Assembly: GCF_001281265.1 (NCBI RefSeq)
Contig: NZ_JXDB01000013.1
Coordinates: 1-59,447 of the forward strand
Source: Apilactobacillus kunkeei DSM 12361 = ATCC 700308
Lineage (GTDB): Bacteria > Bacillota > Bacilli > Lactobacillales > Lactobacillaceae
DNA length: 59,447 nt
Direction: 5' to 3'
Each line of letters begins with the position of its first letter. Position 1 is the first letter of the stretch. Below the pieces are notes generated by a model. The model was not told the DNA's origin, did not search any database, and was given only the letters and a program-made list of their open reading frames with translations. Positions 1 to 59,447 of the stretch are shown one piece after another. The translations under genes were made by a program, and so were the position numbers.

Positions 1-94
1 CCAATCCCCTGTAGAATACAGAAAATCAGTTGCCCAATTAAATAGTTAGAAAGCTGCTTTTATTTATTTGTTCAAAATAATAGTTGCAGTTCCA
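1..94 (+). mobile_element. 3' end of an IS3-family insertion sequence (left window edge)
   Basis: These 94 bases are the exact reverse complement of 59354-59447. They hold the end of a transposase reading frame (bases 2-49) and about 45 bases of terminal non-coding DNA that ends at ...GTTGCAGTTCCA. The identity with the other edge stops exactly at base 94, which marks the tip of the element: base 95 onward is unique DNA. The rest of the element lies outside the window. Confidence 0.8.
2..49 (+). CDS. IS3-family transposase, last 15 codons (partial)
   Basis: Reading from base 2 gives QSPVEYRKSVAQLNS and a TAG stop at 47-49. SPVEYR close to the C-terminus is characteristic of the IS3-family OrfB integrase-type transposase (DDE fold). 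The 5' part is beyond the window edge, so nothing can be said of the catalytic DDE residues or of whether the copy is intact. The same peptide is encoded in the opposite direction at the far end. Confidence 0.75.
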   Translation, partial: QSPVEYRKSVAQLNS

Positions 95-111
95 TTAATC
101 TAGCTCTTTTT

Positions 112-498
112 TTAATCATCTTTGCTGGGTAGAATCGATAAAAAGATATCAGATAATATTAATAAGATATCAATTGCTTGTAAATACCATGGTAGATGTT
201 TAATTGCATAAACAAGCAATGATGGTATTACGAATGTGATAATAACCAGATATGGGCTTATCCCAATATCTCGGAAACGCCTCACGTATTGAGAAATATT
301 GGGAATAATTGTTAATATTGAATAAACTATATAAATTTGAACACCTAGTTTATAATCGACTTGCTCAATTCCAGCGATAATTCCAGTGATGATTGTTAAT
401 CCTAAAAAACTCCACCAAAACTCTGATCTAGTACTACGACCTTTAAAATCAAAGTATCGGGTCCAATACATAGAAAATCCTTCAATAAAACTTAACAT
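112..498 (-). CDS. DUF805 family membrane protein
   Basis: A 128-residue protein with the DUF805 signature: an N-terminal YWTRYFDFKGRSTRSEFWW segment followed by hydrophobic helices and the conserved RRFRDIG motif. DUF805 proteins (E. coli YhaH type) are small integral membrane proteins of unknown function. An in-frame GTG lies one codon upstream at 501; the ATG at 498 fits the weak GGA element better. The insertion sequence end is only 17 bases beyond the stop codon, so the natural 3' end and terminator of this gene were probably displaced. A second DUF805 gene lies immediately upstream on the same strand, suggesting an old tandem duplication. Confidence 0.85.
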   Translation of the reverse strand: MLSFIEGFSMYWTRYFDFKGRSTRSEFWWSFLGLTIITGIIAGIEQVDYKLGVQIYIVYSILTIIPNISQYVRRFRDIGISPYLVIITFVIPSLLVYAIKHLPWYLQAIDILLILSDIFLSILPSKDD

Positions 499-576
499 CA
501 CTTCACATCCAAATTTACTTTCTATTTAATGTTACATTCGAAAAATATTGTACCACTAAATCTTTCATTTTGGCAC

Positions 577-603
577 AAAAAAAGAGCGTTTACACGCCCT
601 TTT
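577..603 (-). terminator. Intrinsic terminator after the second DUF805 gene
   Basis: On the minus strand a GGGCGT/ACGCTC stem (599-594 and 589-584) with a four-base loop is followed by a run of seven T residues. It lies directly after the stop codon at 614. Confidence 0.8.
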
Positions 604-613
604 TGATGTTTAA

Positions 614-1051
614 TTATTTTCTATCTTTGCTTGGCATTACTAAAATAATGAAACCAATGATTGAGATAATTAGAACTAGGGTTTGAACTAGTACGTGCTT
701 TTCGTATAAGTTTGATCTAGTTAATACAGCTGGAACCCCGTAGGTAATTAGTAGGAACCATGGAGTTACACCTGCGTCACGGTAACGACGGAAGTATAGT
801 GAAATGGTAGGAATTACTGATGCAATCCAGTATAGGATACATACTGCGATACCAATTAATGCAGCAATACCGAATGACTTGTCGGCATGGCCGGTTGCAA
901 ATGATGTAGCCACTGCTACACCACCGAATGCTAGTGCAAAGACTGCGTAGATAATGGAGTTAATTAAGAATACCCACCAGAATTCTGATCTGGTACTTAC
1001 TCCAGTAAAGTTAAAGTAGTTTTTCCAAAATTGTTTGTATGCTTTAATCAT
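614..1051 (-). CDS. DUF805 family membrane protein
   Basis: A 145-residue DUF805 protein beginning MIKAYKQFWKNYFNF, with STRSEFWW, several hydrophobic segments and RRYRDAGVTP, ending MPSKDRK. The upstream neighbour in the same direction ends in the closely similar SILPSKDD, so the two are paralogues. A longer open frame exists to 1114, but the ATG at 1051 is preceded by a strong AAAGGGGA ribosome-binding site and matches the family N-terminus. Function is unknown for the family. It is transcribed divergently from the TM2 gene at 1197 and closed by its own terminator. Confidence 0.85.
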   Translation of the reverse strand: MIKAYKQFWKNYFNFTGVSTRSEFWWVFLINSIIYAVFALAFGGVAVATSFATGHADKSFGIAALIGIAVCILYWIASVIPTISLYFRRYRDAGVTPWFLLITYGVPAVLTRSNLYEKHVLVQTLVLIISIIGFIILVMPSKDRK

Positions 1052-1196
1052 AATTATATTTCCCCTTTTTTCATATTCTATGTACATATTAATTAATCGC
1101 TTACAAAAAATCAATTTAAGAAATTATTAAGAATGCTTCGGATTATCTAATAATGATATAATTGAAGATACACGAGATATTTAGGGGGATTTTCAT

Positions 1197-1826
1197 ATGA
1201 ACAATGTCGATATTTTAGAACAACAAGTTTTCGCTGCACGTAAGAAATTATCTACTCAGGAACAACTAATGGTAAACGATTATGTAGAAAATAATGCCAT
1301 TAGCCCGGTGGCCGCATGGTTGCTATGGGTATTTTTAGGAGAATTCGGTGCACACCGTTTCCTATTTAAGAAGCCCTATGCTGCTTTAATGCTAATCCTA
1401 GAAATAATTGGATGGGTCACAATCTTCTTTATCATCGGTCTTGGTTTTCTAAGTGCCGTATGGATCTGGTGGATTGTCGATGCCTTCTCAATCCAATCAT
1501 GGTTAAAGGAAAGCCGTCTACAAGCTGCATACAAAGGAATCACCCAAGTAACTGGTAAATCAGTGGAAGAATTAAGTGGTATTAACTACTCTTCATTTAA
1601 TGGTGCTTCTTTTGTAAATTACAGCAACCAACCCCAACAACCAACTCAAGGTCAAGATCAAAATAATTTTGATCCTAACACTGGTCAACCTATCAACAAC
1701 CAACCAGTAAATAATCAAACATCTTCAGCAAATGTTGAACCACAACAAAGTAATAATTCAACAAATTCTCAATCATCTAACGATACAGATGGCGATTTTA
1801 CTGACTTCAGCAAACCAAAAGAATAA
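1197..1826 (+). CDS. TM2 domain membrane protein with Gln/Asn/Ser-rich tail
   Basis: 209 residues. About residues 35-95 form a TM2 domain: two hydrophobic helices with the typical GEFGAHRFLFKKPYAAL segment between them and WIWWIVDAF at the end of the second. The N-terminal 35 residues are charged and helical-looking. The last 80 residues are low complexity, dominated by Q, N and S. TM2 proteins are widespread and mostly unstudied; no enzymatic role is claimed. The start ATG has a TTTAGGGGGA ribosome-binding site, nearly the same leader as the DUF4190-like gene at 3631. Single gene followed by a strong terminator. Confidence 0.85.
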   Translation: MNNVDILEQQVFAARKKLSTQEQLMVNDYVENNAISPVAAWLLWVFLGEFGAHRFLFKKPYAALMLILEIIGWVTIFFIIGLGFLSAVWIWWIVDAFSIQSWLKESRLQAAYKGITQVTGKSVEELSGINYSSFNGASFVNYSNQPQQPTQGQDQNNFDPNTGQPINNQPVNNQTSSANVEPQQSNNSTNSQSSNDTDGDFTDFSKPKE

Positions 1827-1834
1827 CGTTTTGA

Positions 1835-1866
1835 GAGCTTCCAAAAAAATTGGAAGCTTTTTTTGT
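1835..1866 (+). terminator. Intrinsic terminator after TM2 gene
   Basis: A stem of GAGAGCTTCC pairing with GGAAGCTTTT around an A-rich loop, followed by T residues, starts nine bases after the TM2 stop codon. Confidence 0.85.
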
Positions 1867-1879
1867 TGCATTATTTTTG

Positions 1880-1916
1880 TTAACCTGTTATCTTATATGT
1901 AACATGTTAATTATAA
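1880..1916 (+). promoter_or_regulatory. Candidate promoter/operator of the qorB-like and Rrf2 pair
   Basis: Upstream of the 1945 start sit inverted TGTTA (1886-1890) and TAACA (1900-1904) arms and further GTTAA repeats, followed by a TATAAA hexamer at 1912-1917. The cluster of related half-sites close to the promoter suggests an operator, possibly for the Rrf2 protein encoded by the second gene of the unit. No published site was matched. Confidence 0.3.
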
Positions 1917-1944
1917 AGTAACAACTAGAAAGGTTGATGAAATT

Positions 1945-2799
1945 ATGAAATACGCAATTAGTGCTGTTACCGGTAATTTCGGTAAAGAAGCAATCAAAGT
2001 TTTAATGAAAAACGTCCACAGATCAGATATCGTGGCTCTAGCAAGAAATGTAGAAAAGGCTGAAAAACAACTTCCAGCTGGCCTAGACGTCCGTCCATTC
2101 GATTACGGTAATCCTGATCAAATGGCAGAATCACTTGAAGGTATCGACAAGTTATTGTTTGTGTCATCACAACCAAACCCTGTCCTACCTCGTATGACTC
2201 AACACCAAAATGTTATCGATGCTGCTAAAAAAGCTGGTGTAGAATTCATTGTTTACACTAGTTTCCCACACGCAGAAACAGCTGATAACTTCTTATCACA
2301 TGATCACACTCAAACAGAAGCAGCTATCAAGGAAAGTGGTATTGCTCACGCATTCGTTCGTAACAACTGGTATTTAGAAAACGAAGCCACTGTTTTAAAA
2401 CCTGCCAGTGAGGGTCAACCATTCGTATACGGTGCCGGCGACGGTCACGTTGGTTGGGCATTAGAATCAGAATACGCTGAAGGTGCAGTTCGTGTCCTAT
2501 TAAGCAAGTCACCAAAAGAAATATATGAATTCGCTGGTGAATCTCGTACTTACGCTGATTTAGCTGAAGCATTAAAGAATGCTACTGGAAAGGACTTTCC
2601 TGTTATTTCTGCTTCAGCTGAGGACTACAAGAAAGGCTTGAAGGATGCTGGATTAGATGATGCAACAGTTGAAATGGTATCAGATATTCAATCATTAATC
2701 GCTGATGGTCAATTAGACGAAGATACAAATGATTTAACTGCTGTGATTAGTCATTCACTTACACCAATTGAAGAAGCAATCAAGAAGGTAATCAAGTAA
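1945..2799 (+). CDS. NmrA-like NAD(P)H:quinone oxidoreductase (QorB/YtfG type)
   Basis: 284 residues. An atypical short-chain dehydrogenase with the N-terminal Rossmann motif VTGNFGKEA (family form TGATGxLG), followed by ALARNVEKA and the FVSSQPNP segment typical of the QorB/YtfG group of NmrA-like proteins. These proteins bind NADPH and either reduce quinones or act as redox sensors. The active-site Tyr-x-x-x-Lys of classical SDRs is not required in this group. It overlaps the following Rrf2 regulator by one base (TAATG), so the two are cotranscribed and translationally coupled; this suggests that the reductase responds to electrophile or redox stress through that regulator. Precise substrate is unknown. 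Confidence 0.75.
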   Translation: MKYAISAVTGNFGKEAIKVLMKNVHRSDIVALARNVEKAEKQLPAGLDVRPFDYGNPDQMAESLEGIDKLLFVSSQPNPVLPRMTQHQNVIDAAKKAGVEFIVYTSFPHAETADNFLSHDHTQTEAAIKESGIAHAFVRNNWYLENEATVLKPASEGQPFVYGAGDGHVGWALESEYAEGAVRVLLSKSPKEIYEFAGESRTYADLAEALKNATGKDFPVISASAEDYKKGLKDAGLDDATVEMVSDIQSLIADGQLDEDTNDLTAVISHSLTPIEEAIKKVIK

Positions 2800-3236
2800 T
2801 GAAGTATTCACATCGTTTGAGTGATGCTGTTCATATTTTGACCTACATTGGCGCTTCTGAAATCGTAGAAGATGATTTATCAAGTCGCGCAATCGCTGGT
2901 AGCATTAATTCCAATCCAAGCCTTGTCCGTCGTTTAATGTCGTCCCTAAAAAATGCTGGATTAATCACAAGCGAACCCGGACGCGCTGCTGTATCGTTAA
3001 GTAAGCCAACTAATGAAATTACCCTTCTCGATGTTTACAAGGCAATCGAAGAACCCGATTTATTCCATGTTGATGAAGAAACTAATCAACAATGTCCAAT
3101 CGGCGCAAATATTCAATCTGCTTTGCATAAAGCATACAATGAAGTTCAACAACAAGCAGAATCCGAAATGAGCAAAATTACTCTAGCAGATATAGTAAAA
3201 GATGTTGTTGACGGCAATAAAAAAACACTATCCTAA
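2799..3236 (+). CDS. Rrf2 family transcriptional regulator
   Basis: 145 residues with an N-terminal winged helix (YSHRLSDAVHILTYI, then SSRAIAGSINSNPSLVRRLMSSLKNAGLITSEPGRAAVSL), the hallmark layout of Rrf2 proteins. Members of this family (IscR, NsrR, CymR, SaiR) sense iron-sulfur clusters, NO, cysteine or redox state. Only one cysteine is present, in QQCPIG near residue 105, so an IscR-like three-cysteine cluster site is absent; a one-cysteine redox switch as in YwnA/SaiR-like members is possible. It starts within the stop codon of the quinone-reductase-like gene, which is the likely target together with itself. Confidence 0.85.
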   Translation: MKYSHRLSDAVHILTYIGASEIVEDDLSSRAIAGSINSNPSLVRRLMSSLKNAGLITSEPGRAAVSLSKPTNEITLLDVYKAIEEPDLFHVDEETNQQCPIGANIQSALHKAYNEVQQQAESEMSKITLADIVKDVVDGNKKTLS

Positions 3237-3254
3237 CGGATAGTGCTTTTTTAA
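3226..3254 (+). terminator. Terminator overlapping the rrf2 stop codon
   Basis: CACTATCC pairs with GGATAGTG and is followed by CTTTTTT. The stop codon TAA of the regulator sits in the loop, so the last codons form the 5' arm. Confidence 0.85.
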
Positions 3255-3307
3255 ATATGTACTTACTTTAATCATTGATAAAATCAAGTACCTTTATCTT
3301 ACAAATA

Positions 3308-3631
3308 TTAAGCTAATGCTGCACCAATAAATGATAGTACGAACAAGATAAAGATAATACCAATAAATGAAATAATAGTACCAGCAATTGCAAGACCTTT
3401 AGGTTGCTTAAATAAACCAATAATTGAGAAGATGGCACCTAATAACCATACAATAAAGTCAACAAATGGAATCCATGAAGTAACCAATAAAGCGATTAAT
3501 GATAATACGAAACCGGCAGTACCGATACCATTAGCCTTAGCTTGGTTGATGTAAATTGATTGGTTACCACCGTTTGGTTGACCATTTTGTTGTTGAAAAT
3601 CTGGTTGTTGGTTGTTTGAACCGTTATCCAT
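3308..3631 (-). CDS. DUF4190-like small membrane protein
   Basis: 107 residues. The first 35 are hydrophilic and Q/N/G-rich; the rest form two hydrophobic helices separated by FKQPKG, matching the two-helix DUF4190 pattern (GxxSLxxLLVTSW...GLFKQPKGLAIAGTIISFIGIIF). The frame stays open to 3730, but the ATG at 3631 has a strong TTTAGGGGGATTTTTCAT leader. That leader and the Q/N-rich segment resemble the TM2 protein at 1197, hinting at a shared role in the envelope; the function is unknown. Confidence 0.7.
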   Translation of the reverse strand: MDNGSNNQQPDFQQQNGQPNGGNQSIYINQAKANGIGTAGFVLSLIALLVTSWIPFVDFIVWLLGAIFSIIGLFKQPKGLAIAGTIISFIGIIFILFVLSFIGAALA

Positions 3632-3764
3632 TATGAAAAATCCCCCTAAATATAAATAAAAATAATTACATCTAATCGTTTTATAATTATTTCTTAACAT
3701 AATAATAACCAAAAATAGACATAGGGTCAATTTTTTCTTATATTAAATTTACATTTTGTTTATT

Positions 3765-4991
3765 TTACATGTACCCATGATTAAAGTTTCTTAGTTTCTT
3801 TAGCGTTAACATTGAAACGACTGCAATTAGATACATTAGTGACATGAATACCATAATTTCGATCAATGAGAACTTAGCCATTAATAGTCCCATCAACACT
3901 GGCGAAAAACCACCTACAGATTTACCGATTGCCATAATCATGTTATTTGCTGTGGTTCTAATGTTGGTAGGATATAATCGACTAATAATGGCACCAAAAC
4001 CACCATAGAAACCTGCTGCAAAGAATCCTGCTAGCGCACTAAACACTAGTAACGTCATGGCACTATGAGAAATTGCAATACCATAAATTGCCACAGCTGC
4101 AGACAACATAAAGAACGCAAAGGCAACTCTGGGACCAATTTTATCCATAATGTAACCAAAACTAATCATTCCCAAACTGATACCAACGATTGTCGCAATC
4201 ATCCATAGTGACGACTTTGAAATTGAAACATGAAGTTGTTTTTGCATAATTGTTGGTAACCAAATCATTAATCCATAGTAACCAGCGTTTTCAACAATTA
4301 CCATAATGGTGATGACAATCGTTTGCCATGCTAGTTGTGGCGTCTTAAATAGTTCAGAAAATGACACATGTGGAAGCTTGTGATTTTTCTGAACTTCAGC
4401 TTCATAAACCGGACTTTCCTTTAGGTGACGACGAATGAAATATGCTAATGCAACTGGAATTAATCCAAATAGGAATAATGTGTTCCAACCAAACATCGGA
4501 AGAACAATCGAAGCTATAATAGCAGCCATGATTCCACCCATTTGACCACCGGCGGCTGAGAAAGAAATAATCTTGCCCACCTTAAATCCTTGGAAATGTT
4601 CAGAAATCAATGACACCCCTGCACCAAATTCTCCACCAGATCCAACTCCAGCTAAAAATCTTAGTAGATAAATTTCATAAATGTTGTGAGCAAAGAATAA
4701 TAATCCAGTAGCAAGAGCAAATAAGAAAATTGTATGTGAGAAGATTTTGACACGACCAAATCGATCGGCCAAAATTCCGAATAACAACCCACCAAATAGT
4801 TTACCTAAATTGGTAATAGTTGAAGTAAGTCCAGCTGCGGCAGGACTAATATGTAAACTCAAAATCATCGACGATAGCGCAAAAGATAAGAACATGCTAT
4901 CCATATTTTCTAGCGCAAAACCAACAGTGGTAGAGGCTAGCGTCTTTTTTTGATCAAAACTAAAATGCTTTGATTCGTTAATGACATCCAT
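3765..4991 (-). CDS. MFS transporter, metabolite:H+ symporter type
   Basis: 408 residues with twelve predicted membrane helices. The loop between helices 2 and 3 holds the MFS motif GILADRFGRVK, and a second related copy GYIMDKIGPRV follows helix 8. The helix 1 region FALENMDSMFLSFAL and the LLRFLAGVGSGGEFGAGVSLISEHF segment resemble the sugar-phosphate, metabolite:H+ and aromatic acid:H+ symporter groups (NiaP/AAHS-like). It therefore probably imports a small organic acid or vitamin by proton symport; the substrate cannot be read from the sequence. A GAGGAG ribosome-binding site precedes the start, and a perfect 18-base palindrome lies in its promoter. Confidence 0.75.
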   Translation of the reverse strand: MDVINESKHFSFDQKKTLASTTVGFALENMDSMFLSFALSSMILSLHISPAAAGLTSTITNLGKLFGGLLFGILADRFGRVKIFSHTIFLFALATGLLFFAHNIYEIYLLRFLAGVGSGGEFGAGVSLISEHFQGFKVGKIISFSAAGGQMGGIMAAIIASIVLPMFGWNTLFLFGLIPVALAYFIRRHLKESPVYEAEVQKNHKLPHVSFSELFKTPQLAWQTIVITIMVIVENAGYYGLMIWLPTIMQKQLHVSISKSSLWMIATIVGISLGMISFGYIMDKIGPRVAFAFFMLSAAVAIYGIAISHSAMTLLVFSALAGFFAAGFYGGFGAIISRLYPTNIRTTANNMIMAIGKSVGGFSPVLMGLLMAKFSLIEIMVFMSLMYLIAVVSMLTLKKLRNFNHGYM

Positions 4992-5042
4992 TTAAAAGCT
5001 CCTCTTTTCGTTAAATAACGAACATTAATTGTATTTCCTTTT

Positions 5043-5060
5043 ATAATATACGTATATTAT
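5043..5060. promoter_or_regulatory. 18-base perfect palindrome overlapping the MFS promoter
   Basis: ATAATATACGTATATTAT is self-complementary over all 18 bases. On the minus strand TTGCCA, a 17-base spacer and CATAAT form a sigma-A promoter for the MFS gene whose -10 box enters this palindrome. A repressor site is the natural reading; the regulator is not in the immediate neighbourhood. Confidence 0.5.
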
Positions 5061-5148
5061 GCTACTGTATTGAAAAAATGGCAATGTTTTTATATTTTTA
5101 TCTACATTTAATATATGGATAATTAGACGCCATTAGAAATATTCCAAT

Positions 5149-5183
5149 AAAAAAGGATGATTAACTAATTAATCATCCTTTTT
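5149..5183 (-). terminator. Terminator overlapping the end of the DUF1003 gene
   Basis: AAAAAGGATGATTA and TAATCATCCTTTTT form a long stem with a six-base loop. The stop codon and last codons of the DUF1003 gene are in one arm. The run of A and T on both sides makes it usable in both directions. Confidence 0.85.
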
Positions 5184-5759
5184 GTTTTCCAAATTATTTT
5201 CAATATTTTGTTCTCTTTGTGAAGCTTCGATACGAATTAACATTTCCATTTGTAATTGATTCAACTGACTTTGATGCTTGTTATATTTTGTTTGTAAATC
5301 AACCTTGGCATGTAATAACTTTAATTCTTCTTCTGAACGTAGGTTAACGTGGTAATCATTTCTACGGTCTAAATCATCTTTTTCTCCAGCACGGTTTTGA
5401 CTCATCATAATGATAGGTGCTTGAATTGCAGAAATACATGAAAGTGCCAAATTCAAAAGAATGAATGGATATGGATCAAAATGCCAACCGAATAATTGCA
5501 TAACATTAATAATCATCCAACCAACTAAAAAGATAATAAAAGAGATTACAAACCCCCATGAACCACCAACTTTAGCTACTTGATCAGCCAGTTTTTTCCC
5601 AAACGTGTAGTTTTCTTGAAGTGCCTTATCGGCATCAATTACTTTAAAATCTTCGTTATTAATTTTTTGAGTTAAACGACGATCAATTTTATTAAACGCG
5701 GCCTCATCTTTTTGCATTGCTTTTTTAATATCAGCATATTGTTGTGCGTAATTTTCCAT
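5169..5759 (-). CDS. DUF1003 family membrane protein
   Basis: 196 residues. An N-terminal charged region is followed by two hydrophobic helices (WGFVISFIIFLVGWMIINV and FILLNLALSCISAIQAPIIMMSQNR), then the conserved DDLDRRNDYHVNLRSEEELKLLHAKVD motif of DUF1003 and a Gln/Glu-rich coiled-coil tail. Family function is unknown; some members are associated with cyclic nucleotide or metal transport, without proof. The ATG at 5759 is chosen because GGAG sits eight bases upstream; the frame is open to 5789. It is a single gene between the pur terminator and its own terminator. Confidence 0.85.
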   Translation of the reverse strand: MENYAQQYADIKKAMQKDEAAFNKIDRRLTQKINNEDFKVIDADKALQENYTFGKKLADQVAKVGGSWGFVISFIIFLVGWMIINVMQLFGWHFDPYPFILLNLALSCISAIQAPIIMMSQNRAGEKDDLDRRNDYHVNLRSEEELKLLHAKVDLQTKYNKHQSQLNQLQMEMLIRIEASQREQNIENNLENKKDD

Positions 5760-5834
5760 TATTTCAACTCCTAAAATATGTATAAACAAAAGTCTATACT
5801 TTATTCACAAGATATACAAAGATAAAATCTTACA

Positions 5835-5868
5835 GTAAAAAAGCTATGGTATAGACCATAGCTTTTTA
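5835..5868 (-). terminator. Terminator of the pur operon
   Basis: AAAAAGCTATGGT pairs with ACCATAGCTTTTT around ATAG just beyond the purD stop codon. It ends the eleven-gene purine transcript. Confidence 0.9.
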
Positions 5869-5869
5869 C

Positions 5870-7126
5870 TTATCTAAATGCTTTGTCACCGATATCAGTT
5901 CGGTACGAATAATCGTTTGTATTAACGTTGTCAGCAATTGCTTGATTAACTAATTTTTGTGCCTTTTTTAAGTCTTTATTCGAAGTAATTACCATCATAA
6001 TACGTCCACCATAACTAACTAGTTGTTCATCTTGTTCTTCTACTCCCGCATAAACTACCGCAAGTTTATCATCGCTAAATTGAGGTAGTGTTAATCCGTT
6101 TTTATGGTTACCAGGGTACCCCTTAGCGGCTAGGACGTTACCAAGGAAGTATCGGTCGGTTTGCCAATCAACGTTTTGTTCTTGATGGTTCATTAGTTTG
6201 ACAATCACATCCCCCAAATCACCTTGTAATTGTGGCAAGATGACTTGAGTTTCCGGATCACCCATTCGAACGTTGAATTCGATTACTTTAACACCATCTT
6301 TAGTCAAAATTAATCCAGCGTATAGAAAACCTTGGAACAAAATGCCTCGTTTGTGCATTTCATCCAACACGGGTCTAATCACCTTCACTAATCCTTCGTT
6401 TAAGACGTTATCACGAAATTGCGGAAGTGGACTGTATGCGCCCATTCCACCAGTATTGGGGCCCTTATCACCATCATAGATGCGCTTGTGATCTTGAGCT
6501 AATGGCATGGTTATGATATCCAATCCGTTTACCATTACAATCATCGAAAATTCTTGACCTTCCAGGTATTCTTCAATCAGGATTTCTTGGTGAACGTTAT
6601 TATCATAGATTGAAGACAATGTTTCTTTGGCTTCTGCTAAGTCTTTAATGATGAAAACACCTTTTCCAGCAGCCAAACCGTTTAATTTCACAACAACTGG
6701 AAAATCATGTTCCTCCAAGTATTTGATAGATTCATCATAATTACTAAAAGTAGCATAGGCAGCTGTTGGGACACCAGCTGATTTCATCACTTCTTTAGCG
6801 AACTCCTTAGAGCTTTCCAATTGAGCAGCCTCTTTATTGGGGCCAAAAACCTTCAAACCAGCATTGGTAAATCTGTCAACAATGCCATCACTAAGTGGTT
6901 TTTCGGGACCGATTACCGTCCAATCAATTTGATTATCCAAGGCAAATTCAATTAGAACATCGAAATCTAGTTCTTCAATATCTAAGGTTTGAACCCTATC
7001 GATTACATTCATCATGGGATTACCAGGTGCTACAAAAACTTCTCGATTGACGTTCTTAGCTAAACTTTGTGCCATCGCATATTCGCGACCGCCTGAACCA
7101 ATCAATAACCATTTTTCCATCTTCAT
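5870..7126 (-). CDS. purD: Phosphoribosylamine-glycine ligase (GARS)
   Basis: About 418 residues. Joins glycine to 5-phosphoribosylamine with ATP, the second step of purine synthesis. The N-terminus WLLIGSGGREYAMAQSL is the family signature (usually GSGGREHALAW). The ATP-grasp core shows VVKLNGLAAGKGVFI, a HKRIYDGDKGPNTGGMGAYSP loop and FNVRMGDPETQ at the metal site. Three in-frame ATGs (7129, 7126, 7120) follow a GTGAGG element; 7126 has the best spacing, while 7120 matches the family start best. It is the last gene of the operon, nine to twelve bases after purH. Confidence 0.95.
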   Translation of the reverse strand: MKMEKWLLIGSGGREYAMAQSLAKNVNREVFVAPGNPMMNVIDRVQTLDIEELDFDVLIEFALDNQIDWTVIGPEKPLSDGIVDRFTNAGLKVFGPNKEAAQLESSKEFAKEVMKSAGVPTAAYATFSNYDESIKYLEEHDFPVVVKLNGLAAGKGVFIIKDLAEAKETLSSIYDNNVHQEILIEEYLEGQEFSMIVMVNGLDIITMPLAQDHKRIYDGDKGPNTGGMGAYSPLPQFRDNVLNEGLVKVIRPVLDEMHKRGILFQGFLYAGLILTKDGVKVIEFNVRMGDPETQVILPQLQGDLGDVIVKLMNHQEQNVDWQTDRYFLGNVLAAKGYPGNHKNGLTLPQFSDDKLAVVYAGVEEQDEQLVSYGGRIMMVITSNKDLKKAQKLVNQAIADNVNTNDYSYRTDIGDKAFR

Positions 7127-7138
7127 CATAACCTCACT

Positions 7139-8671
7139 CTAGTGTTTGAAATGACGGTTGCCACTAAATACAAGGGCAATACCTAACTCGTCTGCTTTAT
7201 CAATTGAATCTTGATCGCGAATACTTCCACCGGGTTCAACAATTGCTGTGATACCATGTTTTGCGGCAAATTCAACACAGTCATCCATTGGAAAGTATGC
7301 ATCTGAACCTAATACTGCGTTTGCATAATCAGGCTTAGTTTCAGCCTTCTTGATAGCAATCTTAGTTGAATCAATACGGTTAGGTTGACCAGAACCAACA
7401 CCTAAGGTCTGATGGTCGGTGGTAACTACGATTGCATTACTTTTAACGTGCTTAACAGCGTTTTGAGCAAATGCTAAAGCCTTCATTTGCTTTTCAGTTG
7501 GTTGTTTCTTTGAGACAACTTTGTATTCCGTTGGTTCTTCATGAAGTAAGTCACGTTCTTGAACTAACATTCCACCTAGCACACTTACTAAATCTTTCTT
7601 GTCAGGGTTAATCTTATCGAAATCAACAGTTAATAGACGGATGTTTTTCTTCTTAGCTAATACGTCGTAAGCTTCGTCAGTAAATGATGGAGCAATTACT
7701 ATTTCCAAGAAGATAGCGTGCATCTTTTCGGCTGTTGCTAGGTCAACTTCTCGGTTTAAAGCGATGATTCCACCAAAGATTGAAGTTGAATCTGATTCAT
7801 AAGCTAGGTTCCAAGCAGTTAGCAAGTCATCTGCAGTTCCAATACCACATGGGTTCATGTGCTTTAATGCCACAACAGTAGCTTGATCTGGAAATTCTGC
7901 GACAATACGAAGGGCGGCGTCTGCATCCCTAACGTTGTTGTATGATAGCTTCTTACCATGTAATTGTTTTGCATTAGCTAGCGAATATTTTTCAGGAATT
8001 GGTTCCTTGTAGTATGCCGCTTTTTGGTGACTGTTTTCACCGTAACGCATTGCTTCTACCTTTTCATATGTGAAAGTTAGCTTTTCTGGGAATTCTTCTT
8101 TGGTTAGGTAGTTGGCGATTAAAGCATCGTAAGCAGCAGTATGTCTAAATACCTTCGCTGCCAAACCGCTTCTGTATTCAGCATCAATTTCATCGGCGTC
8201 GTATCTTGCAATGTAGTCGTCATAGTCAGATACATCAGTAATTACGATCACGTCTTGGCTGTTCTTAGCAGCGGCTCTTAGCATTGAAGGACCACCGATA
8301 TCAATATTTTCAATTGCATCGGCATATGTAACGTCTGGTTTTTCAATTGTTTCTTTAAATGGATACAAATTGACACAGACCAAATCGATTAATCCAATAT
8401 TTTGTTCCTTTAGTTGTTGCATGTGTTCTTGATTGTCGCGACGAGCAAGAATTCCAGCGTGAATACGAGGATGTAATGTCTTCACACGACCATCTAGCAT
8501 TTCTGAAAAATTAGTAATTTCTTCAACAGCGATCGCATCAACACCATTGTCCAATAATGTCTTCAATGTTCCACCAGTTGAGACAATATCGTAATCGCGT
8601 TGTTCTAGTTGCTTGGCAAATTCAACAATTCCATTCTTATCTGAGACACTTATCAATGCTAACTTTTTCAA
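7139..8671 (-). CDS. purH: Bifunctional AICAR transformylase / IMP cyclohydrolase
   Basis: 510 residues, the usual length. Carries out the last two steps to IMP. Residues 1-about 190 form the IMP cyclohydrolase (MGS-like) domain with [26 protein letters not shown] and [16 protein letters not shown]. The remainder is the AICAR transformylase with [25 protein letters not shown] and the C-terminal [25 protein letters not shown] motif. One base separates it from purN. It uses 10-formyl-tetrahydrofolate, as does purN. Confidence 0.97.
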
Positions 8672-8672
8672 T

Positions 8673-9263
8673 TTAAATAACTCCCTTTTTAATTAATTGT
8701 AAAATCGTGCGTGGGTACAACTGATGTTCAACATCATGAATTCGATTTTCCAAATCCGCTAACGAATCACCTTCTTTTCTAAAAACCTCTTCTTGAGCAA
8801 TAATCTGACCAGAGTCAATCCCCGAATCCACAAAATGAATCGTGACTCCCGTCTTATTAACTCCAGAATTATATGCATCTAGAATTCCTTGTTTTCCTGG
8901 AAAACTCGGTAGCAATGCTGGATGGATATTAATAATCTTGTTAGGAAAAGCATTTAGCAATGTATCACCTACAATACGCATATACCCGGCGAGTATAATA
9001 ACTTTTACACCTTGTTCCTTTAATGCCTCTAAGATACGTCCCTCACGAATAGATCTTTTTTCACCCTTATGAAGCTCTTCTATCAAGACGTCAATACCTT
9101 TTCTTTTCGCTCTTTGCACTACATAAGCATCATGATGATCACATACTAATAACCTAATATCGATTGGTAGCTCTGCTTCAGCAATGGCGTCGAAGTTAGT
9201 TCCATTTCCGGAAGCAAAAATGGCAACCGGAAGCTTAGTCGATTTCAACTGCTTGTTGCTCAC
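8673..9263 (-). CDS. purN: Phosphoribosylglycinamide formyltransferase (GART)
   Basis: 196 residues. Transfers formyl from 10-formyl-THF to GAR. Visible features are the N-terminal [15 protein letters not shown], the catalytic [12 protein letters not shown] (Asn and His) and the [11 protein letters not shown]-type motif carrying the catalytic Asp. The N-terminal ten residues ([10 protein letters not shown]) are an extension that arises because the start codon lies inside the end of purM, with a 29-base overlap; an internal start is possible but no better ribosome-binding site is seen. PurT is not present in the window. Confidence 0.95.
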
Positions 9264-10269
9264 GTTTTACCACCTCACCAATCTCAAAATATTCTAGGCC
9301 GTTGTCTGTAAAGTAGTTGGTCACTGCTTGAACGTACTCTTCAGGAGCAACTAATACCATGCCAATTCCCTGGTTAAATACCAAATCCATATCACTTTGA
9401 TCAAGGTTTCCCCAATCTTGTAGGCACTTGAAGATATTTGGCACTGACCAAGATGAACGGTCAATTTTAGCAGTCAAATCATTCGGAATTACTCGAGATA
9501 AATTATCAGCAATTCCTCCACCGGTGATATTGGCAATTGCATGAATCGCACCAGACTCAACGATTCCCTTAACATAGTGATAGTACAAACGCGTTGGGGT
9601 TAGTAATTCATCAATTAATGGTTGTGATAGTCCTTGGTATGTGGCGTTTAAATCAAGATTGGCATCCTTGATAATCTTTCGAACTAATGAGTACCCATTA
9701 GAGTGAATTCCAGATGACTTCAAACCGATTAACTTGTCACCTTTTTCCACGTTTTGTGAACCTAACAAACGCTTTTTATCAGCAATTCCTACCGCAAAAC
9801 CGCTAAGGTCATAATCATCTTTCTTATAGATACCAGGCATTTCAGCCATTTCTCCTCCAATCAAGGAAAGGCCAGCTTGCTTACATCCCATCACAACACC
9901 AGAAACGATTTCTTTAATTTCTTCCGGAAGTAATTTACCAATTCCGATGTAATCTAAGAAAAATAATGGTTTCGCACCTTGTGCCAAGATGTCATTAGCA
10001 CACATTGCGACCAAATCAACACCAATTGTGGTGTGACGTTTAGCTTGAATTGCTAACATCAACTTAGTACCCACACCATCAGTTCCTGAAATCAAAACTG
10101 GATCATCATATTTAGCGAAATGTGATTGAAGTGAATACATTGCGCCGAATCCACCTAGGCCATCAATTACGCTTTGATCATAAGTAGAAGCAACCATATT
10201 TTTAATGGAATCTACTGCCTTTTCGCCACTCTCAACATCGACACCGGCTTCTTTATATTGGTTAGCCAT
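9235..10269 (-). CDS. purM: Phosphoribosylformylglycinamidine cyclo-ligase (AIR synthetase)
   Basis: 344 residues, normal for PurM. Converts FGAM to AIR with ATP. It shows the family N-terminus YKEAGVDVESGEKAV, the glycine-rich FGAMYSL, the SGTDGVGTKLMLA phosphate loop, DLVAMCANDILAQGAKPLFFLDY, and GGEMAEMPGIY. It overlaps purF by eight bases upstream and purN by 29 bases downstream, indicating translational coupling through this part of the operon. Confidence 0.97.
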   Translation of the reverse strand: MANQYKEAGVDVESGEKAVDSIKNMVASTYDQSVIDGLGGFGAMYSLQSHFAKYDDPVLISGTDGVGTKLMLAIQAKRHTTIGVDLVAMCANDILAQGAKPLFFLDYIGIGKLLPEEIKEIVSGVVMGCKQAGLSLIGGEMAEMPGIYKKDDYDLSGFAVGIADKKRLLGSQNVEKGDKLIGLKSSGIHSNGYSLVRKIIKDANLDLNATYQGLSQPLIDELLTPTRLYYHYVKGIVESGAIHAIANITGGGIADNLSRVIPNDLTAKIDRSSWSVPNIFKCLQDWGNLDQSDMDLVFNQGIGMVLVAPEEYVQAVTNYFTDNGLEYFEIGEVVKREQQAVEID

Positions 10270-11725
10270 TCACTTCATCCTCCTCATATAGATGTAGTCT
10301 TTTTGCTTCTGAATCATATGTTTCTTGGTAGTCATACAAAGGTGTTGGATACTTGCCGTCAAAATAGGCTGTACACAAACCATGGTATTGATTGTCGCAA
10401 TCAAGATCGATTGCATTGATTAACCCCTCAACACTTAGATACTTTAAAGAATCAGCTCCGATGATGTTTTTAATTTCTTCAACACTGTGATTGGCACCGA
10501 TTAATTCGCTTGGCTTTTGAATATCGATTCCGTAAAAACATGGGTACTTCAAATCAGGTGAAGCAATTCGAACGTGGACTGATTTCGCTCCAGCATCCTT
10601 TAACATTTTGACGATAAAACGACTGGTAGTTCCACGGACGATTGAGTCGTCTACTAAGATGACGTCCTTGTCCTTGATGACTGATTTAACAACGGAAAGT
10701 TTCATTGAAACCCCGCGTTCACGTCGTTCTTGAGTTGGCTCTATAAATGTTCTGGCAACGTATTGATTCTTAATCAATCCCATTTCGTATGGAATGCCAC
10801 TTTCAATTGCATATCCCATCGCCGCAGAAAGCGATGAGTTTGGCACCCCAATCACAACATCAGCCTTGGTTGGATTTTCGCGAGCCACCAACGCTCCCAT
10901 ACGTTTTCTAGCCTCATGAACCGAAACACCATGAATTACAGAATCAGGACGAGCGAAGTAAACATATTCCATTGAACAAATGGTTAGTTCAGTATCTTCG
11001 GTAAAGTGGTCAATCTTGATTCCAGAGTCATCAACAATAATGACCTCTCCTGGTTGAACATCCCTTACATATTCGGCTTGAACTTGATCTAAAGCACATG
11101 TTTCACTGCAGATAACCACAGCGCCGTCTTTTCTTCTTCCGACAACCAAAGGACGTAATCCGTTGGGGTCACATACTGCATACATTGCGTCTGGACTAAG
11201 TAATACATAGGCAAAACCACCGTGCATTTGATTGGCAGCTTCCTTGATACGACCTAAGAAAGTTTCTTGATTACTAACTTCAATCAAGTCACCGAAAATC
11301 TCACTATCAGAATCAGATTGGAAGATAGTTCCAGTTTTTCTAAGCATTTCTTTTAGAGTGTCAGCATTAGTTAAGTTTCCATTATGTGATAGTGCAAAAT
11401 GAGTTTCGGTGTTTTCAAACATAAATGGTTGAACATTGTTGATGGTATGGCTTCCAGCAGTTGCGTAACGAATGTGGCCTAGTGCTGCATTTCCATGTAA
11501 TCGATCAAATGAATGTGGGTCATCAAAAATAGCTCCAAGTAAACCTTGTCCGCGATATCGGTTTAGTCGTTTATTAGCGTCAATGGCAAGAATTCCAGCA
11601 CCTTCTTGACCACGATGCTGCAAAGCGTGGAGACCACTGTAAGCGACTTTGGCAGCCGGACCTTCAACACCCCAGACTCCAAAAACACCACATTCATCGT
11701 TTAAGCTTTTGACTTCATTTGGCAT
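10262..11725 (-). CDS. purF: Amidophosphoribosyltransferase
   Basis: 487 residues. Makes 5-phosphoribosylamine from PRPP and glutamine, the committed step. Cys12 in [10 protein letters not shown] follows an eleven-residue propeptide that is removed to give the N-terminal nucleophile of the class II glutaminase. The PRPP-binding loop [15 protein letters not shown] lies in the C-terminal phosphoribosyltransferase domain. Cysteines spread through the C-terminal half, including [11 protein letters not shown] near the end, agree with the Bacillus-type enzyme that carries a [4Fe-4S] cluster. It overlaps purL by 25 bases. Confidence 0.97.
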
Positions 11726-13923
11726 GATAAACTTTCCTTCCAGATGGTTTTTAATGTAGTCACATCATCAACATATTGACCATCTTGTAGTCGTAGATTG
11801 ATTTGTTGACTATCGTCGGTTACTCCAATCAAATGGGCTTTTTTACCAGCTAGTTTTTCAAAGGATTCTCGGTCTTCTTGGCTGACTGATACCACATATC
11901 TTGATTGAGTTTCTGAAAATAATTGTGCTTTAGTAATATCGATTTCACCATTTAAACCAAGATCGTTTTCAAATAATGATTCCAGTAGCGATACGATAAT
12001 GCCACCTTCGCTCACATCGTGAGCAGATTCAATTAGGTGGTTATGAATTAAATCAAGAATTAAACGTTGGTTGCTAAATTCTTCTTCCAGGTCAAAATGA
12101 ATTTTTCCTGAAATTTGGCCTTCTAGATGTTTTTGAATTTCTGAACCTGCAAAATCATCATTTGTGTCTCCAATAACGTAGACTAATTCACCAGTTTCCG
12201 AAAAGTCAGATTTAGTGATGTATTGATTATCTTCAATTAAACCAACCATCCCAATCATTGGAGTTGGGTAAATCGCCTTGTTATCAGTTTCGTTATATAG
12301 AGAAACGTTCCCAGCAATTACTGGTGTATCGAATTTTTCACAAGCCTTAGATATTCCTTCAACTGATTGATCCATTTCAAAGTAACTTTCTGAATCGTCA
12401 GGATTTCCAAAGTTCAAGCAGTCAGTGATACCGATTGGCACGGCACCGCTAGCAACAATATTTCTAGCAGCTTCTGATACAGCAATTTGACCACCTAGTT
12501 TTGGATTAAGGTAGATGTAACGACCGTTGGCATCAGTAGTCATTGCAAGTGATTTATTAGTTCCGCGAACACGAATCACTCCTGAGTCACTACCAGGTTG
12601 AACGACAGTGTTGGCTTGAACACGACAATCATATTGACGGTAAACTGACTCTTTAGAAGCGATTGTGGGTTGCCCAATAATCGTCTTAACCATGACATTA
12701 ACGTTGCTAATAACTGGCACTTTGGCTTCTTTAACGTTCTTTAAACGTTCAGGTTCTACAACATCGTGTTGGTATTCTGGAACATCGTTTACCAAACTTG
12801 AAGTTGGAATGTCACAAACAACTTCACCATGATGAATCAATCTGTATTGTTTATCATCATTAACATGACCAATGACAACAGCGTCTAGGTGATGTTTTTC
12901 AAAGATTTCAAGAATTTCATCTTCATGGCCCGCTTTGACACAAAGCAACATTCTTTCTTGTGATTCGGATAGCATAATTTCATATGGCGTCATCCCAATT
13001 TCTCTTTGAGGAACTAAGTCTAAATCAAGATCCACTCCACTATTAGCTTTGTCAGCCATTTCAGCTGAAGAAGATACTAGACCAGCTGCACCCATGTCTT
13101 GAATTCCAACTAAGATATCCTTGTGGTTATGAGTCACTTCCAGACATGCATCAACAAGTAATTTTTCCATAAATGGATCACCAACTTGAACCGCAGAACG
13201 ATCAGATTCTTCTTCAGTACTGAATTGACTTGAAGCAAACGTTGCACCGTTAATTCCATCACGTCCAGTCTTAGCGCCGACGTAGATGATGGAGTTTCCA
13301 GCACCTGAAGCTCTTCCTGCCTCGATGTCTTCTTGGTCCATCAATCCGACACACATAACATTTACCAAAGGGTTACCGTCATAACATGGATCAAAACTTA
13401 TTTCACCACCAACTGTTGGCACCCCAATACAGTTACCATAACCAGCTATTCCAGCAACAACCTTATCTAATAAAAATCGATTTTTATCATTAGTTAATTC
13501 ACCGAAACGAAGACTATCTAAAGAAGCGACCGGTTTAGCTCCCATTGAGAAAATATCCCTGATGATTCCACCCACACCAGTAGCAGCACCTTCATAAGGT
13601 TCAACATAGCTTGGATGGTTATGACTTTCGGCTTTAAATACCACCGCTTGGCCATCACCAATATCTAAAACTCCAGCACCTTCCCCAGGTCCTTGTAGAA
13701 CACGAGAACCATCTGACCAGAATTTTCTTAAGACAGGCTTAGAATTCTTGTATGAGCAGTGTTCGCTCCACATTCCTGAGTACAAACCAGTTTCGGTGTA
13801 GTTAGGCAAGCGGTGCAAAATGTCATTTGAAATTAAGTTATATTCAAAATCAGTTAAACCCCAGTCTTGGTAAATCTTTTGATCTTTAATATCTTGGGGT
13901 GTAATTGTCTTTGGCTTTTCCAT
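11701..13923 (-). CDS. purL: Phosphoribosylformylglycinamidine synthase, large subunit
   Basis: 740 residues, the small-type PurL that needs PurS and PurQ as separate partners. Converts FGAR to FGAM. Recognisable are [17 protein letters not shown] with the family histidine, [40 protein letters not shown], and the second-half SESQERMLL and AHDVSEGG motifs. Lies four bases after purQ and overlaps purF at its end. All three subunits (PurS, PurQ, PurL) are consecutive here. Confidence 0.97.
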
Positions 13924-13927
13924 CTTG

Positions 13928-14593
13928 TTAGCTCCTAACGTGATTTAATAATGACTTGAACAACTTCAAGCCGTCAGTTCCACCTAAAATACTCTCAACG
14001 GCACGTTCTGGATGTGGCATCATCCCTAAAACATTACCTTGTTCGTTCACAACACCAGCGATGTTATCGCAACTACCGTTCGGATTGTCTTCGTAAGTGA
14101 AAACGATTTGATCGTTAGCTTTTAATTGAGCTAAAGTTTCGTCATCACAGTAATAATTACCTTCACCATGGGCGATTGGAATATCAATCACTTCTGACTC
14201 TTCGTATTGGTCGGTAAACATTGTGTCGTTATTTTGAACACGAAGCTTGGACCAATCAGAGATAAATTCCATGCTAGTGTTGTGTTGAAGCGAACCTGGT
14301 AGTAAGTTTGCTTCAGTTAAAATTTGAAATCCATTGCAGACACCCAATACCGGTTTACCTTCAGCGGCCATTTCCTTAACCGATTCCATAACTGGTGCAA
14401 AACGAGCTACGGCACCACTTCTTAGATAATCACCATAGGAGAAACCACCTGGGATTAAGACACCATCATATCCATCTAGATTAGTTGCGTCTGAAGTAAC
14501 TAAATCGACGTCTTCATTTAATGAATCGCGGACTGCATAGTACATATCCATGTCACAGTTAGAGCCGGGAAAACTAATTACTGCAAATTTCAT
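13928..14593 (-). CDS. purQ: FGAM synthase glutaminase subunit
   Basis: 221 residues, class I glutamine amidotransferase that supplies ammonia to PurL. The N-terminus [17 protein letters not shown] and [14 protein letters not shown] are typical; the nucleophilic Cys is in GVCNGFQIL and the His-Glu pair is in MMPHPERA near the C-terminus. The start overlaps the purS stop by four bases (ATGA). Confidence 0.97.
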
Positions 14594-14844
14594 TTCGCCA
14601 CTTCCTTTAAATCAAATTCAAATGATTCCATATTGTGGTTTACTAATAAGTCTTTAGCAATATCATTAACAACCTTTGATGCTTCATCTTCGCTATCAGC
14701 TTGGATGTTAACTTCAAAGTACTTACCTTGTTTAACGGCGTCGACCTTGTCGTAACCCAAACGTTGTAAGGCGTTCAATACCGCTTCACCTTGAGGATCT
14801 AAAATTGATGCTTTGTGATGAACATAAATTTGTGCTAAATACAT
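14590..14844 (-). CDS. purS: FGAM synthase subunit PurS
   Basis: 84 residues. Small bridging subunit that links PurQ and Pur[35 protein letters not shown] matches the family consensus of a beta strand, then a DPQG turn and a helix. Position between purC and purQ is the usual Firmicutes order. Confidence 0.96.
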
Positions 14845-14856
14845 ATTTCTTCCTCC

Positions 14857-15564
14857 CTAAATGGCTGCTCGTAAACGATGTAGAATTTCTAGGTACCCTG
14901 GCATCATATCGCCAGCTTCTTTTCTAAAGACATCTTTATCTAGTGATTCGTTTGTGTCTTTATCAAGTAAACGACATGAATCAGGTGATATTTCATCAGC
15001 TAAAATAATTTCACCATTTTCGTTAATCCCAAACTCTAGTTTGAAATCAACTAAAGTAACGTTCATCTTGTCGAATAATCCTTTTAGGATTTGGTTAACT
15101 TTTAGACCATTAGCTTCTAGTTGAGTTAACTTATCAGCTTCGATTAAATCCAAACCAATTGCATCAGACTTCGTAACGATTGGATCGTGCAAATCATTGT
15201 CTTTATAAAAAAATTCGACAACTGGTTCTTTCAATGTTTGAAGATAATCAGTGCCGAATCTTTTTTGGAAATGTCCGGCAGCAAAGTTTCTAATTACAAC
15301 TTCCAGCGGAATCATTTCAACTTTTTTATTTAATTGATCTGTTTCGTTCACACGTTCAATAAAGTGAGTATCAACGCCATTTTCGTTTAAGTATGTGAAA
15401 ATCATACTTGAAATTTCGTTATTAACTGCGCCTTTGTTTTCGATTAATTCATTACGCAAACCATCCCCTGCAGTGGTGTGGTCAGTATAGTGCACACGCA
15501 ATACACTTGAATCATCGGTGGTATAAAGTTCTTTAGTCTTACCTGATGTAACTAATGTAGTCAT
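14857..15564 (-). CDS. purC: SAICAR synthase
   Basis: 235 residues. Joins aspartate to CAIR with ATP. The N-terminal SGKTKELY and the EVVIRNFAAGHFQKRFG substrate loop are visible, as are VDFKLEFG and ADEISPDSCRLLD. An ATG at 15579 in the same frame overlaps the GAGGAG ribosome-binding site, so the ATG at 15564 (MTTLVTSGK) is the likely start. It follows purK by eleven bases. Confidence 0.96.
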   Translation of the reverse strand: MTTLVTSGKTKELYTTDDSSVLRVHYTDHTTAGDGLRNELIENKGAVNNEISSMIFTYLNENGVDTHFIERVNETDQLNKKVEMIPLEVVIRNFAAGHFQKRFGTDYLQTLKEPVVEFFYKDNDLHDPIVTKSDAIGLDLIEADKLTQLEANGLKVNQILKGLFDKMNVTLVDFKLEFGINENGEIILADEISPDSCRLLDKDTNESLDKDVFRKEAGDMMPGYLEILHRLRAAI

Positions 15565-15575
15565 TTTAATTCTCC

Positions 15576-16697
15576 TCATCTAAATAATTTAACGTCTTGC
15601 AATAATTGATCGATTGATGAACCAGTCACGGTGATGTGACCCATCTTTCTTTGATGTTTAATTTCAGCCTTACCATAATCATGAAAGTTCCAATTAGGAT
15701 GGTTAACTAACTCGTTTCGACCGAGTGTTAAATTGTCACCCAATAGGTTCACCATAACGGCGTTATCATTTAACTTGATATCTGGTAAAGATAGATTACA
15801 AATACTTAAAATATGTGCTTTAAATTGAGAAACATTGCAGGCCTCAATAGTGTAATGACCTGAATTATGTGGTCGTGGTGCCAGCTCGTTAACAAGAAGT
15901 CTACCATCTTCCATTAAGAAGAATTCGATTCCTAAAACACCGACTAGCTTCATTTCTGAAGCAATGTTTTCGGCAATCTGTTCAGCATTTTTATGAACCT
16001 TTCCATTAGTTCTTGCTGGTACGATACTAGTGTGTAATATATGGTCTTGATGAATATTTTCGCTAAGTGGGAAGACAATCACCTTGCCGGAAACATCTCG
16101 GTCTACCATTATGGAAACTTCCTGTACAAAAGGTTGCTTTCTTTCGTAGATCCACTCAATGCCGTCCAAGTGTTTAATGACTTCCTTTAAATCAGATTCA
16201 CTATTAATGTCGAATTGACCGTGGCCATCGTAACCACCCTCTGCGGTTTTTAAAATCGCAGGAGTAGATATTTTTTGGTACGCTTTCAACAGGTCGTCGG
16301 CGTTATTTACTGGCATGTAGTCAGTAACAGGTGCTCCAATGCTTTGTAAAAAGCCCTTTTCCTTGTTTCGGTTGCTAGTGATTTCTAGTTCACTAACTGG
16401 CTGTGGGATATATGTAGTATCCGAAACCTTTTTAATTGCTTCTTGATCGACGTTTTCAAACTCATAGGTTAAAACATCTGATTTATCAGCTAACTGCTTA
16501 ATGGCTGTTTCATCATCATAGTCGGCGATAATTTGAAAATCTGCAACTTGTGCTGCTGGAGCGTCAGGTGTTGGATCTAAGACTCCAACCTTATAACCCA
16601 TTTCTTTGGCAACCAGTGCCATCATCTGTCCAAGCTGACCACCACCCAAAATTCCGATAGTAGCTGGTGGCAAAATTGGTTTAGTGTAATTGTTCAT
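15576..16697 (-). CDS. purK: 5-(carboxyamino)imidazole ribonucleotide synthase
   Basis: 373 residues, ATP-grasp enzyme that carboxylates AIR using bicarbonate and ATP. ATIGILGGGQLGQMMALVAKEMGYKV is the diagnostic N-terminus, and FFLMEDGRLLVNELAPRPHNSGHYTIEA the metal-binding end of the ATP-grasp domain. The ATG at 16697 is preceded by GGGAGG; the frame extends to 16739 but that would include 14 residues not found in the family. It overlaps the end of purE by 17 bases. Confidence 0.96.
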   Translation of the reverse strand: MNNYTKPILPPATIGILGGGQLGQMMALVAKEMGYKVGVLDPTPDAPAAQVADFQIIADYDDETAIKQLADKSDVLTYEFENVDQEAIKKVSDTTYIPQPVSELEITSNRNKEKGFLQSIGAPVTDYMPVNNADDLLKAYQKISTPAILKTAEGGYDGHGQFDINSESDLKEVIKHLDGIEWIYERKQPFVQEVSIMVDRDVSGKVIVFPLSENIHQDHILHTSIVPARTNGKVHKNAEQIAENIASEMKLVGVLGIEFFLMEDGRLLVNELAPRPHNSGHYTIEACNVSQFKAHILSICNLSLPDIKLNDNAVMVNLLGDNLTLGRNELVNHPNWNFHDYGKAEIKHQRKMGHITVTGSSIDQLLQDVKLFR

Positions 16698-17163
16698 TAC
16701 TATCAATTGCCTCCCTTGTTTGTCTTTCACGGAAATCATCTAGACTTTGCGCGATTTTGTCATTGCTAATTGCTAAAATCTGAGCCGCTAACAATGCAGC
16801 ATTCTTAGCACCAGCGTCGCCAATTGCGACGGTCGCAACTGGTACTCCTGAAGGCATTTGAACGATTGATAGCAATGAATCAACTCCATTTAAGGTGCTG
16901 GTCTTAACCGGAATCCCTATTACCGGTAAAGTCGTATTTGCCGCTAACATTCCTGGTAAATGTGCTGCGCCACCCGCCGCAGCAATAATCACCTTATATT
17001 GTTCGTATTTTGCCGAACTGCCAAAAGCCTGTAATTCATTTGGCATCCGGTGAGCTGAGATTATTTTAGTGTTATAACTAATTCCTAGACTATCCAAAGT
17101 ATCAATTGTTCCTTGTATTTTAGGCAAGTCAGAGATTGAACCCATTACAACTGCTACATCCAT
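16681..17163 (-). CDS. purE: N5-CAIR mutase
   Basis: 160 residues. Moves the carboxylate of N5-CAIR to give CAIR, working directly after PurK. Motifs GSISDLPKIQ, SAHRMPNEL, and AAGGAAHLPGMLAANTTLPVIGIPVKTSTLNGVDSLLSIVQMP are all intact, including the active-site Ser, His and Arg. It is the first gene of the operon, with a short leader of about 25 bases from the predicted start site and a GGGGAG ribosome-binding site. Confidence 0.97.
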   Translation of the reverse strand: MDVAVVMGSISDLPKIQGTIDTLDSLGISYNTKIISAHRMPNELQAFGSSAKYEQYKVIIAAAGGAAHLPGMLAANTTLPVIGIPVKTSTLNGVDSLLSIVQMPSGVPVATVAIGDAGAKNAALLAAQILAISNDKIAQSLDDFRERQTREAIDSNEQLH

Positions 17164-17196
17164 TTTTTAAAGTCTCCCCTCTAAATGGTTAAATTC

Positions 17197-17225
17197 ATCA
17201 TAACAAGTCAATTAACATTCGTCAA
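17197..17225 (-). promoter_or_regulatory. Sigma-A promoter of the pur operon
   Basis: On the minus strand TTGACG (17225-17220), a 17-base spacer and TATGAT (17202-17197) form a near-consensus promoter. The start site would lie about 25 bases before purE, too short a leader for a purine riboswitch. Confidence 0.8.
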
Positions 17226-17229
17226 CTAA

Positions 17230-17271
17230 AAAGCGAACAATATTTAAAAATAGTATATTATAGTTCGTAAA
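17230..17271 (-). promoter_or_regulatory. PurBox pair upstream of purE (PurR site)
   Basis: Two CGAAC cores in opposite orientation, at 17234-17238 and 17263-17267, each followed by an AT-rich arm, match the inverted PurBox arrangement known for PurR of Bacillus and Lactococcus. They lie just upstream of the -35 box, the position from which lactococcal PurR activates when PRPP is high. A purR gene is not in the window. Activator versus repressor action is inference. Confidence 0.7.
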
Positions 17272-17286
17272 AATAGAATGTCGGCA

Positions 17287-17322
17287 CAAAAAAAGACCAA
17301 CTTAGAAAAGTCGGTCTTTTTT
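17287..17322 (-). terminator. Terminator after the dacA-like gene
   Basis: GACCAACTT pairs with AAGTCGGTC (one wobble), flanked by A and T runs. It ends the carboxypeptidase transcript and separates it from the pur promoter. Confidence 0.8.
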
Positions 17323-17324
17323 CA

Positions 17325-18260
17325 CTATTTAAATTCAGAAAACGTCTTATAAATCATTTTGTACATTCGATATTGATCGTATGCATTAAATTTATCATGT
17401 AATGACACGATAATCACACGGTTCTTATTTGGTAGTTGACTGGTACTTACTAGACAGTTACCTGCCAACGGAGTGTATCCCGTCTTTAAACCATCAACGT
17501 GTAATGCTGCATCATATCTTAGTCCACCCGCTAGTAATTCATTTGCATTCTTTAGAGTTTGACCACTTTGGTGGTAGCGATAAATCTTAGCATCATTTAC
17601 AACAGCTGGATATAGCTTCAATAGATGTGAAGCAATCACAGCTAGTGCTTTAGCAGATACACGGTTATAGTCATAACGTGATCCATAACGAATATAATAT
17701 GGATATAAATCGGAGTTTTCCAAACCAGATGAGGAAACGAAGTGAGCTTGAGAAGCAATCCCCCATGCCTTCGCTTGTCTGTTCATCTTCTTGATGAACT
17801 TATTGTTAGTTCCAGATACCCATTGGCCAAGTGCAATGGTTGCACTATTAGATGAGGCAATTAATGAAGCCTTATACAAGTTTCTAACGCTGTACTTCTT
17901 GTTAGCTTTTAATACGTAACTGCCCAGAGAATGATGTCTACTCATTCTTGCTAAACTTGGTGATATTTTAACTTTTTGTTTCCATCCATTTTTGGTAGTT
18001 TGTGCTTTTTGAATCGCTAAGTATAATGTCATAATCTTAGCGGTCGAAGCAACGGCACGTTTGGATGTAGCATTCTTTTGGTAGTAAACCTGGTTAGTAT
18101 CCATGTTCATGGCATAGGTAGCACTACTTGTCTTGTTGTACTTATCCATAGTTTTGGAGTACTTACTGTTGGCATTGGCACTTGCGCTCACAGTAACAAA
18201 TGATGATCCAAGCATAAAAATAGCTAGAAACGATACCATTATGTTTTTGATTTTACTCAT
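17325..18260 (-). CDS. Serine-type D-Ala-D-Ala carboxypeptidase (DacA/PBP5 family)
   Basis: 311 residues. Trims the terminal D-alanine from peptidoglycan pentapeptides outside the membrane. An N-terminal signal peptide (hydrophobic 8-25, cleavage near ASA-NA) is followed by the three penicillin-binding motifs: S72-T-A-K75, S136-S-N138 and K259-T-G261. The protein ends soon after the catalytic domain, without the long C-terminal beta domain and amphipathic anchor of PBP5, so it may be secreted or held by its uncleaved signal. Single gene with its own terminator. Confidence 0.88.
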   Translation of the reverse strand: MSKIKNIMVSFLAIFMLGSSFVTVSASANANSKYSKTMDKYNKTSSATYAMNMDTNQVYYQKNATSKRAVASTAKIMTLYLAIQKAQTTKNGWKQKVKISPSLARMSRHHSLGSYVLKANKKYSVRNLYKASLIASSNSATIALGQWVSGTNNKFIKKMNRQAKAWGIASQAHFVSSSGLENSDLYPYYIRYGSRYDYNRVSAKALAVIASHLLKLYPAVVNDAKIYRYHQSGQTLKNANELLAGGLRYDAALHVDGLKTGYTPLAGNCLVSTSQLPNKNRVIIVSLHDKFNAYDQYRMYKMIYKTFSEFK

Positions 18261-18356
18261 TTAAATTTATCCCCCTTAACGAAATCAATAGCTATATATT
18301 ACAACGTTTTGACGGGATTTTAGTTTACAAATTATTACATTTATATTATGAATATT

Positions 18357-18388
18357 AAAAAAGGAGCCTAATAAGTAGACCCCTTTTT
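18357..18388 (-). terminator. Terminator after pepN
   Basis: On the minus strand GGGGTCT pairs with AGGCTCC (with G-T wobbles), followed by a T run. Confidence 0.75.
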
Positions 18389-18395
18389 CTTATTA

Positions 18396-20918
18396 CTATT
18401 TAATTGCTGATTTAACAGCTTCTTTTTCGGATTCAACCAATTCAACAGTACTTGTAATCGCTCTAGTATCCATCTTAATTTCACGGGTTAAACCTGGTGT
18501 GTCTAGTTTTGGTTCAAAGAATTCTTTGAATTCATCCAGACGGGTTCTGGTATGGAAAATGTTTGAGATAACCGTAATAAATGTAGCGAATTCCATATCA
18601 CCACCAACAGTATCTTCTAGCCATTGCCATTCATTTCTGATCCAATCCCATGCGAATTGTTGACCAGCTGGATTTCTCAATACACCAGAGAACCAAGCAC
18701 GTAAGTCTTGAGGTTTTACAACGCTACTGTCTTCAAAGTTAGCAACTAATTTTCCTAGTAACTTAGCATCGTTTGTTAGAGTTACTGCAGCACAAATATC
18801 TTGCTTGTAACTTGGGTCTGTTGATTGCTTGTATTCTTCGACTAATGAATCGAATTCTTCAGCGTTTGAGTAGTTCTTCATTTCATTAGCTAAGATATAT
18901 ACACGTGTATCAGCAGGTAATGATAATAAGTTATCTTGGTGATCTTGGAAGATTGCATGTGCGGCTTCGGCGAAATCCTTATTGCCATCATACAATGATG
19001 CACTTAAGATATATGGACGAGTTAACTTATCATTGTTACTTTCACCGTCAACACTAACTAGACCTAGTCGTTCTAGTTGTTTGTCACTTAGCTGTCTGTA
19101 TAGTTTCTTCAAGTTATCTTCGTCTTCACTTCCGGGTTCAACGAACTTCTTCAAGTTGTTGGCTAGTGTGTAGACAGAATCATTAACAACATTAGATTTA
19201 CTATCAGCAAATTGTTTTAATACCGGAACAACTCCTGCGTATGATACTTGCTTAGCTTCAGCTAATAAACGAAGGTCTTGTAATAATTGCATCTTATCGA
19301 TTGGAGATAAGCTATTCGCATCGCTTAATATGTCAGCTTGTAATGTTTCATCATATTTAACGATAAAGTGTGAATTATTACCAATATTTACTCTAAATGG
19401 TTTTCCATTTAGCTTACGTAATTCTTGGTAGTCACCCAAATCAATAGTTTCTTCACTGAAGATGTCAGGAGCTTGGTCATAGTTAGCGTTTAAAGGAATT
19501 TGCCAACGACGGCCTTCATCCTTACCTTCACCTGTGAAAAATTGCTTTTGAGCTAGCTTCAAACGGTTATCTTCAACGTAAGCGTTCACAACTGGGTAAC
19601 CTGGTTGTTCCAACCATGATTCCATAATCTTGCCCAAGTCCATACCTGCAGCCTTACCAAGTGCATCCCATAAATCAGCACCCGCAGCGTTACCGTACTT
19701 GTGAGCAGCAAAATAGTTCTTTAGACCTTCACGTAGTGCATCATCACCAATCAAGGCACGAACCATTACTAACATTCTGGCACCCTTAGCATAAACGATT
19801 GCTGCATCAAATAATGCATCAATTTCTGCTGGGTGATGGACGTCAACGTGTACTGATTGAACACCGTCCACAGCATCACGTTTTAACGCTGCAGGAACGT
19901 CTGTTGTTTGGAATACTTCCCAAATGTTCCATGAAGGTTCGATTGCATCAATTGCAACATATTCCATCATGTTCGCAAAACTCTCGTTCAACCATAAATC
20001 ATCCCACCATCTCATAGTTACTAGGTCACCAAACCATTGATGAGCTAATTCATGGGCAATCACTGTAGCAACAAGTTGCTTCATTTCAAATGAAGTGTTA
20101 TCTGGATCTAGCAATAGATAAGCTTCACGATAAGTTACTAGTCCCCAGTTTTCCATCGCACCTGCTGAAAAATCAGGTAGGGCTAATTGCCATGAATGTG
20201 GAAGTGGATATGGGGTTTGGTAAAAATCTTCGAAGAATTCGATTGAACGCTTGGCAATATCTAAGGCAAAATCTAATGTTTTAGCGTCATGGGCTTTAGT
20301 ACCAAACACACCAACTTTAACGCCACTCTTGGTTTCAGTCATCTTGCTTTGCATATCACCAAAAGCAAATGCGACTAAATAAGTAGACATTTTTACAGTT
20401 TCGTCAAAATAATGAACGCCATTTTCAACTTTTACTTCTGGCATATTTGCTATAGCAGTTTCCCCAGGTTGTTCATCAAACTTAAGCGCTAGTTTAAACT
20501 TAGCTTTTGCTTCTGGTTCATCAATACATGGGAATGCTTGTCTAGCAAAGTTAGTTTCAAATTGAGTCCCTACAAGTTGTTTTTGTTCACCATTAACTTG
20601 GTAGTATGAGGGGTAAATTCCCATCATAGTATCTGTTAACTTAGCTGAGTATTCAATTGTTACTGCCACTTCCCCGGTCTTCCCTAAGGAAACGTTAATT
20701 ACTTCATTATCATTATCCACGTTAAATTCAACGGCATCACCATCTACCAAAACGCTAGTAACATCAAAGTCTTTTTCATGAATGCCAATTTCTTCTTCAC
20801 TTGCATTACCGTAAATTGTGGTCTTTCCACTAAATTTCTTTTCACTACGGTTAACATCTAAGAAAATATCGTAGTGATCAGGTTGAAATCGATTAAATAA
20901 TCTAACTAATTCAGCCAT
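18396..20918 (-). CDS. pepN: Aminopeptidase N
   Basis: 840 residues, close to the roughly 844 of lactic PepN. A cytosolic M1 zinc metallopeptidase that releases N-terminal residues from peptides. The exopeptidase motif GAMEN is at 253-257, the zinc site H289-E290-x-x-H293 in IAHELAHQWFGD, and the third ligand E312 in LWLNESFANMMEY. The C-terminal half is the alpha-helical M1 domain. No signal peptide. An in-frame GTG at 20927 touches the AAGGAG ribosome-binding site, so the ATG at 20918 is preferred. Single gene, divergent from the LRR surface protein. Confidence 0.97.
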   Translation of the reverse strand: MAELVRLFNRFQPDHYDIFLDVNRSEKKFSGKTTIYGNASEEEIGIHEKDFDVTSVLVDGDAVEFNVDNDNEVINVSLGKTGEVAVTIEYSAKLTDTMMGIYPSYYQVNGEQKQLVGTQFETNFARQAFPCIDEPEAKAKFKLALKFDEQPGETAIANMPEVKVENGVHYFDETVKMSTYLVAFAFGDMQSKMTETKSGVKVGVFGTKAHDAKTLDFALDIAKRSIEFFEDFYQTPYPLPHSWQLALPDFSAGAMENWGLVTYREAYLLLDPDNTSFEMKQLVATVIAHELAHQWFGDLVTMRWWDDLWLNESFANMMEYVAIDAIEPSWNIWEVFQTTDVPAALKRDAVDGVQSVHVDVHHPAEIDALFDAAIVYAKGARMLVMVRALIGDDALREGLKNYFAAHKYGNAAGADLWDALGKAAGMDLGKIMESWLEQPGYPVVNAYVEDNRLKLAQKQFFTGEGKDEGRRWQIPLNANYDQAPDIFSEETIDLGDYQELRKLNGKPFRVNIGNNSHFIVKYDETLQADILSDANSLSPIDKMQLLQDLRLLAEAKQVSYAGVVPVLKQFADSKSNVVNDSVYTLANNLKKFVEPGSEDEDNLKKLYRQLSDKQLERLGLVSVDGESNNDKLTRPYILSASLYDGNKDFAEAAHAIFQDHQDNLLSLPADTRVYILANEMKNYSNAEEFDSLVEEYKQSTDPSYKQDICAAVTLTNDAKLLGKLVANFEDSSVVKPQDLRAWFSGVLRNPAGQQFAWDWIRNEWQWLEDTVGGDMEFATFITVISNIFHTRTRLDEFKEFFEPKLDTPGLTREIKMDTRAITSTVELVESEKEAVKSAIK

Positions 20919-21162
20919 CAATAACACTCCTTCTTTATCATCGTTTTCTCATTATTTTTTAATTGTACGCTATCTAAATATAAAATGCTACAAATATATT
21001 GTAGTAGCTAAAACGTTTTTATGCACATGTTAACATTTTTATATTTTTCTTTATAAAAGCTTTAATTCCTTTAACAAAACTTAACTTTATAATCATAGAT
21101 ATTTTTAGATAGGTAGTCTATCATTTTTATTATTAAATTAATAATAAAAGGGGAATATTTAT

Positions 21163-23412
21163 ATGAAAAAAAATTCTATTAAAACTGCCATACTTTTCTC
21201 TACCTTAGTATTTGGAACAGTTCAAGCAAATGCTTTAGTGCATCAAAATGAAACATTCTCTGTTGTGGCTCACGCTGAGAGCGACACATCTACAACAAAT
21301 ATTAACCAAATTAAAGATTCAACTATTAAAAACATCCTACTAACATCCGTTAATAACCAAGAAAACAAGGGATACCAAAACGCTTCAGAAATAACTAATG
21401 ATGACTTACAAAATCTAACTAGCATTAACTATACTGGAAACGGATCCGATAAGATTCTTTCATTAGACAATTTCAATATAAACAGTCTACCTAACATTAA
21501 ATCAATCAATATCACAAATGTTGATATGAGTAGCATCAAAGATTTAAGTCCTTTTACTCAATGGAATAAAATATCAAGTATTTCATTAAGTGGAAACAAT
21601 ATTTCTAGTGAACAATTAAATACATTAGGAAAATGGTCAGCAAATGATCTAACTAATTTGAATTTATCCAACAATAATATTTCAAAGCTTGCATTTTTAA
21701 AGAATATTTCAATGCCAAACATTAAATCAATTGATATTAACCACAATCAAGTGGATGATTTCACACCAGTTGTATCTCAAGACTGGACTAAACTAACTGA
21801 TTTGAATGTTGGTTTTAATAACATTGAAGATATTTCTCCAATCGCAACAGTTAATTGGCCTAGTCTTCAAAACTTAAATGTCGAAAATAACAAAATTTCT
21901 GATATTTCAGTAATTTCCTCAGCAAATTGGCCAAACTTACAATATTTAGATGCTGACAACAATAACATCAGCAATATTAACGCGTTTGCTGATACTAACT
22001 GGACTAATTTACAAACAATTTCAGCTTCTGGAAATAAGATTCAAAATGTTAATGCATTAGCCGGTAAATCTTCCAAATTCAACAATTTAAACATTTTCAA
22101 AGTAAGTAATAATGAGATTAATGATATTTCATGGATGAACGGATATAGATTTAGCTATAAATCAATTGCTACTGATCAAAAAGTTAATGATAATCAAGTA
22201 ATTATCAAGCCTGAAAACGGACAAAGCGTTCTGGTTCCAATAACAATTAAAGATGTAACATTGGGTAATAGTATAAACTCATCATACCTTGTAAGTGATG
22301 ATGATAATGGTGCTAATTTAGAAGCATCAAATATTTCTGACCCTAATGCCACTATTATTGGAAATGACGGACAACCATTTAAACTAGTACAATCAAGTCA
22401 AACTGTTTCAAACAGTTATTCCAACGGTATTAAGGGAATCAACCTAAAATATGATGGTTCAAACACTTCCACAGTTACATTTAATTTCGCTTCTAACTTT
22501 GGTATTAATCAAAACACATATTTCACTGGACTATACACTTTAAAAGTCAACTGGGCAACTGCTAATACCCAAAGCAAAAACGTTAAAGTGACCGTAAACT
22601 ATGTTGATCAAAATGGAAATCCTATTAGCAAACCGGAAACTAAGACTGTAAACTTTACTGAAACTGGTAAAAAAGTCGACGCTACTGGAGAACAAATTTG
22701 GAACAACGATTGGAAAGCCACAGGAGACACTAATTACTCATTTAGCAGCCCATCAGTTGATGGATATAAACTTGCTGATGAATCACAACAAACTATTAAC
22801 GGAAATGTAAATAGTGATTCTGGTGATATAAACGAAACTGTTGTATACAAAGCTACCCAAAGTGAATCAAACTCTGACTCTAATTCAAACTCTTCCGCTT
22901 CAAGCAGTTCTAGTGCTCAATCTTCTTCTTCCAGCTCTGAAAACCAAAGCTCTAGCGCTCAATCTTCTGCTTCCAGCTCTGTAGCTCAAAGTTCTAGTGC
23001 TCAATCTTCTGCTTCTAGCTCTGAAAGCCAAAACTCTAGTGCTCAATCTTCTGCTTCTAGCTCTGTAGCTCAAAGTTCTAGTGCTCAATCTTCTGTTGCC
23101 GGCAGCCACAGCAACAATGCAGGTAATCCTACATCAAAGAAGAGTTCTACTAACACTACTCCAAGCAGCAAATCATCATCAAATCATGGTAATAACGCTG
23201 GTAATCCAAACAGAACCGTTACCATTAAGCATGTAGATCCAGCTGTGCCGGGTAACAATAACAAGGCTTCTCATCATGATGCTGAAAGTAAAAACAAGTT
23301 ACCACAAACTGGTGACAAAACTGAACAAAATGTGCTAATCTCTCTTGGTGCAGTTGCAATCGCTACTGCATTAGGACTAGCTGCATTTGCTCTACGTCGT
23401 AAAAATAAATAA
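21163..23412 (+). CDS. Leucine-rich-repeat LPQTG surface protein with MucBP-like domain
   Basis: 749 residues. Signal peptide at 1-about 37 (cleavage near AHAES). About residues 85-330 hold leucine-rich repeats of roughly 26 residues with internalin/BspA-type units (LQNLNVENNKISDIS, LQYLDADNNNISNIN). A linker domain follows, then about 475-568 a MucBP-like domain starting VKVTVNYVDQNGNPIS. Residues about 570-660 are Ser/Ala/Gln-rich repeats, a probable glycosylated stalk. Sorting signal: LPQTG at 713-717, a hydrophobic helix and RRKNK. It is expected to be fixed to peptidoglycan by sortase and to bind host or matrix molecules; the ligand is unknown. Single gene preceded by AAAGGGGA. Confidence 0.88.
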   Translation: MKKNSIKTAILFSTLVFGTVQANALVHQNETFSVVAHAESDTSTTNINQIKDSTIKNILLTSVNNQENKGYQNASEITNDDLQNLTSINYTGNGSDKILSLDNFNINSLPNIKSINITNVDMSSIKDLSPFTQWNKISSISLSGNNISSEQLNTLGKWSANDLTNLNLSNNNISKLAFLKNISMPNIKSIDINHNQVDDFTPVVSQDWTKLTDLNVGFNNIEDISPIATVNWPSLQNLNVENNKISDISVISSANWPNLQYLDADNNNISNINAFADTNWTNLQTISASGNKIQNVNALAGKSSKFNNLNIFKVSNNEINDISWMNGYRFSYKSIATDQKVNDNQVIIKPENGQSVLVPITIKDVTLGNSINSSYLVSDDDNGANLEASNISDPNATIIGNDGQPFKLVQSSQTVSNSYSNGIKGINLKYDGSNTSTVTFNFASNFGINQNTYFTGLYTLKVNWATANTQSKNVKVTVNYVDQNGNPISKPETKTVNFTETGKKVDATGEQIWNNDWKATGDTNYSFSSPSVDGYKLADESQQTINGNVNSDSGDINETVVYKATQSESNSDSNSNSSASSSSSAQSSSSSSENQSSSAQSSASSSVAQSSSAQSSASSSESQNSSAQSSASSSVAQSSSAQSSVAGSHSNNAGNPTSKKSSTNTTPSSKSSSNHGNNAGNPNRTVTIKHVDPAVPGNNNKASHHDAESKNKLPQTGDKTEQNVLISLGAVAIATALGLAAFALRRKNK
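22879..23098 (+). repeat. Ser/Ala/Gln-coding repeats in the LRR surface protein
   Basis: Imperfect repeats of Ser-Ala-Gln and Glu/Val codons, with units such as SSASSSVAQSSSAQ recurring two to three times nearly unchanged at DNA level. They encode the wall-spanning stalk. Confidence 0.75.
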
Positions 23413-23423
23413 CGATTAATCAA

Positions 23424-23455
23424 AAAGACCCCCGAAATTAATTCGGGGTTTTTTT
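23424..23455. terminator. Bidirectional terminator between LRR protein and GH70 fragment
   Basis: CCCCGAA pairs with TTCGGGG, flanked by A and T runs, between two convergent genes. Confidence 0.85.
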
Positions 23456-24101
23456 AGAATAGAGAATTTAAGCGTTTTAAATCATTAATATTAAATTTAC
23501 GATGCTTACCATCAACTAATTTATTACTCTTTTCGTCATGATTTACCAAACTATATTGAGATTGATCTTTAATAAATTCCTTAATAATTGCTTTTAACCA
23601 CTTAGTGCTCTTAGTTTGGGTGATTTTCATCTCGACTTCTTTTTGAATAACTTGCGTAGCGTCGTTTAAATCCTTTTGTGAACTGGTAATATCATATGTA
23701 TCATCGCCATAATCAAAGTATTCGTTCATAAAATTGATATATTGTGTTTCTAGACGTTTACTTGGCCACCATGCCATAAGAATTGGTCGACGATCCTTAG
23801 AAGTTGAGTTTTCCCACTTTTGCCCATTTCTAAGAATCATCTTTGGTCGATACCACGTGTTAAATGTCAGGTACCCGTCTACAGTTGATATGTTTTGTTC
23901 ATCAATCTTGTAAAACGCATTATTTTTCGAATAATTGTTTTGCGGATTATACGCTGGTTTTACAATTCCTGAAGTTTCCGCTCTTGAATTCGAGATTGAT
24001 AAAATCAAACCAACTCCAAACAATGCTGCCACTATCATTGCACAAGTCACAATCGACAATAGCAGTTTTTTGCGCAAGAAACTCAGCTGTCCTTTTTTCA
24101 T
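23454..24101 (-). CDS. Truncated GH70 glucansucrase-like membrane protein
   Basis: 215 residues. Residues 1-about 40 hold a basic start and a single hydrophobic segment (signal peptide or anchor). The rest matches the beginning of the glucansucrase (GH70) region: STVDGYLTFNTWYRPKMILRNG, RRPILMAWWPSK, a QYINFMNEYF helix, and ITQTKSTKWLKAIIKEFI, all typical of dextransucrase domains IV, B and the entry to the A domain. It ends LKRLNSLF-stop, before the regions that carry the nucleophile Asp and acid Glu, so it cannot be an active sucrase. ATG at 24101 has GGAG eight bases upstream. It may be a remnant or a repurposed stand-alone module. Confidence 0.7.
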   Translation of the reverse strand: MKKGQLSFLRKKLLLSIVTCAMIVAALFGVGLILSISNSRAETSGIVKPAYNPQNNYSKNNAFYKIDEQNISTVDGYLTFNTWYRPKMILRNGQKWENSTSKDRRPILMAWWPSKRLETQYINFMNEYFDYGDDTYDITSSQKDLNDATQVIQKEVEMKITQTKSTKWLKAIIKEFIKDQSQYSLVNHDEKSNKLVDGKHRKFNINDLKRLNSLF

Positions 24102-24222
24102 TATAAGCACTCCTAGTTTCATATTATGATACTAATTTTACCACAAAAGAATATTTCTCTTGCTTCATTGATAAAATCATGAAATATTAGATATTATTGT
24201 TTAATTCTAGGAGATGTTTATA

Positions 24223-24858
24223 TTGAAAGCAAAGATGTTGTTTAGGATCATCTTGTACATAATTGGACTAAATGTTTTAGCACTTGGTACAACGCTATTC
24301 GCATGCGGAAAACTCGGGGTTAGTTCGTTAGTATCTGTACCACAAACTTTATCATTTATTTTAAATACTACTTTAGGTCATGCCACTACGATGTTCTTTA
24401 TTGTTTTGGTGGTCATCCAATTAATTATCATTAGAAAATTTGAATTAAAAATAGTTTTACAATTGGTCCTAGCATTTATTTTTGGTTGGCTGGTTGATTT
24501 TTATGGATTAACCGTTGGATTGAAACGAATTCCATTACAGGGATATGCTGAAAAAATCCCAGTAACTTTACTAGCTATTCTATGTACAGCATTAGGGATT
24601 TTTATGATGGTAAAAGCATCTTTCGTCCTAATTCCGGCTGATGGATTTGTTAATGTCATCAGTGATAAATTTAATAAACCATTTGGCCAAATGAAGTTTT
24701 GTTTTGACGCATCCATGATCGTCATCACAATCTTTTTAGGGTTGGCATTTTTACACCGCATTACTTCAATTGGGATTGGAACTGTTTTAGCAGTCCTTTT
24801 TGTTGGTCAATTGATTAACCTATTTAATTATATTGTGGACAAGACTAAAAAAGCTTAG
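24223..24858 (+). CDS. YczE/YyaS-type integral membrane protein
   Basis: About 211 residues, five hydrophobic segments. VLALGTTLFACGKLGVSSLVSVPQTLS, LIPADGFVNVISDKF and GIGTVLAVLFVGQLINLF fit the YczE/YyaS (YitT-related) membrane family, whose role is unknown except for a link of YczE to surfactin production in Bacillus. The ATG at 24214 touches the AGGAG element, so the TTG at 24223, nine bases away, is the more likely start. Monocistronic and convergent with the DUF3278 unit. Confidence 0.7.
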   Translation: MKAKMLFRIILYIIGLNVLALGTTLFACGKLGVSSLVSVPQTLSFILNTTLGHATTMFFIVLVVIQLIIIRKFELKIVLQLVLAFIFGWLVDFYGLTVGLKRIPLQGYAEKIPVTLLAILCTALGIFMMVKASFVLIPADGFVNVISDKFNKPFGQMKFCFDASMIVITIFLGLAFLHRITSIGIGTVLAVLFVGQLINLFNYIVDKTKKA

Positions 24859-24881
24859 AGCATTCGCTCTAAGCTTTTTTG
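24847..24881. terminator. Bidirectional terminator
   Basis: AAGCTTAGAG pairs with CTCTAAGCTT around a six-base loop, followed by T residues, between convergent genes at 24858 and 24882. Confidence 0.9.
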
Positions 24882-25361
24882 TTATTTAAATGTACGACGA
24901 TAATCTAGATAATAACTAATTATATATGCCAATACATAAAACACAATAAACTCAAAATTAATATTGTCTGACAATGCCAAATCAATATAAATTATTATTA
25001 CTAAAGTGATTAATAGTGTAAATGAACGATTAATAAAATGGCTTCTTAGACATTTCTTTCGTTCTTCTTCATTATCATATTCATAATCATCTAATCCGTA
25101 ACGTTTGATAACCATCGTCATATATATCGAAGAAATAAGCAATGCAAGAAAGTTAACAAATATTAAAACATTTATTACAATCATCGGACTATACAAATTG
25201 GATAATACCATCAATACAAATGTTGAAACAAAAAGATAAGTCGTTATTCCCATCGCAATTTTATTTCCAGCTTCATTAATGACACTTCTAATAAATTCAT
25301 CAAAAGGTCTATTGATGCCGTAACTAAATTTAACTAATTTTGTAAAAAAAGATTCTTTCAT
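24882..25361 (-). CDS. DUF3278-like membrane protein
   Basis: About 159 residues with four hydrophobic segments. Layout: KLVKFSYGINRPFDEFIRSVINEAGNKIAMGITTY, two helices, the acidic DDYEYDNEEERKK loop, then two more helices and a YYLDYRR end. This fits the DUF3278 group often found beside an XRE regulator in lactobacilli. It is a paralogue of the next gene upstream (shared FDEF...NxAGNKIA and NEEER motifs). The ATG at 25361 is chosen for its nine-base distance to GAGG. No function known. Confidence 0.6.
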   Translation of the reverse strand: MKESFFTKLVKFSYGINRPFDEFIRSVINEAGNKIAMGITTYLFVSTFVLMVLSNLYSPMIVINVLIFVNFLALLISSIYMTMVIKRYGLDDYEYDNEEERKKCLRSHFINRSFTLLITLVIIIYIDLALSDNINFEFIVFYVLAYIISYYLDYRRTFK

Positions 25362-25372
25362 ATTCATTCACC

Positions 25373-25870
25373 TCATCTTTTAAATAGACGACAATACTGC
25401 ATATAAATTGCCACCAAATTACCAGTAAAATAACCGATAAAAATTGGCCAAATACTTTGATACATTCCCATATATCTGAACCAAGTAGAAATCGGATACA
25501 TAGCGAGTAACAAAATCAATACAGACATGAATAATCTGCTAATAATAAATCTTTTACTATAAATCTTTCGTTCTTCTTCATTATCAAATTCATAGCGATC
25601 CAATTTATTTTTTCTAATGATTCTACCTATATATGCACTTGCAACAAAATACACAAAGGTATCGGCAATAATTAAGCCACTTACTACATTCATAGGACTA
25701 AACCAACTTATCAGTACCATCAATGCATATGCTGAAATAATAAGATATACCATTAACCAAATCGCGATTTTATTTCCAGCGTCGTTAATGACGTCCTTGG
25801 CAAACTCGTCAAACGGTTTGCTAATTCCATAAAAATTTTTAACTAGTTTTATAAACAAAGGTTCCTTCAC
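25373..25870 (-). CDS. DUF3278-like membrane protein
   Basis: 165 residues with four hydrophobic segments. KPFDEFAKDVINDAGNKIAIWLMVY and DRYEFDNEEERKIY correspond closely to the neighbouring paralogue. Starts at GTG within the stop codon of the XRE regulator (four-base overlap GTGA), so it is translationally coupled to it. The unit XRE - DUF3278 - DUF3278 resembles a self-regulated membrane module, comparable in layout to HTH/integral membrane pairs of Gram-positive bacteria. No function known. Confidence 0.6.
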   Translation of the reverse strand: MKEPLFIKLVKNFYGISKPFDEFAKDVINDAGNKIAIWLMVYLIISAYALMVLISWFSPMNVVSGLIIADTFVYFVASAYIGRIIRKNKLDRYEFDNEEERKIYSKRFIISRLFMSVLILLLAMYPISTWFRYMGMYQSIWPIFIGYFTGNLVAIYMQYCRLFKR

Positions 25871-26073
25871 CGGTTATTCACTCCTTCATTCCAAAATAAA
25901 GTATTTAAATCTGTTTTTAGTGCTTTGGCAATATTGAAACATAGCTTCAAGCTCGGATTGTATTCTCCCTTTTCAATTAAGCTTAACGTTTGACGTGAGA
26001 TCCCAACAGTCTTAGCCAAATCCTTTTGCTGCACATTTTCTTTTGTGCGTATTTCTCTAACACGATTTTCCAA
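25867..26073 (-). CDS. XRE family transcriptional regulator (short HTH protein)
   Basis: 68 residues, almost only a helix-turn-helix: VREIRTKENVQQKDLAKTVGISRQTLSLIEKGEYNPSLKLCFNIAKAL, followed by DLNTLFW. This is the YozG-like group of minimal XRE regulators. TTG start with GGAG eight bases upstream. It heads a three-gene unit with two DUF3278-like membrane proteins and is likely to control it. Confidence 0.88.
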   Translation of the reverse strand: MENRVREIRTKENVQQKDLAKTVGISRQTLSLIEKGEYNPSLKLCFNIAKALKTDLNTLFWNEGVNNR

Positions 26074-26173
26074 AATGTTGCTCCTCTGATTATCATGTGA
26101 TTTTTATATCAATTTAGGTAATATATATATTCCATATGTAAACTATATGTTACATGAATTAAAAATGCAAGTA

Positions 26174-26205
26174 TAAAAAAAGACATCTTTTTAGACGTCT
26201 CTTTT
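26174..26205 (-). terminator. Terminator after rlmH
   Basis: Minus strand AGACGTCT and AGATGTCT (one wobble) around a TAAAA loop, followed by seven T residues. Confidence 0.8.
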
Positions 26206-26209
26206 CTTA

Positions 26210-26689
26210 TCATTTATGATATGGACTACCTTCATTAATCATGAAGGCACGATAAATTTGTTCAGTTAGCACTAAACGCATCAATTGATGTGGCAAAGTA
26301 AAACGACCAAATGAAATTTGAGTGTCAGCACGTTTTAAAACCTTTGGTGCAAGACCAAGCGATCCACCAATCACAAAAGTAATATCTGAATGACCATATG
26401 TGGCCAACTTATCAATTTCTTTGGCGAATTCTTCAGATGCACGTTCTTTTCCAAGAATAGCTAGTGCATATACATACTCCTTGTCAGCAATCTTATCTAA
26501 AATTCTGGTTCCCTCTTTATCCATGACGTCTTGCATCTCAGATTCACTAAGGGATTCAGGCGCTTTCTCATCTGGAACTTCAATAATCCGAAACTTACAA
26601 AAACGTGATAAACGCTTGCTGTACTCATCAATTCCGGCCTTAAAATACTTTTCTTTTAATTTTCCAACCACAACTAGTTTAATATTCAT
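26210..26689 (-). CDS. rlmH: 23S rRNA (pseudouridine1915-N3)-methyltransferase
   Basis: 159 residues, exactly the family length, starting [16 protein letters not shown] after an AAGGAG site. SPOUT-fold enzyme that methylates pseudouridine 1915 in helix 69 of 23S rRNA on the assembled ribosome. The knot motif [17 protein letters not shown] and the C-terminal [30 protein letters not shown] are intact. Its 3' end resembles the region used as SCC attachment site in staphylococci, but no such element is present. In many Firmicutes the gene lies close to the replication origin; here a DnaA-box cluster stands immediately upstream. Confidence 0.97.
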
Positions 26690-26720
26690 TTGTGAAATCT
26701 CCTTTTTGAATTTTAGAACC

Positions 26721-26750
26721 ACTATATTTAGTATGTGGAAATGTTGTTAA
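26721..26750 (-). promoter_or_regulatory. Candidate rlmH promoter
   Basis: Minus strand TTAACA (26750-26745), an 18-base spacer and TATAGT (26726-26721). A DnaA-like motif ATTTCCACA lies in the spacer. Confidence 0.45.
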
Positions 26751-26762
26751 CTACTACTAATA

Positions 26763-26924
26763 TTGTCCACAGATTGTCAAGGTTTTTCACGAGTTATCCA
26801 CAACTGTGTATATGCCATTTCGACCCGTGTAACACTCAAGAAATATTGACACACAGGCGTTTAACAGCACCGCGTTTTCCGTGTAACTTTCTTTTCCACA
26901 ATGTTATCCACAGAGTTATCCACA
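26763..26924 (+). other. Cluster of DnaA boxes (candidate oriC or DnaA-binding locus)
   Basis: Three perfect TTATCCACA boxes (26794-26802, 26904-26912, 26916-26924) and two near-matches, TTGTCCACA (26763-26771) and TTTTCCACA (26892-26900), all in the same orientation. The last three start 12 bases apart. On the left edge the minus strand reads TTAGTAGTAG (26751-26760), reminiscent of DnaA-trio triplets. The density is far above chance for an AT-rich genome and typical of a replication origin or a DnaA-titrating locus. No dnaA or dnaN is in the window. Confidence 0.65.
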
Positions 26925-27107
26925 TGAGGTGGAAAACTAAAAAATGGCGATAATTATTGATTTTTCGGGCATATATATAGATCGAAAAAATTTTAATTCT
27001 TCTAGTTATACACCGAATGTATGTTTTTTTCTTTGTGAAAAGTTTTGGATTAAAATTTCACAAAGATTATTATACAAAATTAAGTAATCGTTCGTAAAAT
27101 TTTATAT
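26925..27107. other. AT-rich gene-free stretch beside the DnaA boxes
   Basis: No gene is seen. The DNA is strongly AT-rich (for example around 26948-26965 and 26970-27000) and follows the DnaA-box array directly, as an unwinding element would. No other recognisable element except the DyP terminator at its right edge. Confidence 0.5.
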
Positions 27108-27136
27108 AAAAAAAGCGTTGAATTTAATCAACGCTC
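27108..27136 (-). terminator. Terminator after the DyP peroxidase gene
   Basis: AGCGTTGA pairs with TCAACGCT and runs into T residues on the minus strand. Confidence 0.85.
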
Positions 27137-27153
27137 TCATAAATAAATGGTAA

Positions 27154-28104
27154 TTATTTAGTTGGTAATTCGCCTTCAACGATTTGGTCTAACGTTGTCA
27201 TAGAAGGAATAAAGAACACGTTACCGGTCACTGGATCAGAAAAATCTAGTAAGCGGTCGGATTGCCCAAACATGTTTTCAAGCATGCGCTTAGTAACTGT
27301 CCAATGTCTAGCATAACCAATGAAGTATGTTCCGGTCTTACCTGAACTAGGATCTGAGAATGGGACATTCATTCTGACAATCTTGTGTTCAACACCATCG
27401 TCGTTATCTTGAGATGCGACGTTATGAGAATTTTCCAATTTTTCGTCATCTTCTAATTCTAAATCGGAGTATTTTTTTCTTCCGATAGCCTTTTCTTGGT
27501 CTTCCGTCTTTAATGCATTCCAAGCATCCATGTTGTGGATGTATTTTTGGGCAAATGCGTATGAACCATTTTCAAAATCAGGATCTTCATCCCCAATAAT
27601 AGCGTATCCTGAAGCCTTTTGAATTTCAGGATTTTCAGTTCCATCAACAAATCCGATGATAGCTCGACCTTCAAAATATCTAAATCCCTTTGTTTCATCT
27701 TCAACGGTTGCAAAATCACGGTAGTAATTTCTAATTTGACTAGCAACTTCATATACAACTGCTTCTGAATCAGCACGAATGTGGATAAATAAATCGGCAG
27801 GTGTTGATGGTGAAGTATATTTAGGTCCCTTCACTGGTTTAAAGTCTTCTAATTCTTGTGGCTTCTTCGCGTCAGCAAATAGATAATCCCATGCTGAGTT
27901 AGAGAACCCAAACGCTACTTTCAAATGTTCTTCAGGATATCTGATATTCATTGAACGTAAAATGGCTTGTTCTCTAGATACTAATTCGACAACTTTTTCA
28001 CGGTCATCGTCTGCGTTACTTCTATTAATAGTTAATGTCGTAAATAATACATTTTTTCCCGCATCTTTATATACGTCTTGTGCATCAGTAGGATCGAATG
28101 GCAT
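27154..28104 (-). CDS. DyP-type haem peroxidase
   Basis: 316 residues, normal for the family. Dye-decolourising peroxidases use a haem b and H2O2 to oxidise varied substrates. The hallmark GxxDG motif is present as GFVDGTENP with distal Asp154; H227 in ENSHNVAS is the likely proximal haem ligand, and the distal Arg is in FIGYARHW. No twin-arginine or Sec signal is seen, so the enzyme is cytoplasmic, and no encapsulin gene is adjacent. Divergent from the catalase gene, with a perfect PerR box 21 bases before its start codon. Confidence 0.9.
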   Translation of the reverse strand: MPFDPTDAQDVYKDAGKNVLFTTLTINRSNADDDREKVVELVSREQAILRSMNIRYPEEHLKVAFGFSNSAWDYLFADAKKPQELEDFKPVKGPKYTSPSTPADLFIHIRADSEAVVYEVASQIRNYYRDFATVEDETKGFRYFEGRAIIGFVDGTENPEIQKASGYAIIGDEDPDFENGSYAFAQKYIHNMDAWNALKTEDQEKAIGRKKYSDLELEDDEKLENSHNVASQDNDDGVEHKIVRMNVPFSDPSSGKTGTYFIGYARHWTVTKRMLENMFGQSDRLLDFSDPVTGNVFFIPSMTTLDQIVEGELPTK

Positions 28105-28125
28105 GGTAGTACCTTCTTTCGTTAT

Positions 28126-28140
28126 TTATAATGATTATAA
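28126..28140. promoter_or_regulatory. PerR box between DyP peroxidase and catalase genes
   Basis: TTATAATGATTATAA is a perfect 7-1-7 palindrome identical to the PerR consensus. It overlaps a probable -10 region of the DyP gene (minus strand TTGATT, 16 bases, TATAAA). Repression released by peroxide is expected; effect on the divergent catalase gene is likely but not shown. Confidence 0.85.
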
Positions 28141-28285
28141 ACTAATAATCAATATTATTATAACTCATTTTAAACATGATGAACGATAAAAATTAAAAAA
28201 ATTATTAAAATTTTGAGCATATATTATCATAAGTTTTTATTTAGCATTACAATGTTGGTGTATAAACATAAAGGGGGAATTATTC

Positions 28286-29731
28286 ATGACCAAACTAACT
28301 ACTGATGAAGGTCAACCATGGGCAGATAACAATCATTCATTAACTGCCGGAAATCGTGGCCCTGTTTTATTACAAGACTACCAATTAATTGAAAAATTAG
28401 CTCACTTTAACCGTGAACGTATTCCAGAAAGAGTAGTCCACGCTAAAGGCGCCGGTGCTAAGGGTGTTTTCACTCTTACCCGTGACATGAGCGATTATAC
28501 AAAAGCAGACTTGTTCAACGGTAAAGGCAAGCAAACACCTCTTACCATTCGTTTCTCTGAAGTTGCTGGTGAATCAGGTTATCCTGATACCATCAGAGAT
28601 GTGCGCGGTTTCGCAATGAAGTTCTACACTAATGAAGGAAATTACGACATCGTTGGTAACAACACACCTATCTTCTTTGTTAATGATCCTTTGAAGTTCC
28701 CAGACTTCATTCACTCACAAAAACGTGACCCTGCTACCCATCTTCGTTCAGAAGATATGCAATGGGACTTCTGGTCACACTCACCTGAATCACTTCACCA
28801 AGTAACCTATTTAATGGGTGACCGTGGTAATCCTGCTAGCTACGCTAACATGAATGGTTACGGTTCACATACATTCAAGTGGGTTAACGCCAAAGGAGAA
28901 GTTTACTGGGTTAAGTACCACTTCATCTCAGAACAAGGCGTTAAGAACATGACCGAAGACCAAGCCTCCAAGGTCGCTTCTGAAAACACTGACTACTTAA
29001 TTCAGGATTTATATGACCGTATTAAGAATGGTGACTATCCTAAGTGGAAGGTATGTGTTCAATTAATTCCCTATGAAGAAGGATTAAATTACAAGTACGA
29101 CATTTTTGATGTTACCAAGACCGTTTCTCACAAGGACTACCCACTACAAGAAATCGGTGAGTTCGTATTAAACGAAAACCCTGAAAACTACTTCAATGAT
29201 GTTGAAGAAGCATCATTCTCTCCTGCTAACCTAGTTCCAGGAATTGAACCTTCAATGGATAAACTATTACAAGGTCGTTTATTTGCTTATAAAGACGCCG
29301 CTAGATACCGTTTAGGTGCCAACTACGAACATCTTCCTGTTAATAGTCCAAAAAACGAAGTTCATAACTATGCTCGTGACGGTTATATGTCCCAAGGTCA
29401 AAATGGTGACGTTAACTACGAACCAAATCAATATGAAGATGCTCCACACGAAGATCCTCATGCAAAGATTAAGCCATTTGCAGTTGAAGGCGAAGCCAAC
29501 AGCTACAAGACCTATGACGAAGACCCATACTCACAAGCTGGTGCACTATATCACGTCTACTCAGACGATGAAAAAGACCGCTTAATTCAAGCTATCAAGA
29601 AACACCTAGGTAGCGTTAAGAGCCATGATACAAAAGTACGTCAAACTAAGCTATTCTACCGTGCAGATCATGACTATGGTAAACGCGTCGCAGACGCTTT
29701 AGGCCTAAATATGGATGAAATTTCTGAATAA
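28286..29731 (+). CDS. katA: Haem catalase (clade 3, monofunctional)
   Basis: 481 residues. Splits H2O2 to water and oxygen using haem b. The distal His52 is in RVVHAKGAGAKG, the conserved Asn in DIVGNNTPIFFVND, and the proximal haem ligand Tyr335 in RLFAYKDAARYRLG. All core motifs are intact, so the enzyme should be active when haem is supplied; lactobacilli generally cannot make haem. A GGGGG ribosome-binding site precedes the start. Single gene with a strong terminator, divergent from the DyP gene. Confidence 0.96.
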   Translation: MTKLTTDEGQPWADNNHSLTAGNRGPVLLQDYQLIEKLAHFNRERIPERVVHAKGAGAKGVFTLTRDMSDYTKADLFNGKGKQTPLTIRFSEVAGESGYPDTIRDVRGFAMKFYTNEGNYDIVGNNTPIFFVNDPLKFPDFIHSQKRDPATHLRSEDMQWDFWSHSPESLHQVTYLMGDRGNPASYANMNGYGSHTFKWVNAKGEVYWVKYHFISEQGVKNMTEDQASKVASENTDYLIQDLYDRIKNGDYPKWKVCVQLIPYEEGLNYKYDIFDVTKTVSHKDYPLQEIGEFVLNENPENYFNDVEEASFSPANLVPGIEPSMDKLLQGRLFAYKDAARYRLGANYEHLPVNSPKNEVHNYARDGYMSQGQNGDVNYEPNQYEDAPHEDPHAKIKPFAVEGEANSYKTYDEDPYSQAGALYHVYSDDEKDRLIQAIKKHLGSVKSHDTKVRQTKLFYRADHDYGKRVADALGLNMDEISE

Positions 29732-29742
29732 TTGATAAAAAT

Positions 29743-29779
29743 TACGCTGGTATGATTGTTGTCATACCAGTGTTTTTTT
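29743..29779 (+). terminator. Terminator after katA
   Basis: CTGGTATGA pairs with TCATACCAG, followed by a T run. Confidence 0.88.
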
Positions 29780-29924
29780 GACTTTTGTTTCAGCAATGTA
29801 ACAATTAATAATATAACTGTAACCATGTAATAACGTTACTGATATATAACTTCGATATAGTATTAACCATCATAAGAAATCGAAAGAAAAAATTTTTAAG
29901 GTATATATAAAGGAGTTATGTTTC

Positions 29925-30296
29925 TTGAATAACGTTACAAAATCTTTTATCAAATTCACAGTAATCGCATTTACATCATTATTAATTTTATTTGCAATTA
30001 ATTTCGCTAAAAACGACATTCATGCTGATGCCTCAGTTAACTGGCAACACGTTGCTGAAAAGAATCTAAGCAAGAAAAACATCGCCGCAAGACGCTGGAT
30101 TTCATTTCACGAATCAACTAACAGATATCATGCAAGAAACGGTGTTTGTTACGGTAAGTTCCAATTAGATATCAGCTACCTACATGGTGATAAATCAAAG
30201 AAGAACCAAGAATTAACTGCCAACAGATACGTTGCTAGTCGTTACGGTTCATGGGTTAACGCCAAGAAATTCTGGCAAAGACACCACTGGTACTAA
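29925..30296 (+). CDS. Apf/transglycosylase-like secreted protein
   Basis: 123 residues. A signal peptide (hydrophobic 10-28, cleavage near IHADA) is followed by a compact C-terminal domain: AARRWISFHESTNRYHARNGVCYGKFQLDISYL and ANRYVASRYGSWVNAKKFWQRHHWY. This is the C-terminal domain of lactobacillus aggregation-promoting factors and related cell-wall proteins, with a lysozyme-like Glu in HES. No LysM domain, so it is a minimal form. Starts at TTG, nine bases after GGAG; an ATG six bases earlier is out of frame and stops at once. Probably acts in cell-wall remodelling or cell shape. Confidence 0.82.
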   Translation: MNNVTKSFIKFTVIAFTSLLILFAINFAKNDIHADASVNWQHVAEKNLSKKNIAARRWISFHESTNRYHARNGVCYGKFQLDISYLHGDKSKKNQELTANRYVASRYGSWVNAKKFWQRHHWY

Positions 30297-30298
30297 AA

Positions 30299-30336
30299 TA
30301 AAAAACAGCTTAGCTAATCGCTAGGCTGTTTTTTTT
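30299..30336. terminator. Bidirectional terminator
   Basis: An ACAGC...TAGC / GCTA...GCTGT stem with A and T runs separates convergent genes ending at 30296 and 30335. Confidence 0.8.
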
Positions 30337-31495
30337 ATTGTCTAAACATAATTGTTTTGTTATCCGCTTGAAGAATTTCTTGATATAACATGTGTGCAGA
30401 TTCGATAGTTTGGTTAGATAAAGTCCAATACTTACCTTCTAGGTTAGTAACATCTTTTAAATCACTAAGATCAATTTCAGTTCTTATGATGTATTCAGCA
30501 GCAAAATTATTGTTATCGATTACTAAATGCTGGCTACCATCAATGGAATAACTAGGATTACTCTCAAAAACATCGACGATATCTTGTAGCAAGGCGTTGG
30601 CGGTTGGTTTTCTTCCAGCCCCTTGACCTAAGAAACCTAGTGGTCCAATCGTGTCCCCGGATAGTTGGACGTAGTTCAAATTGCCATTAACGTTCGCAAC
30701 GGTATTATCAACCGGTAATAATGTTGGTTCAATTGAAATAGCTAGTTTATCTTGATTATACAAGCTCGCCTTTCCAATTAATTTAATATTCATATTACGA
30801 CTCGAGAAGAAATCAACATCTTCCTTTAGTAAATTTCTAATACCGATTTTCTTAATCGCATCCCCTGGTTTAACAATTGTATTAAACGCTAAATCAGTGG
30901 AAATACATAACTTATTTTCAACATCATAACCATCGATGTCAGCTGTCGGATCAGCTTCAGCGTAACCTAAATCTTGCGCCTGCTTCAGTGCTTCGGCAAA
31001 GCTAACGTGTTGGTGTGCGATTGCATCAATAATGAAGTTACTAGTTCCATTTAGGATTCCTCCTATCGATTGAACATCGTCAATTCGTAGCGCTCTTTTG
31101 AGGTTTTGAATCCATGGTATTCCACCGGCGACACTTGGTTCAAAGCGAAACGAAACATGATTTCGTGCGGCCTCATGGATAAATTCTTCCATATACTTAG
31201 CTACAACTGCTTTATTGGCAGTAACCACATTCTTATGAGCTTTAAAAGCATCCATAATCATCTCATAAGCTGGGTGAATGCCACCCAATGTTTCTACAAT
31301 CACCTTAATGTCATCATTATCTAAAATTGATTGATAATCATTAGTCTTATTTTGATTTGCATCTACTTTTTCTTTTCTTACCCATATGGCTGATACGTTT
31401 AACTTTTCGTTAAGTCGTGGGCTCTCATCGATAATTTCTTTAACCCCACCACCGACGGTTCCAAGTCCTAAAATCGCGATATCCAAACCGATCAC
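30335..31495 (-). CDS. hom: Homoserine dehydrogenase
   Basis: About 386 residues. Reduces aspartate semialdehyde to homoserine with NAD(P)H. The Rossmann motif IAILGLGTVGGGV opens the protein; VVTANKAVVAKY, the catalytic-domain SVAGGIPWIQNLKR, GILNGTSNFI and GYAEADPTADIDGYDVENKLCI (catalytic Asp and Lys) are present. The C-terminus is short, about 60 residues after the catalytic domain, with a partial ACT-like region. The frame is open to 31555, but a TATTATAT promoter element there favours the GTG at 31495. Divergent from thrC. Confidence 0.92.
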   Translation of the reverse strand: MIGLDIAILGLGTVGGGVKEIIDESPRLNEKLNVSAIWVRKEKVDANQNKTNDYQSILDNDDIKVIVETLGGIHPAYEMIMDAFKAHKNVVTANKAVVAKYMEEFIHEAARNHVSFRFEPSVAGGIPWIQNLKRALRIDDVQSIGGILNGTSNFIIDAIAHQHVSFAEALKQAQDLGYAEADPTADIDGYDVENKLCISTDLAFNTIVKPGDAIKKIGIRNLLKEDVDFFSSRNMNIKLIGKASLYNQDKLAISIEPTLLPVDNTVANVNGNLNYVQLSGDTIGPLGFLGQGAGRKPTANALLQDIVDVFESNPSYSIDGSQHLVIDNNNFAAEYIIRTEIDLSDLKDVTNLEGKYWTLSNQTIESAHMLYQEILQADNKTIMFRQ

Positions 31496-31595
31496 ATCTT
31501 TTCTTTTGTATGTATATAATAAACACTTGTTTTTTATTAATAAACAGATTATCATGTAATCAAATCTTTTTCAACCACACAGGAGGATATCAATT

Positions 31596-33101
31596 ATGGA
31601 AAAATACACTAGCACTAGAGATAAAAATATCGAAATTAGTTCGTTTGATGCGATTATCAAGGGCTTTTCGGATGACGGTGGCTTATTCGTTCTGCCAGAC
31701 TTAGCCAGTCATAATATTAATATCGATAAAGTTATCGACCAAAGTTACCAAGAAATTGCCTTCGATGTTGTTAAAGCATTGCTACCTGAATTTTCAGACT
31801 TCCAAATCGCCAACAGCATTCACGAAGCATACGATGATGGTTTCGATGATTACGAAATTACACCTATTAAAGATGTCGATAACTTCTCAGTTCTAGAATT
31901 ATTCCATGGTCCCACCTGTGCATTCAAAGACGTCGGACTTCAATTATTACCAAAACTAATGCAACAATGCCTACCTGAAAACAAGCACGTAATGGTACTA
32001 GCAGCTACTAGTGGTGACACCGGTACTGCTGCCCTTGCTGGTTTTAAAGATGTCGACAAGATGGGGGCAATGGTCTTCTACCCACAAAACGGAGTCAGCA
32101 TGGTACAAAAACAGCAAATGTTGACCACTAAGGGTTACAATACCAGAGTTGCTGCTATCAATGGTAATTTTGACGACGCGCAAACTAACGTCAAAAAAAT
32201 CTTCAACAACCAAGTACTAAAGGAAAAAATTGGTGATGGCAACTCACTATCAAGTGCTAACTCAATTAATATCGGTCGTTTAGTTCCACAAATCGTTTAC
32301 TATTTCGATGCTTACAAGCAAATGGTCAAAAACGGGAAAATAAACGTTGGGGACGAAATCATCTTCACCGTCCCTACCGGAAACTTTGGGGATGTTTTAG
32401 CCGGATACTACGCCAAGTTATTAGGACTACCCGTGAAGAAACTAGTAATTGCATGTAACTCAAATAAAGTCTTAGCAGATTTCTTTGAAAATGGTGTTTA
32501 TGATCGTAACCGTCCATTTTTTAAGACAATTGCGCCAAGTATGGATATCCAAATTTCTAGCAACTTCGAACGTCTTTTGTATTACAAGAGCGGTGAAAAC
32601 GTTGATTATGTAAAGGCACTAATGGATGACTTAGAACATGATGGCAAGTATGAAGTACTTCCAGAAATATTGGCATCCATCAAAGAAGATTTCATCTGCG
32701 GATACAGTGATGATGAAGAAATAAAAGCATCCATTAAGGAAGTCTTTGAAAAATATCACTACCTAATGGATCCGCACACTGCTTCCGGATACCGTGTTAC
32801 ACGTGAAACACAAGCTAATTATCCAGATACACCTGTCGTAATGCTAAGTACAGCTAGTCCATATAAATTTGTCGACGCAGTTGCTGATGCCATCATCGGC
32901 GAACACCGTCAAAATCCAATTGAAACTAGTGATCTATTAGTTGAAAAGACTGGAATCGAAATGCCAGAACAACTAAGACAAATCTGGCACGATGAAGCTA
33001 TTGTCCCTGCCAAAATCAATCCTGAAGAAATGGAAGAATTGGTGGTCGATACAATAAAGGATGTGTTTGAAAATGATAAAAGTAAGAGTTCCCGCAACTA
33101 G
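31596..33101 (+). CDS. thrC: Threonine synthase
   Basis: 501 residues, the long (E. coli/yeast-like) type. Converts O-phosphohomoserine to threonine with PLP. The N-terminus YTSTRDKNIEISSFDAIIKGFSDDGGLFVLP is typical, PLP Lys111 is in FHGPTCAFKDVG, and LAATSGDTGTAAL and the phosphate-binding TVPTGNFGD follow. AGGAGG precedes the start. It leads a three-gene unit with thrB, whose start lies inside its 3' end, and an ACT-domain regulator. Confidence 0.96.
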   Translation: MEKYTSTRDKNIEISSFDAIIKGFSDDGGLFVLPDLASHNINIDKVIDQSYQEIAFDVVKALLPEFSDFQIANSIHEAYDDGFDDYEITPIKDVDNFSVLELFHGPTCAFKDVGLQLLPKLMQQCLPENKHVMVLAATSGDTGTAALAGFKDVDKMGAMVFYPQNGVSMVQKQQMLTTKGYNTRVAAINGNFDDAQTNVKKIFNNQVLKEKIGDGNSLSSANSINIGRLVPQIVYYFDAYKQMVKNGKINVGDEIIFTVPTGNFGDVLAGYYAKLLGLPVKKLVIACNSNKVLADFFENGVYDRNRPFFKTIAPSMDIQISSNFERLLYYKSGENVDYVKALMDDLEHDGKYEVLPEILASIKEDFICGYSDDEEIKASIKEVFEKYHYLMDPHTASGYRVTRETQANYPDTPVVMLSTASPYKFVDAVADAIIGEHRQNPIETSDLLVEKTGIEMPEQLRQIWHDEAIVPAKINPEEMEELVVDTIKDVFENDKSKSSRN

Positions 33102-33927
33102 CGCAAATATCGCGATGGGTTACGACTGTCTAGGCATGGCCATCAACCTATTTACAGCGATTGAAATTGAATATTCTGAAAAATTCAATATCACCGGTTG
33201 TGATGAAGCTTTCCAAAATGAAGACAATCTGGTCTATCAAGGATTTATTCAAGGATGTAAATATTTAAAAAGAGCGGTTCCTACCATCTCAATTGATATT
33301 CAAAGCGAAATTCCAGAATCACGTGGTCTAGGTAGCTCATCTGCTTGTATCGTCGGTGGAATAATTGGTGCATTTGAATACTTCAAAAAAGATGTCGATA
33401 AGGACGTCATCCTCCAAATTGCCACTGCCATGGAAGGACATCCCGACAACGTTGCTCCTGCCATCTATGGTGGATTATGTATGGCATTTGAAGATAGCAA
33501 TGGTCACTATGACATTATCAAGTACCCCATAGATGATTCTTACTACTTCACTGCGATCATTCCGGACTTCAAAGTATCCACCAGCGAAGCCAGAAAAATT
33601 GTCCCTAAAGAAGTTAAAACTTCAACCGTAGCCCATCAACTCTCTCATTGTTTAGCAATGTTAAACGCCCTATCCAATGGTGACATAAAACAACTAAACG
33701 ATTCCATCGATGATCGTTTGCATGAGCCCTACCGTCAAAAACTAATCAAAGGATTTGATGATATTAAAAATATCGTCAAATCAAATGATTCTATCGTATA
33801 TATCAGCGGAAGCGGATCAACGCTAATAATCATTAGTAATTCAACTGATAGACGTGATAAAATAATAGAAGCGTTGCAAAAACGATTCGAAAAATTCGAC
33901 ATTAAAAATGTTGAAATCATGAACTAA
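33073..33927 (+). CDS. thrB: Homoserine kinase
   Basis: 284 residues, GHMP kinase. Phosphorylates homoserine for ThrC. MIKVRVPATSANIAMGYDCLGMAI is the family start, PESRGLGSSSACIVGG the ATP-binding motif 2, and SGSGSTLIIISN the C-terminal motif 3. The frame is open to 33061, but the ATG at 33073 begins at the conserved N-terminus. It overlaps the end of thrC by 29 bases. Confidence 0.96.
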   Translation: MIKVRVPATSANIAMGYDCLGMAINLFTAIEIEYSEKFNITGCDEAFQNEDNLVYQGFIQGCKYLKRAVPTISIDIQSEIPESRGLGSSSACIVGGIIGAFEYFKKDVDKDVILQIATAMEGHPDNVAPAIYGGLCMAFEDSNGHYDIIKYPIDDSYYFTAIIPDFKVSTSEARKIVPKEVKTSTVAHQLSHCLAMLNALSNGDIKQLNDSIDDRLHEPYRQKLIKGFDDIKNIVKSNDSIVYISGSGSTLIIISNSTDRRDKIIEALQKRFEKFDIKNVEIMN

Positions 33928-33929
33928 CG

Positions 33930-34376
33930 GTGGTGAGAACAATCAGTAAGTACTATATTGTCGATGACTCGCTTCTACCAGAAGCATTCGGGAAGGTCAT
34001 TGAAGCAAGAAAAATGATTGATAACGGGGAAGTCAAAAACGTCAGTGAAGCCGTCAAAAAAGTCGGCATCAGTCGTGCTAGTTACTACAAGTACAAGGAC
34101 TACGTTTACGAAGCCCAACAATCATCATGGCAACGAAAAGCCGTTATTTCATTTTTACTAAGTCATAAAAGTGGTATCTTATCCAAGGTTTTGAATTCCA
34201 TTTCAAACCGTGATGCCAACATCTTAACTATCAACCAAAATATCCCCATTAATGATTCAGCCAGTGTCGTGATTTCACTGGACTTGAGTCAAATGGATGG
34301 AACAATCGATGAATTAATCGCAGATATCAGTTCAATTGATGGAACAAACAAGGTTAACCTAGTCGCTGTTGAGTAA
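33930..34376 (+). CDS. ACT domain protein (UPF0735/PheB-like)
   Basis: 148 residues. Residues 1-65 resemble a small helical DNA-binding-like segment (KVIEARKMIDNGEVKNVSEAVKKVGISRASYYKYKDYVYE), and about 72-145 form an ACT domain (KAVISFLLSHKSGILSKVLNSISNRDANILTINQN). This is the UPF0735 or PheB group. Position at the end of the threonine unit, two bases after thrB, suggests that it senses an amino acid of this pathway, perhaps threonine, and modulates the pathway. GTG start (33930 or 33933). Confidence 0.88.
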   Translation: MVRTISKYYIVDDSLLPEAFGKVIEARKMIDNGEVKNVSEAVKKVGISRASYYKYKDYVYEAQQSSWQRKAVISFLLSHKSGILSKVLNSISNRDANILTINQNIPINDSASVVISLDLSQMDGTIDELIADISSIDGTNKVNLVAVE

Positions 34377-34404
34377 TTAGAAAAGAGATGCTAACACTCG
34401 GTCT

Positions 34405-34556
34405 AATACATAGAATGGTAATTACAATCCATAAATTACAATTTATGGATTACACTTTCATGTTTAATTCAGGCCATTCTACTTATACCCATCCGTATAG
34501 GCAAGGAGATTTAAATGATAATAAAAAAGACTCAGCAATCGCTGAGTCTTTTTTAG
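34405..34556 (+). ncRNA. Structured element with 13-codon ORF and terminator (candidate small RNA or remnant)
   Basis: After the threonine unit, TAGAATGG (34411-34418) can pair with CCATTCTA (34474-34481). These enclose a perfect 11-bp hairpin (34426-34436 with 34441-34451, loop TACA). A TATAC/GTATA hairpin (34484-34499) follows, then AAGGAG (34503-34508), an ATG at 34515 opening a 13-codon frame (MIIKKTQQSLSLF), and an intrinsic terminator whose arms are that frame. No clear promoter is seen; it may be made from the thr transcript. No known riboswitch class is recognised. Confidence 0.35.
34523..34556. terminator. Bidirectional terminator after the threonine unit
   Basis: AAAGACTCAGC pairs with GCTGAGTCTTT around AATC with T residues on the plus strand and A residues for the opposite direction; it also closes the GPP34-like gene. 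Confidence 0.88.
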
Positions 34557-35248
34557 ATTGTGCTTGTTTTGGTCTTGGTCATATATGATGCCGGTTGTTC
34601 TTTAGCAACTAATGCAGCAACGTTTCTCATATGATCACCGAAGATATTGATTAATTCTTGAATATGATCATATTCAGGATGTTCTGATAGTCGTTTCAAT
34701 CTAGTACAAATCACACGACGTTCACGACTCTTAAAGCATAACTTCAATTGACGGCTAACCGTTAGCATCTTCGCTAAGCAGTATACATTAACTGTCATTG
34801 GAGCTGAGCCCATCATTTGATCATAAATTGCCTCAATAATTTCTTGGTTAGTTTGATTTTTGGGTACAAAGGTTCTTACCTTGTGTACCAATCCCTTTTT
34901 CTTTTCTAAAACATGGCCACCCTCATAAAACTGTTCACCTAACGCCATGTAAGTATGTTTCATTACATCAATGTTTTGCAAAAGTTTTGCCATGATTGTA
35001 TCCACATCTTCATTCTTATTACGGATGATTAAATCCATAAAAGAATTCAAGAAGTATAACTTGTGTGGTAAATTGTCGACTATGTCGATTCGGTTATCTT
35101 CACCTAATTTAATTACACCTGCAGCCGCTAAGTCTAACAAACAGCTATCTACAAAATAAGCACGTAGACGAACATTTTTTAGCATTACGCGGCTATCTTT
35201 AGACTTACTAGTAATTAAAAAGTACATTTCAGCAGTTGTAAGAGCCAT
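34553..35248 (-). CDS. GPP34 (GOLPH3/Vps74)-like protein
   Basis: 231 residues, no signal peptide. MALTTAEMYFLITSKSKDSRVMLKNVRLRAYFVDSCLLDLAAAGVIKLGED and the following helix-rich pattern fit the GOLPH3 fold (GPP34), which in eukaryotes binds phosphatidylinositol-4-phosphate at the Golgi; bacterial members are of unknown role. The match is by pattern, not strong motif. The ATG at 35248 has GGAGG nine bases upstream. It is 39 bases after a glycerophosphodiesterase gene, so a link to membrane lipids or teichoic acid is plausible. Confidence 0.5.
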   Translation of the reverse strand: MALTTAEMYFLITSKSKDSRVMLKNVRLRAYFVDSCLLDLAAAGVIKLGEDNRIDIVDNLPHKLYFLNSFMDLIIRNKNEDVDTIMAKLLQNIDVMKHTYMALGEQFYEGGHVLEKKKGLVHKVRTFVPKNQTNQEIIEAIYDQMMGSAPMTVNVYCLAKMLTVSRQLKLCFKSRERRVICTRLKRLSEHPEYDHIQELINIFGDHMRNVAALVAKEQPASYMTKTKTSTI

Positions 35249-35287
35249 AATATAGCCTCCATGAGTAGAATAAAAGTATTCTAACAC

Positions 35288-35998
35288 TTATTTGTCTTTT
35301 TTGTTACCTTTTTTTCTTTCGACTTCATTTCTAATCTTAATCGCTCGTTCAAAATTATTGGTGAACACCCCAGCAACGTTACGTTTCATAATGAAACGTA
35401 ATCGAAGATTGCCGTTAACGGTCCAGATGCGTTCAACGTCTTCAATATCAGGTTGGTAAAAACGAAGGTGCAATGCATCTAGGTGATTAGCAGCCATGAA
35501 TTCCCTAGGATTGTCAATCCGATTACCGGTCAAGAATGCAAACTTAGCATCGTGGGTAATAGTTTGAGCAATCTTAATTGAGGACAAATTAAAAGACGAG
35601 TAAATAATTGGGTGAATTAATTCGTATTCATCCACCATTTTAATAACGATTTCTTCAATGTTCTTGTAGTGAATCTTATTGGTCTTGAATTCTAAGTTAA
35701 CGTAGACATCCCTGCCCTCGACTAATTCTAAGACCTCCTGTAGCTTTGGAATTGGTTCGTAATTAGACAATGAAAAACGTGATAATTCTTCATATGTATA
35801 ATCCTTTACATATCCTCTACCATCAGTTGTGCGATCAATTCGTTCATCATGAATTACGACGGGGACGTTGTCCTTGGTTAAATGAACATCAAATTCTAAC
35901 CCTTCAATATGGTTATGCAGTGAATAACGAAATCCTTGTAGCGAATTTTCTGGGTATAAATCTGGTACACCACGATGACCATAAATTACAGTTTTCAT
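35288..35998 (-). CDS. Glycerophosphodiester phosphodiesterase
   Basis: 236 residues, cytosolic GDPD (UgpQ-like) that hydrolyses glycerophosphodiesters to glycerol-3-phosphate. Catalytic residues are visible: H8-R9 in YGHRG, E17-N18, E35 and D37 in GLEFDVHLTKD, and H50 in VVIHDE. NLEFKTN carries the later Glu-Lys. The ATG at 35998 follows a GGGGGG element; upstream frame to 36061 is not used. First gene of a unit with the GPP34-like gene. Confidence 0.93.
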   Translation of the reverse strand: MKTVIYGHRGVPDLYPENSLQGFRYSLHNHIEGLEFDVHLTKDNVPVVIHDERIDRTTDGRGYVKDYTYEELSRFSLSNYEPIPKLQEVLELVEGRDVYVNLEFKTNKIHYKNIEEIVIKMVDEYELIHPIIYSSFNLSSIKIAQTITHDAKFAFLTGNRIDNPREFMAANHLDALHLRFYQPDIEDVERIWTVNGNLRLRFIMKRNVAGVFTNNFERAIKIRNEVERKKGNKKDK

Positions 35999-36114
35999 TT
36001 GAAAGCCCCCCTCATTTTTCTTTTCCCTAATCAATAATAATGCTATTTTTTTATTTTGCAACCAAAGTCTATATAAATGTTACAATAAACTTATTCAAAG
36101 ATAAGAGGTGTGCC

Positions 36115-36603
36115 ATGATTTACGCAATCATCAGTTTCTCAGCCAGTTACATAATGTTTGTCTTTTGCCTATTTCAAGGCGTTTTAGACATGTCTGGTCA
36201 AATTAACGAACTACATAAAGCAGAACACTCCGCAAAAAAATATCATCCAATGAGAGCGGGTCTATGGATGATTCCACCATTAAAAATCATGCTGGAACGA
36301 AACCGTTTGAAAAAGATTTTGTTAAACGCTAAATCAGATACCGACATCAAAAAATTCAGGGCTTTTTACAATGTTTCGAACCAATCAACTGCATGGGCCT
36401 ACATCTCATTTGCCTGCATGCTAGACTCGATTGTATCAATTAAAACACTATTCGATGCCTTTAGATGGCACCTATCAATTCCAGTCTTCATTATTTTATC
36501 ACTACTTATTATCATCGCCGGATATGCACAAGTCATGTATCGCGTATCCGATGATCGTAAGGAAAAAATCGGGGCCAAAATTAATCGACTAAAAAAACAA
36601 TAA
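36115..36603 (+). CDS. Predicted membrane protein, unknown
   Basis: 162 residues. One hydrophobic segment at the N-terminus (ISFSASYIMFVFCLFQGVL), a central basic cytoplasmic-looking region (MLERNRLKKILLNAKSDTDIKKFRAFYNVSNQS), then two hydrophobic segments and a basic tail. I do not recognise the family. GAGG is placed before the ATG at 36115; the longer open frame (from 36040) lacks support. Divergent from the GDPD unit. Confidence 0.65.
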   Translation: MIYAIISFSASYIMFVFCLFQGVLDMSGQINELHKAEHSAKKYHPMRAGLWMIPPLKIMLERNRLKKILLNAKSDTDIKKFRAFYNVSNQSTAWAYISFACMLDSIVSIKTLFDAFRWHLSIPVFIILSLLIIIAGYAQVMYRVSDDRKEKIGAKINRLKKQ

Positions 36604-36674
36604 TTGCGTGATGTCGTTTTGTTTTTATGCCATTTAACGTTATAATTTAGATATCACAACTCGCGGAGGAAATT

Positions 36675-36956
36675 ATGATCATAAACGACAAAAAACTACA
36701 TATGATTACCAAAGCTTTGGATAATTCACTTCGAATTAAGATTTTGTATTATTTAGAAGCCAACAATCAAAGTAATGTGTCCAACTTAATGAATTACTTT
36801 GAAACTTCCCAACCAAACATCTCTCGCCATTTGAAGATATTAGCGGATGCTAACCTAGTCTACAGTCAAAAAGATGGCCAGGAAAGAATTTATCAATTAA
36901 GTGATAACCACGTTTCTCAACTATTAGGAACTTTGAAAACCCATATTAATGATTAA
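36675..36956 (+). CDS. ArsR family transcriptional regulator
   Basis: 93 residues with the ArsR winged helix: MITKALDNSLRIKILYYLEAN, VSNLMNYFETSQPNISRHLKILADANLVYSQKDGQERIYQLSDN. The alpha-3 ELCVCDL metal motif of ArsR is absent and there are no cysteines, but His residues at the C-terminal helix (NDNHVSQLL, THIND) could form an alpha-5 zinc site as in CzrA. It lies 92 bases upstream of a metal-binding lipoprotein whose promoter contains an extended palindrome, so it is the probable repressor of that gene. Confidence 0.85.
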   Translation: MIINDKKLHMITKALDNSLRIKILYYLEANNQSNVSNLMNYFETSQPNISRHLKILADANLVYSQKDGQERIYQLSDNHVSQLLGTLKTHIND

Positions 36957-36968
36957 GAAACATCATTC

Positions 36969-36997
36969 TTGACATATGCCGAATTTAGATATATAAC
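36969..36997 (+). promoter_or_regulatory. Sigma-A promoter of the metal-binding lipoprotein gene
   Basis: TTGACA (36969-36974), a 17-base spacer and TATAAC (36992-36997), close to consensus. The -10 box is inside an inverted repeat. Confidence 0.75.
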
Positions 36998-37026
36998 TAT
37001 ATTTGTTATATAACAGAATTCGGTAT
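36976..37026. promoter_or_regulatory. 51-base two-tier palindrome: operator and possible terminator
   Basis: Inner arms ATATAAC (36991-36997) and GTTATAT (37005-37011) and outer arms ATGCCGAATT (36976-36985) and AATTCGGTAT (37017-37026, one mismatch at the edge) share one centre, with five-base gaps on both sides. It overlaps the promoter, so a dimeric repressor such as the adjacent ArsR protein could bind. In RNA of the arsR transcript it would make a long hairpin followed by T residues. Confidence 0.6.
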
Positions 37027-37047
37027 ATTTTTATTTGGAGGCACATA

Positions 37048-37941
37048 ATGAAAAAAATTAAAGTAGTCGGTCTAATTGCTTTTATCAGCATGTTTATAGT
37101 TATACTTGCTGGTTGCTCTTCTACCAAGGCAAATGACCCTAAGAAAAGTATTAATGTTACTTCTTCGGTAAACTTCTATGGTGAAGTTGCTAAAAACGTT
37201 TTAGGTAAGTACGGTACGGTAACATCAATCATCAACAACCCCAATATTGACCCACATGATTTCAACCCTTCCAGTTCAGACGCCAAGAACGTTTATAAGG
37301 CTAACCTAGTGATTTACAACGGTCTAGGTTACGACTCATGGGCACAAAAACTTACCAGCAGCAACAACGATGTTGATTCAATCAACGTCGGTAGTCTAAT
37401 GGGTAAAAAGACTGGCGATAATCCGCATATTTGGTACAACGTTGCCACAATGGAAAAACTGGCTAACACTCTAGCTGACAAGTTCGCTAAACTACAACCA
37501 AAACACAAGAAAGAATTTGAAGCTAATGCCAAGGCATACATTACCAAACTAAAAGTTCTAAACACTCAACTTGATGACATCAAGAAGAACAAGATGAGCA
37601 AACCAGTCGCAGTTTCAGAACCCGTTTTCGATTACTCTCTAGAAAACATGGGTTACAAGGTATCAGACACTTCATTTGAAGAAGCAACAGAAAAGGACAA
37701 CGATCCAAGTCCAAAATCCATTCGTTCACTTCAAGAAGACATCAAGAACCACAAGCTTTCATTCTTCGTTGTTAATAAGCAAGTTAACAGCAAGACCGTT
37801 AACAACTTAGTAAAACTAGCGAAGGAAAACAACCTACCAATCGTCTACGTGACTGAAACTAAGCCAAGTAATGAACCTAACTACATTTCATGGATGCAAA
37901 ACCAATACAAAGAAATTCAAGCAATCCAAAAATCTAAATAA
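37048..37941 (+). CDS. Metal ABC transporter substrate-binding lipoprotein (ZnuA/PsaA-like, orphan)
   Basis: 297 residues, cluster A-1 binding protein for Zn or Mn. Lipobox LAGC with Cys23. Metal ligands by family alignment: H70 in DPHDFNPS, H127 in NPHIWYN, and E191 in VSEPVFDY, where zinc proteins have His and manganese proteins such as PsaA have Glu; the fourth site aligns near E270 in VTETKP rather than the usual Asp. No His-rich loop. Neither the permease nor the ATPase gene is adjacent, so it must share a transporter encoded elsewhere. GGAGG precedes the ATG at 37048. Confidence 0.88.
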   Translation: MKKIKVVGLIAFISMFIVILAGCSSTKANDPKKSINVTSSVNFYGEVAKNVLGKYGTVTSIINNPNIDPHDFNPSSSDAKNVYKANLVIYNGLGYDSWAQKLTSSNNDVDSINVGSLMGKKTGDNPHIWYNVATMEKLANTLADKFAKLQPKHKKEFEANAKAYITKLKVLNTQLDDIKKNKMSKPVAVSEPVFDYSLENMGYKVSDTSFEEATEKDNDPSPKSIRSLQEDIKNHKLSFFVVNKQVNSKTVNNLVKLAKENNLPIVYVTETKPSNEPNYISWMQNQYKEIQAIQKSK

Positions 37942-38017
37942 TTTGAAGTAAAAAAGATAAAATATTAGTATATAATGTAGTTAGAAAATATATTTGGACG
38001 AAGGAGTTTGAACCATT

Positions 38018-38473
38018 ATGGCAATTGCACTAGTAAATGAAATGTTTAACGAATTTAACGATCCTGATTTAAGTTACAAGGATTCCAGAGATGGATACAC
38101 TGAATGGTTTAAATTATCATTTCTAGTGGATGACGGTTACCACAAGTTTGAAGATGGTAAGCGCAAATTCATTCCCAAATATGACGAAGAATTACAAGAA
38201 GTTATGAGTAACTTCTTGAATAAGTACCAAAAGGAATTCGAATCATCATTCATCAACGAAAAAGAATTTGAAGTTCTAGATCGTACCAAGGAAATTGTAA
38301 AAGACTTAAAGCAAACCCTTGAAAAAGAATTTTTAATCGAAGATAAGATTAGTTTATTTGGTATCGATTTAGTTGGTAGTTGGCAAGCATTCAAGAGTTC
38401 TGGTTCTTCTAAACTAGAACAACGCTTCTACAGCGACATAACTAACCACGTTGAAAAGAAACACCAAAAATAA
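38018..38473 (+). CDS. Hypothetical cytosolic protein
   Basis: 151 residues, highly charged (rich in D, E, K), no signal or membrane segment. Middle region (EELQEVMSNFLNKYQKEFESSFINEKEFEVLDRTKEIVKDLKQTLEKEFLIED) is helical, perhaps coiled coil. I do not recognise the family. AAGGAG lies eleven bases before the ATG, and TATAAT stands in the upstream region (about 37970). Own terminator. Real gene by codon usage and signals; function unknown. Confidence 0.7.
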   Translation: MAIALVNEMFNEFNDPDLSYKDSRDGYTEWFKLSFLVDDGYHKFEDGKRKFIPKYDEELQEVMSNFLNKYQKEFESSFINEKEFEVLDRTKEIVKDLKQTLEKEFLIEDKISLFGIDLVGSWQAFKSSGSSKLEQRFYSDITNHVEKKHQK

Positions 38474-38474
38474 T

Positions 38475-38513
38475 TAAAAAAGCAGCTAAGAAATATTCTT
38501 AGCTGCTTTTTTA
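38475..38513. terminator. Bidirectional terminator
   Basis: AGCAGCTAAGA pairs with TCTTAGCTGCT, flanked by A and T runs, between convergent genes. Confidence 0.9.
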
Positions 38514-39206
38514 TACTAATTCTGCATTATTTACGTCAATAAATTGACCCTTTCCATCAACAATGCGGTAATTCTTATCAACATACTTCAATAGTCTAGC
38601 ATCATGAGTAATAATAATAACCGTCTTGTTTTCACGATGTGCCAAGTCTTGTAGCATCTGCATTGACTTAACTGCCATATTTCCATCAAGAGCAGCAGTT
38701 GGTTCATCTGCCAAGATGATATCTGGATTGGTGTACAAAGCACGTAAAATTGCGACACGTTGTTGTTGACCGCCAGATAATTCATCAGGATAGTTATTCA
38801 TTAGGTCATCAATTTTTAATGCTCGTGCCCATTTTGAAAATGTCTCAGTACCAATATTTTTACTTTTCTTGACCTTATCAGCTAATTTGAATTGATCAGA
38901 TACCTTTAGGTAAGGCAATAAATTGTATACTTGAAGAATAAAACCGATGTGTTCCAACCTAAACTTACTTTGTTGTTTTTTATTCATATTGCCATAATCA
39001 CTACCATCAATATTAATACCTCCAGATGTGGCTGAAAGAATGCCACCCAAAATCTTCATGAAGGTACTCTTTCCTGAACCAGAAGGTCCGGTAATGGCAA
39101 TGACTTCACCTGAATTAGCAGAGAAATTAATATCTTCAAGAGCAGTCGTGGTGGCCATTTTGTCACCAAATACTTTGTTAACATTGGTTAATTCAATTTT
39201 TCTCAT
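38511..39206 (-). CDS. hrtA: Haem-efflux ABC transporter ATPase (HrtA-like)
   Basis: 231 residues, MacB/LolD-type ABC ATPase. Walker A GPSGSGKST, Q-loop FILQVYNLLP, signature LSGGQQQR, Walker B IILADEPTAALD and switch His in ITHDA are all present. It overlaps the permease stop codon by one base (TAATG). Order TetR - permease - ATPase equals the hrtRBA operon of Lactococcus lactis, whose HrtA and HrtB pump out haem. Assignment as haem transporter rests on that order, the permease N-terminus and the operator sequences. Confidence 0.8.
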   Translation of the reverse strand: MRKIELTNVNKVFGDKMATTTALEDINFSANSGEVIAITGPSGSGKSTFMKILGGILSATSGGINIDGSDYGNMNKKQQSKFRLEHIGFILQVYNLLPYLKVSDQFKLADKVKKSKNIGTETFSKWARALKIDDLMNNYPDELSGGQQQRVAILRALYTNPDIILADEPTAALDGNMAVKSMQMLQDLAHRENKTVIIITHDARLLKYVDKNYRIVDGKGQFIDVNNAELV

Positions 39207-40273
39207 TATGAACCCCCCATTGCTTTGGCTGGATCAATCTTTGCAACAGTTCGCATTGGAATTAATCCACCAATAATTGACATCAAAATCACCATCACAG
39301 CAACTGCGCCCATCAAAGTAATGTCGAAGGTCATTGGTACTGCTGCAGGCATTGAAATGGAGGTCAAGAAAGTTAATAATCCACTGATTACCACTCCGAC
39401 AATCGATAGAATCAGCGCGTTTGAAATTACGTTAATAGCTAGATATCCATTTGATACTCCTTGAACCTTTAGAACAGCAAAATATGGAATCTTTTGCATG
39501 GTTAGGACGTACAAGAAGATTGAGATTACCACTAAGGTAATTAATAGTAGAAACGCAATCATAAATTCAAAAGTGCTATTTTGAGCACTGTATCCAGGAA
39601 TGTCTTGGATGAAATCTTCGATATTCATGATTTGAGTTCCGTCGACTGCCTTCTTGACGTCGCTTCTATAAATCATGGCACTTATGGTATGGTTCATGTC
39701 AGTACCAAATTTTTCGGTTTGCACGGCATCGTTGGTGGCATAAATTACCGGTGCAACATTTAATTGGTTGTTTTTAACGGTTCCGACAATCTTAAAGACG
39801 TGACCGTTTCTGCTAAACTTCACCTTTTCCCCGAGGTGATAGCCATCTGTTTCCAATAAACTTTGATCAACTACGACTTCATTATCATTAGTGAAATTAT
39901 GACCCTTAACAATTTTTAAATCACGGTAGATGAATTGTTTTTTATTTAAACCAATTACTTGTGAGCCCACTTTATTACCTTCAGAAAGAGTTTGGACGTT
40001 GGCACTCATTTGAGTGATGTCTGCACGCTTGTCCGCACTGGCCTTCTTAGCTTGTTGTGCAGTAATAGTAGATTGATCCAATGAACCATTGGCATCAGAA
40101 TTTAAAACAATTTTTTCAGCATTCCATGAATCGATTGCTTGACGATTAGCTTCACTTAAACCGTTAGCTAATGCAGTTAATATAAAAATCAGGTATGCAA
40201 TCATCACAATTACCAAGCAAATTAGACTGTATCTAAACTTGCTTTTCTTAATTTCGCGAAGTGATAAAAACAC
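39206..40273 (-). CDS. hrtB: Haem-efflux ABC transporter permease (HrtB-like)
   Basis: 355 residues, FtsX-type permease with one N-terminal helix (RYSLICLVIVMIAYLIFILTALANGL), a large extracytoplasmic domain of about 200 residues, and three C-terminal helices. The N-terminus MFLSLREIKKSKFRYSLI and the following IVMIAYLIFILTALANGLS strongly recall HrtB of lactococci and staphylococci. It takes haem from the membrane and expels it with HrtA. Eleven bases after the TetR gene. Confidence 0.8.
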   Translation of the reverse strand: MFLSLREIKKSKFRYSLICLVIVMIAYLIFILTALANGLSEANRQAIDSWNAEKIVLNSDANGSLDQSTITAQQAKKASADKRADITQMSANVQTLSEGNKVGSQVIGLNKKQFIYRDLKIVKGHNFTNDNEVVVDQSLLETDGYHLGEKVKFSRNGHVFKIVGTVKNNQLNVAPVIYATNDAVQTEKFGTDMNHTISAMIYRSDVKKAVDGTQIMNIEDFIQDIPGYSAQNSTFEFMIAFLLLITLVVISIFLYVLTMQKIPYFAVLKVQGVSNGYLAINVISNALILSIVGVVISGLLTFLTSISMPAAVPMTFDITLMGAVAVMVILMSIIGGLIPMRTVAKIDPAKAMGGS

Positions 40274-40284
40274 GATTGTCCCTC

Positions 40285-40872
40285 CTAGTTAACTAAACCC
40301 TTATTAATTAGTTTTAACAAATTGGCAAAGTCTGATAGCGCTTGTTTCTCGTCGCCACCGTTCAATACAGTTCTAATGGTTTGGTGAGCTGCTCGACTAG
40401 CCCACTTATATGTCAAAACGATTGTCTTCATGTCAGAAATCTTTTGCCCATCAACCACTAAAATTAGTTTGTCGTCTGGTAAATTATTATAATCATATTC
40501 AACATGCTTTAATTCATATTGGTTAAATAGGACGTATTGACGATAAAACTGTTCGTAATCAGAATCCTTCAATTTATTGATAAAAGACTCAGTCGCCACA
40601 TAAAAAGCATGAAGTGAATCAGTTGGTTCTGATTTCAACTGTGCAAACACATCAAAATGAACTTTTCTTAAAACCCTCTTTAAAACATATTGATAACTAT
40701 CGTTAATATCGTCGAAATACTTGTAGAAAGAACCGCGCGCGATTGAACAATCTTTAATAATTCTTGCTACTTGTGCGTCCATTAATCGATGATCTGAAAA
40801 CTCCTTAATCAATGCATTGAAAACTTGGTTTTGCTTATCTTCATTTAAATTTAAAAAAGTTTGTGTAGGCAT
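40285..40872 (-). CDS. hrtR: TetR family haem-responsive repressor (HrtR-like)
   Basis: 195 residues. Helix-turn-helix at about 34-53 (MDAQVARIIKDCSIARGSFYKYF). HrtR of L. lactis binds haem through two His residues, one at position 72; this protein has His72 in KVHFDVF. The second (H149 in L. lactis) is not at the same number here; H163 in RAAHQTI is a candidate. First gene of the operon; two palindromes very like the lactococcal HrtR operator flank its promoter. Haem binding would release it. Confidence 0.8.
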   Translation of the reverse strand: MPTQTFLNLNEDKQNQVFNALIKEFSDHRLMDAQVARIIKDCSIARGSFYKYFDDINDSYQYVLKRVLRKVHFDVFAQLKSEPTDSLHAFYVATESFINKLKDSDYEQFYRQYVLFNQYELKHVEYDYNNLPDDKLILVVDGQKISDMKTIVLTYKWASRAAHQTIRTVLNGGDEKQALSDFANLLKLINKGLVN

Positions 40873-40895
40873 TTATAACTACTCCTTTTTCGTGG

Positions 40896-40908
40896 TGACA
40901 TGATGTCA
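40896..40908. promoter_or_regulatory. HrtR operator 1
   Basis: TGACATGATGTCA, a 6-1-6 palindrome between the start site and the ribosome-binding site of the TetR gene. It differs by one base per arm from operator 2. Confidence 0.75.
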
Positions 40909-40917
40909 TTTTTTAAT

Positions 40918-40946
40918 ATATTACTCATAGAGTGACACCGTGTCAA
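40918..40946 (-). promoter_or_regulatory. Promoter of the hrtRBA operon
   Basis: Minus strand TTGACA (40946-40941), 17-base spacer, TAATAT (40923-40918). Confidence 0.8.
40933..40945. promoter_or_regulatory. HrtR operator 2
   Basis: TGACACCGTGTCA, a 6-1-6 palindrome matching the core of the lactococcal HrtR box (ATGACACAGTGTCAT). It overlaps the -35 hexamer, a repressing position. Confidence 0.8.
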
Positions 40947-40958
40947 CTGATTTGTATT

Positions 40959-40986
40959 AAAAAAACACTGAAAAATTTCAGTGTTC
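40959..40986 (-). terminator. Terminator after the NADH oxidase gene
   Basis: AACACTGAAA pairs with TTTCAGTGTT and runs into T residues on the minus strand. Confidence 0.85.
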
Positions 40987-40993
40987 TTCACTC

Positions 40994-42355
40994 TTACTTG
41001 TTAATCTTTCTTACAGCAGCTTGTGCAGCTTCGTTCATGATGTTCCAAGGACGATCAAATCCTGGTTGGAAGAAGAAGTCAGCGTAAGCTAAATCATAAA
41101 CAGTTGCATGTTGTTGAATTGCAAATGAAATGGTATTGATGTTTGCAGTAACATCTCTAGTTGACATGATTTGGCCACCCAAGATACGACCATCAGTTGG
41201 ATCAAATGTAATCTTGAAGTAAACCTTAGCATTTCCTGCTTCTTGTGAAACAAATGGAGGAACTGCCCAATCTTCGATTAGTACTGATTCTGCACCAGTA
41301 ACACCGCACTTTTCTTGAGTATCTTGCTTAACACCAGTTGAAGCAAAGTGATAGTTAAATACTGAAAGTGCTGATGAACCTGAAACAGCAGTCATTTTTA
41401 ATTCTCTTCCAGCAGCGTTAGCAGCAGCAGTACGTCCTTGACGACGGGCATTTGATGCTAAAGCGATTGATGATAATTCGCCAGTTGGTGCATATGGAAC
41501 CTTAGTTGCATCACCAACAGCGTAAATATCTTTAACACTAGTTTCTTGGTGTTCGTCAATCTTAATACGGCCACGTTCATCTAAGTCTAATAGTCCTTTT
41601 ACTAATGAAGTATTTGGAATAACACCGGCAGTTTCAACAACTAATTCGGCATCAAAAGTACCTTGATCAGTCTTAACAGCTGAAACCTTACCGTCTTTTC
41701 CGACAAATTCAGAAACGTTAACGCTACCAACAAAGTTAACACCGTTTTCCTTGAATTCTTGGGTTAATTTTTCAGTAAATTCTGAATCTAGATAGTTACC
41801 TAATAGACGAGGATTGTGATCTACGATAGTAACTTCCTTACCTGCCTTAGCAAAAGCTTCAGCAGCTTCGATTCCAATGTAACCTGAACCAATTACAAAA
41901 ACATGTTTTAAATCAGGATCTACCATTTTTTGCTTTAGTTTGATAGCCCAGTCACGACCACGCATTGCGTATAGGTTTTCTAGGTCCTTACCAGGAACAT
42001 CTAGTCGACGAGGAGTAGCACCAATAGCTAAAATTAGCTTATCGTAGCTTTCATCACGTTCTGAACCATCAGCTAAGTTTTTAACATGAACTGATTTATT
42101 CTTTTCATCAATACTTGCGATTTCTTGTTGTACAAATACATGTACACCATCTTTTTCAGCATTTTCAACAGTTTCATAAGATACTGTATTTACATCCTTT
42201 ACAGTACCTTCTAAGTATAATTCCATACCACATGATAGGAAGGAAATGAAATCTCCTCTTTCATACCATTGAATTTCTGCATCAGGGTTTTCTAAAAGCA
42301 TTCCACGAACGGCTTCATATCCACCGTGTGAAGAACCAACTACGATAACTTTCAT
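40994..42355 (-). CDS. FAD-dependent NADH oxidase/peroxidase (Nox/Npr family)
   Basis: 453 residues, two-dinucleotide-binding flavoprotein. MKVIVVGSSHGGYEAV is the FAD motif with His10, and Cys42 lies in SFLSCGM; these two residues are the catalytic pair of NADH peroxidase and water-forming NADH oxidase. HVFVIGSGYIGIEAAEAFAKAG binds NADH, and DIYAVGDAT the second FAD site. It oxidises NADH with O2 or H2O2 and thus supports NAD regeneration and oxygen removal. Oxidase and peroxidase cannot be told apart by eye. A Rex-like palindrome lies upstream. Confidence 0.92.
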   Translation of the reverse strand: MKVIVVGSSHGGYEAVRGMLLENPDAEIQWYERGDFISFLSCGMELYLEGTVKDVNTVSYETVENAEKDGVHVFVQQEIASIDEKNKSVHVKNLADGSERDESYDKLILAIGATPRRLDVPGKDLENLYAMRGRDWAIKLKQKMVDPDLKHVFVIGSGYIGIEAAEAFAKAGKEVTIVDHNPRLLGNYLDSEFTEKLTQEFKENGVNFVGSVNVSEFVGKDGKVSAVKTDQGTFDAELVVETAGVIPNTSLVKGLLDLDERGRIKIDEHQETSVKDIYAVGDATKVPYAPTGELSSIALASNARRQGRTAAANAAGRELKMTAVSGSSALSVFNYHFASTGVKQDTQEKCGVTGAESVLIEDWAVPPFVSQEAGNAKVYFKITFDPTDGRILGGQIMSTRDVTANINTISFAIQQHATVYDLAYADFFFQPGFDRPWNIMNEAAQAAVRKINK

Positions 42356-42750
42356 TAGTGTGTGGCCTCCTAATAATTTTTAATTAATATTTATATAACT
42401 TTACTTTGTGATAAATATCACATTTGATTTACAAAGGTAATTTTACCTTTTGTACGATTATATAGCAAGCAATATTAACAAAAAAGTAAAAAAATATGAA
42501 TAATTTTTTATAAAAAATTAAAAATTAGTCATATTAGTAGTCAAAATCGCTTTAAAACACTTTTATTTTAATCTTTTGTCTAATACTATTATCTAAAAAA
42601 TTGATTACTTCTTCAAATAAATGATATTTTCATCACAAAGTATCTGTACAAATGTTTAAATATTAATTAAATTTACCTTCATGCAATTGTGGTGACTATA
42701 AAATGCTAGTAAAATTAAAACAATAAAAAAACTATGAGGAGTTAATTACA
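42356..42750. other. Gene-free AT-rich region between divergent nox-like and SGNH genes
   Basis: About 395 bases with no gene. It contains the Rex-like palindrome at 42406-42423 and is otherwise very AT-rich (42480-42540 has long A and T runs). Promoters for both neighbours must lie here; none is clear enough to call. Confidence 0.6.
42406..42423. promoter_or_regulatory. Rex-like operator upstream of the NADH oxidase gene
   Basis: TTGTGATAAATATCACAT fits the Rex consensus TTGTGA-N6-TCACAA except for the last base. Its core TGTGATAAATATCACA is a near-perfect palindrome that could also suit a CRP/FNR-type protein. It lies about 50 bases before the start of the flavoprotein gene; Rex senses NADH/NAD, which fits. 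Confidence 0.55.
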
Positions 42751-43497
42751 ATGAAATATGGGTTGATTAAAACTGCATTATTCACTGCAGCTGGCGCTGC
42801 GCTTGTAAAGTTATCAAAGAAAAGTATTGATATTAGAAGAGCTAACAGCGATATCTATCAACCATCTAGGGATTTCTTTGTAGATGACAACCTAAATGGC
42901 AAGAAAATAGTATTCCTTGGATCATCGGTAACAGCTGGACTTGCCGCCAAGGGAATTTCATTTGTTGATTTCTTGAGAGTAGAACATGGAGTTCACGCAA
43001 TCAAGGAAGCAGTTAGCGGAACCACCTTAGCCGATGTTAATGATAAATCATACATTAGTAGAATGAAGAAGAATCTAAATTTTGATTCCCATTACGACTT
43101 GTTTGCTTGCCAACTATCTACTAATGATCAAAGAAACGGTGTTGAGATGGGAAGAATCAGCAAATCGTATGATGCTGAAGATTTTGATACTCAAACTACT
43201 ATCGGTGCAATCGAGTACATAGCAGCCACTGTTCAGGATACTTGGGACTGTCCATTGGTCTTTTACACCTGTTTAAGAAAGCCAGAACCAGAATACGAAT
43301 TTTTACGTGAAAAACTATTTGAATTACAAAGAAAATGGCATTTCGCAATCATCGACATTTGGAATAACAAAGCATTAAAGAAAATGAATGAAGAGAATCC
43401 TTCTTTCATGCTAGATGATACACATCCAACCTGTGCAGGATATCGTTATGGTTGGACCCCTATTTTTGTTAAAGAATTAGATCAAATGTTAGAATAA
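42751..43497 (+). CDS. SGNH/GDSL hydrolase family protein
   Basis: 248 residues. A short N-terminal hydrophobic segment (KTALFTAAGAALVKL) may anchor it. Motif I IVFLGSSVTAG carries the nucleophile Ser (about residue 59), LSTNDQR is the block III Asn region, and FMLDDTHPTCAGY holds the catalytic Asp and His. SGNH hydrolases are esterases or lipases, some acting on cell-wall polymers; substrate unknown. GAGGAG precedes the start. Single gene with a terminator. Confidence 0.8.
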   Translation: MKYGLIKTALFTAAGAALVKLSKKSIDIRRANSDIYQPSRDFFVDDNLNGKKIVFLGSSVTAGLAAKGISFVDFLRVEHGVHAIKEAVSGTTLADVNDKSYISRMKKNLNFDSHYDLFACQLSTNDQRNGVEMGRISKSYDAEDFDTQTTIGAIEYIAATVQDTWDCPLVFYTCLRKPEPEYEFLREKLFELQRKWHFAIIDIWNNKALKKMNEENPSFMLDDTHPTCAGYRYGWTPIFVKELDQMLE

Positions 43498-43507
43498 TAA
43501 AATGGTC

Positions 43508-43556
43508 ATCCATAAAAAGCGTTGTAATATCAACGTTTTATGGGTGGCTTTTTATT
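43508..43556 (+). terminator. Terminator after the SGNH hydrolase gene
   Basis: CCATAAAA...CGTTG pairs with CAACG...TTTTATGG around TAATAT; a T-rich stretch follows. Confidence 0.75.
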
Positions 43557-43824
43557 TTTATTAATTTTTAATGAAAAAACAGTTGCATTTTTATAATAAT
43601 GATGTATTATTATTAACAACGACAGAGATATGATAACTACATAAGCAAAAATTTAGATTGACGTCTTTATTGAGTTTTCACGATACTTCGGTTAAAATTA
43701 TCGTTGTTATTTGATATTTTTAATGAATTAAAGTTTCACATTTTTCTCTCATTTTATATCACATACAAACATATTTTTACTCTATTGAGTAGTTGGATTA
43801 ATTTCCAAGCACATATTTCATTCT
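43557..43824. other. Intergenic region before the tRNA-Asn cluster
   Basis: No protein gene is supported. It holds the tRNA promoter at 43670-43698 and is otherwise AT-rich without recognisable elements. Confidence 0.6.
43670..43698 (+). promoter_or_regulatory. Promoter of the tRNA-Asn cluster
   Basis: TTGAGT (43670-43675), 17-base spacer, TAAAAT (43693-43698), about 120 bases before the first tRNA. Confidence 0.5.
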
Positions 43825-43896
43825 TGCTCTATGGTTCAATGGTAGAACGGCGCACTGTTAATGCGAAGGTTACTGGTTCGAGTCCAGTTAGAGCAG
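43825..43896 (+). tRNA. tRNA-Asn (GTT), copy 1
   Basis: 72 bases folding into a cloverleaf: acceptor TGCTCTA/TAGAGCA with discriminator G, D stem GTTC/GAAC, anticodon loop CTGTTAA, T arm ACTGG-TTCGAGT-CCAGT. The U1-A72 pair and G73 are as in E. coli tRNA-Asn. CCA is not encoded. Confidence 0.95.
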
Positions 43897-43951
43897 TTGG
43901 GTAGGATGCTACTCATAAAAAAACTTAGATTTTTATTCAATTACAGATTCT

Positions 43952-44023
43952 TGCTCTATGGTTCAATGGTAGAACGGCGCACTGTTAATGCGAAGGTTAC
44001 TGGTTCGAGTCCAGTTAGAGCAG
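43952..44023 (+). tRNA. tRNA-Asn (GTT), copy 2
   Basis: Identical over all 72 bases to copy 1, 55 bases downstream of it. The flanks show partial likeness too (CAGTTGGGTAGGATGCTACTCAT versus a similar stretch), as expected of a tandem duplication. Confidence 0.95.
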
Positions 44024-44070
44024 TTGAGTGGAATCCTACTCATCAAAAAGATAATTTTTCACCTCATTTT

Positions 44071-44142
44071 TGCTCCGTGGTTCAATGGTAGAATAGCGCA
44101 CTGTTAATGCGATGGTTGCTGGTTCGAGTCCAGCCGGAGCAG
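44071..44142 (+). tRNA. tRNA-Asn (GTT), copy 3, diverged arms
   Basis: Same anticodon loop CTGTTAA, but the acceptor is TGCTCCG/CGGAGCA and the T stem GCTGG/CCAGC, both with compensating changes that keep pairing. The D stem is GTTC/GAAT (G-T pair). It looks functional, but has evolved separately from copies 1 and 2. Confidence 0.93.
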
Positions 44143-44245
44143 TTGGGAGAAATCCCAAGTTAGCTTTATCCCAATGTTAACTAATAAAGCAAATTGCTTT
44201 TCCATATTTTTATTCATAATTATCTATAATTCCACATAATAAAAA

Positions 44246-44274
44246 GACTTAGCCATTTGACTAGGTTTTTTTAT
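44246..44274 (+). terminator. Terminator after the tRNA cluster
   Basis: ACTTAG pairs with CTAGGT (one wobble) and is followed by seven T residues. Confidence 0.6.
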
Positions 44275-44289
44275 TTGATTAAAAATAAA

Positions 44290-44320
44290 AAAAACGATAG
44301 TCCACAGACTATCGTTTTTT
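44290..44320. terminator. Terminator after the GH25 gene
   Basis: AAAACGATAGTC pairs with GACTATCGTTTT around a four-base loop, ending at the stop codon of the GH25 gene. Confidence 0.9.
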
Positions 44321-45300
44321 TATGATCTTGTTTTCTTATGATGAATCTTCTTAACATGTTTCTTTTTGTGATGCTTTTTCTTATGATGCACTTTCTTAAC
44401 ATGTTTTTTCTTATGGTGTTTTTTTACTGACTTTTTTGCATGTTTTTTCTTGTGGTGCTTAATCTTCTTGGAACTAGATTTCTTAGCTGCCAAAGAAATA
44501 ACTTTAGCTGTCTTTTTCTTGGAAACAGCAGTTGGCTTTATTTCTGTATTTCCATTCCTATTACCAACTTTTTGTTCTTTACTAACATCATTATTAGTTA
44601 CTTGATTAGAAACAGTTCCCAAGAACCACGATTTTTGCTCACGTAGTTTACTTGCATCCACTTTTTTATGTAGTGCAGAAGAATAATGGCGATCTGTGTA
44701 TTGCCATAGTACATGAGCAATTGATGGTTCATTCTTAGTGTAAGACGCTAACCAATACCCATCATATTTACTTAGTGCTTGTGAAGCATAAGTCTTCATA
44801 AAACTTAGGTATGAATAAAATAGAATTTTTCTTGATCCAACTAGTGGTCGTAAAGTATCTACCCATTTAGCAGTGGCAGCATTTGAACGGCTACGACTAA
44901 TTGAAGCAATTTCAAAGTCATTGACATAGAACTTTGCATTAGGTGCTTTGTGGTATAAGTCACGAGCTTCTCTTGCGGCAGAAGCTGAAGAATTATATCT
45001 ACTAAATGAATATACTCCATATGGAACATTATACTTATCTAATAGAGCTTTATTATGTTTAAAAGTCCTATCACTATAGCTTGATCCATATTGAACCCTA
45101 AGAATAGCAAATGGAACCTCTTTACTTAAATTTTTTGCCTTTTTATTAGTCAAACGTCCCTGCCATTCAGACAAGTCATAGACAGTTCGACCACTTGCGT
45201 TGGCATGTGTGTTATAGCTTTCAATTGCTCCAATCCCCGTTGTTAAAGCAAGAGAAGCGACCATTGTCATCAATATTGATTTAAACTTCAACTTAATCAA
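44320..45300 (-). CDS. Secreted GH25 lysozyme-like protein with His/Lys-rich tail
   Basis: 326 residues. Signal peptide (hydrophobic 8-26, cleavage near ANA-SG). Residues about 38-225 are a GH25 muramidase domain: YDLSEWQG with Asp42, FAILRVQYGSSYSDRTF, YGVYSFSRY, the catalytic FYVNDFEIAS with Asp128 and Glu130, and VLWQYTDRH. A linker follows, and the last 65 residues are almost only H and K in repeats such as HHKKKH and KKHVKK. This strongly positive, histidine-rich tail may bind anionic wall polymers or metals. No known cell-wall-binding domain is present. Single gene. Confidence 0.85.
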   Translation of the reverse strand: MIKLKFKSILMTMVASLALTTGIGAIESYNTHANASGRTVYDLSEWQGRLTNKKAKNLSKEVPFAILRVQYGSSYSDRTFKHNKALLDKYNVPYGVYSFSRYNSSASAAREARDLYHKAPNAKFYVNDFEIASISRSRSNAATAKWVDTLRPLVGSRKILFYSYLSFMKTYASQALSKYDGYWLASYTKNEPSIAHVLWQYTDRHYSSALHKKVDASKLREQKSWFLGTVSNQVTNNDVSKEQKVGNRNGNTEIKPTAVSKKKTAKVISLAAKKSSSKKIKHHKKKHAKKSVKKHHKKKHVKKVHHKKKHHKKKHVKKIHHKKTRS

Positions 45301-45444
45301 TATAACTCACTCCCGTTTCTATTAATGAATCTTTGGTGCAAATTATAGACGTCAAATGTTGCAAGAATGATATAGTTATATTACAAAATATGACATTTTT
45401 ATAATTTTTAGCTCAAAATGCAACACTTTCTTTCATTTTGATGA

Positions 45445-45472
45445 TTGTTTTTAAAAAAATCCCGCATATAAT
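45445..45472 (+). promoter_or_regulatory. Promoter of the MacB-like ABC exporter
   Basis: TTGTTT (45445-45450), 16-base spacer, TATAAT (45467-45472), about 35 bases before the GGAG site. Confidence 0.6.
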
Positions 45473-45510
45473 AATCTGTACAAATTAATTAAAAATAAGG
45501 AGTGAAAATA

Positions 45511-47424
45511 ATGTCATTCTTAGAATTAAAAAACATTCAAAAATCATACTACCTAGGAAAAGATGAATTTAAAGTCTTAAAAGGAATTAATTTATCATTT
45601 GAGAAAGGTGAAATGGTATCAATTCTTGGTGAATCTGGTGGTGGTAAATCTACCTTAATGAACATCATCGGTGGATTAGATAGTAAATATGAAGGTGACG
45701 TTTTATTAAATGGTAGCTCATTAAAACACGACACTGATAAACAACTAGACGAATATCGCCGTAAAACTATTGGTTTTATTTTCCAAAGTTTCAATCTAAT
45801 TAGTCATTTAACAATTTTGGATAACGTGTTGGTCCCACTTGAAATGACTACTCTTTCTAAAAAAGAACAGGTTGCTCGTGCCAAGGAACTACTTGCTAAA
45901 GTAGGACTAAGTGATCACATCAATAAATACCCTAATCAATTATCAGGTGGTCAAAAACAACGTGTTTCTATTGCCCGTGCATTAGCTGGAGACCCAGAAA
46001 TGTTAATAGCTGATGAACCAACTGGTGCATTGGATCCAGAAAACACCACCGAAATTCTACAAATTTTGGATAACATTGCAAAAGAAGGAAAGCTAGTCCT
46101 AACTGTTACCCACTCTCAAAAAGTTGCTGACTACGGTACTCGTATCGTCCACATGACTGACGGTAGAATTGATGAAGATAGAACTCTTCGTGATAAATAC
46201 GCAGAAAGTGATGAACCATCTCTTGAATCCAAATCACTATCCTTAAAGTCAATCGTTAAAATGACATGGGATAACATCAAATATAACTCCAAACGAAACT
46301 TCTTAATCATATTTGGTGGATTAATTGGTATTTTCTCAGTTGTATTCATGCTAGGTCTTGGTAATGGTGTTAGAGGATACATTAACCATGAAATTTACTC
46401 TCAAGTTAACCCAAACAGTATTCAGGTTTCACATAAAAACACAAATGATCACTCATCATTTAAAGATAGTGACGTTAAGAGACTAGAAGCTATTAAAGGT
46501 GTTAAGTCTGTCCAAAAAGCCTACGCTTCAACCGGAATTCAAATGAAATCTGGTAGCAAAACCGCTCAATCTTCATACATGACGACTAGTTTAGCTACCA
46601 TCAACGAATCTAACATCAAACACGGTTCCGCACCTAAAGATGGAGAAATATTAATTAACACTACCGCTGCAAAGTCATTAAATAAGAACAATCCTAACTC
46701 CTTAGTCGGTAAAGAAATTCAAGTTTCATTCAATGCTATGAAGAACGGAACTCCATTCCCAGTGACTAAAAAGCTAAAAGTTTCAGGGATTATTGATTCA
46801 CAAAGTCCACTTACTATCATTAACTATGATACTGTCAAAGAAGCTTTATCCGACAACGGAATTCAAATTAAACCAAACTTCTTAAATGTAAATATTAAAG
46901 GTGGTGTAGGTAACGTTGATCCTGTTCAAAACAGAATCAAGGCCATCGAAGTAAATGGTAAAAAAGCTTACAGTATCCAAGGTGCCGGAGCAATTGTTTC
47001 AACTCTAAACACTTACATTAACCTTGCCGTATACGTATTGGCAGCAATTGCAGGTATTTCATTATTGGTATCAGCAATCATGATTATTGTTGTTTTATAC
47101 ATTAGCGTTGCTGAAAGAACCAAGGAAATCGGTATTTTACGCGCACTAGGTGCTACCAAGGGTAACATTAGAATGTTATTCGTTAGTCAATCATTATTCC
47201 TAGGTGTATTTTCATCTGTTTCAGCTGTCATTATTTCTTACCTACTTCAATTCGGTATTAACTCAGCTGTTCACGGTATGATTGATTACTCAATTATTCA
47301 AATTTCTCTTGGCAATGCCATCTTCGGAATTGTTGTTGCAATCATCATCAATTTACTAGCTTCTATCCTACCTTCTAACAAGGGTGCTAAACTAGATCCA
47401 ATTGAAAGTTTAAGTGCCGAATAG
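45511..47424 (+). CDS. MacB-like ABC transporter, fused ATPase and permease
   Basis: 637 residues. Residues 1-about 230 form the ATPase: Walker A GESGGGKST, signature LSGGQKQR, Walker B MLIADEPTGALD, switch VTHS. A FtsX/MacB-type permease follows with one helix near 270, an extracytoplasmic region of about 220 residues and three C-terminal helices (ending DPIESLSAE). Such fused half-transporters export peptides, antibiotics or lipoproteins. The ATG at 45511 is preceded by GGAG; the GTG nine bases earlier touches that site. A TetR gene is convergent downstream and may regulate it. Confidence 0.88.
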   Translation: MSFLELKNIQKSYYLGKDEFKVLKGINLSFEKGEMVSILGESGGGKSTLMNIIGGLDSKYEGDVLLNGSSLKHDTDKQLDEYRRKTIGFIFQSFNLISHLTILDNVLVPLEMTTLSKKEQVARAKELLAKVGLSDHINKYPNQLSGGQKQRVSIARALAGDPEMLIADEPTGALDPENTTEILQILDNIAKEGKLVLTVTHSQKVADYGTRIVHMTDGRIDEDRTLRDKYAESDEPSLESKSLSLKSIVKMTWDNIKYNSKRNFLIIFGGLIGIFSVVFMLGLGNGVRGYINHEIYSQVNPNSIQVSHKNTNDHSSFKDSDVKRLEAIKGVKSVQKAYASTGIQMKSGSKTAQSSYMTTSLATINESNIKHGSAPKDGEILINTTAAKSLNKNNPNSLVGKEIQVSFNAMKNGTPFPVTKKLKVSGIIDSQSPLTIINYDTVKEALSDNGIQIKPNFLNVNIKGGVGNVDPVQNRIKAIEVNGKKAYSIQGAGAIVSTLNTYINLAVYVLAAIAGISLLVSAIMIIVVLYISVAERTKEIGILRALGATKGNIRMLFVSQSLFLGVFSSVSAVIISYLLQFGINSAVHGMIDYSIIQISLGNAIFGIVVAIIINLLASILPSNKGAKLDPIESLSAE

Positions 47425-47441
47425 CTAGTAATCCCCTATAT

Positions 47442-47477
47442 AAAAAAACACGCTATGAAATTCATAGCGTGTTTTTT
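47442..47477. terminator. Bidirectional terminator
   Basis: AACACGCTATGAA pairs with TTCATAGCGTGTT, flanked by A and T runs, between convergent ABC and TetR genes. Confidence 0.92.
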
Positions 47478-48030
47478 AGTATTCTCTTGTCATTAAAAAG
47501 TTATACACATAGTCTTTATCATACTCATCAAAATGGTGAATCCAAAAAACAATTATTCCTAACGCTGTTGATGCATTAAAAGCCGAAAAGAGTTTTTTAT
47601 CTTTACTGCTCATATCATGAGCGAAAACATTAGTGGTAGAAACTACCATTTCCGAAAAAAACTTCAACATCTTAATCGGGAATCGAATATCGCCATTCTC
47701 ACTAATCATGACTTCCAAAACTGGTTGATTATTTTCGATAACAGTTAAAAATCTGTAAATAAATTTTTTGGCAGCAGAGTCGATATCTTTGTTATCAGTT
47801 TCTTTTAAATCAGAATTAGCAGCCTTTATCTCCCCAATAATTTGATCTTCAATCTGTTCTTCCAGATCAATCTTATCAGTATAGTATCTGTAAAATGTGC
47901 TTCTGTTAATCTGTGCTTTTTTAATAATGTCGCTAACAGTGACACCTTCAACTCCCTTTTTCCTCGATACTTCAATAAAAGCATTAACAATTTTATTTCT
48001 AGTAAGTTCGCGCTTTTTTTCGTATTTCAA
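47476..48030 (-). CDS. TetR/AcrR family transcriptional regulator
   Basis: 184 residues. N-terminal helix-turn-helix: TRNKIVNAFIEVSRKKGVEGVTVSDIIKKAQINRSTFYRYYTDKIDLEEQI. The C-terminal ligand domain shows no recognisable subfamily. Start is TTG after GGGGGG ten bases upstream. Convergent with the ABC exporter gene and divergent from the MscS region; the exporter is its most likely target, but no operator is clear. Confidence 0.85.
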   Translation of the reverse strand: MKYEKKRELTRNKIVNAFIEVSRKKGVEGVTVSDIIKKAQINRSTFYRYYTDKIDLEEQIEDQIIGEIKAANSDLKETDNKDIDSAAKKFIYRFLTVIENNQPVLEVMISENGDIRFPIKMLKFFSEMVVSTTNVFAHDMSSKDKKLFSAFNASTALGIIVFWIHHFDEYDKDYVYNFLMTREY

Positions 48031-48126
48031 AATCTATTTTCCCCCCATAAAGTTTCTACTAGTTAATCTATGCAACATTAGTGTTATTATTAGTTTATTA
48101 AATATATTGAAAAGAGATGCTATAAC

Positions 48127-48336
48127 ATGTACAAGTTTGGCCTAATTAGTGGCTTTATTATTTTCCTAATTGCAGCTGTTTCGTTTATAACATTTATCTA
48201 TATTATTATCCGTAAAATTTCATTACATCAAAAATTTGGCATTAATATCTGGTTCTTATTTATATCCCTAATCATCGGAATTGCAACATATGATATGGAT
48301 AAAAGTTTCATTAATTTTATTCTATCACCGTTATAA
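48127..48336 (+). CDS. Small membrane protein, unknown
   Basis: 69 residues with two hydrophobic segments (FGLISGFIIFLIAAVSFITFIYIII and IWFLFISLIIGIATYDM). The ribosome-binding site is weak (AAGAG at about 12 bases). I do not recognise it. It stands 105 bases before the first MscS gene on the same strand. Possible real gene; a chance frame in AT-rich DNA cannot be excluded. Confidence 0.45.
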   Translation: MYKFGLISGFIIFLIAAVSFITFIYIIIRKISLHQKFGINIWFLFISLIIGIATYDMDKSFINFILSPL

Positions 48337-48440
48337 GCCGCAATAAGTTAACATTTTATTAAGTTGATTTGTTTCGCTATCATCTAATTAATGCAGATGG
48401 TAGGATATTATATGTGATACTTTTTTAAGGAGTGAAATGT

Positions 48441-49307
48441 ATGCTAAAGGTTGCTACTAACCCTAGTTTCATAGCGAGATATTTTCAAAGCTTTAATTGG
48501 GACGAAATTTTACATAATTTAACAAATATTGTTATTGATATCGTTTTAATTTCAATCTTTTTCCTAATTCTTAAAAGCATTGGTAAACGCGTAATCAATC
48601 ATCTGTTTAGAAACTATGCCAGAAGAGAGCGTGGTATTCCAGCAAATAGATTGAAAACACTACACTCATTATCCGTTAACTCTTACATGTATATTCTAGT
48701 ATTTTTCTGGATTTATTCTGTGTTAACTTTTATTGGAGTGCCAATTGGAACACTCCTTGCTGGTGCCGGCCTATTCTCAGTTGCCATTGGTTTAGGGGCA
48801 CAAGGTCTTGCTAGTGATATCATCAATGGTTTCTTCATTCTATTTGAAAAACAAATTAGCATTGGAGACTACGTTACCATCGGTGAAGTAACTGGTACTG
48901 TTTCTGAAATTGGCCTTAGAACCACTAAAATCAGAGGTAACAATGATTCATTAAACTACATCCCTAACAGATTAATCACTAATATCTGCAACATGTCTAA
49001 GGAACGTATGAAGGCAGATATCGATATTAGAGTTAATCCTGATACCCCAATTACTCAAGTAATTAACGTTATGAAGGAAGTTAATGCTAAATACATCCCT
49101 CAAACCGAAGGTATCATTGATGAACCAGATATTTTAGGTACTGTTGATATGGGTGATGGCACTATTGCCGTTAAGGAATTTATTCCTACTACCGATGAAG
49201 CAAGATTTGATGTTCAATTCAAATTCTTACAACTTTACCTTGAAGCTATTACCGCAGCTGGTATTAAGTTGCCAAACAATAAGGTAATTGCTGACATTTC
49301 AAAATAG
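48441..49307 (+). CDS. MscS family small-conductance mechanosensitive channel
   Basis: 288 residues. Three N-terminal helices; the third is the pore helix GAGLFSVAIGLGAQGLASDIINGFFILFE with the glycine-alanine pattern of MscS TM3. The beta domain follows with ISIGDYVTIGEVTGTVSEIGLRTTKIRG and YIPNRLITNICN. Opens when membrane tension rises, releasing solutes on hypo-osmotic shock. Start ATG at 48441 is preceded by GGAG; GTG/ATG at 48432 is too close. It has a downstream paralogue. Confidence 0.93.
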   Translation: MLKVATNPSFIARYFQSFNWDEILHNLTNIVIDIVLISIFFLILKSIGKRVINHLFRNYARRERGIPANRLKTLHSLSVNSYMYILVFFWIYSVLTFIGVPIGTLLAGAGLFSVAIGLGAQGLASDIINGFFILFEKQISIGDYVTIGEVTGTVSEIGLRTTKIRGNNDSLNYIPNRLITNICNMSKERMKADIDIRVNPDTPITQVINVMKEVNAKYIPQTEGIIDEPDILGTVDMGDGTIAVKEFIPTTDEARFDVQFKFLQLYLEAITAAGIKLPNNKVIADISK

Positions 49308-49312
49308 AGTTT

Positions 49313-49337
49313 CAACGCCCATTTTTGGGGCGTTTTT
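49313..49337 (+). terminator. Terminator between the two mscS-like genes
   Basis: AACGCCC pairs with GGGCGTT around an ATTTTTG loop, followed by T residues. Confidence 0.85.
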
Positions 49338-49373
49338 TACTATCATATATAAATACGAAAGGAAGTCATCATT

Positions 49374-50246
49374 ATGTTTATTTTAGCTGCAAAAAATCCA
49401 AGTATATTAAAGCAATATGTGGATAGTTTTAAATGGAGTGATATGCTTCATAACCTTACATTTGCCATCATTGATATTCTTTTAATTTCAATTTTCTTCC
49501 TAGTTATAAAATTGATTGGTCAGATTATAATTAACCGTCTATTTGGTAGATATCTACAAAAACAAAAGAAGATTGGTCCTAAACGTGAGGAAACATTAAA
49601 GTCAATCTCATCTAACACCTACAACTACATTCTTATTTTCTTTTGGTTATATTCTATTTTAAGCATCATTGGTATTCCTGTTGGATCTCTTCTAGCTGGT
49701 GCTGGTCTTGTTACAGTTGCTTTAGGTTTAGGTGCTCAGGGATTAGCCAATGACATCATTACTGGTTTCTTCATCTTGTTTGAACACCAAATTGATGTTG
49801 GTGATTTCGTTGTGTTAGACACAATTACCGGAACCGTTTCAGAAATCGGTCTTCGTTCTACACAAATTCGTGGTGTCGATGATTCTCTTAATTTCGTACC
49901 CAACAGATACATCACAAATATCTGTAACATGTCTAAGGATCGTCTAAAGGCTGAAATTAACATTCGTGTTAACCCTGACAGCCCAATTCAACAAATCATC
50001 GACATCGTAAAAGATGTGAATGATAAAAACATCCCTAACACTAAGGGAATTATTGATGAACCACAATTATTAGGTACTGTTGATTTAGGTGATGGAACAA
50101 TTGCTGTGAAAGAATGGATTCCATGTACTGACACCGAAAAATTCAACGTTCAATTTAAGTTCCTTCAATTATATTTGGAAGCAATTAAAGATGCTGGTAT
50201 CACTTTACCTAATAACAAATTAATCACTCCAATCCCACAAAAATAG
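49374..50246 (+). CDS. MscS family mechanosensitive channel, second copy
   Basis: 290 residues, paralogue of the channel at 48441 with the same length and layout: pore helix GAGLVTVALGLGAQGLANDIITGFFILFE, IDVGDFVVLDTITGTVSEIGLRSTQIRG and FVPNRYITNICNMSKDR. N-terminal signature NPSxxxxY...FxWxxxLHNLT is shared. A terminator between the two means they can be expressed unequally, with different gating thresholds possible. AAAGGAA precedes the ATG. Confidence 0.93.
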   Translation: MFILAAKNPSILKQYVDSFKWSDMLHNLTFAIIDILLISIFFLVIKLIGQIIINRLFGRYLQKQKKIGPKREETLKSISSNTYNYILIFFWLYSILSIIGIPVGSLLAGAGLVTVALGLGAQGLANDIITGFFILFEHQIDVGDFVVLDTITGTVSEIGLRSTQIRGVDDSLNFVPNRYITNICNMSKDRLKAEINIRVNPDSPIQQIIDIVKDVNDKNIPNTKGIIDEPQLLGTVDLGDGTIAVKEWIPCTDTEKFNVQFKFLQLYLEAIKDAGITLPNNKLITPIPQK

Positions 50247-50405
50247 TCATTAAATAATGTATGTTTTATAAAATCCACAAAAACATAACTATTTTAGATT
50301 AATTCGTGTACTAATTATTTGTAACTAAATGCAAATAGTGTAAAATGGTGATTGGATTAAATTACGTATTTCCATAATTATAGTTAAAAATAAAGGAGAA
50401 GAGAT

Positions 50406-51107
50406 ATGAGCGCATGGGATATCATTCGTGATGCGACTCCTCAATTGGTCTCGGCATGTATTGCTTACACGATTCCAATTGCAATCGTATCATTTATTAT
50501 TGGTTTAACTATTGCAGTTATTACCGCGTTAGTTAAAATCTCACATCGTGGTGGCCTATTCAACATTGTAAAAGCATTCTTTTACTTCTACGTATGGCTA
50601 TTCAGAAGTACACCTTTATTGGTTCAATTATTCATCGTATTCTTTGGTCTTCCATACCTAAGAATTGCGGGAATCCTACCAGATGGGATTAGATTAACAC
50701 CAGTAGTTGCTGGTATTATCACTTTCTCATTAAATACTGGTGCTTATGCTTCTGAAACCATCCGTGGTGCCATCCTTTCAATTCCAGACGGTCAATGGGA
50801 AGCAGCCTACTCACTAGGTATGACCAAACGAAAGGTACTATGGAGAATTATCTTGCCACAAGCTAGTCGTGTTTCATTACCACCTTTATCCAATGAATTC
50901 ATTGGTTTGGTTAAAGATACTTCACTAGCTGCTTCAATTACTATCGTTGAAATGTTTGAGGTCAGCCAACAAATTGCTGCTGAAAACTATCAACCATTAA
51001 TCATGTACATTCTGGTAGCTGCTATTTACGCAGTCATCTGTAGTGTTCTTACTATCTTACAAAGCTACCTAGAAAAACGAGTTTCTCGTTATTCTGTAAG
51101 TAACTAG
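50406..51107 (+). CDS. Amino-acid (cystine-type) ABC transporter permease
   Basis: 233 residues, polar amino acid permease of the His/Glu/Gln/Arg/opine family with about five helices. The EAA loop region is EAAYSLGMTKRKVLWRIILPQASRVSLPPLSNEFIGLVKDTSLA. FRSTPLLVQLFIVFFGLP is the typical N-terminal family motif. It heads an operon with an ATPase and a binding protein. The binding protein resembles TcyA/FliY, so cystine is the likely cargo. Confidence 0.9.
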   Translation: MSAWDIIRDATPQLVSACIAYTIPIAIVSFIIGLTIAVITALVKISHRGGLFNIVKAFFYFYVWLFRSTPLLVQLFIVFFGLPYLRIAGILPDGIRLTPVVAGIITFSLNTGAYASETIRGAILSIPDGQWEAAYSLGMTKRKVLWRIILPQASRVSLPPLSNEFIGLVKDTSLAASITIVEMFEVSQQIAAENYQPLIMYILVAAIYAVICSVLTILQSYLEKRVSRYSVSN

Positions 51108-51121
51108 AAAGGAGTACGTTA

Positions 51122-51865
51122 ATGATTAACTTAAAAAACGTATCTAAAACATTTGGTAAACAACATGCATTAGATAACATCTCCCTTCAATTTCCTAAGA
51201 ACAAAACTTCTGTAATTGTCGGACCATCTGGTTCCGGTAAATCTACTCTTCTTAGATCTTTAAATCTGTTGGAAACACCAGAAACTGGTGAATATGACTT
51301 TAATGATGAAAGTATTGATTTCTCCAAGAAACTAAGTTCTAAAACAATACTAAACATTCGTCGTAAAACTAGTATGGTATTTCAAAGTTTTAACCTATTT
51401 CCTCACCTAACCGTTCTAAAGAACGTTATGGAAGGACAAGTACAAGTTCTAAACAAGAGCAAAGAAGAAGCTAAGGAAATTGCTGAACAATTATTAGATA
51501 AAGTCGGAATGCTAGATAAAGCTGACGCATATCCAAGTCAACTATCAGGTGGACAAGCTCAACGTGTTGCAATTGCGAGATCATTAGCAATGCATCCCGA
51601 ATACATCCTATTGGATGAACCAACCAGCGCCTTGGATCCTGAAATTGAACTAGAAGTTCTAAAAGTGTTATTAGATTTAGCCAAAGAAAAACAATCATTA
51701 GTTATTGTTACTCATAATCTTACTTTTGCTCAACGTGTTGCCGACAAGATTGTCTTCATCGAAGATGGTAAAGTTGGTTTCGATGGTGATACAAAAGACT
51801 TCTTTGAATCAGATGATCAAAGAATCAAAGATTTTCTTGCAGCAATGACTCTACAAAATATTTAA
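51122..51865 (+). CDS. Amino-acid (cystine-type) ABC transporter ATPase
   Basis: 247 residues, GlnQ/TcyC-like. Walker A GPSGSGKST, Q-loop MVFQSFNLFPHLTVLKNV, signature LSGGQAQR, Walker B YILLDEPTSALDPE, switch VTHN. GAAAGGAG precedes the start, 14 bases after the permease stop. Confidence 0.93.
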   Translation: MINLKNVSKTFGKQHALDNISLQFPKNKTSVIVGPSGSGKSTLLRSLNLLETPETGEYDFNDESIDFSKKLSSKTILNIRRKTSMVFQSFNLFPHLTVLKNVMEGQVQVLNKSKEEAKEIAEQLLDKVGMLDKADAYPSQLSGGQAQRVAIARSLAMHPEYILLDEPTSALDPEIELEVLKVLLDLAKEKQSLVIVTHNLTFAQRVADKIVFIEDGKVGFDGDTKDFFESDDQRIKDFLAAMTLQNI

Positions 51866-51878
51866 GGGGATTAATATT

Positions 51879-52691
51879 ATGAAATTCAACAAATTATTCA
51901 AGTCTCTAGCTGTTACTTTAGCCGTATTTGGTACTGGTGCTATCTTGGCATCATGTGGTAACAGTTCAAGTTCAAAAAACTACAAATCAGAACTAACTAA
52001 CAGTGGTAAATTAACCATCGGTCTAGAAGGTACATATGCACCTTACTCATACAGACAAGATGGTCAACTAAAAGGATTCGAAGTAGACTTAGCTAAAGAT
52101 GTTGCTAAGAAATTAGGACTAAAAGTTAACTTCGTTCAAACTAAATGGGATAGCTTAATCGCTGGTCTTGGCAGTAACAGATACGATGCTGTTATGAACA
52201 ACATGACTGTTACTCCTCAAAGAGAAAAGTTATACTCATTCTCTGAACCATATGCTTACTCATACTACACATTGATCACTAAGAGTGATAGTAAGATGAT
52301 GAGCATTAAAGACATTAAGGGTATGAACATTGTTGATGGTGCCGGTACTGATAATGCAGTTGTTGCTAAGAAATTTGGTGCTAACGTATCATCAACTCCT
52401 GATAACTCAACTGGTTACCAATTAATTCAACAAGGACGTGCAGATGGTACTGTTAACTCTGTTCCAGCTTGGAAATACTTTGCTAAGCACAACTCAACTA
52501 AGGGGCTAAAAGAAATTGATGTTCCAACAAAACTACAAGCACCTGCTGAAACTTCAATTATGCTTAACAAAAACTCAAAAGCATTAACTAAGAAGATCAA
52601 CCAAGCATTAGCTGAACTACGTAAAGATGGTACTATGAAGAAGCTTTCAATGAAGTACTTTGGTTCAGACATTACTACTAAGAACGATTAG
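51879..52691 (+). CDS. Amino-acid (cystine-type) ABC substrate-binding lipoprotein
   Basis: 270 residues, family 3 solute-binding protein. Lipobox-like LASCG with Cys about residue 26. LTIGLEGTYAPYSYRQDGQLKGFEVDLAKDVAKKLGLKVNFVQTKWDSLIAGLGSNRYDAVMNNMTVTPQREKLYSFSEPYAYS strongly resembles FliY/TcyA cystine-binding proteins. Ligand-binding Arg is in TPQREKLY and the acidic end in GADG-like GAGTDN. Last gene of the three-gene importer operon, with a terminator. Lactobacilli often need cystine from outside. Confidence 0.9.
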   Translation: MKFNKLFKSLAVTLAVFGTGAILASCGNSSSSKNYKSELTNSGKLTIGLEGTYAPYSYRQDGQLKGFEVDLAKDVAKKLGLKVNFVQTKWDSLIAGLGSNRYDAVMNNMTVTPQREKLYSFSEPYAYSYYTLITKSDSKMMSIKDIKGMNIVDGAGTDNAVVAKKFGANVSSTPDNSTGYQLIQQGRADGTVNSVPAWKYFAKHNSTKGLKEIDVPTKLQAPAETSIMLNKNSKALTKKINQALAELRKDGTMKKLSMKYFGSDITTKND

Positions 52692-52707
52692 TCTTAATAT
52701 AGAAACA

Positions 52708-52737
52708 AAAAACACTCAATAATGAGTGTTTTTTTAT
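52708..52737 (+). terminator. Terminator after the cystine importer operon
   Basis: AACACTCA pairs with TGAGTGTT followed by a T run. Confidence 0.88.
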
Positions 52738-52758
52738 TTTCCTAAAAGTCTAATGCAA

Positions 52759-52790
52759 TAAAAAAGACTCCGCTTAGCGGAGTCTTTTTA
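52759..52790. terminator. Terminator after the 908-residue surface protein gene
   Basis: AAAAAGACTCCGC pairs with GCGGAGTCTTTTT around TTA; it serves the minus-strand gene ending at 52794. Confidence 0.9.
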
Positions 52791-52793
52791 CTA

Positions 52794-55520
52794 TTATTTG
52801 CGTCTTCTTCTTGATGCGAAGAATACCAACCCTAATGCAATTGCAATTAGTGCAGTACCAATAGCAACAAGAGCATTTTCATGTGTTTGATCACCAGTTT
52901 GTGGTAAACGTTTTGTATCTTTGTTAGCAGCGGTTGATACTGAAGTGTCGTTCTTATCAATAGCTGGATTACCGTCGTTGTTACCATGACTAGATGATGA
53001 AGTCCTTGGAACAACTACATGGCTTGAAGCTGAGCTTTCTGCACTACTGCTTTGTGCTGAACTTTCCGCACTGCTACTTTGTGCTGAGCTTTCCGCACTA
53101 CTGCTTTGTGCTGAACTTTCCGCACTGCTACTTTGTGCTGAGCTTTCTGCACTACTGCTTTGTGCTGAACTTTCTGCACTGCTACTTTGAGTGGCACTTG
53201 AACTTGGTTCTGCACTACTACTTTGAGCTGAACTTTCCGCACTGCTGCTTTGTGATGAGCTTTCTGCACTGCTGCTTTGTGATGAACTTTCCGCACTGCT
53301 GCTTTGTGCTGAACTTTCTGCACTGCTGCTTTGTGCTGAACTTTCTGCACTACTACTTTGAGCAGCACTTGAACTTGGAGTTGCAACTTTCGTGTATCCA
53401 ACGGTAGTACCAGTAAAATCAGCATCACCATCGATAGTTCCTGTTACATATAGTTGGTTTGGATCTGTTAATTCGTATCCGTCTATCTTGGGACTTTCCA
53501 CTGAGTAGGAATAAGAATCAGGACTGTAACTATCATTCCACTTAATTACCCCAGTTCTTTTATTCTTAGTTCCTGTCTGTACGAATGTATAATCCCTTTC
53601 ATAATCAGGAGCAATTTTTTGCTTCGTACTGTCATCGATATGGTCAATAACCAACGTATCGACAATATTTTGTTGAACTGTAGTCGTTGGATCCATGTAA
53701 ACAGTTCTAGTTACATCATTTCCTAGTGGATAAAGTTGACCGGTAACGTTACTGTTGTCTTCTGGTACATATCCATCGATAGTTGGAACAGTGAAGTTAT
53801 AAGTACCATCTCCACTTACGTTCGACCAGTTACCCCATGTCACTTCGTTATTTCTTGTGTCTTTAGTTCCCGTAGCTTTAAATACAGATGAACCAGTATC
53901 TGGTCTTAGAACATTTCCAGTAACTGAATCAATGTAGTTAACCTTTACATTTCTAGTAACTTGTTGGTCTGGAATTGAAACATATGGATTGATAACGTGT
54001 AACTTAGCCATACTGTTAACAGCACCATCAGCACTGTAAGTTAAGTTAATATCCTTTGTTGATTGTTGAGCAACGTTGATAGTTTGGCCATCTTTGACAC
54101 CTTCATCGTTAGAAACATTTAGTTGGGGATTGTCAACATGAACATATTTGGCTGGAGTACCATCAATTGCCTGAAATACATTTACACCGTTAGTTAATGA
54201 TCCAGAATTATAAGTATAGTTACCATCTTTGTCAGTGTAAACGGTGGTATCTGGAGAAATAATCCATGATTTTCCAACATTATCACTAGCTGGAACAATT
54301 GAAACATTGGCATGCATTGGTGGTACATTGTTAATAGTTGGGTCATCACCCACTGTATACTTCAAGTATCCATCCACACCATAGTTAATTGATAAGTCGC
54401 TATAAGTAAGATATGCTACAAAATCAACTGTGTTATCCGTATATTTAGATGCAGAATAATCAAACATTGGATTTCCATATTCAGATTTTAAGTAAACACC
54501 TGGTTCATTGGTAATATCTTTGTATTTACCATCCACGATTGCATATAATCTAAAATTATTTGTGTCGAAGCTTGACTTATCTGCATTTCTATTTAGTAAA
54601 GTAATTGCTCTACCATGCACGGTATTACCTTTGGAATTTGGATTCAATTCTGCTACAACAACAAAGTATGGTTTTCCATCTTTATTGGCTACTATTGGAG
54701 CGTATCCAGCGTTCGCTGTATCTCCACTATATTGAACAAGGTTTTTATAAGTGTTACTTAGTGGATAATCAGATACATCATCTGGATAAGTGTTCCAGTT
54801 AGATGGTGTGTCAGGCTTACTGTTGTCAGGTATGTTTAAGGGACGGGCTCCCATTTGTCCAGCTTGACTATCAACAGGTCTAACATCACTCTTTTTCTTT
54901 TGAAGAACCGAAATATTACCATTTGAAACAGAAATATTTGAATTTTCCCCTGCATAGTTCATTGATGCACTTACGGTTGCATTATAGGTACTATCAGGAG
55001 CGTCTTGTGGGCCCTCTTTAACTAGTAATGAAACGTTAATTTTACTATCACTTGGATATAAATCAGTGTTTGTAGTTAACGTTACCACATTGTCATTGGT
55101 AGAAACATCAAAAACATTAGCATTTCCATACCTTGTATAAGTGCTAATTGATGAGAATAAATCACTGAAATTTTTTCCTGATTGTGGATTTACGGTAAAC
55201 GTAATCTTAGTTCCCTTAGGAATTACTCTTCCTAAATTGTCATTATTATTTAAAGAAACTTCATAGTTAACAGATTTACCAGCTGTTACATTTTGGGTAG
55301 ATGCATCAACATTAGTAACCGTAGCAGATACATTATTAGGATCAGCTTGATATGAGCTGTTTTGTTCGTCAGCATGTGCAACAACAGCTGCTGGTGTAAT
55401 ATTGTTATCTTGAGAAACAACGTAACCTGTTCCTAATAGGGCAACTGTGGACATACCAATTACAACCCAGTTTTTCTTCACCTTATGTAAAATCTTCTTT
55501 TCTTTTACTTCTCTACTCAT
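52794..55520 (-). CDS. LPQTG surface adhesin with MucBP-like domains and Ser-rich repeats
   Basis: 908 residues. The N-terminus KKILHKVKKNWVVIGMSTVALLG is a variant KxYKxGKxW signal (H replaces Y, K replaces G), cleaved near AHAD. About residues 60-205 form a predicted beta-rich domain (LNNNDNLGRVIPKGTKITF), followed by a larger beta-rich region, then two MucBP-like domains (RNVKVNYIDSVTGNVL and VIDHIDDSTKQKIAPDYERDYTF). A stalk of 12 SSSAESSAQ-like units precedes the sorting signal LPQTG at 872-876, a helix and RRRRK. Expected at the cell wall, possibly glycosylated, and used in adhesion or biofilm. Downstream paralogue of the gene at 58890. Confidence 0.88.
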   Translation of the reverse strand: MSREVKEKKILHKVKKNWVVIGMSTVALLGTGYVVSQDNNITPAAVVAHADEQNSSYQADPNNVSATVTNVDASTQNVTAGKSVNYEVSLNNNDNLGRVIPKGTKITFTVNPQSGKNFSDLFSSISTYTRYGNANVFDVSTNDNVVTLTTNTDLYPSDSKINVSLLVKEGPQDAPDSTYNATVSASMNYAGENSNISVSNGNISVLQKKKSDVRPVDSQAGQMGARPLNIPDNSKPDTPSNWNTYPDDVSDYPLSNTYKNLVQYSGDTANAGYAPIVANKDGKPYFVVVAELNPNSKGNTVHGRAITLLNRNADKSSFDTNNFRLYAIVDGKYKDITNEPGVYLKSEYGNPMFDYSASKYTDNTVDFVAYLTYSDLSINYGVDGYLKYTVGDDPTINNVPPMHANVSIVPASDNVGKSWIISPDTTVYTDKDGNYTYNSGSLTNGVNVFQAIDGTPAKYVHVDNPQLNVSNDEGVKDGQTINVAQQSTKDINLTYSADGAVNSMAKLHVINPYVSIPDQQVTRNVKVNYIDSVTGNVLRPDTGSSVFKATGTKDTRNNEVTWGNWSNVSGDGTYNFTVPTIDGYVPEDNSNVTGQLYPLGNDVTRTVYMDPTTTVQQNIVDTLVIDHIDDSTKQKIAPDYERDYTFVQTGTKNKRTGVIKWNDSYSPDSYSYSVESPKIDGYELTDPNQLYVTGTIDGDADFTGTTVGYTKVATPSSSAAQSSSAESSAQSSSAESSAQSSSAESSSQSSSAESSSQSSSAESSAQSSSAEPSSSATQSSSAESSAQSSSAESSAQSSSAESSAQSSSAESSAQSSSAESSAQSSSAESSASSHVVVPRTSSSSHGNNDGNPAIDKNDTSVSTAANKDTKRLPQTGDQTHENALVAIGTALIAIALGLVFFASRRRRK
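53031..53369 (-). repeat. 27-bp tandem repeats coding the Ser-rich stalk
   Basis: Twelve units of nine codons, mostly SSSAESSAQ, with single-base variation and one variant block (EPSSSAT). Sequences such as GCTGAACTTTCTGCACTGCT recur throughout. Such arrays are prone to slippage, so copy number will vary among strains. Confidence 0.9.
53343..53689 (-). repeat. Near-identical duplicated block, copy A
   Basis: This stretch matches 56185-56531 without gaps, with only about a dozen mismatches by eye. It encodes the last MucBP-like domain (VIDHID...GTIDG) and the domain-stalk junction of the 908-residue protein. Confidence 0.8.
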
Positions 55521-55628
55521 AAAATCTCCCCCTTTATATTATCTATACAGTCAGTCTAAGATAATAATGAAATAATATCAGTAGGATTTTATTTAAATTT
55601 TTATAAAGATTTTTAATGTTTTTTTAAC

Positions 55629-55657
55629 AAAAAAAGCCCGCCTAAGCGGACCTTTTT
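55629..55657 (-). terminator. Terminator between the two adhesin genes
   Basis: On the minus strand GTCCGC pairs with GCGGGC (one wobble) around TTAG, followed by T residues. Confidence 0.8.
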
Positions 55658-55668
55658 ATTTTAAGCTA

Positions 55669-58600
55669 TTATTTACGTTTTCTTCTCATTGCTACCATGA
55701 ACAATCCAACTGCCATTGCAATTAAAGCAGCACCAATTGCTACTAGAATGTTTTCATGTGTTTGATCACCAGTTTGTGGCAAACGTTCATGATTAGCAAT
55801 TGATTTAGTTGAATTATTTTCATGTTGAGGAGTAATTGTCTTCTCATGTTTATCAGAAGTAGATGGTTTTCCACCGTTGTTACCATGACTTGATGGCACG
55901 CTAGAACTTTGAGGTACAGAACTGCTACTTTGTGCTGAACTTTCTGCACTGCTGCTTTGTGCTGAACTTTCTGCACTACTGCTTTGTGCTGAGCTTTCTG
56001 CACTGCTACTTTGTGCTGAGCTTTCTGCACTACTGCTTTGTGCTGAGCTTTCTGCACTACTGCTTTGTGCTGAACTTTCTGCACTGCTGCTTTGAGTGGC
56101 ACTTGAACTTGGTTCTGCACTACTACTTTGAGCGGCACTTGAATTTGATTCAGCACTGCTACTTGAAGCAGCGCTTGAACTTGGTTCTGCACTACTACTT
56201 TGAGCAGCACTTGAACTTGGAGTTGCAACCTTCGTGTATCCAACGGTAGTACCAGTAAAATCATAAGCACCATCGATAGTTCCTGTTACATATAGTTGGT
56301 TTGGATCTGTTAATTCGTATCCGTCTATCTTAGGACTTTCCACTGAGTAAGAATAAGAATCAGGACTGTAACTATCATTCCACTTAATTACCCCAGTTCT
56401 TTCATTCTTAGTTCCTGTCTGTACGAATGTATAATCCCTTTCATAATCAGGAGCAATTTTTTGCTTAGTACTGACATCGATATGGTCAATAACCAACGTA
56501 TCGACAACATTTCTTTGAACTGTAGTCGTTGCATCTGGTTCATATGGAACAAGCAAGTAAACGTCGGTACCATCTGTTGTTGGGTCAACTGTTCTATTTC
56601 TGACAGCATTTTTAGCATTTACTAAATGGTAGTCTTCTAGCTCAGGCGCTTTAATTGTGAACACTTTAGTAGCAGGTGTGTATGCACCGTATTGAACAAT
56701 AGCACCTGTCTTAGTGTTCTTGATATTTGTACGAGTGAACGTATATGATTCTGAGACTCCTTTGTCGTACATAGGTTTTGGACCAGTGTAAGAACCAGTA
56801 CTATTTGTTTCAGTAATTTGTTGACTTTTATCAGTAGGGATCACATGTACAGTAATTGTTTTACTTTCACTGACTTGTTCAGTTGGATCCATATAAACGG
56901 TTCTGACAACGTCTTCACCCAAAGGATTCAATGATCCTTTAACATCAGAACTGTCTTCAGGAACATATCCATCAATACTTGGAACTTTAAAGTCGTATTG
57001 ACCTGTGCCATTTGATGGTGTCCATGCTCCCCAAATAATAGAGTTATCTCTAGTATCACGAACACCAGTGGCTGTAAATTGGACTGAAGAACTATCTGTG
57101 TGTAGAACCTTCTTAGTGTTTACGTCTACATAATTTACAGTAACGTTTCTAGTAACATTTTGACTTGGAACGGATACATATGGGTTTACAACAGTTAACG
57201 TTGCATTGGCAGTGTGAGCATTTTCAGATGTGTATGATAATTGAATTACTCTGGAAGAGTTTTGATCAACATTAATCGTTTGACCATCATTAATATTGCT
57301 ATCGTTATTAATATTAACAACAGCATCATTCACTTTTTCATATCCAGCAGGTTCACCATCAACTGTCTTGAACACATTAACGTCATCTTTTAAATTGTTA
57401 GTATTGTATGCGTAGGTTCCATCTGGTTGAGTATAAACAGTCTTATTAGGAGCAACTACCCATGAGCTACCGATATCATTCTTTACAGGAACAATTTTGT
57501 AGTTCAAATCACCGATTGGTAGACTTTGTTCTCCTTCAGTACCCTCTTTATAGAAGCTACCATAACCTCTTACAAAGTAAGTAGAAGATAAGTCTGAATA
57601 TGGTCTGTAAGCTACAAAATCAACGAAATCCTTGGTATATGCTGATTTTGAAAAATCTGCATATACTGCACCATTAGAATCAACTCCAAATGATACTCCC
57701 GGTTCGTTTGAAATATCTTTATACGAATAACTATCTGTGGATGCGTATAATCTTAGACTATTTAAGTCAAAGTCACTTCCATTAGTAAATGAAAGACGTG
57801 AACCAGAGAAACCAGGAATGTTACCTTTATTAAATTCTGCCACCGCTACGAAGTATGGCTTACCTTCTGCATTAGAGTATGCTGGAGCATAATTAGCATA
57901 ACCGTTAGAAGTATTAACATAGTTATGGTCTGAGTTGCTTCTAGGATAATCCTTTACATTATCAGGATAGTTCTTTGTTATGTTAGGTTGAACGAATCCT
58001 GGTGTATCAGTGTTATTGTAAGTAACCTTTTCATCTTCAGATTTAGTATTTGGCAAAACAGAAATTTGATTTGCATCAATATTTACAGTTTTTTCACTTC
58101 CACCAGGTAATTGCAATGTAGATGATAATGTTACGTTTACTGGGTCAGGATTGGTTTCATGTTCTTCGGTATCACCATTCCAGTTATAACGAGGTCCCTT
58201 AACAACCAATGAAAGGTTCATATTAACTGTTCCAGGATAAAAATCTTTCTTAGTAGTTAAAGTAATTGTGTTTCCAGAAACACTTTCATCAAAGTTATTT
58301 TGGCTGGAATATTTTGAATAAACAGAGTAAGCAAAAACATCACTCATATTAAGTGGAAATTGAGGGTTAACATTAATCTTAATTTGTGTACCCTTAGGAA
58401 TTACTCTACCCAAATTATCGTCATTATTTAATGCAATATTGTAGTTAATTGATGCATTTTTCTTAACGTCTGTTGTTTGTGATCCTAAATTAGTAATGCT
58501 TGCAGTTACTGCACTTTGAGGGGCAGTATAATCACCTGATTTATTTGAATCGTTACTACTAGTTTGGTTATCACTACTATTTGATTGTGATGATTCATTA

Positions 58601-58890
58601 CTTTGTTGTGATGTTGAACTGCTTGCTTGACTTGATTGGTTTGAGGCATTACTTTGTGAAGCTGATGAGCTATTGTTGTCCGCAGCTGAACTGGTTGTAC
58701 TTGCAGATGATGAATCAGTACTTTGATTAGCAGTTTCATCAGCATGCGCAGTAATTCCAGTTGGAGCTAAAGTTGAAGATTGTGATGCAACATAGCTTGC
58801 ACCTAATAAGGCAACTGAGGTCATTCCAATAACAACCCAATTCTTTTTAACCTTATGCAAAATCTTTCTTGATTTAACTTCTTTGTTCAT
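55669..58890 (-). CDS. Large LPQTG surface adhesin with MucBP-like domains and Ser-rich segments
   Basis: 1073 residues. N-terminal KxYKxGKxW-like signal SRKILHKVKKNWVVIGMTSVALLG, cleavage near AHAD, then about 75 residues rich in S, N, Q and T. A beta-rich region (ALNNDDNLGRVIPKGTQIKI) follows, then three MucBP-like units: NVTVNYVDVNTKKVL, ITVHVIPTDKSQQI and VIDHIDVSTKQKIAPDYERD. The middle one is absent from the neighbour. A Ser-rich stalk with six regular SSSAESSAQ units and irregular variants leads to LPQTG at 1037-1041, a helix and RRKRK. GGAG precedes the ATG at 58890. Likely adhesin or matrix-forming wall protein. Confidence 0.88.
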   Translation of the reverse strand: MNKEVKSRKILHKVKKNWVVIGMTSVALLGASYVASQSSTLAPTGITAHADETANQSTDSSSASTTSSAADNNSSSASQSNASNQSSQASSSTSQQSNESSQSNSSDNQTSSNDSNKSGDYTAPQSAVTASITNLGSQTTDVKKNASINYNIALNNDDNLGRVIPKGTQIKINVNPQFPLNMSDVFAYSVYSKYSSQNNFDESVSGNTITLTTKKDFYPGTVNMNLSLVVKGPRYNWNGDTEEHETNPDPVNVTLSSTLQLPGGSEKTVNIDANQISVLPNTKSEDEKVTYNNTDTPGFVQPNITKNYPDNVKDYPRSNSDHNYVNTSNGYANYAPAYSNAEGKPYFVAVAEFNKGNIPGFSGSRLSFTNGSDFDLNSLRLYASTDSYSYKDISNEPGVSFGVDSNGAVYADFSKSAYTKDFVDFVAYRPYSDLSSTYFVRGYGSFYKEGTEGEQSLPIGDLNYKIVPVKNDIGSSWVVAPNKTVYTQPDGTYAYNTNNLKDDVNVFKTVDGEPAGYEKVNDAVVNINNDSNINDGQTINVDQNSSRVIQLSYTSENAHTANATLTVVNPYVSVPSQNVTRNVTVNYVDVNTKKVLHTDSSSVQFTATGVRDTRDNSIIWGAWTPSNGTGQYDFKVPSIDGYVPEDSSDVKGSLNPLGEDVVRTVYMDPTEQVSESKTITVHVIPTDKSQQITETNSTGSYTGPKPMYDKGVSESYTFTRTNIKNTKTGAIVQYGAYTPATKVFTIKAPELEDYHLVNAKNAVRNRTVDPTTDGTDVYLLVPYEPDATTTVQRNVVDTLVIDHIDVSTKQKIAPDYERDYTFVQTGTKNERTGVIKWNDSYSPDSYSYSVESPKIDGYELTDPNQLYVTGTIDGAYDFTGTTVGYTKVATPSSSAAQSSSAEPSSSAASSSSAESNSSAAQSSSAEPSSSATQSSSAESSAQSSSAESSAQSSSAESSAQSSSAESSAQSSSAESSAQSSSAESSAQSSSSVPQSSSVPSSHGNNGGKPSTSDKHEKTITPQHENNSTKSIANHERLPQTGDQTHENILVAIGAALIAMAVGLFMVAMRRKRK
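55921..56212 (-). repeat. Ser-rich coding repeats of the larger adhesin
   Basis: Six regular 27-bp units (SSSAESSAQ) followed by irregular SSSAEPSSSA and AESNSSAAQ variants; the same unit as in the neighbouring gene. Confidence 0.88.
56185..56531 (-). repeat. Near-identical duplicated block, copy B
   Basis: Matches 53343-53689 without gaps (see there). The identity ends sharply near 56531, where this gene has the extra MucBP-like unit. Confidence 0.8.
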
Positions 58891-59353
58891 AAATTTCACT
58901 CCTTTGAACTAAGTTTCAGTGAACATTCTATGGCAAAAGGATTGTGAAAACATCATTTATAAGATTAAATTAACTATGATAAGTTTAAGTATTCATTGAA
59001 ATGTTTAATTATTTTTTTGATTCTTTTAAACTATTTGTAACTGATATATAAAAACGTTGTCATCATCTAGAGATTGGTATTTTTTATTATGTATGATTTT
59101 CTTTAAAGTGAAATATTATATAACAATGTAAATATGTTTATTAATGCACTTTATACAATAAGTTTGTGAAAATTATGATAGATTCTATGTTCAATTAGGT
59201 AAAAAAGTTGACATTTTTTAAATTGAAAATATTGAATAATAATTCAATTGAGTAAAAAGTAGAAAATCCTTTAAACAGAAACTTAATTATGAAGATAATA
59301 TGTCTTCAAAAGGAGAAAAGATAAATTAAAATAATATAAAAAAGCCTAAGCTT
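58891..59353. other. Gene-free stretch between the large adhesin gene and the insertion sequence
   Basis: About 460 bases, strongly AT-rich, with no supported gene. The adhesin promoter must lie at its left. Near the right edge AAAAGGAGAAAAG (about 59308) resembles a ribosome-binding site, but no start codon follows; next to the insertion sequence stands AAAAAAGCCTAAGCTT, which could be one arm of a terminator cut off from its other arm. Confidence 0.5.
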
Positions 59354-59447
59354 TGGAACTGCAACTATTATTTTGAACAAATAAATAAAAGCAGCTTTCT
59401 AACTATTTAATTGGGCAACTGATTTTCTGTATTCTACAGGGGATTGG
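59354..59447 (-). mobile_element. 3' end of an IS3-family insertion sequence (right window edge)
   Basis: Exact reverse complement of bases 1-94, including the transposase C-terminus on the minus strand and the element tip TGGAACTGCAAC at 59354. The rest of the element is beyond the window. Confidence 0.8.
59399..59446 (-). CDS. IS3-family transposase, last 15 codons (partial)
   Basis: The minus strand encodes QSPVEYRKSVAQLNS and a TAG stop, the same peptide as at 2-49, from a second copy of the element in opposite orientation. Only the C-terminal end is in view. Confidence 0.75.
   Translation of the reverse strand, partial: QSPVEYRKSVAQLNS

Follow-up and report, generated by a model that had tools for sequence, protein, structure and literature searches.

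A DnaA-box cluster upstream of rlmH in Apilactobacillus kunkeei, a probable counterpart of the yydA cluster of Bacillus subtilis

Results

Features of the rlmH locus

The window analysed here is a stretch of 59,447 nucleotides of the genome of Apilactobacillus kunkeei DSM 12361 (contig NZ_JXDB01000013.1). It contains the gene rlmH, whose assignment in a preliminary description of this DNA agrees with matches to both PF02590 and NF000985, and whose product is 100% identical to the RlmH protein of Apilactobacillus waqarii and 99% identical to that of A. nanyangensis. The following features were recognized at this locus:

26210..26689, minus strand: rlmH, 23S rRNA (pseudouridine1915-N3)-methyltransferase (PF02590, 2.8e-57; NF000985, 2e-77)
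26721..26750, minus strand: candidate rlmH promoter, TTAACA-18-TATAGT (consensus scan)
26734..26742, minus strand: weak DnaA-like motif ATTTCCACA, two mismatches, in the candidate rlmH promoter (box scan)
26751..26759, minus strand: TAGTAGTAG run adjoining the candidate promoter, without the geometry of the oriC trio (sequence, alignment)
26763..26771, plus strand: DnaA box TTGTCCACA, one mismatch (box scan)
26794..26802, plus strand: DnaA box TTATCCACA, exact (box scan)
26892..26900, plus strand: DnaA box TTTTCCACA, one mismatch, opening a triplet spaced by 12 bases (box scan)
26904..26912, plus strand: DnaA box TTATCCACA, exact (box scan)
26916..26924, plus strand: DnaA box TTATCCACA, exact (box scan)
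26928..26936, minus strand: weak DnaA-like motif TTTTCCACC, two mismatches (box scan)
26938..27110, no strand: AT-rich DNA (79% AT) separating the boxes from the terminator (base composition)
27111..27138, minus strand: intrinsic-terminator-like hairpin 3' of the Dyp peroxidase gene (1 found, 0.2 expected)
27154..28104, minus strand: Dyp-type peroxidase gene, the far-side neighbour (profile matches)

The preliminary description had drawn attention to a row of DnaA boxes in one orientation, and this was borne out: three exact and two one-mismatch boxes, all on the plus strand, occupy 162 bases (26763-26924), and the last three start exactly 12 bases apart (26892, 26904 and 26916). The AT-rich DNA noted 3' of the boxes is also real, with 79% AT at 26938-27110 versus 59% in the box span and 64% in the window. 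Two further elements stood only in part. The TAG run is present (minus strand, 26759-26751), but it lies 5' of its box, whereas at this genome's oriC the run is on the 3' side; the sixth motif, ATTTCCACA, does lie in the candidate rlmH promoter, but with two mismatches it is weak. The candidate promoter is itself weak, because four promoter-like sites were found versus 2.9 expected. A TACTAAATATAGT-like stretch at this position is common to most Apilactobacillus rows of the alignment, as is a minus-strand near-palindrome within the candidate promoter (ACTAAATATAGT, 26721-26733), which is possibly the site of a second regulator.

The total number of boxes with at most one mismatch in the window is barely above chance, because 29 were found versus 21.2 expected and 29 was reached in 4 of 100 shuffles. 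The densest 200 bases of the window are those described here, with five boxes, and the next densest place has two; by simple arithmetic, about 0.03 such boxes are expected per 162 bases per strand. In the 1.5-Mb assembly the pattern TTDTCCACA has 70 matches (reversed-pattern control, 42), and three dense groups were found by eye: six boxes in 305 bases at the end of contig C16, four in 83 bases on contig C1 (1349-1431), and the five in 162 bases at rlmH. The group that follows these, three boxes in 290 bases on contig C9, lies within a coding frame; this group (C9:141630-141885) consists of degenerate boxes inside a frame of 629 aa and was taken as chance. No other group as dense was seen outside oriC when the TTDTCCACA matches of the assembly were inspected by eye. 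At rlmH, several boxes are packed into an intergenic region outside oriC, as in the non-oriC clusters of the B. subtilis type.

Relation to the replication origin

The combination of DnaA boxes, a GGCCC motif, a DnaA-trio and AT-rich DNA constitutes the unwinding architecture of Bacilli origins. In agreement with the preliminary description, dnaA lies outside the window: Bac_DnaA_C has a single match in the genome, on contig C1. The box group at the end of C16 is situated in the rpmH-dnaA intergenic region and the C1 group between dnaA and dnaN (rpmH and dnaN recognized by eye); together they are a bipartite oriC around dnaA, on contigs other than that of rlmH. In the dnaA-dnaN region, boxes are accompanied by GGCCC, CTACTACTA and AT-rich DNA (1450-1500, 80% AT). 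No such module of box, GC cluster, DnaA-trio and AT-rich DNA follows the boxes of the rlmH cluster, and the full module was present at none of 136 Lactobacillaceae rlmH loci (0.3 in shuffles, the oriC of this genome being the sole positive control), while a trio run after a box occurred at one of these 136 loci, versus 3.0 in shuffles. The GC skew, calculated in 3-kb steps within the window only, ranges from -0.14 to -0.055, becoming weaker rightward; the values to the left and right of the cluster are both negative, with no change of sign there and hence no switch of the kind that marks an oriC. The suggestion that the array is a displaced or second part of oriC is not supported, given the bipartite oriC at dnaA, the missing skew switch and the missing box-GC-trio arrangement.

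By homology, the window would nevertheless be origin-near. In a one-contig genome of the same genus rlmH lies 94 kb from dnaA, and the window has a parS-like site at 32795. The earlier statement that rlmH is origin-proximal in many Firmicutes holds for the family, with a median distance from dnaA of 45 kb in the 76 genomes measured; in 73 of these 76, rlmH is directed away from dnaA.

Conservation of the cluster upstream of rlmH

Comparison of the rlmH upstream region in relatives, which the preliminary description had proposed, started from 80 named rlmH loci, in which boxes with at most one mismatch were counted in the 400 bases upstream. At least three boxes were present in 77 of them, and exact boxes numbered 319 versus 0.4 in base shuffles; in the remaining three (L012, L036 and L046) the cluster is still upstream, farther off. 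Under a wider definition (at least three boxes in the 1 kb 5' of rlmH, one of them exact), a cluster was found at 113 of 116 loci of Lactobacillaceae, 9 of 11 in the rest of the order and 51 of 96 in the rest of the class, thus at 60 of the 107 Bacilli loci outside Lactobacillaceae, a sample drawn from 145 other genomes with rlmH. None of 25 loci from the rest of the phylum (the best-scoring 25 of 237 genomes) had such a cluster, nor did the downstream side of rlmH at any of 248 loci. After addition of 52 genomes, 20 of which were picked for a far or divergent rlmH, the cluster was present at 145 of 154 distinct Lactobacillaceae sequences. Among the nine others, L012 holds its cluster 1.6-2 kb away, four loci (L111, L252, L305, L306) have 4-7 boxes, none exact, and four (L262, L265, L266, L268) have 0-2 boxes. 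Five loci fall outside the 154, one with a cluster (L259) and four without (L256, L257, L313, L314).

The cluster is dispensable, since 47 of the 107 other Bacilli loci fall short of this definition, as do two genomes belonging to the same Lactobacillaceae genus, in which rlmH is located mid-chromosome. Families without it include f137 (0 of 10 loci), f148 (0 of 5), f124 (0 of 4), f4 and f143 (0 of 3 each) and several represented by a single locus. The class loci without a cluster are richer in G+C (47% versus 40%), which may lower their box counts; the 25 loci from the rest of the phylum have 39% G+C and still no cluster. One cluster-bearing family has a member whose RlmH protein is nearest to YydA of B. 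subtilis, and another has a member whose RlmH is nearest to that of Staphylococcus aureus. Pairs of exact boxes separated by 0-20 bases were found at 94 places, of which 52 are by rlmH, 31 by dnaA and 11 elsewhere; 57 of the 121 genomes have such a pair.

In 19 loci of the Levilactobacillus type, picked for their typical layout (the Levilactobacillus loci L036, L044, L045 and L046 being left out), box columns are 90% identical versus 61% for spacers. This stronger conservation of boxes than of spacers pertains to the Levilactobacillus-type loci and not to Apilactobacillus itself, whose box layout is unlike that of other genera, a point against the reading preferred below. The doublet at 26904/26916 also occurs 5' of rlmH in three genomes of the same genus (G058, G087 and G112).

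Box geometry

Boxes on the same strand are preferentially spaced by 10, 12-13, 20-21, 87-88, 97-98 and 107-110 bases. Their helical phasing is a new observation. With one locus per family in 16 families outside Lactobacillaceae, which are interrelated, the phasing statistic R was 0.26-0.32 at periods of 10-10.75 bases, versus a null 95th percentile of 0.15-0.17, and phasing was gone at 11.0 bases (R 0.10). The best period, 10.75 bases, comes from a small grid applied to related rows, for which the one-per-family test is the fairer. Judged from the spacing, such phasing would suit DnaA protomers arranged on one face of the helix.

Neighbouring genes and distance from dnaA

The cluster can persist when the flanking gene changes, an observation that is new. 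The gene on the far side varies by genus: it is htrA-like at 45 of 78 loci, encodes PgpA at 12, and is the Dyp peroxidase gene at four loci, all of Apilactobacillus. These neighbours were called by a simple ORF rule, with Pfam applied to two htrA-like and one PgpA product; several other far-side calls are short frames within the intergenic region and are uninformative. On the rlmH side, an ORF of the TnpB family separates cluster and gene in L012, and about 500 bases of other DNA do so in L036 and L046, where one box remains at -27. In genus g12 the cluster is absent at rlmH in all four genomes examined; one genome of this genus, G047, has eight boxes beside htrA, a metallo-hydrolase gene and yycI, with rlmH 18 kb off. 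No cluster was found 5' of rlmH in G009 and G046, in which rlmH is at least 1.09 Mb from dnaA, and none was seen in about 20 kb 5' of rlmH in G076 and G116. A possible detached cluster in G035 (89269-89473), made up of two box pairs in inverted arrangement next to a GH70 gene, is ambiguous.

Also new is the finding that presence of the cluster follows the distance between rlmH and dnaA. The comparison covered 79 of 121 genomes, with both genes on one contig (three measured across record ends); G052, G053 and G108 were left out, although the two genes share a contig there as well. All 66 genomes in which rlmH and dnaA are at most 100 kb apart had a cluster of at least three boxes, versus 7 of 13 with a greater distance, without correction for phylogeny. 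A cut-off of 60 kb gave 50/50 versus 23/29 and one of 120 kb gave 69/70 versus 4/9; the cut-offs were all chosen afterwards, the counts are likewise phylogeny-uncorrected, and the six genomes without a cluster at rlmH span four genera. Against the trend, the cluster is retained in two genomes with rlmH about 315 kb from dnaA, and G047 has it at another place instead of having lost it.

Discussion

The yydA region of B. subtilis provides the closest known parallel. According to PMC4447404, it is among the eight strongest of 269 regions bound by DnaA in vitro, and of these 269 only the eight were readily detected in vivo, some further regions being bound in vivo only, with Rok; for the yydA region (region 8 in Table 1 of that source), seven sites and an apparent Kd of 0.16 uM (ATP) and 0.33 uM (ADP) are given. 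The gene yydA is rlmH (the RlmH relative of PDB entry 1to0 bears the name yydA), so that the A. kunkeei array shares the gene context of a proven cluster. Gene, side and the presence of several boxes are the same; the number, order and spacing of the boxes differ, yyzF is located at this place in B. subtilis, and that species has several other clusters, whereas outside oriC no second group of this density was seen in the A. kunkeei assembly. Deletion of six non-oriC clusters leads to early initiation in B. subtilis (Okumura 2012, as reported in the reviews PMC5295017 and PMC13220808), and the yydA cluster would be one of the six, since two of the eight bound regions lie in oriC. One review describes a strong effect as requiring joint removal of several clusters, and another mentions about tenfold overproduction of DnaA without over-initiation, which speaks against titration (PMC5295017 / PMC13220808). 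Like the array at rlmH, the six-cluster set consists of DnaA boxes that are located outside oriC and presumed to retain DnaA; in lactobacilli, DnaA binding, titration and function are attributed here by analogy. In the open-licence literature searched (most subscription papers lie outside it), we found neither a paper on this cluster in lactobacilli nor binding or deletion results for a lactobacillus.

Titration of DnaA, one of the options raised in the preliminary description, is the best-supported reading, through the conservation of the cluster and its DnaA-bound B. subtilis counterpart. The array is a non-oriC DnaA-box cluster (DBC), probably the counterpart of the yydA cluster and an old, origin-proximal DnaA titration or timing site of Bacilli, which may also affect rlmH transcription; the cluster is real and old, and probably functional in replication timing. 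DnaA would probably bind the five boxes together and cooperatively: neighbouring protomers could touch, because the boxes of such clusters are helically phased and three of those described here are 12 bases apart. Being near the origin, the cluster would be duplicated soon after initiation and then take up DnaA, which would help to prevent early re-initiation; in E. coli, the density of origin-near boxes is regarded as an advantageous trait for titration (PMC12371093). Occupancy may in addition alter transcription of rlmH, because the box at 26763 ends 12 bases upstream of the candidate -35 element.

A broader proposal can be made only tentatively, since we are about as ready to doubt as to accept it. 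The htrA-rlmH cluster might be one old DnaA timing element of Bacilli, maintained because of its proximity to the origin, not because of the genes beside it. It would then stay in place when htrA or rlmH is replaced or moved, decay once its locus has drifted far away from dnaA, and build a DnaA assembly that is helically phased; in lactobacilli with small genomes it might be the chief or the sole element of this type outside oriC, a functional equivalent of datA without IHF.

Four other explanations deserve consideration. That chance or base composition made the cluster has virtually no credibility: the window count of boxes with at most one mismatch is indeed near expectation, but the clustering speaks against it and conservation in other genera has already refuted it. 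It is also very improbable that the array fires by itself as a displaced or second part of oriC. The density of the boxes and the AT-rich DNA beside them would befit an origin, and the boxes are the same as those of the bipartite oriC of Bacilli, at similar density; yet the bipartite oriC of this genome sits at dnaA, whereas the rlmH cluster does not and is without the GGCCC and DnaA-trio module (none at 136 loci, 0.3 in shuffles, with a single positive control), the GC skew does not change sign, and in most of the relatives measured tens of kb separate rlmH from dnaA.

More weight, although it is still unlikely, can be given to the idea that the cluster is mainly an operator making rlmH transcription respond to DnaA, with titration secondary. 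DnaA appears to repress the yyzF-yydD operon of B. subtilis (PMC4447404), the boxes lie 5' of rlmH with the candidate promoter adjoining the proximal one, and a 12-base doublet is found at about -42/-30 in several genera among the loci listed. Such a role is hard to reconcile with G047, which keeps the cluster without an adjoining rlmH, or with the TnpB-family ORF in L012 and the 500 or so bases in L036 and L046 (with their one box at -27); moreover, in Apilactobacillus the boxes are placed differently with respect to rlmH, boxes extend to about -350, and the presence of the cluster follows the distance from dnaA. That the cluster is a datA/DARS-like site at which DnaA-bound nucleotide is hydrolysed or exchanged, instead of a passive sink, is improbable. 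The phased boxes and conserved spacing suggest a structured complex, and datA, DARS1 and DARS2 of E. coli are likewise DnaA-box loci outside oriC acting on initiation. These loci differ in acting on the DnaA nucleotide state and in working with IHF/Fis, while B. subtilis, per one review, is without an IHF homologue and its known regulators act on DnaA oligomerisation (PMC5295017 / PMC13220808).

Since the cluster is conserved, independent of single neighbours and tied to origin distance, replication control, and not any one gene, appears to be the reason for its maintenance. Clusters of this kind are known; what makes the present one valuable is that the pattern spans the family and that this genome has one dense cluster outside oriC. 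B. subtilis has several clusters; a lactobacillus with a single dense non-oriC cluster would make a one-deletion test possible.

Other observations

Several loci contain parS-like sites. In the window, TGTTACACGTGAAACA (32795-32810, plus strand) lies 6 kb from the cluster, in a frame resembling threonine synthase by eye, and fits the parS consensus, TGTTNCACGTGAAACA. Palindromes of this type (at most two mismatches) occur at 19 of 300 rlmH loci versus 1.2 for shuffled palindromes; the 19 are L036 and L046, with the site about 226 bases 5' of rlmH, and 17 further loci. In two Levilactobacillus loci the site separates the DnaA cluster from rlmH (L287 and L036 are probably one genome).

An identity of 18 bases, GTGGAAAACTAAAAAATG, links the cluster edge (26929-26946) with the rpmH-dnaA region on C16 (G000; L254), the upstream half of oriC, and its core is found 5' of rlmH in three close relatives only. 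The dnaA region of another genome of the genus (G022, C37, 2537-4310; L258) has 20 exact TTATCCACA boxes, far more than in the A. kunkeei genome, several of them as inverted pairs.

Elsewhere in the window, a 222-aa ORF (23454-24122, minus strand), whose match to glycosyl hydrolase family 70 is confined to the first 83 of its 831 positions, is perhaps a glucansucrase remnant, and a protein of 123 aa with a domain like the C-terminal one of aggregation-promoting factors is encoded at 29925-30296 (plus strand).
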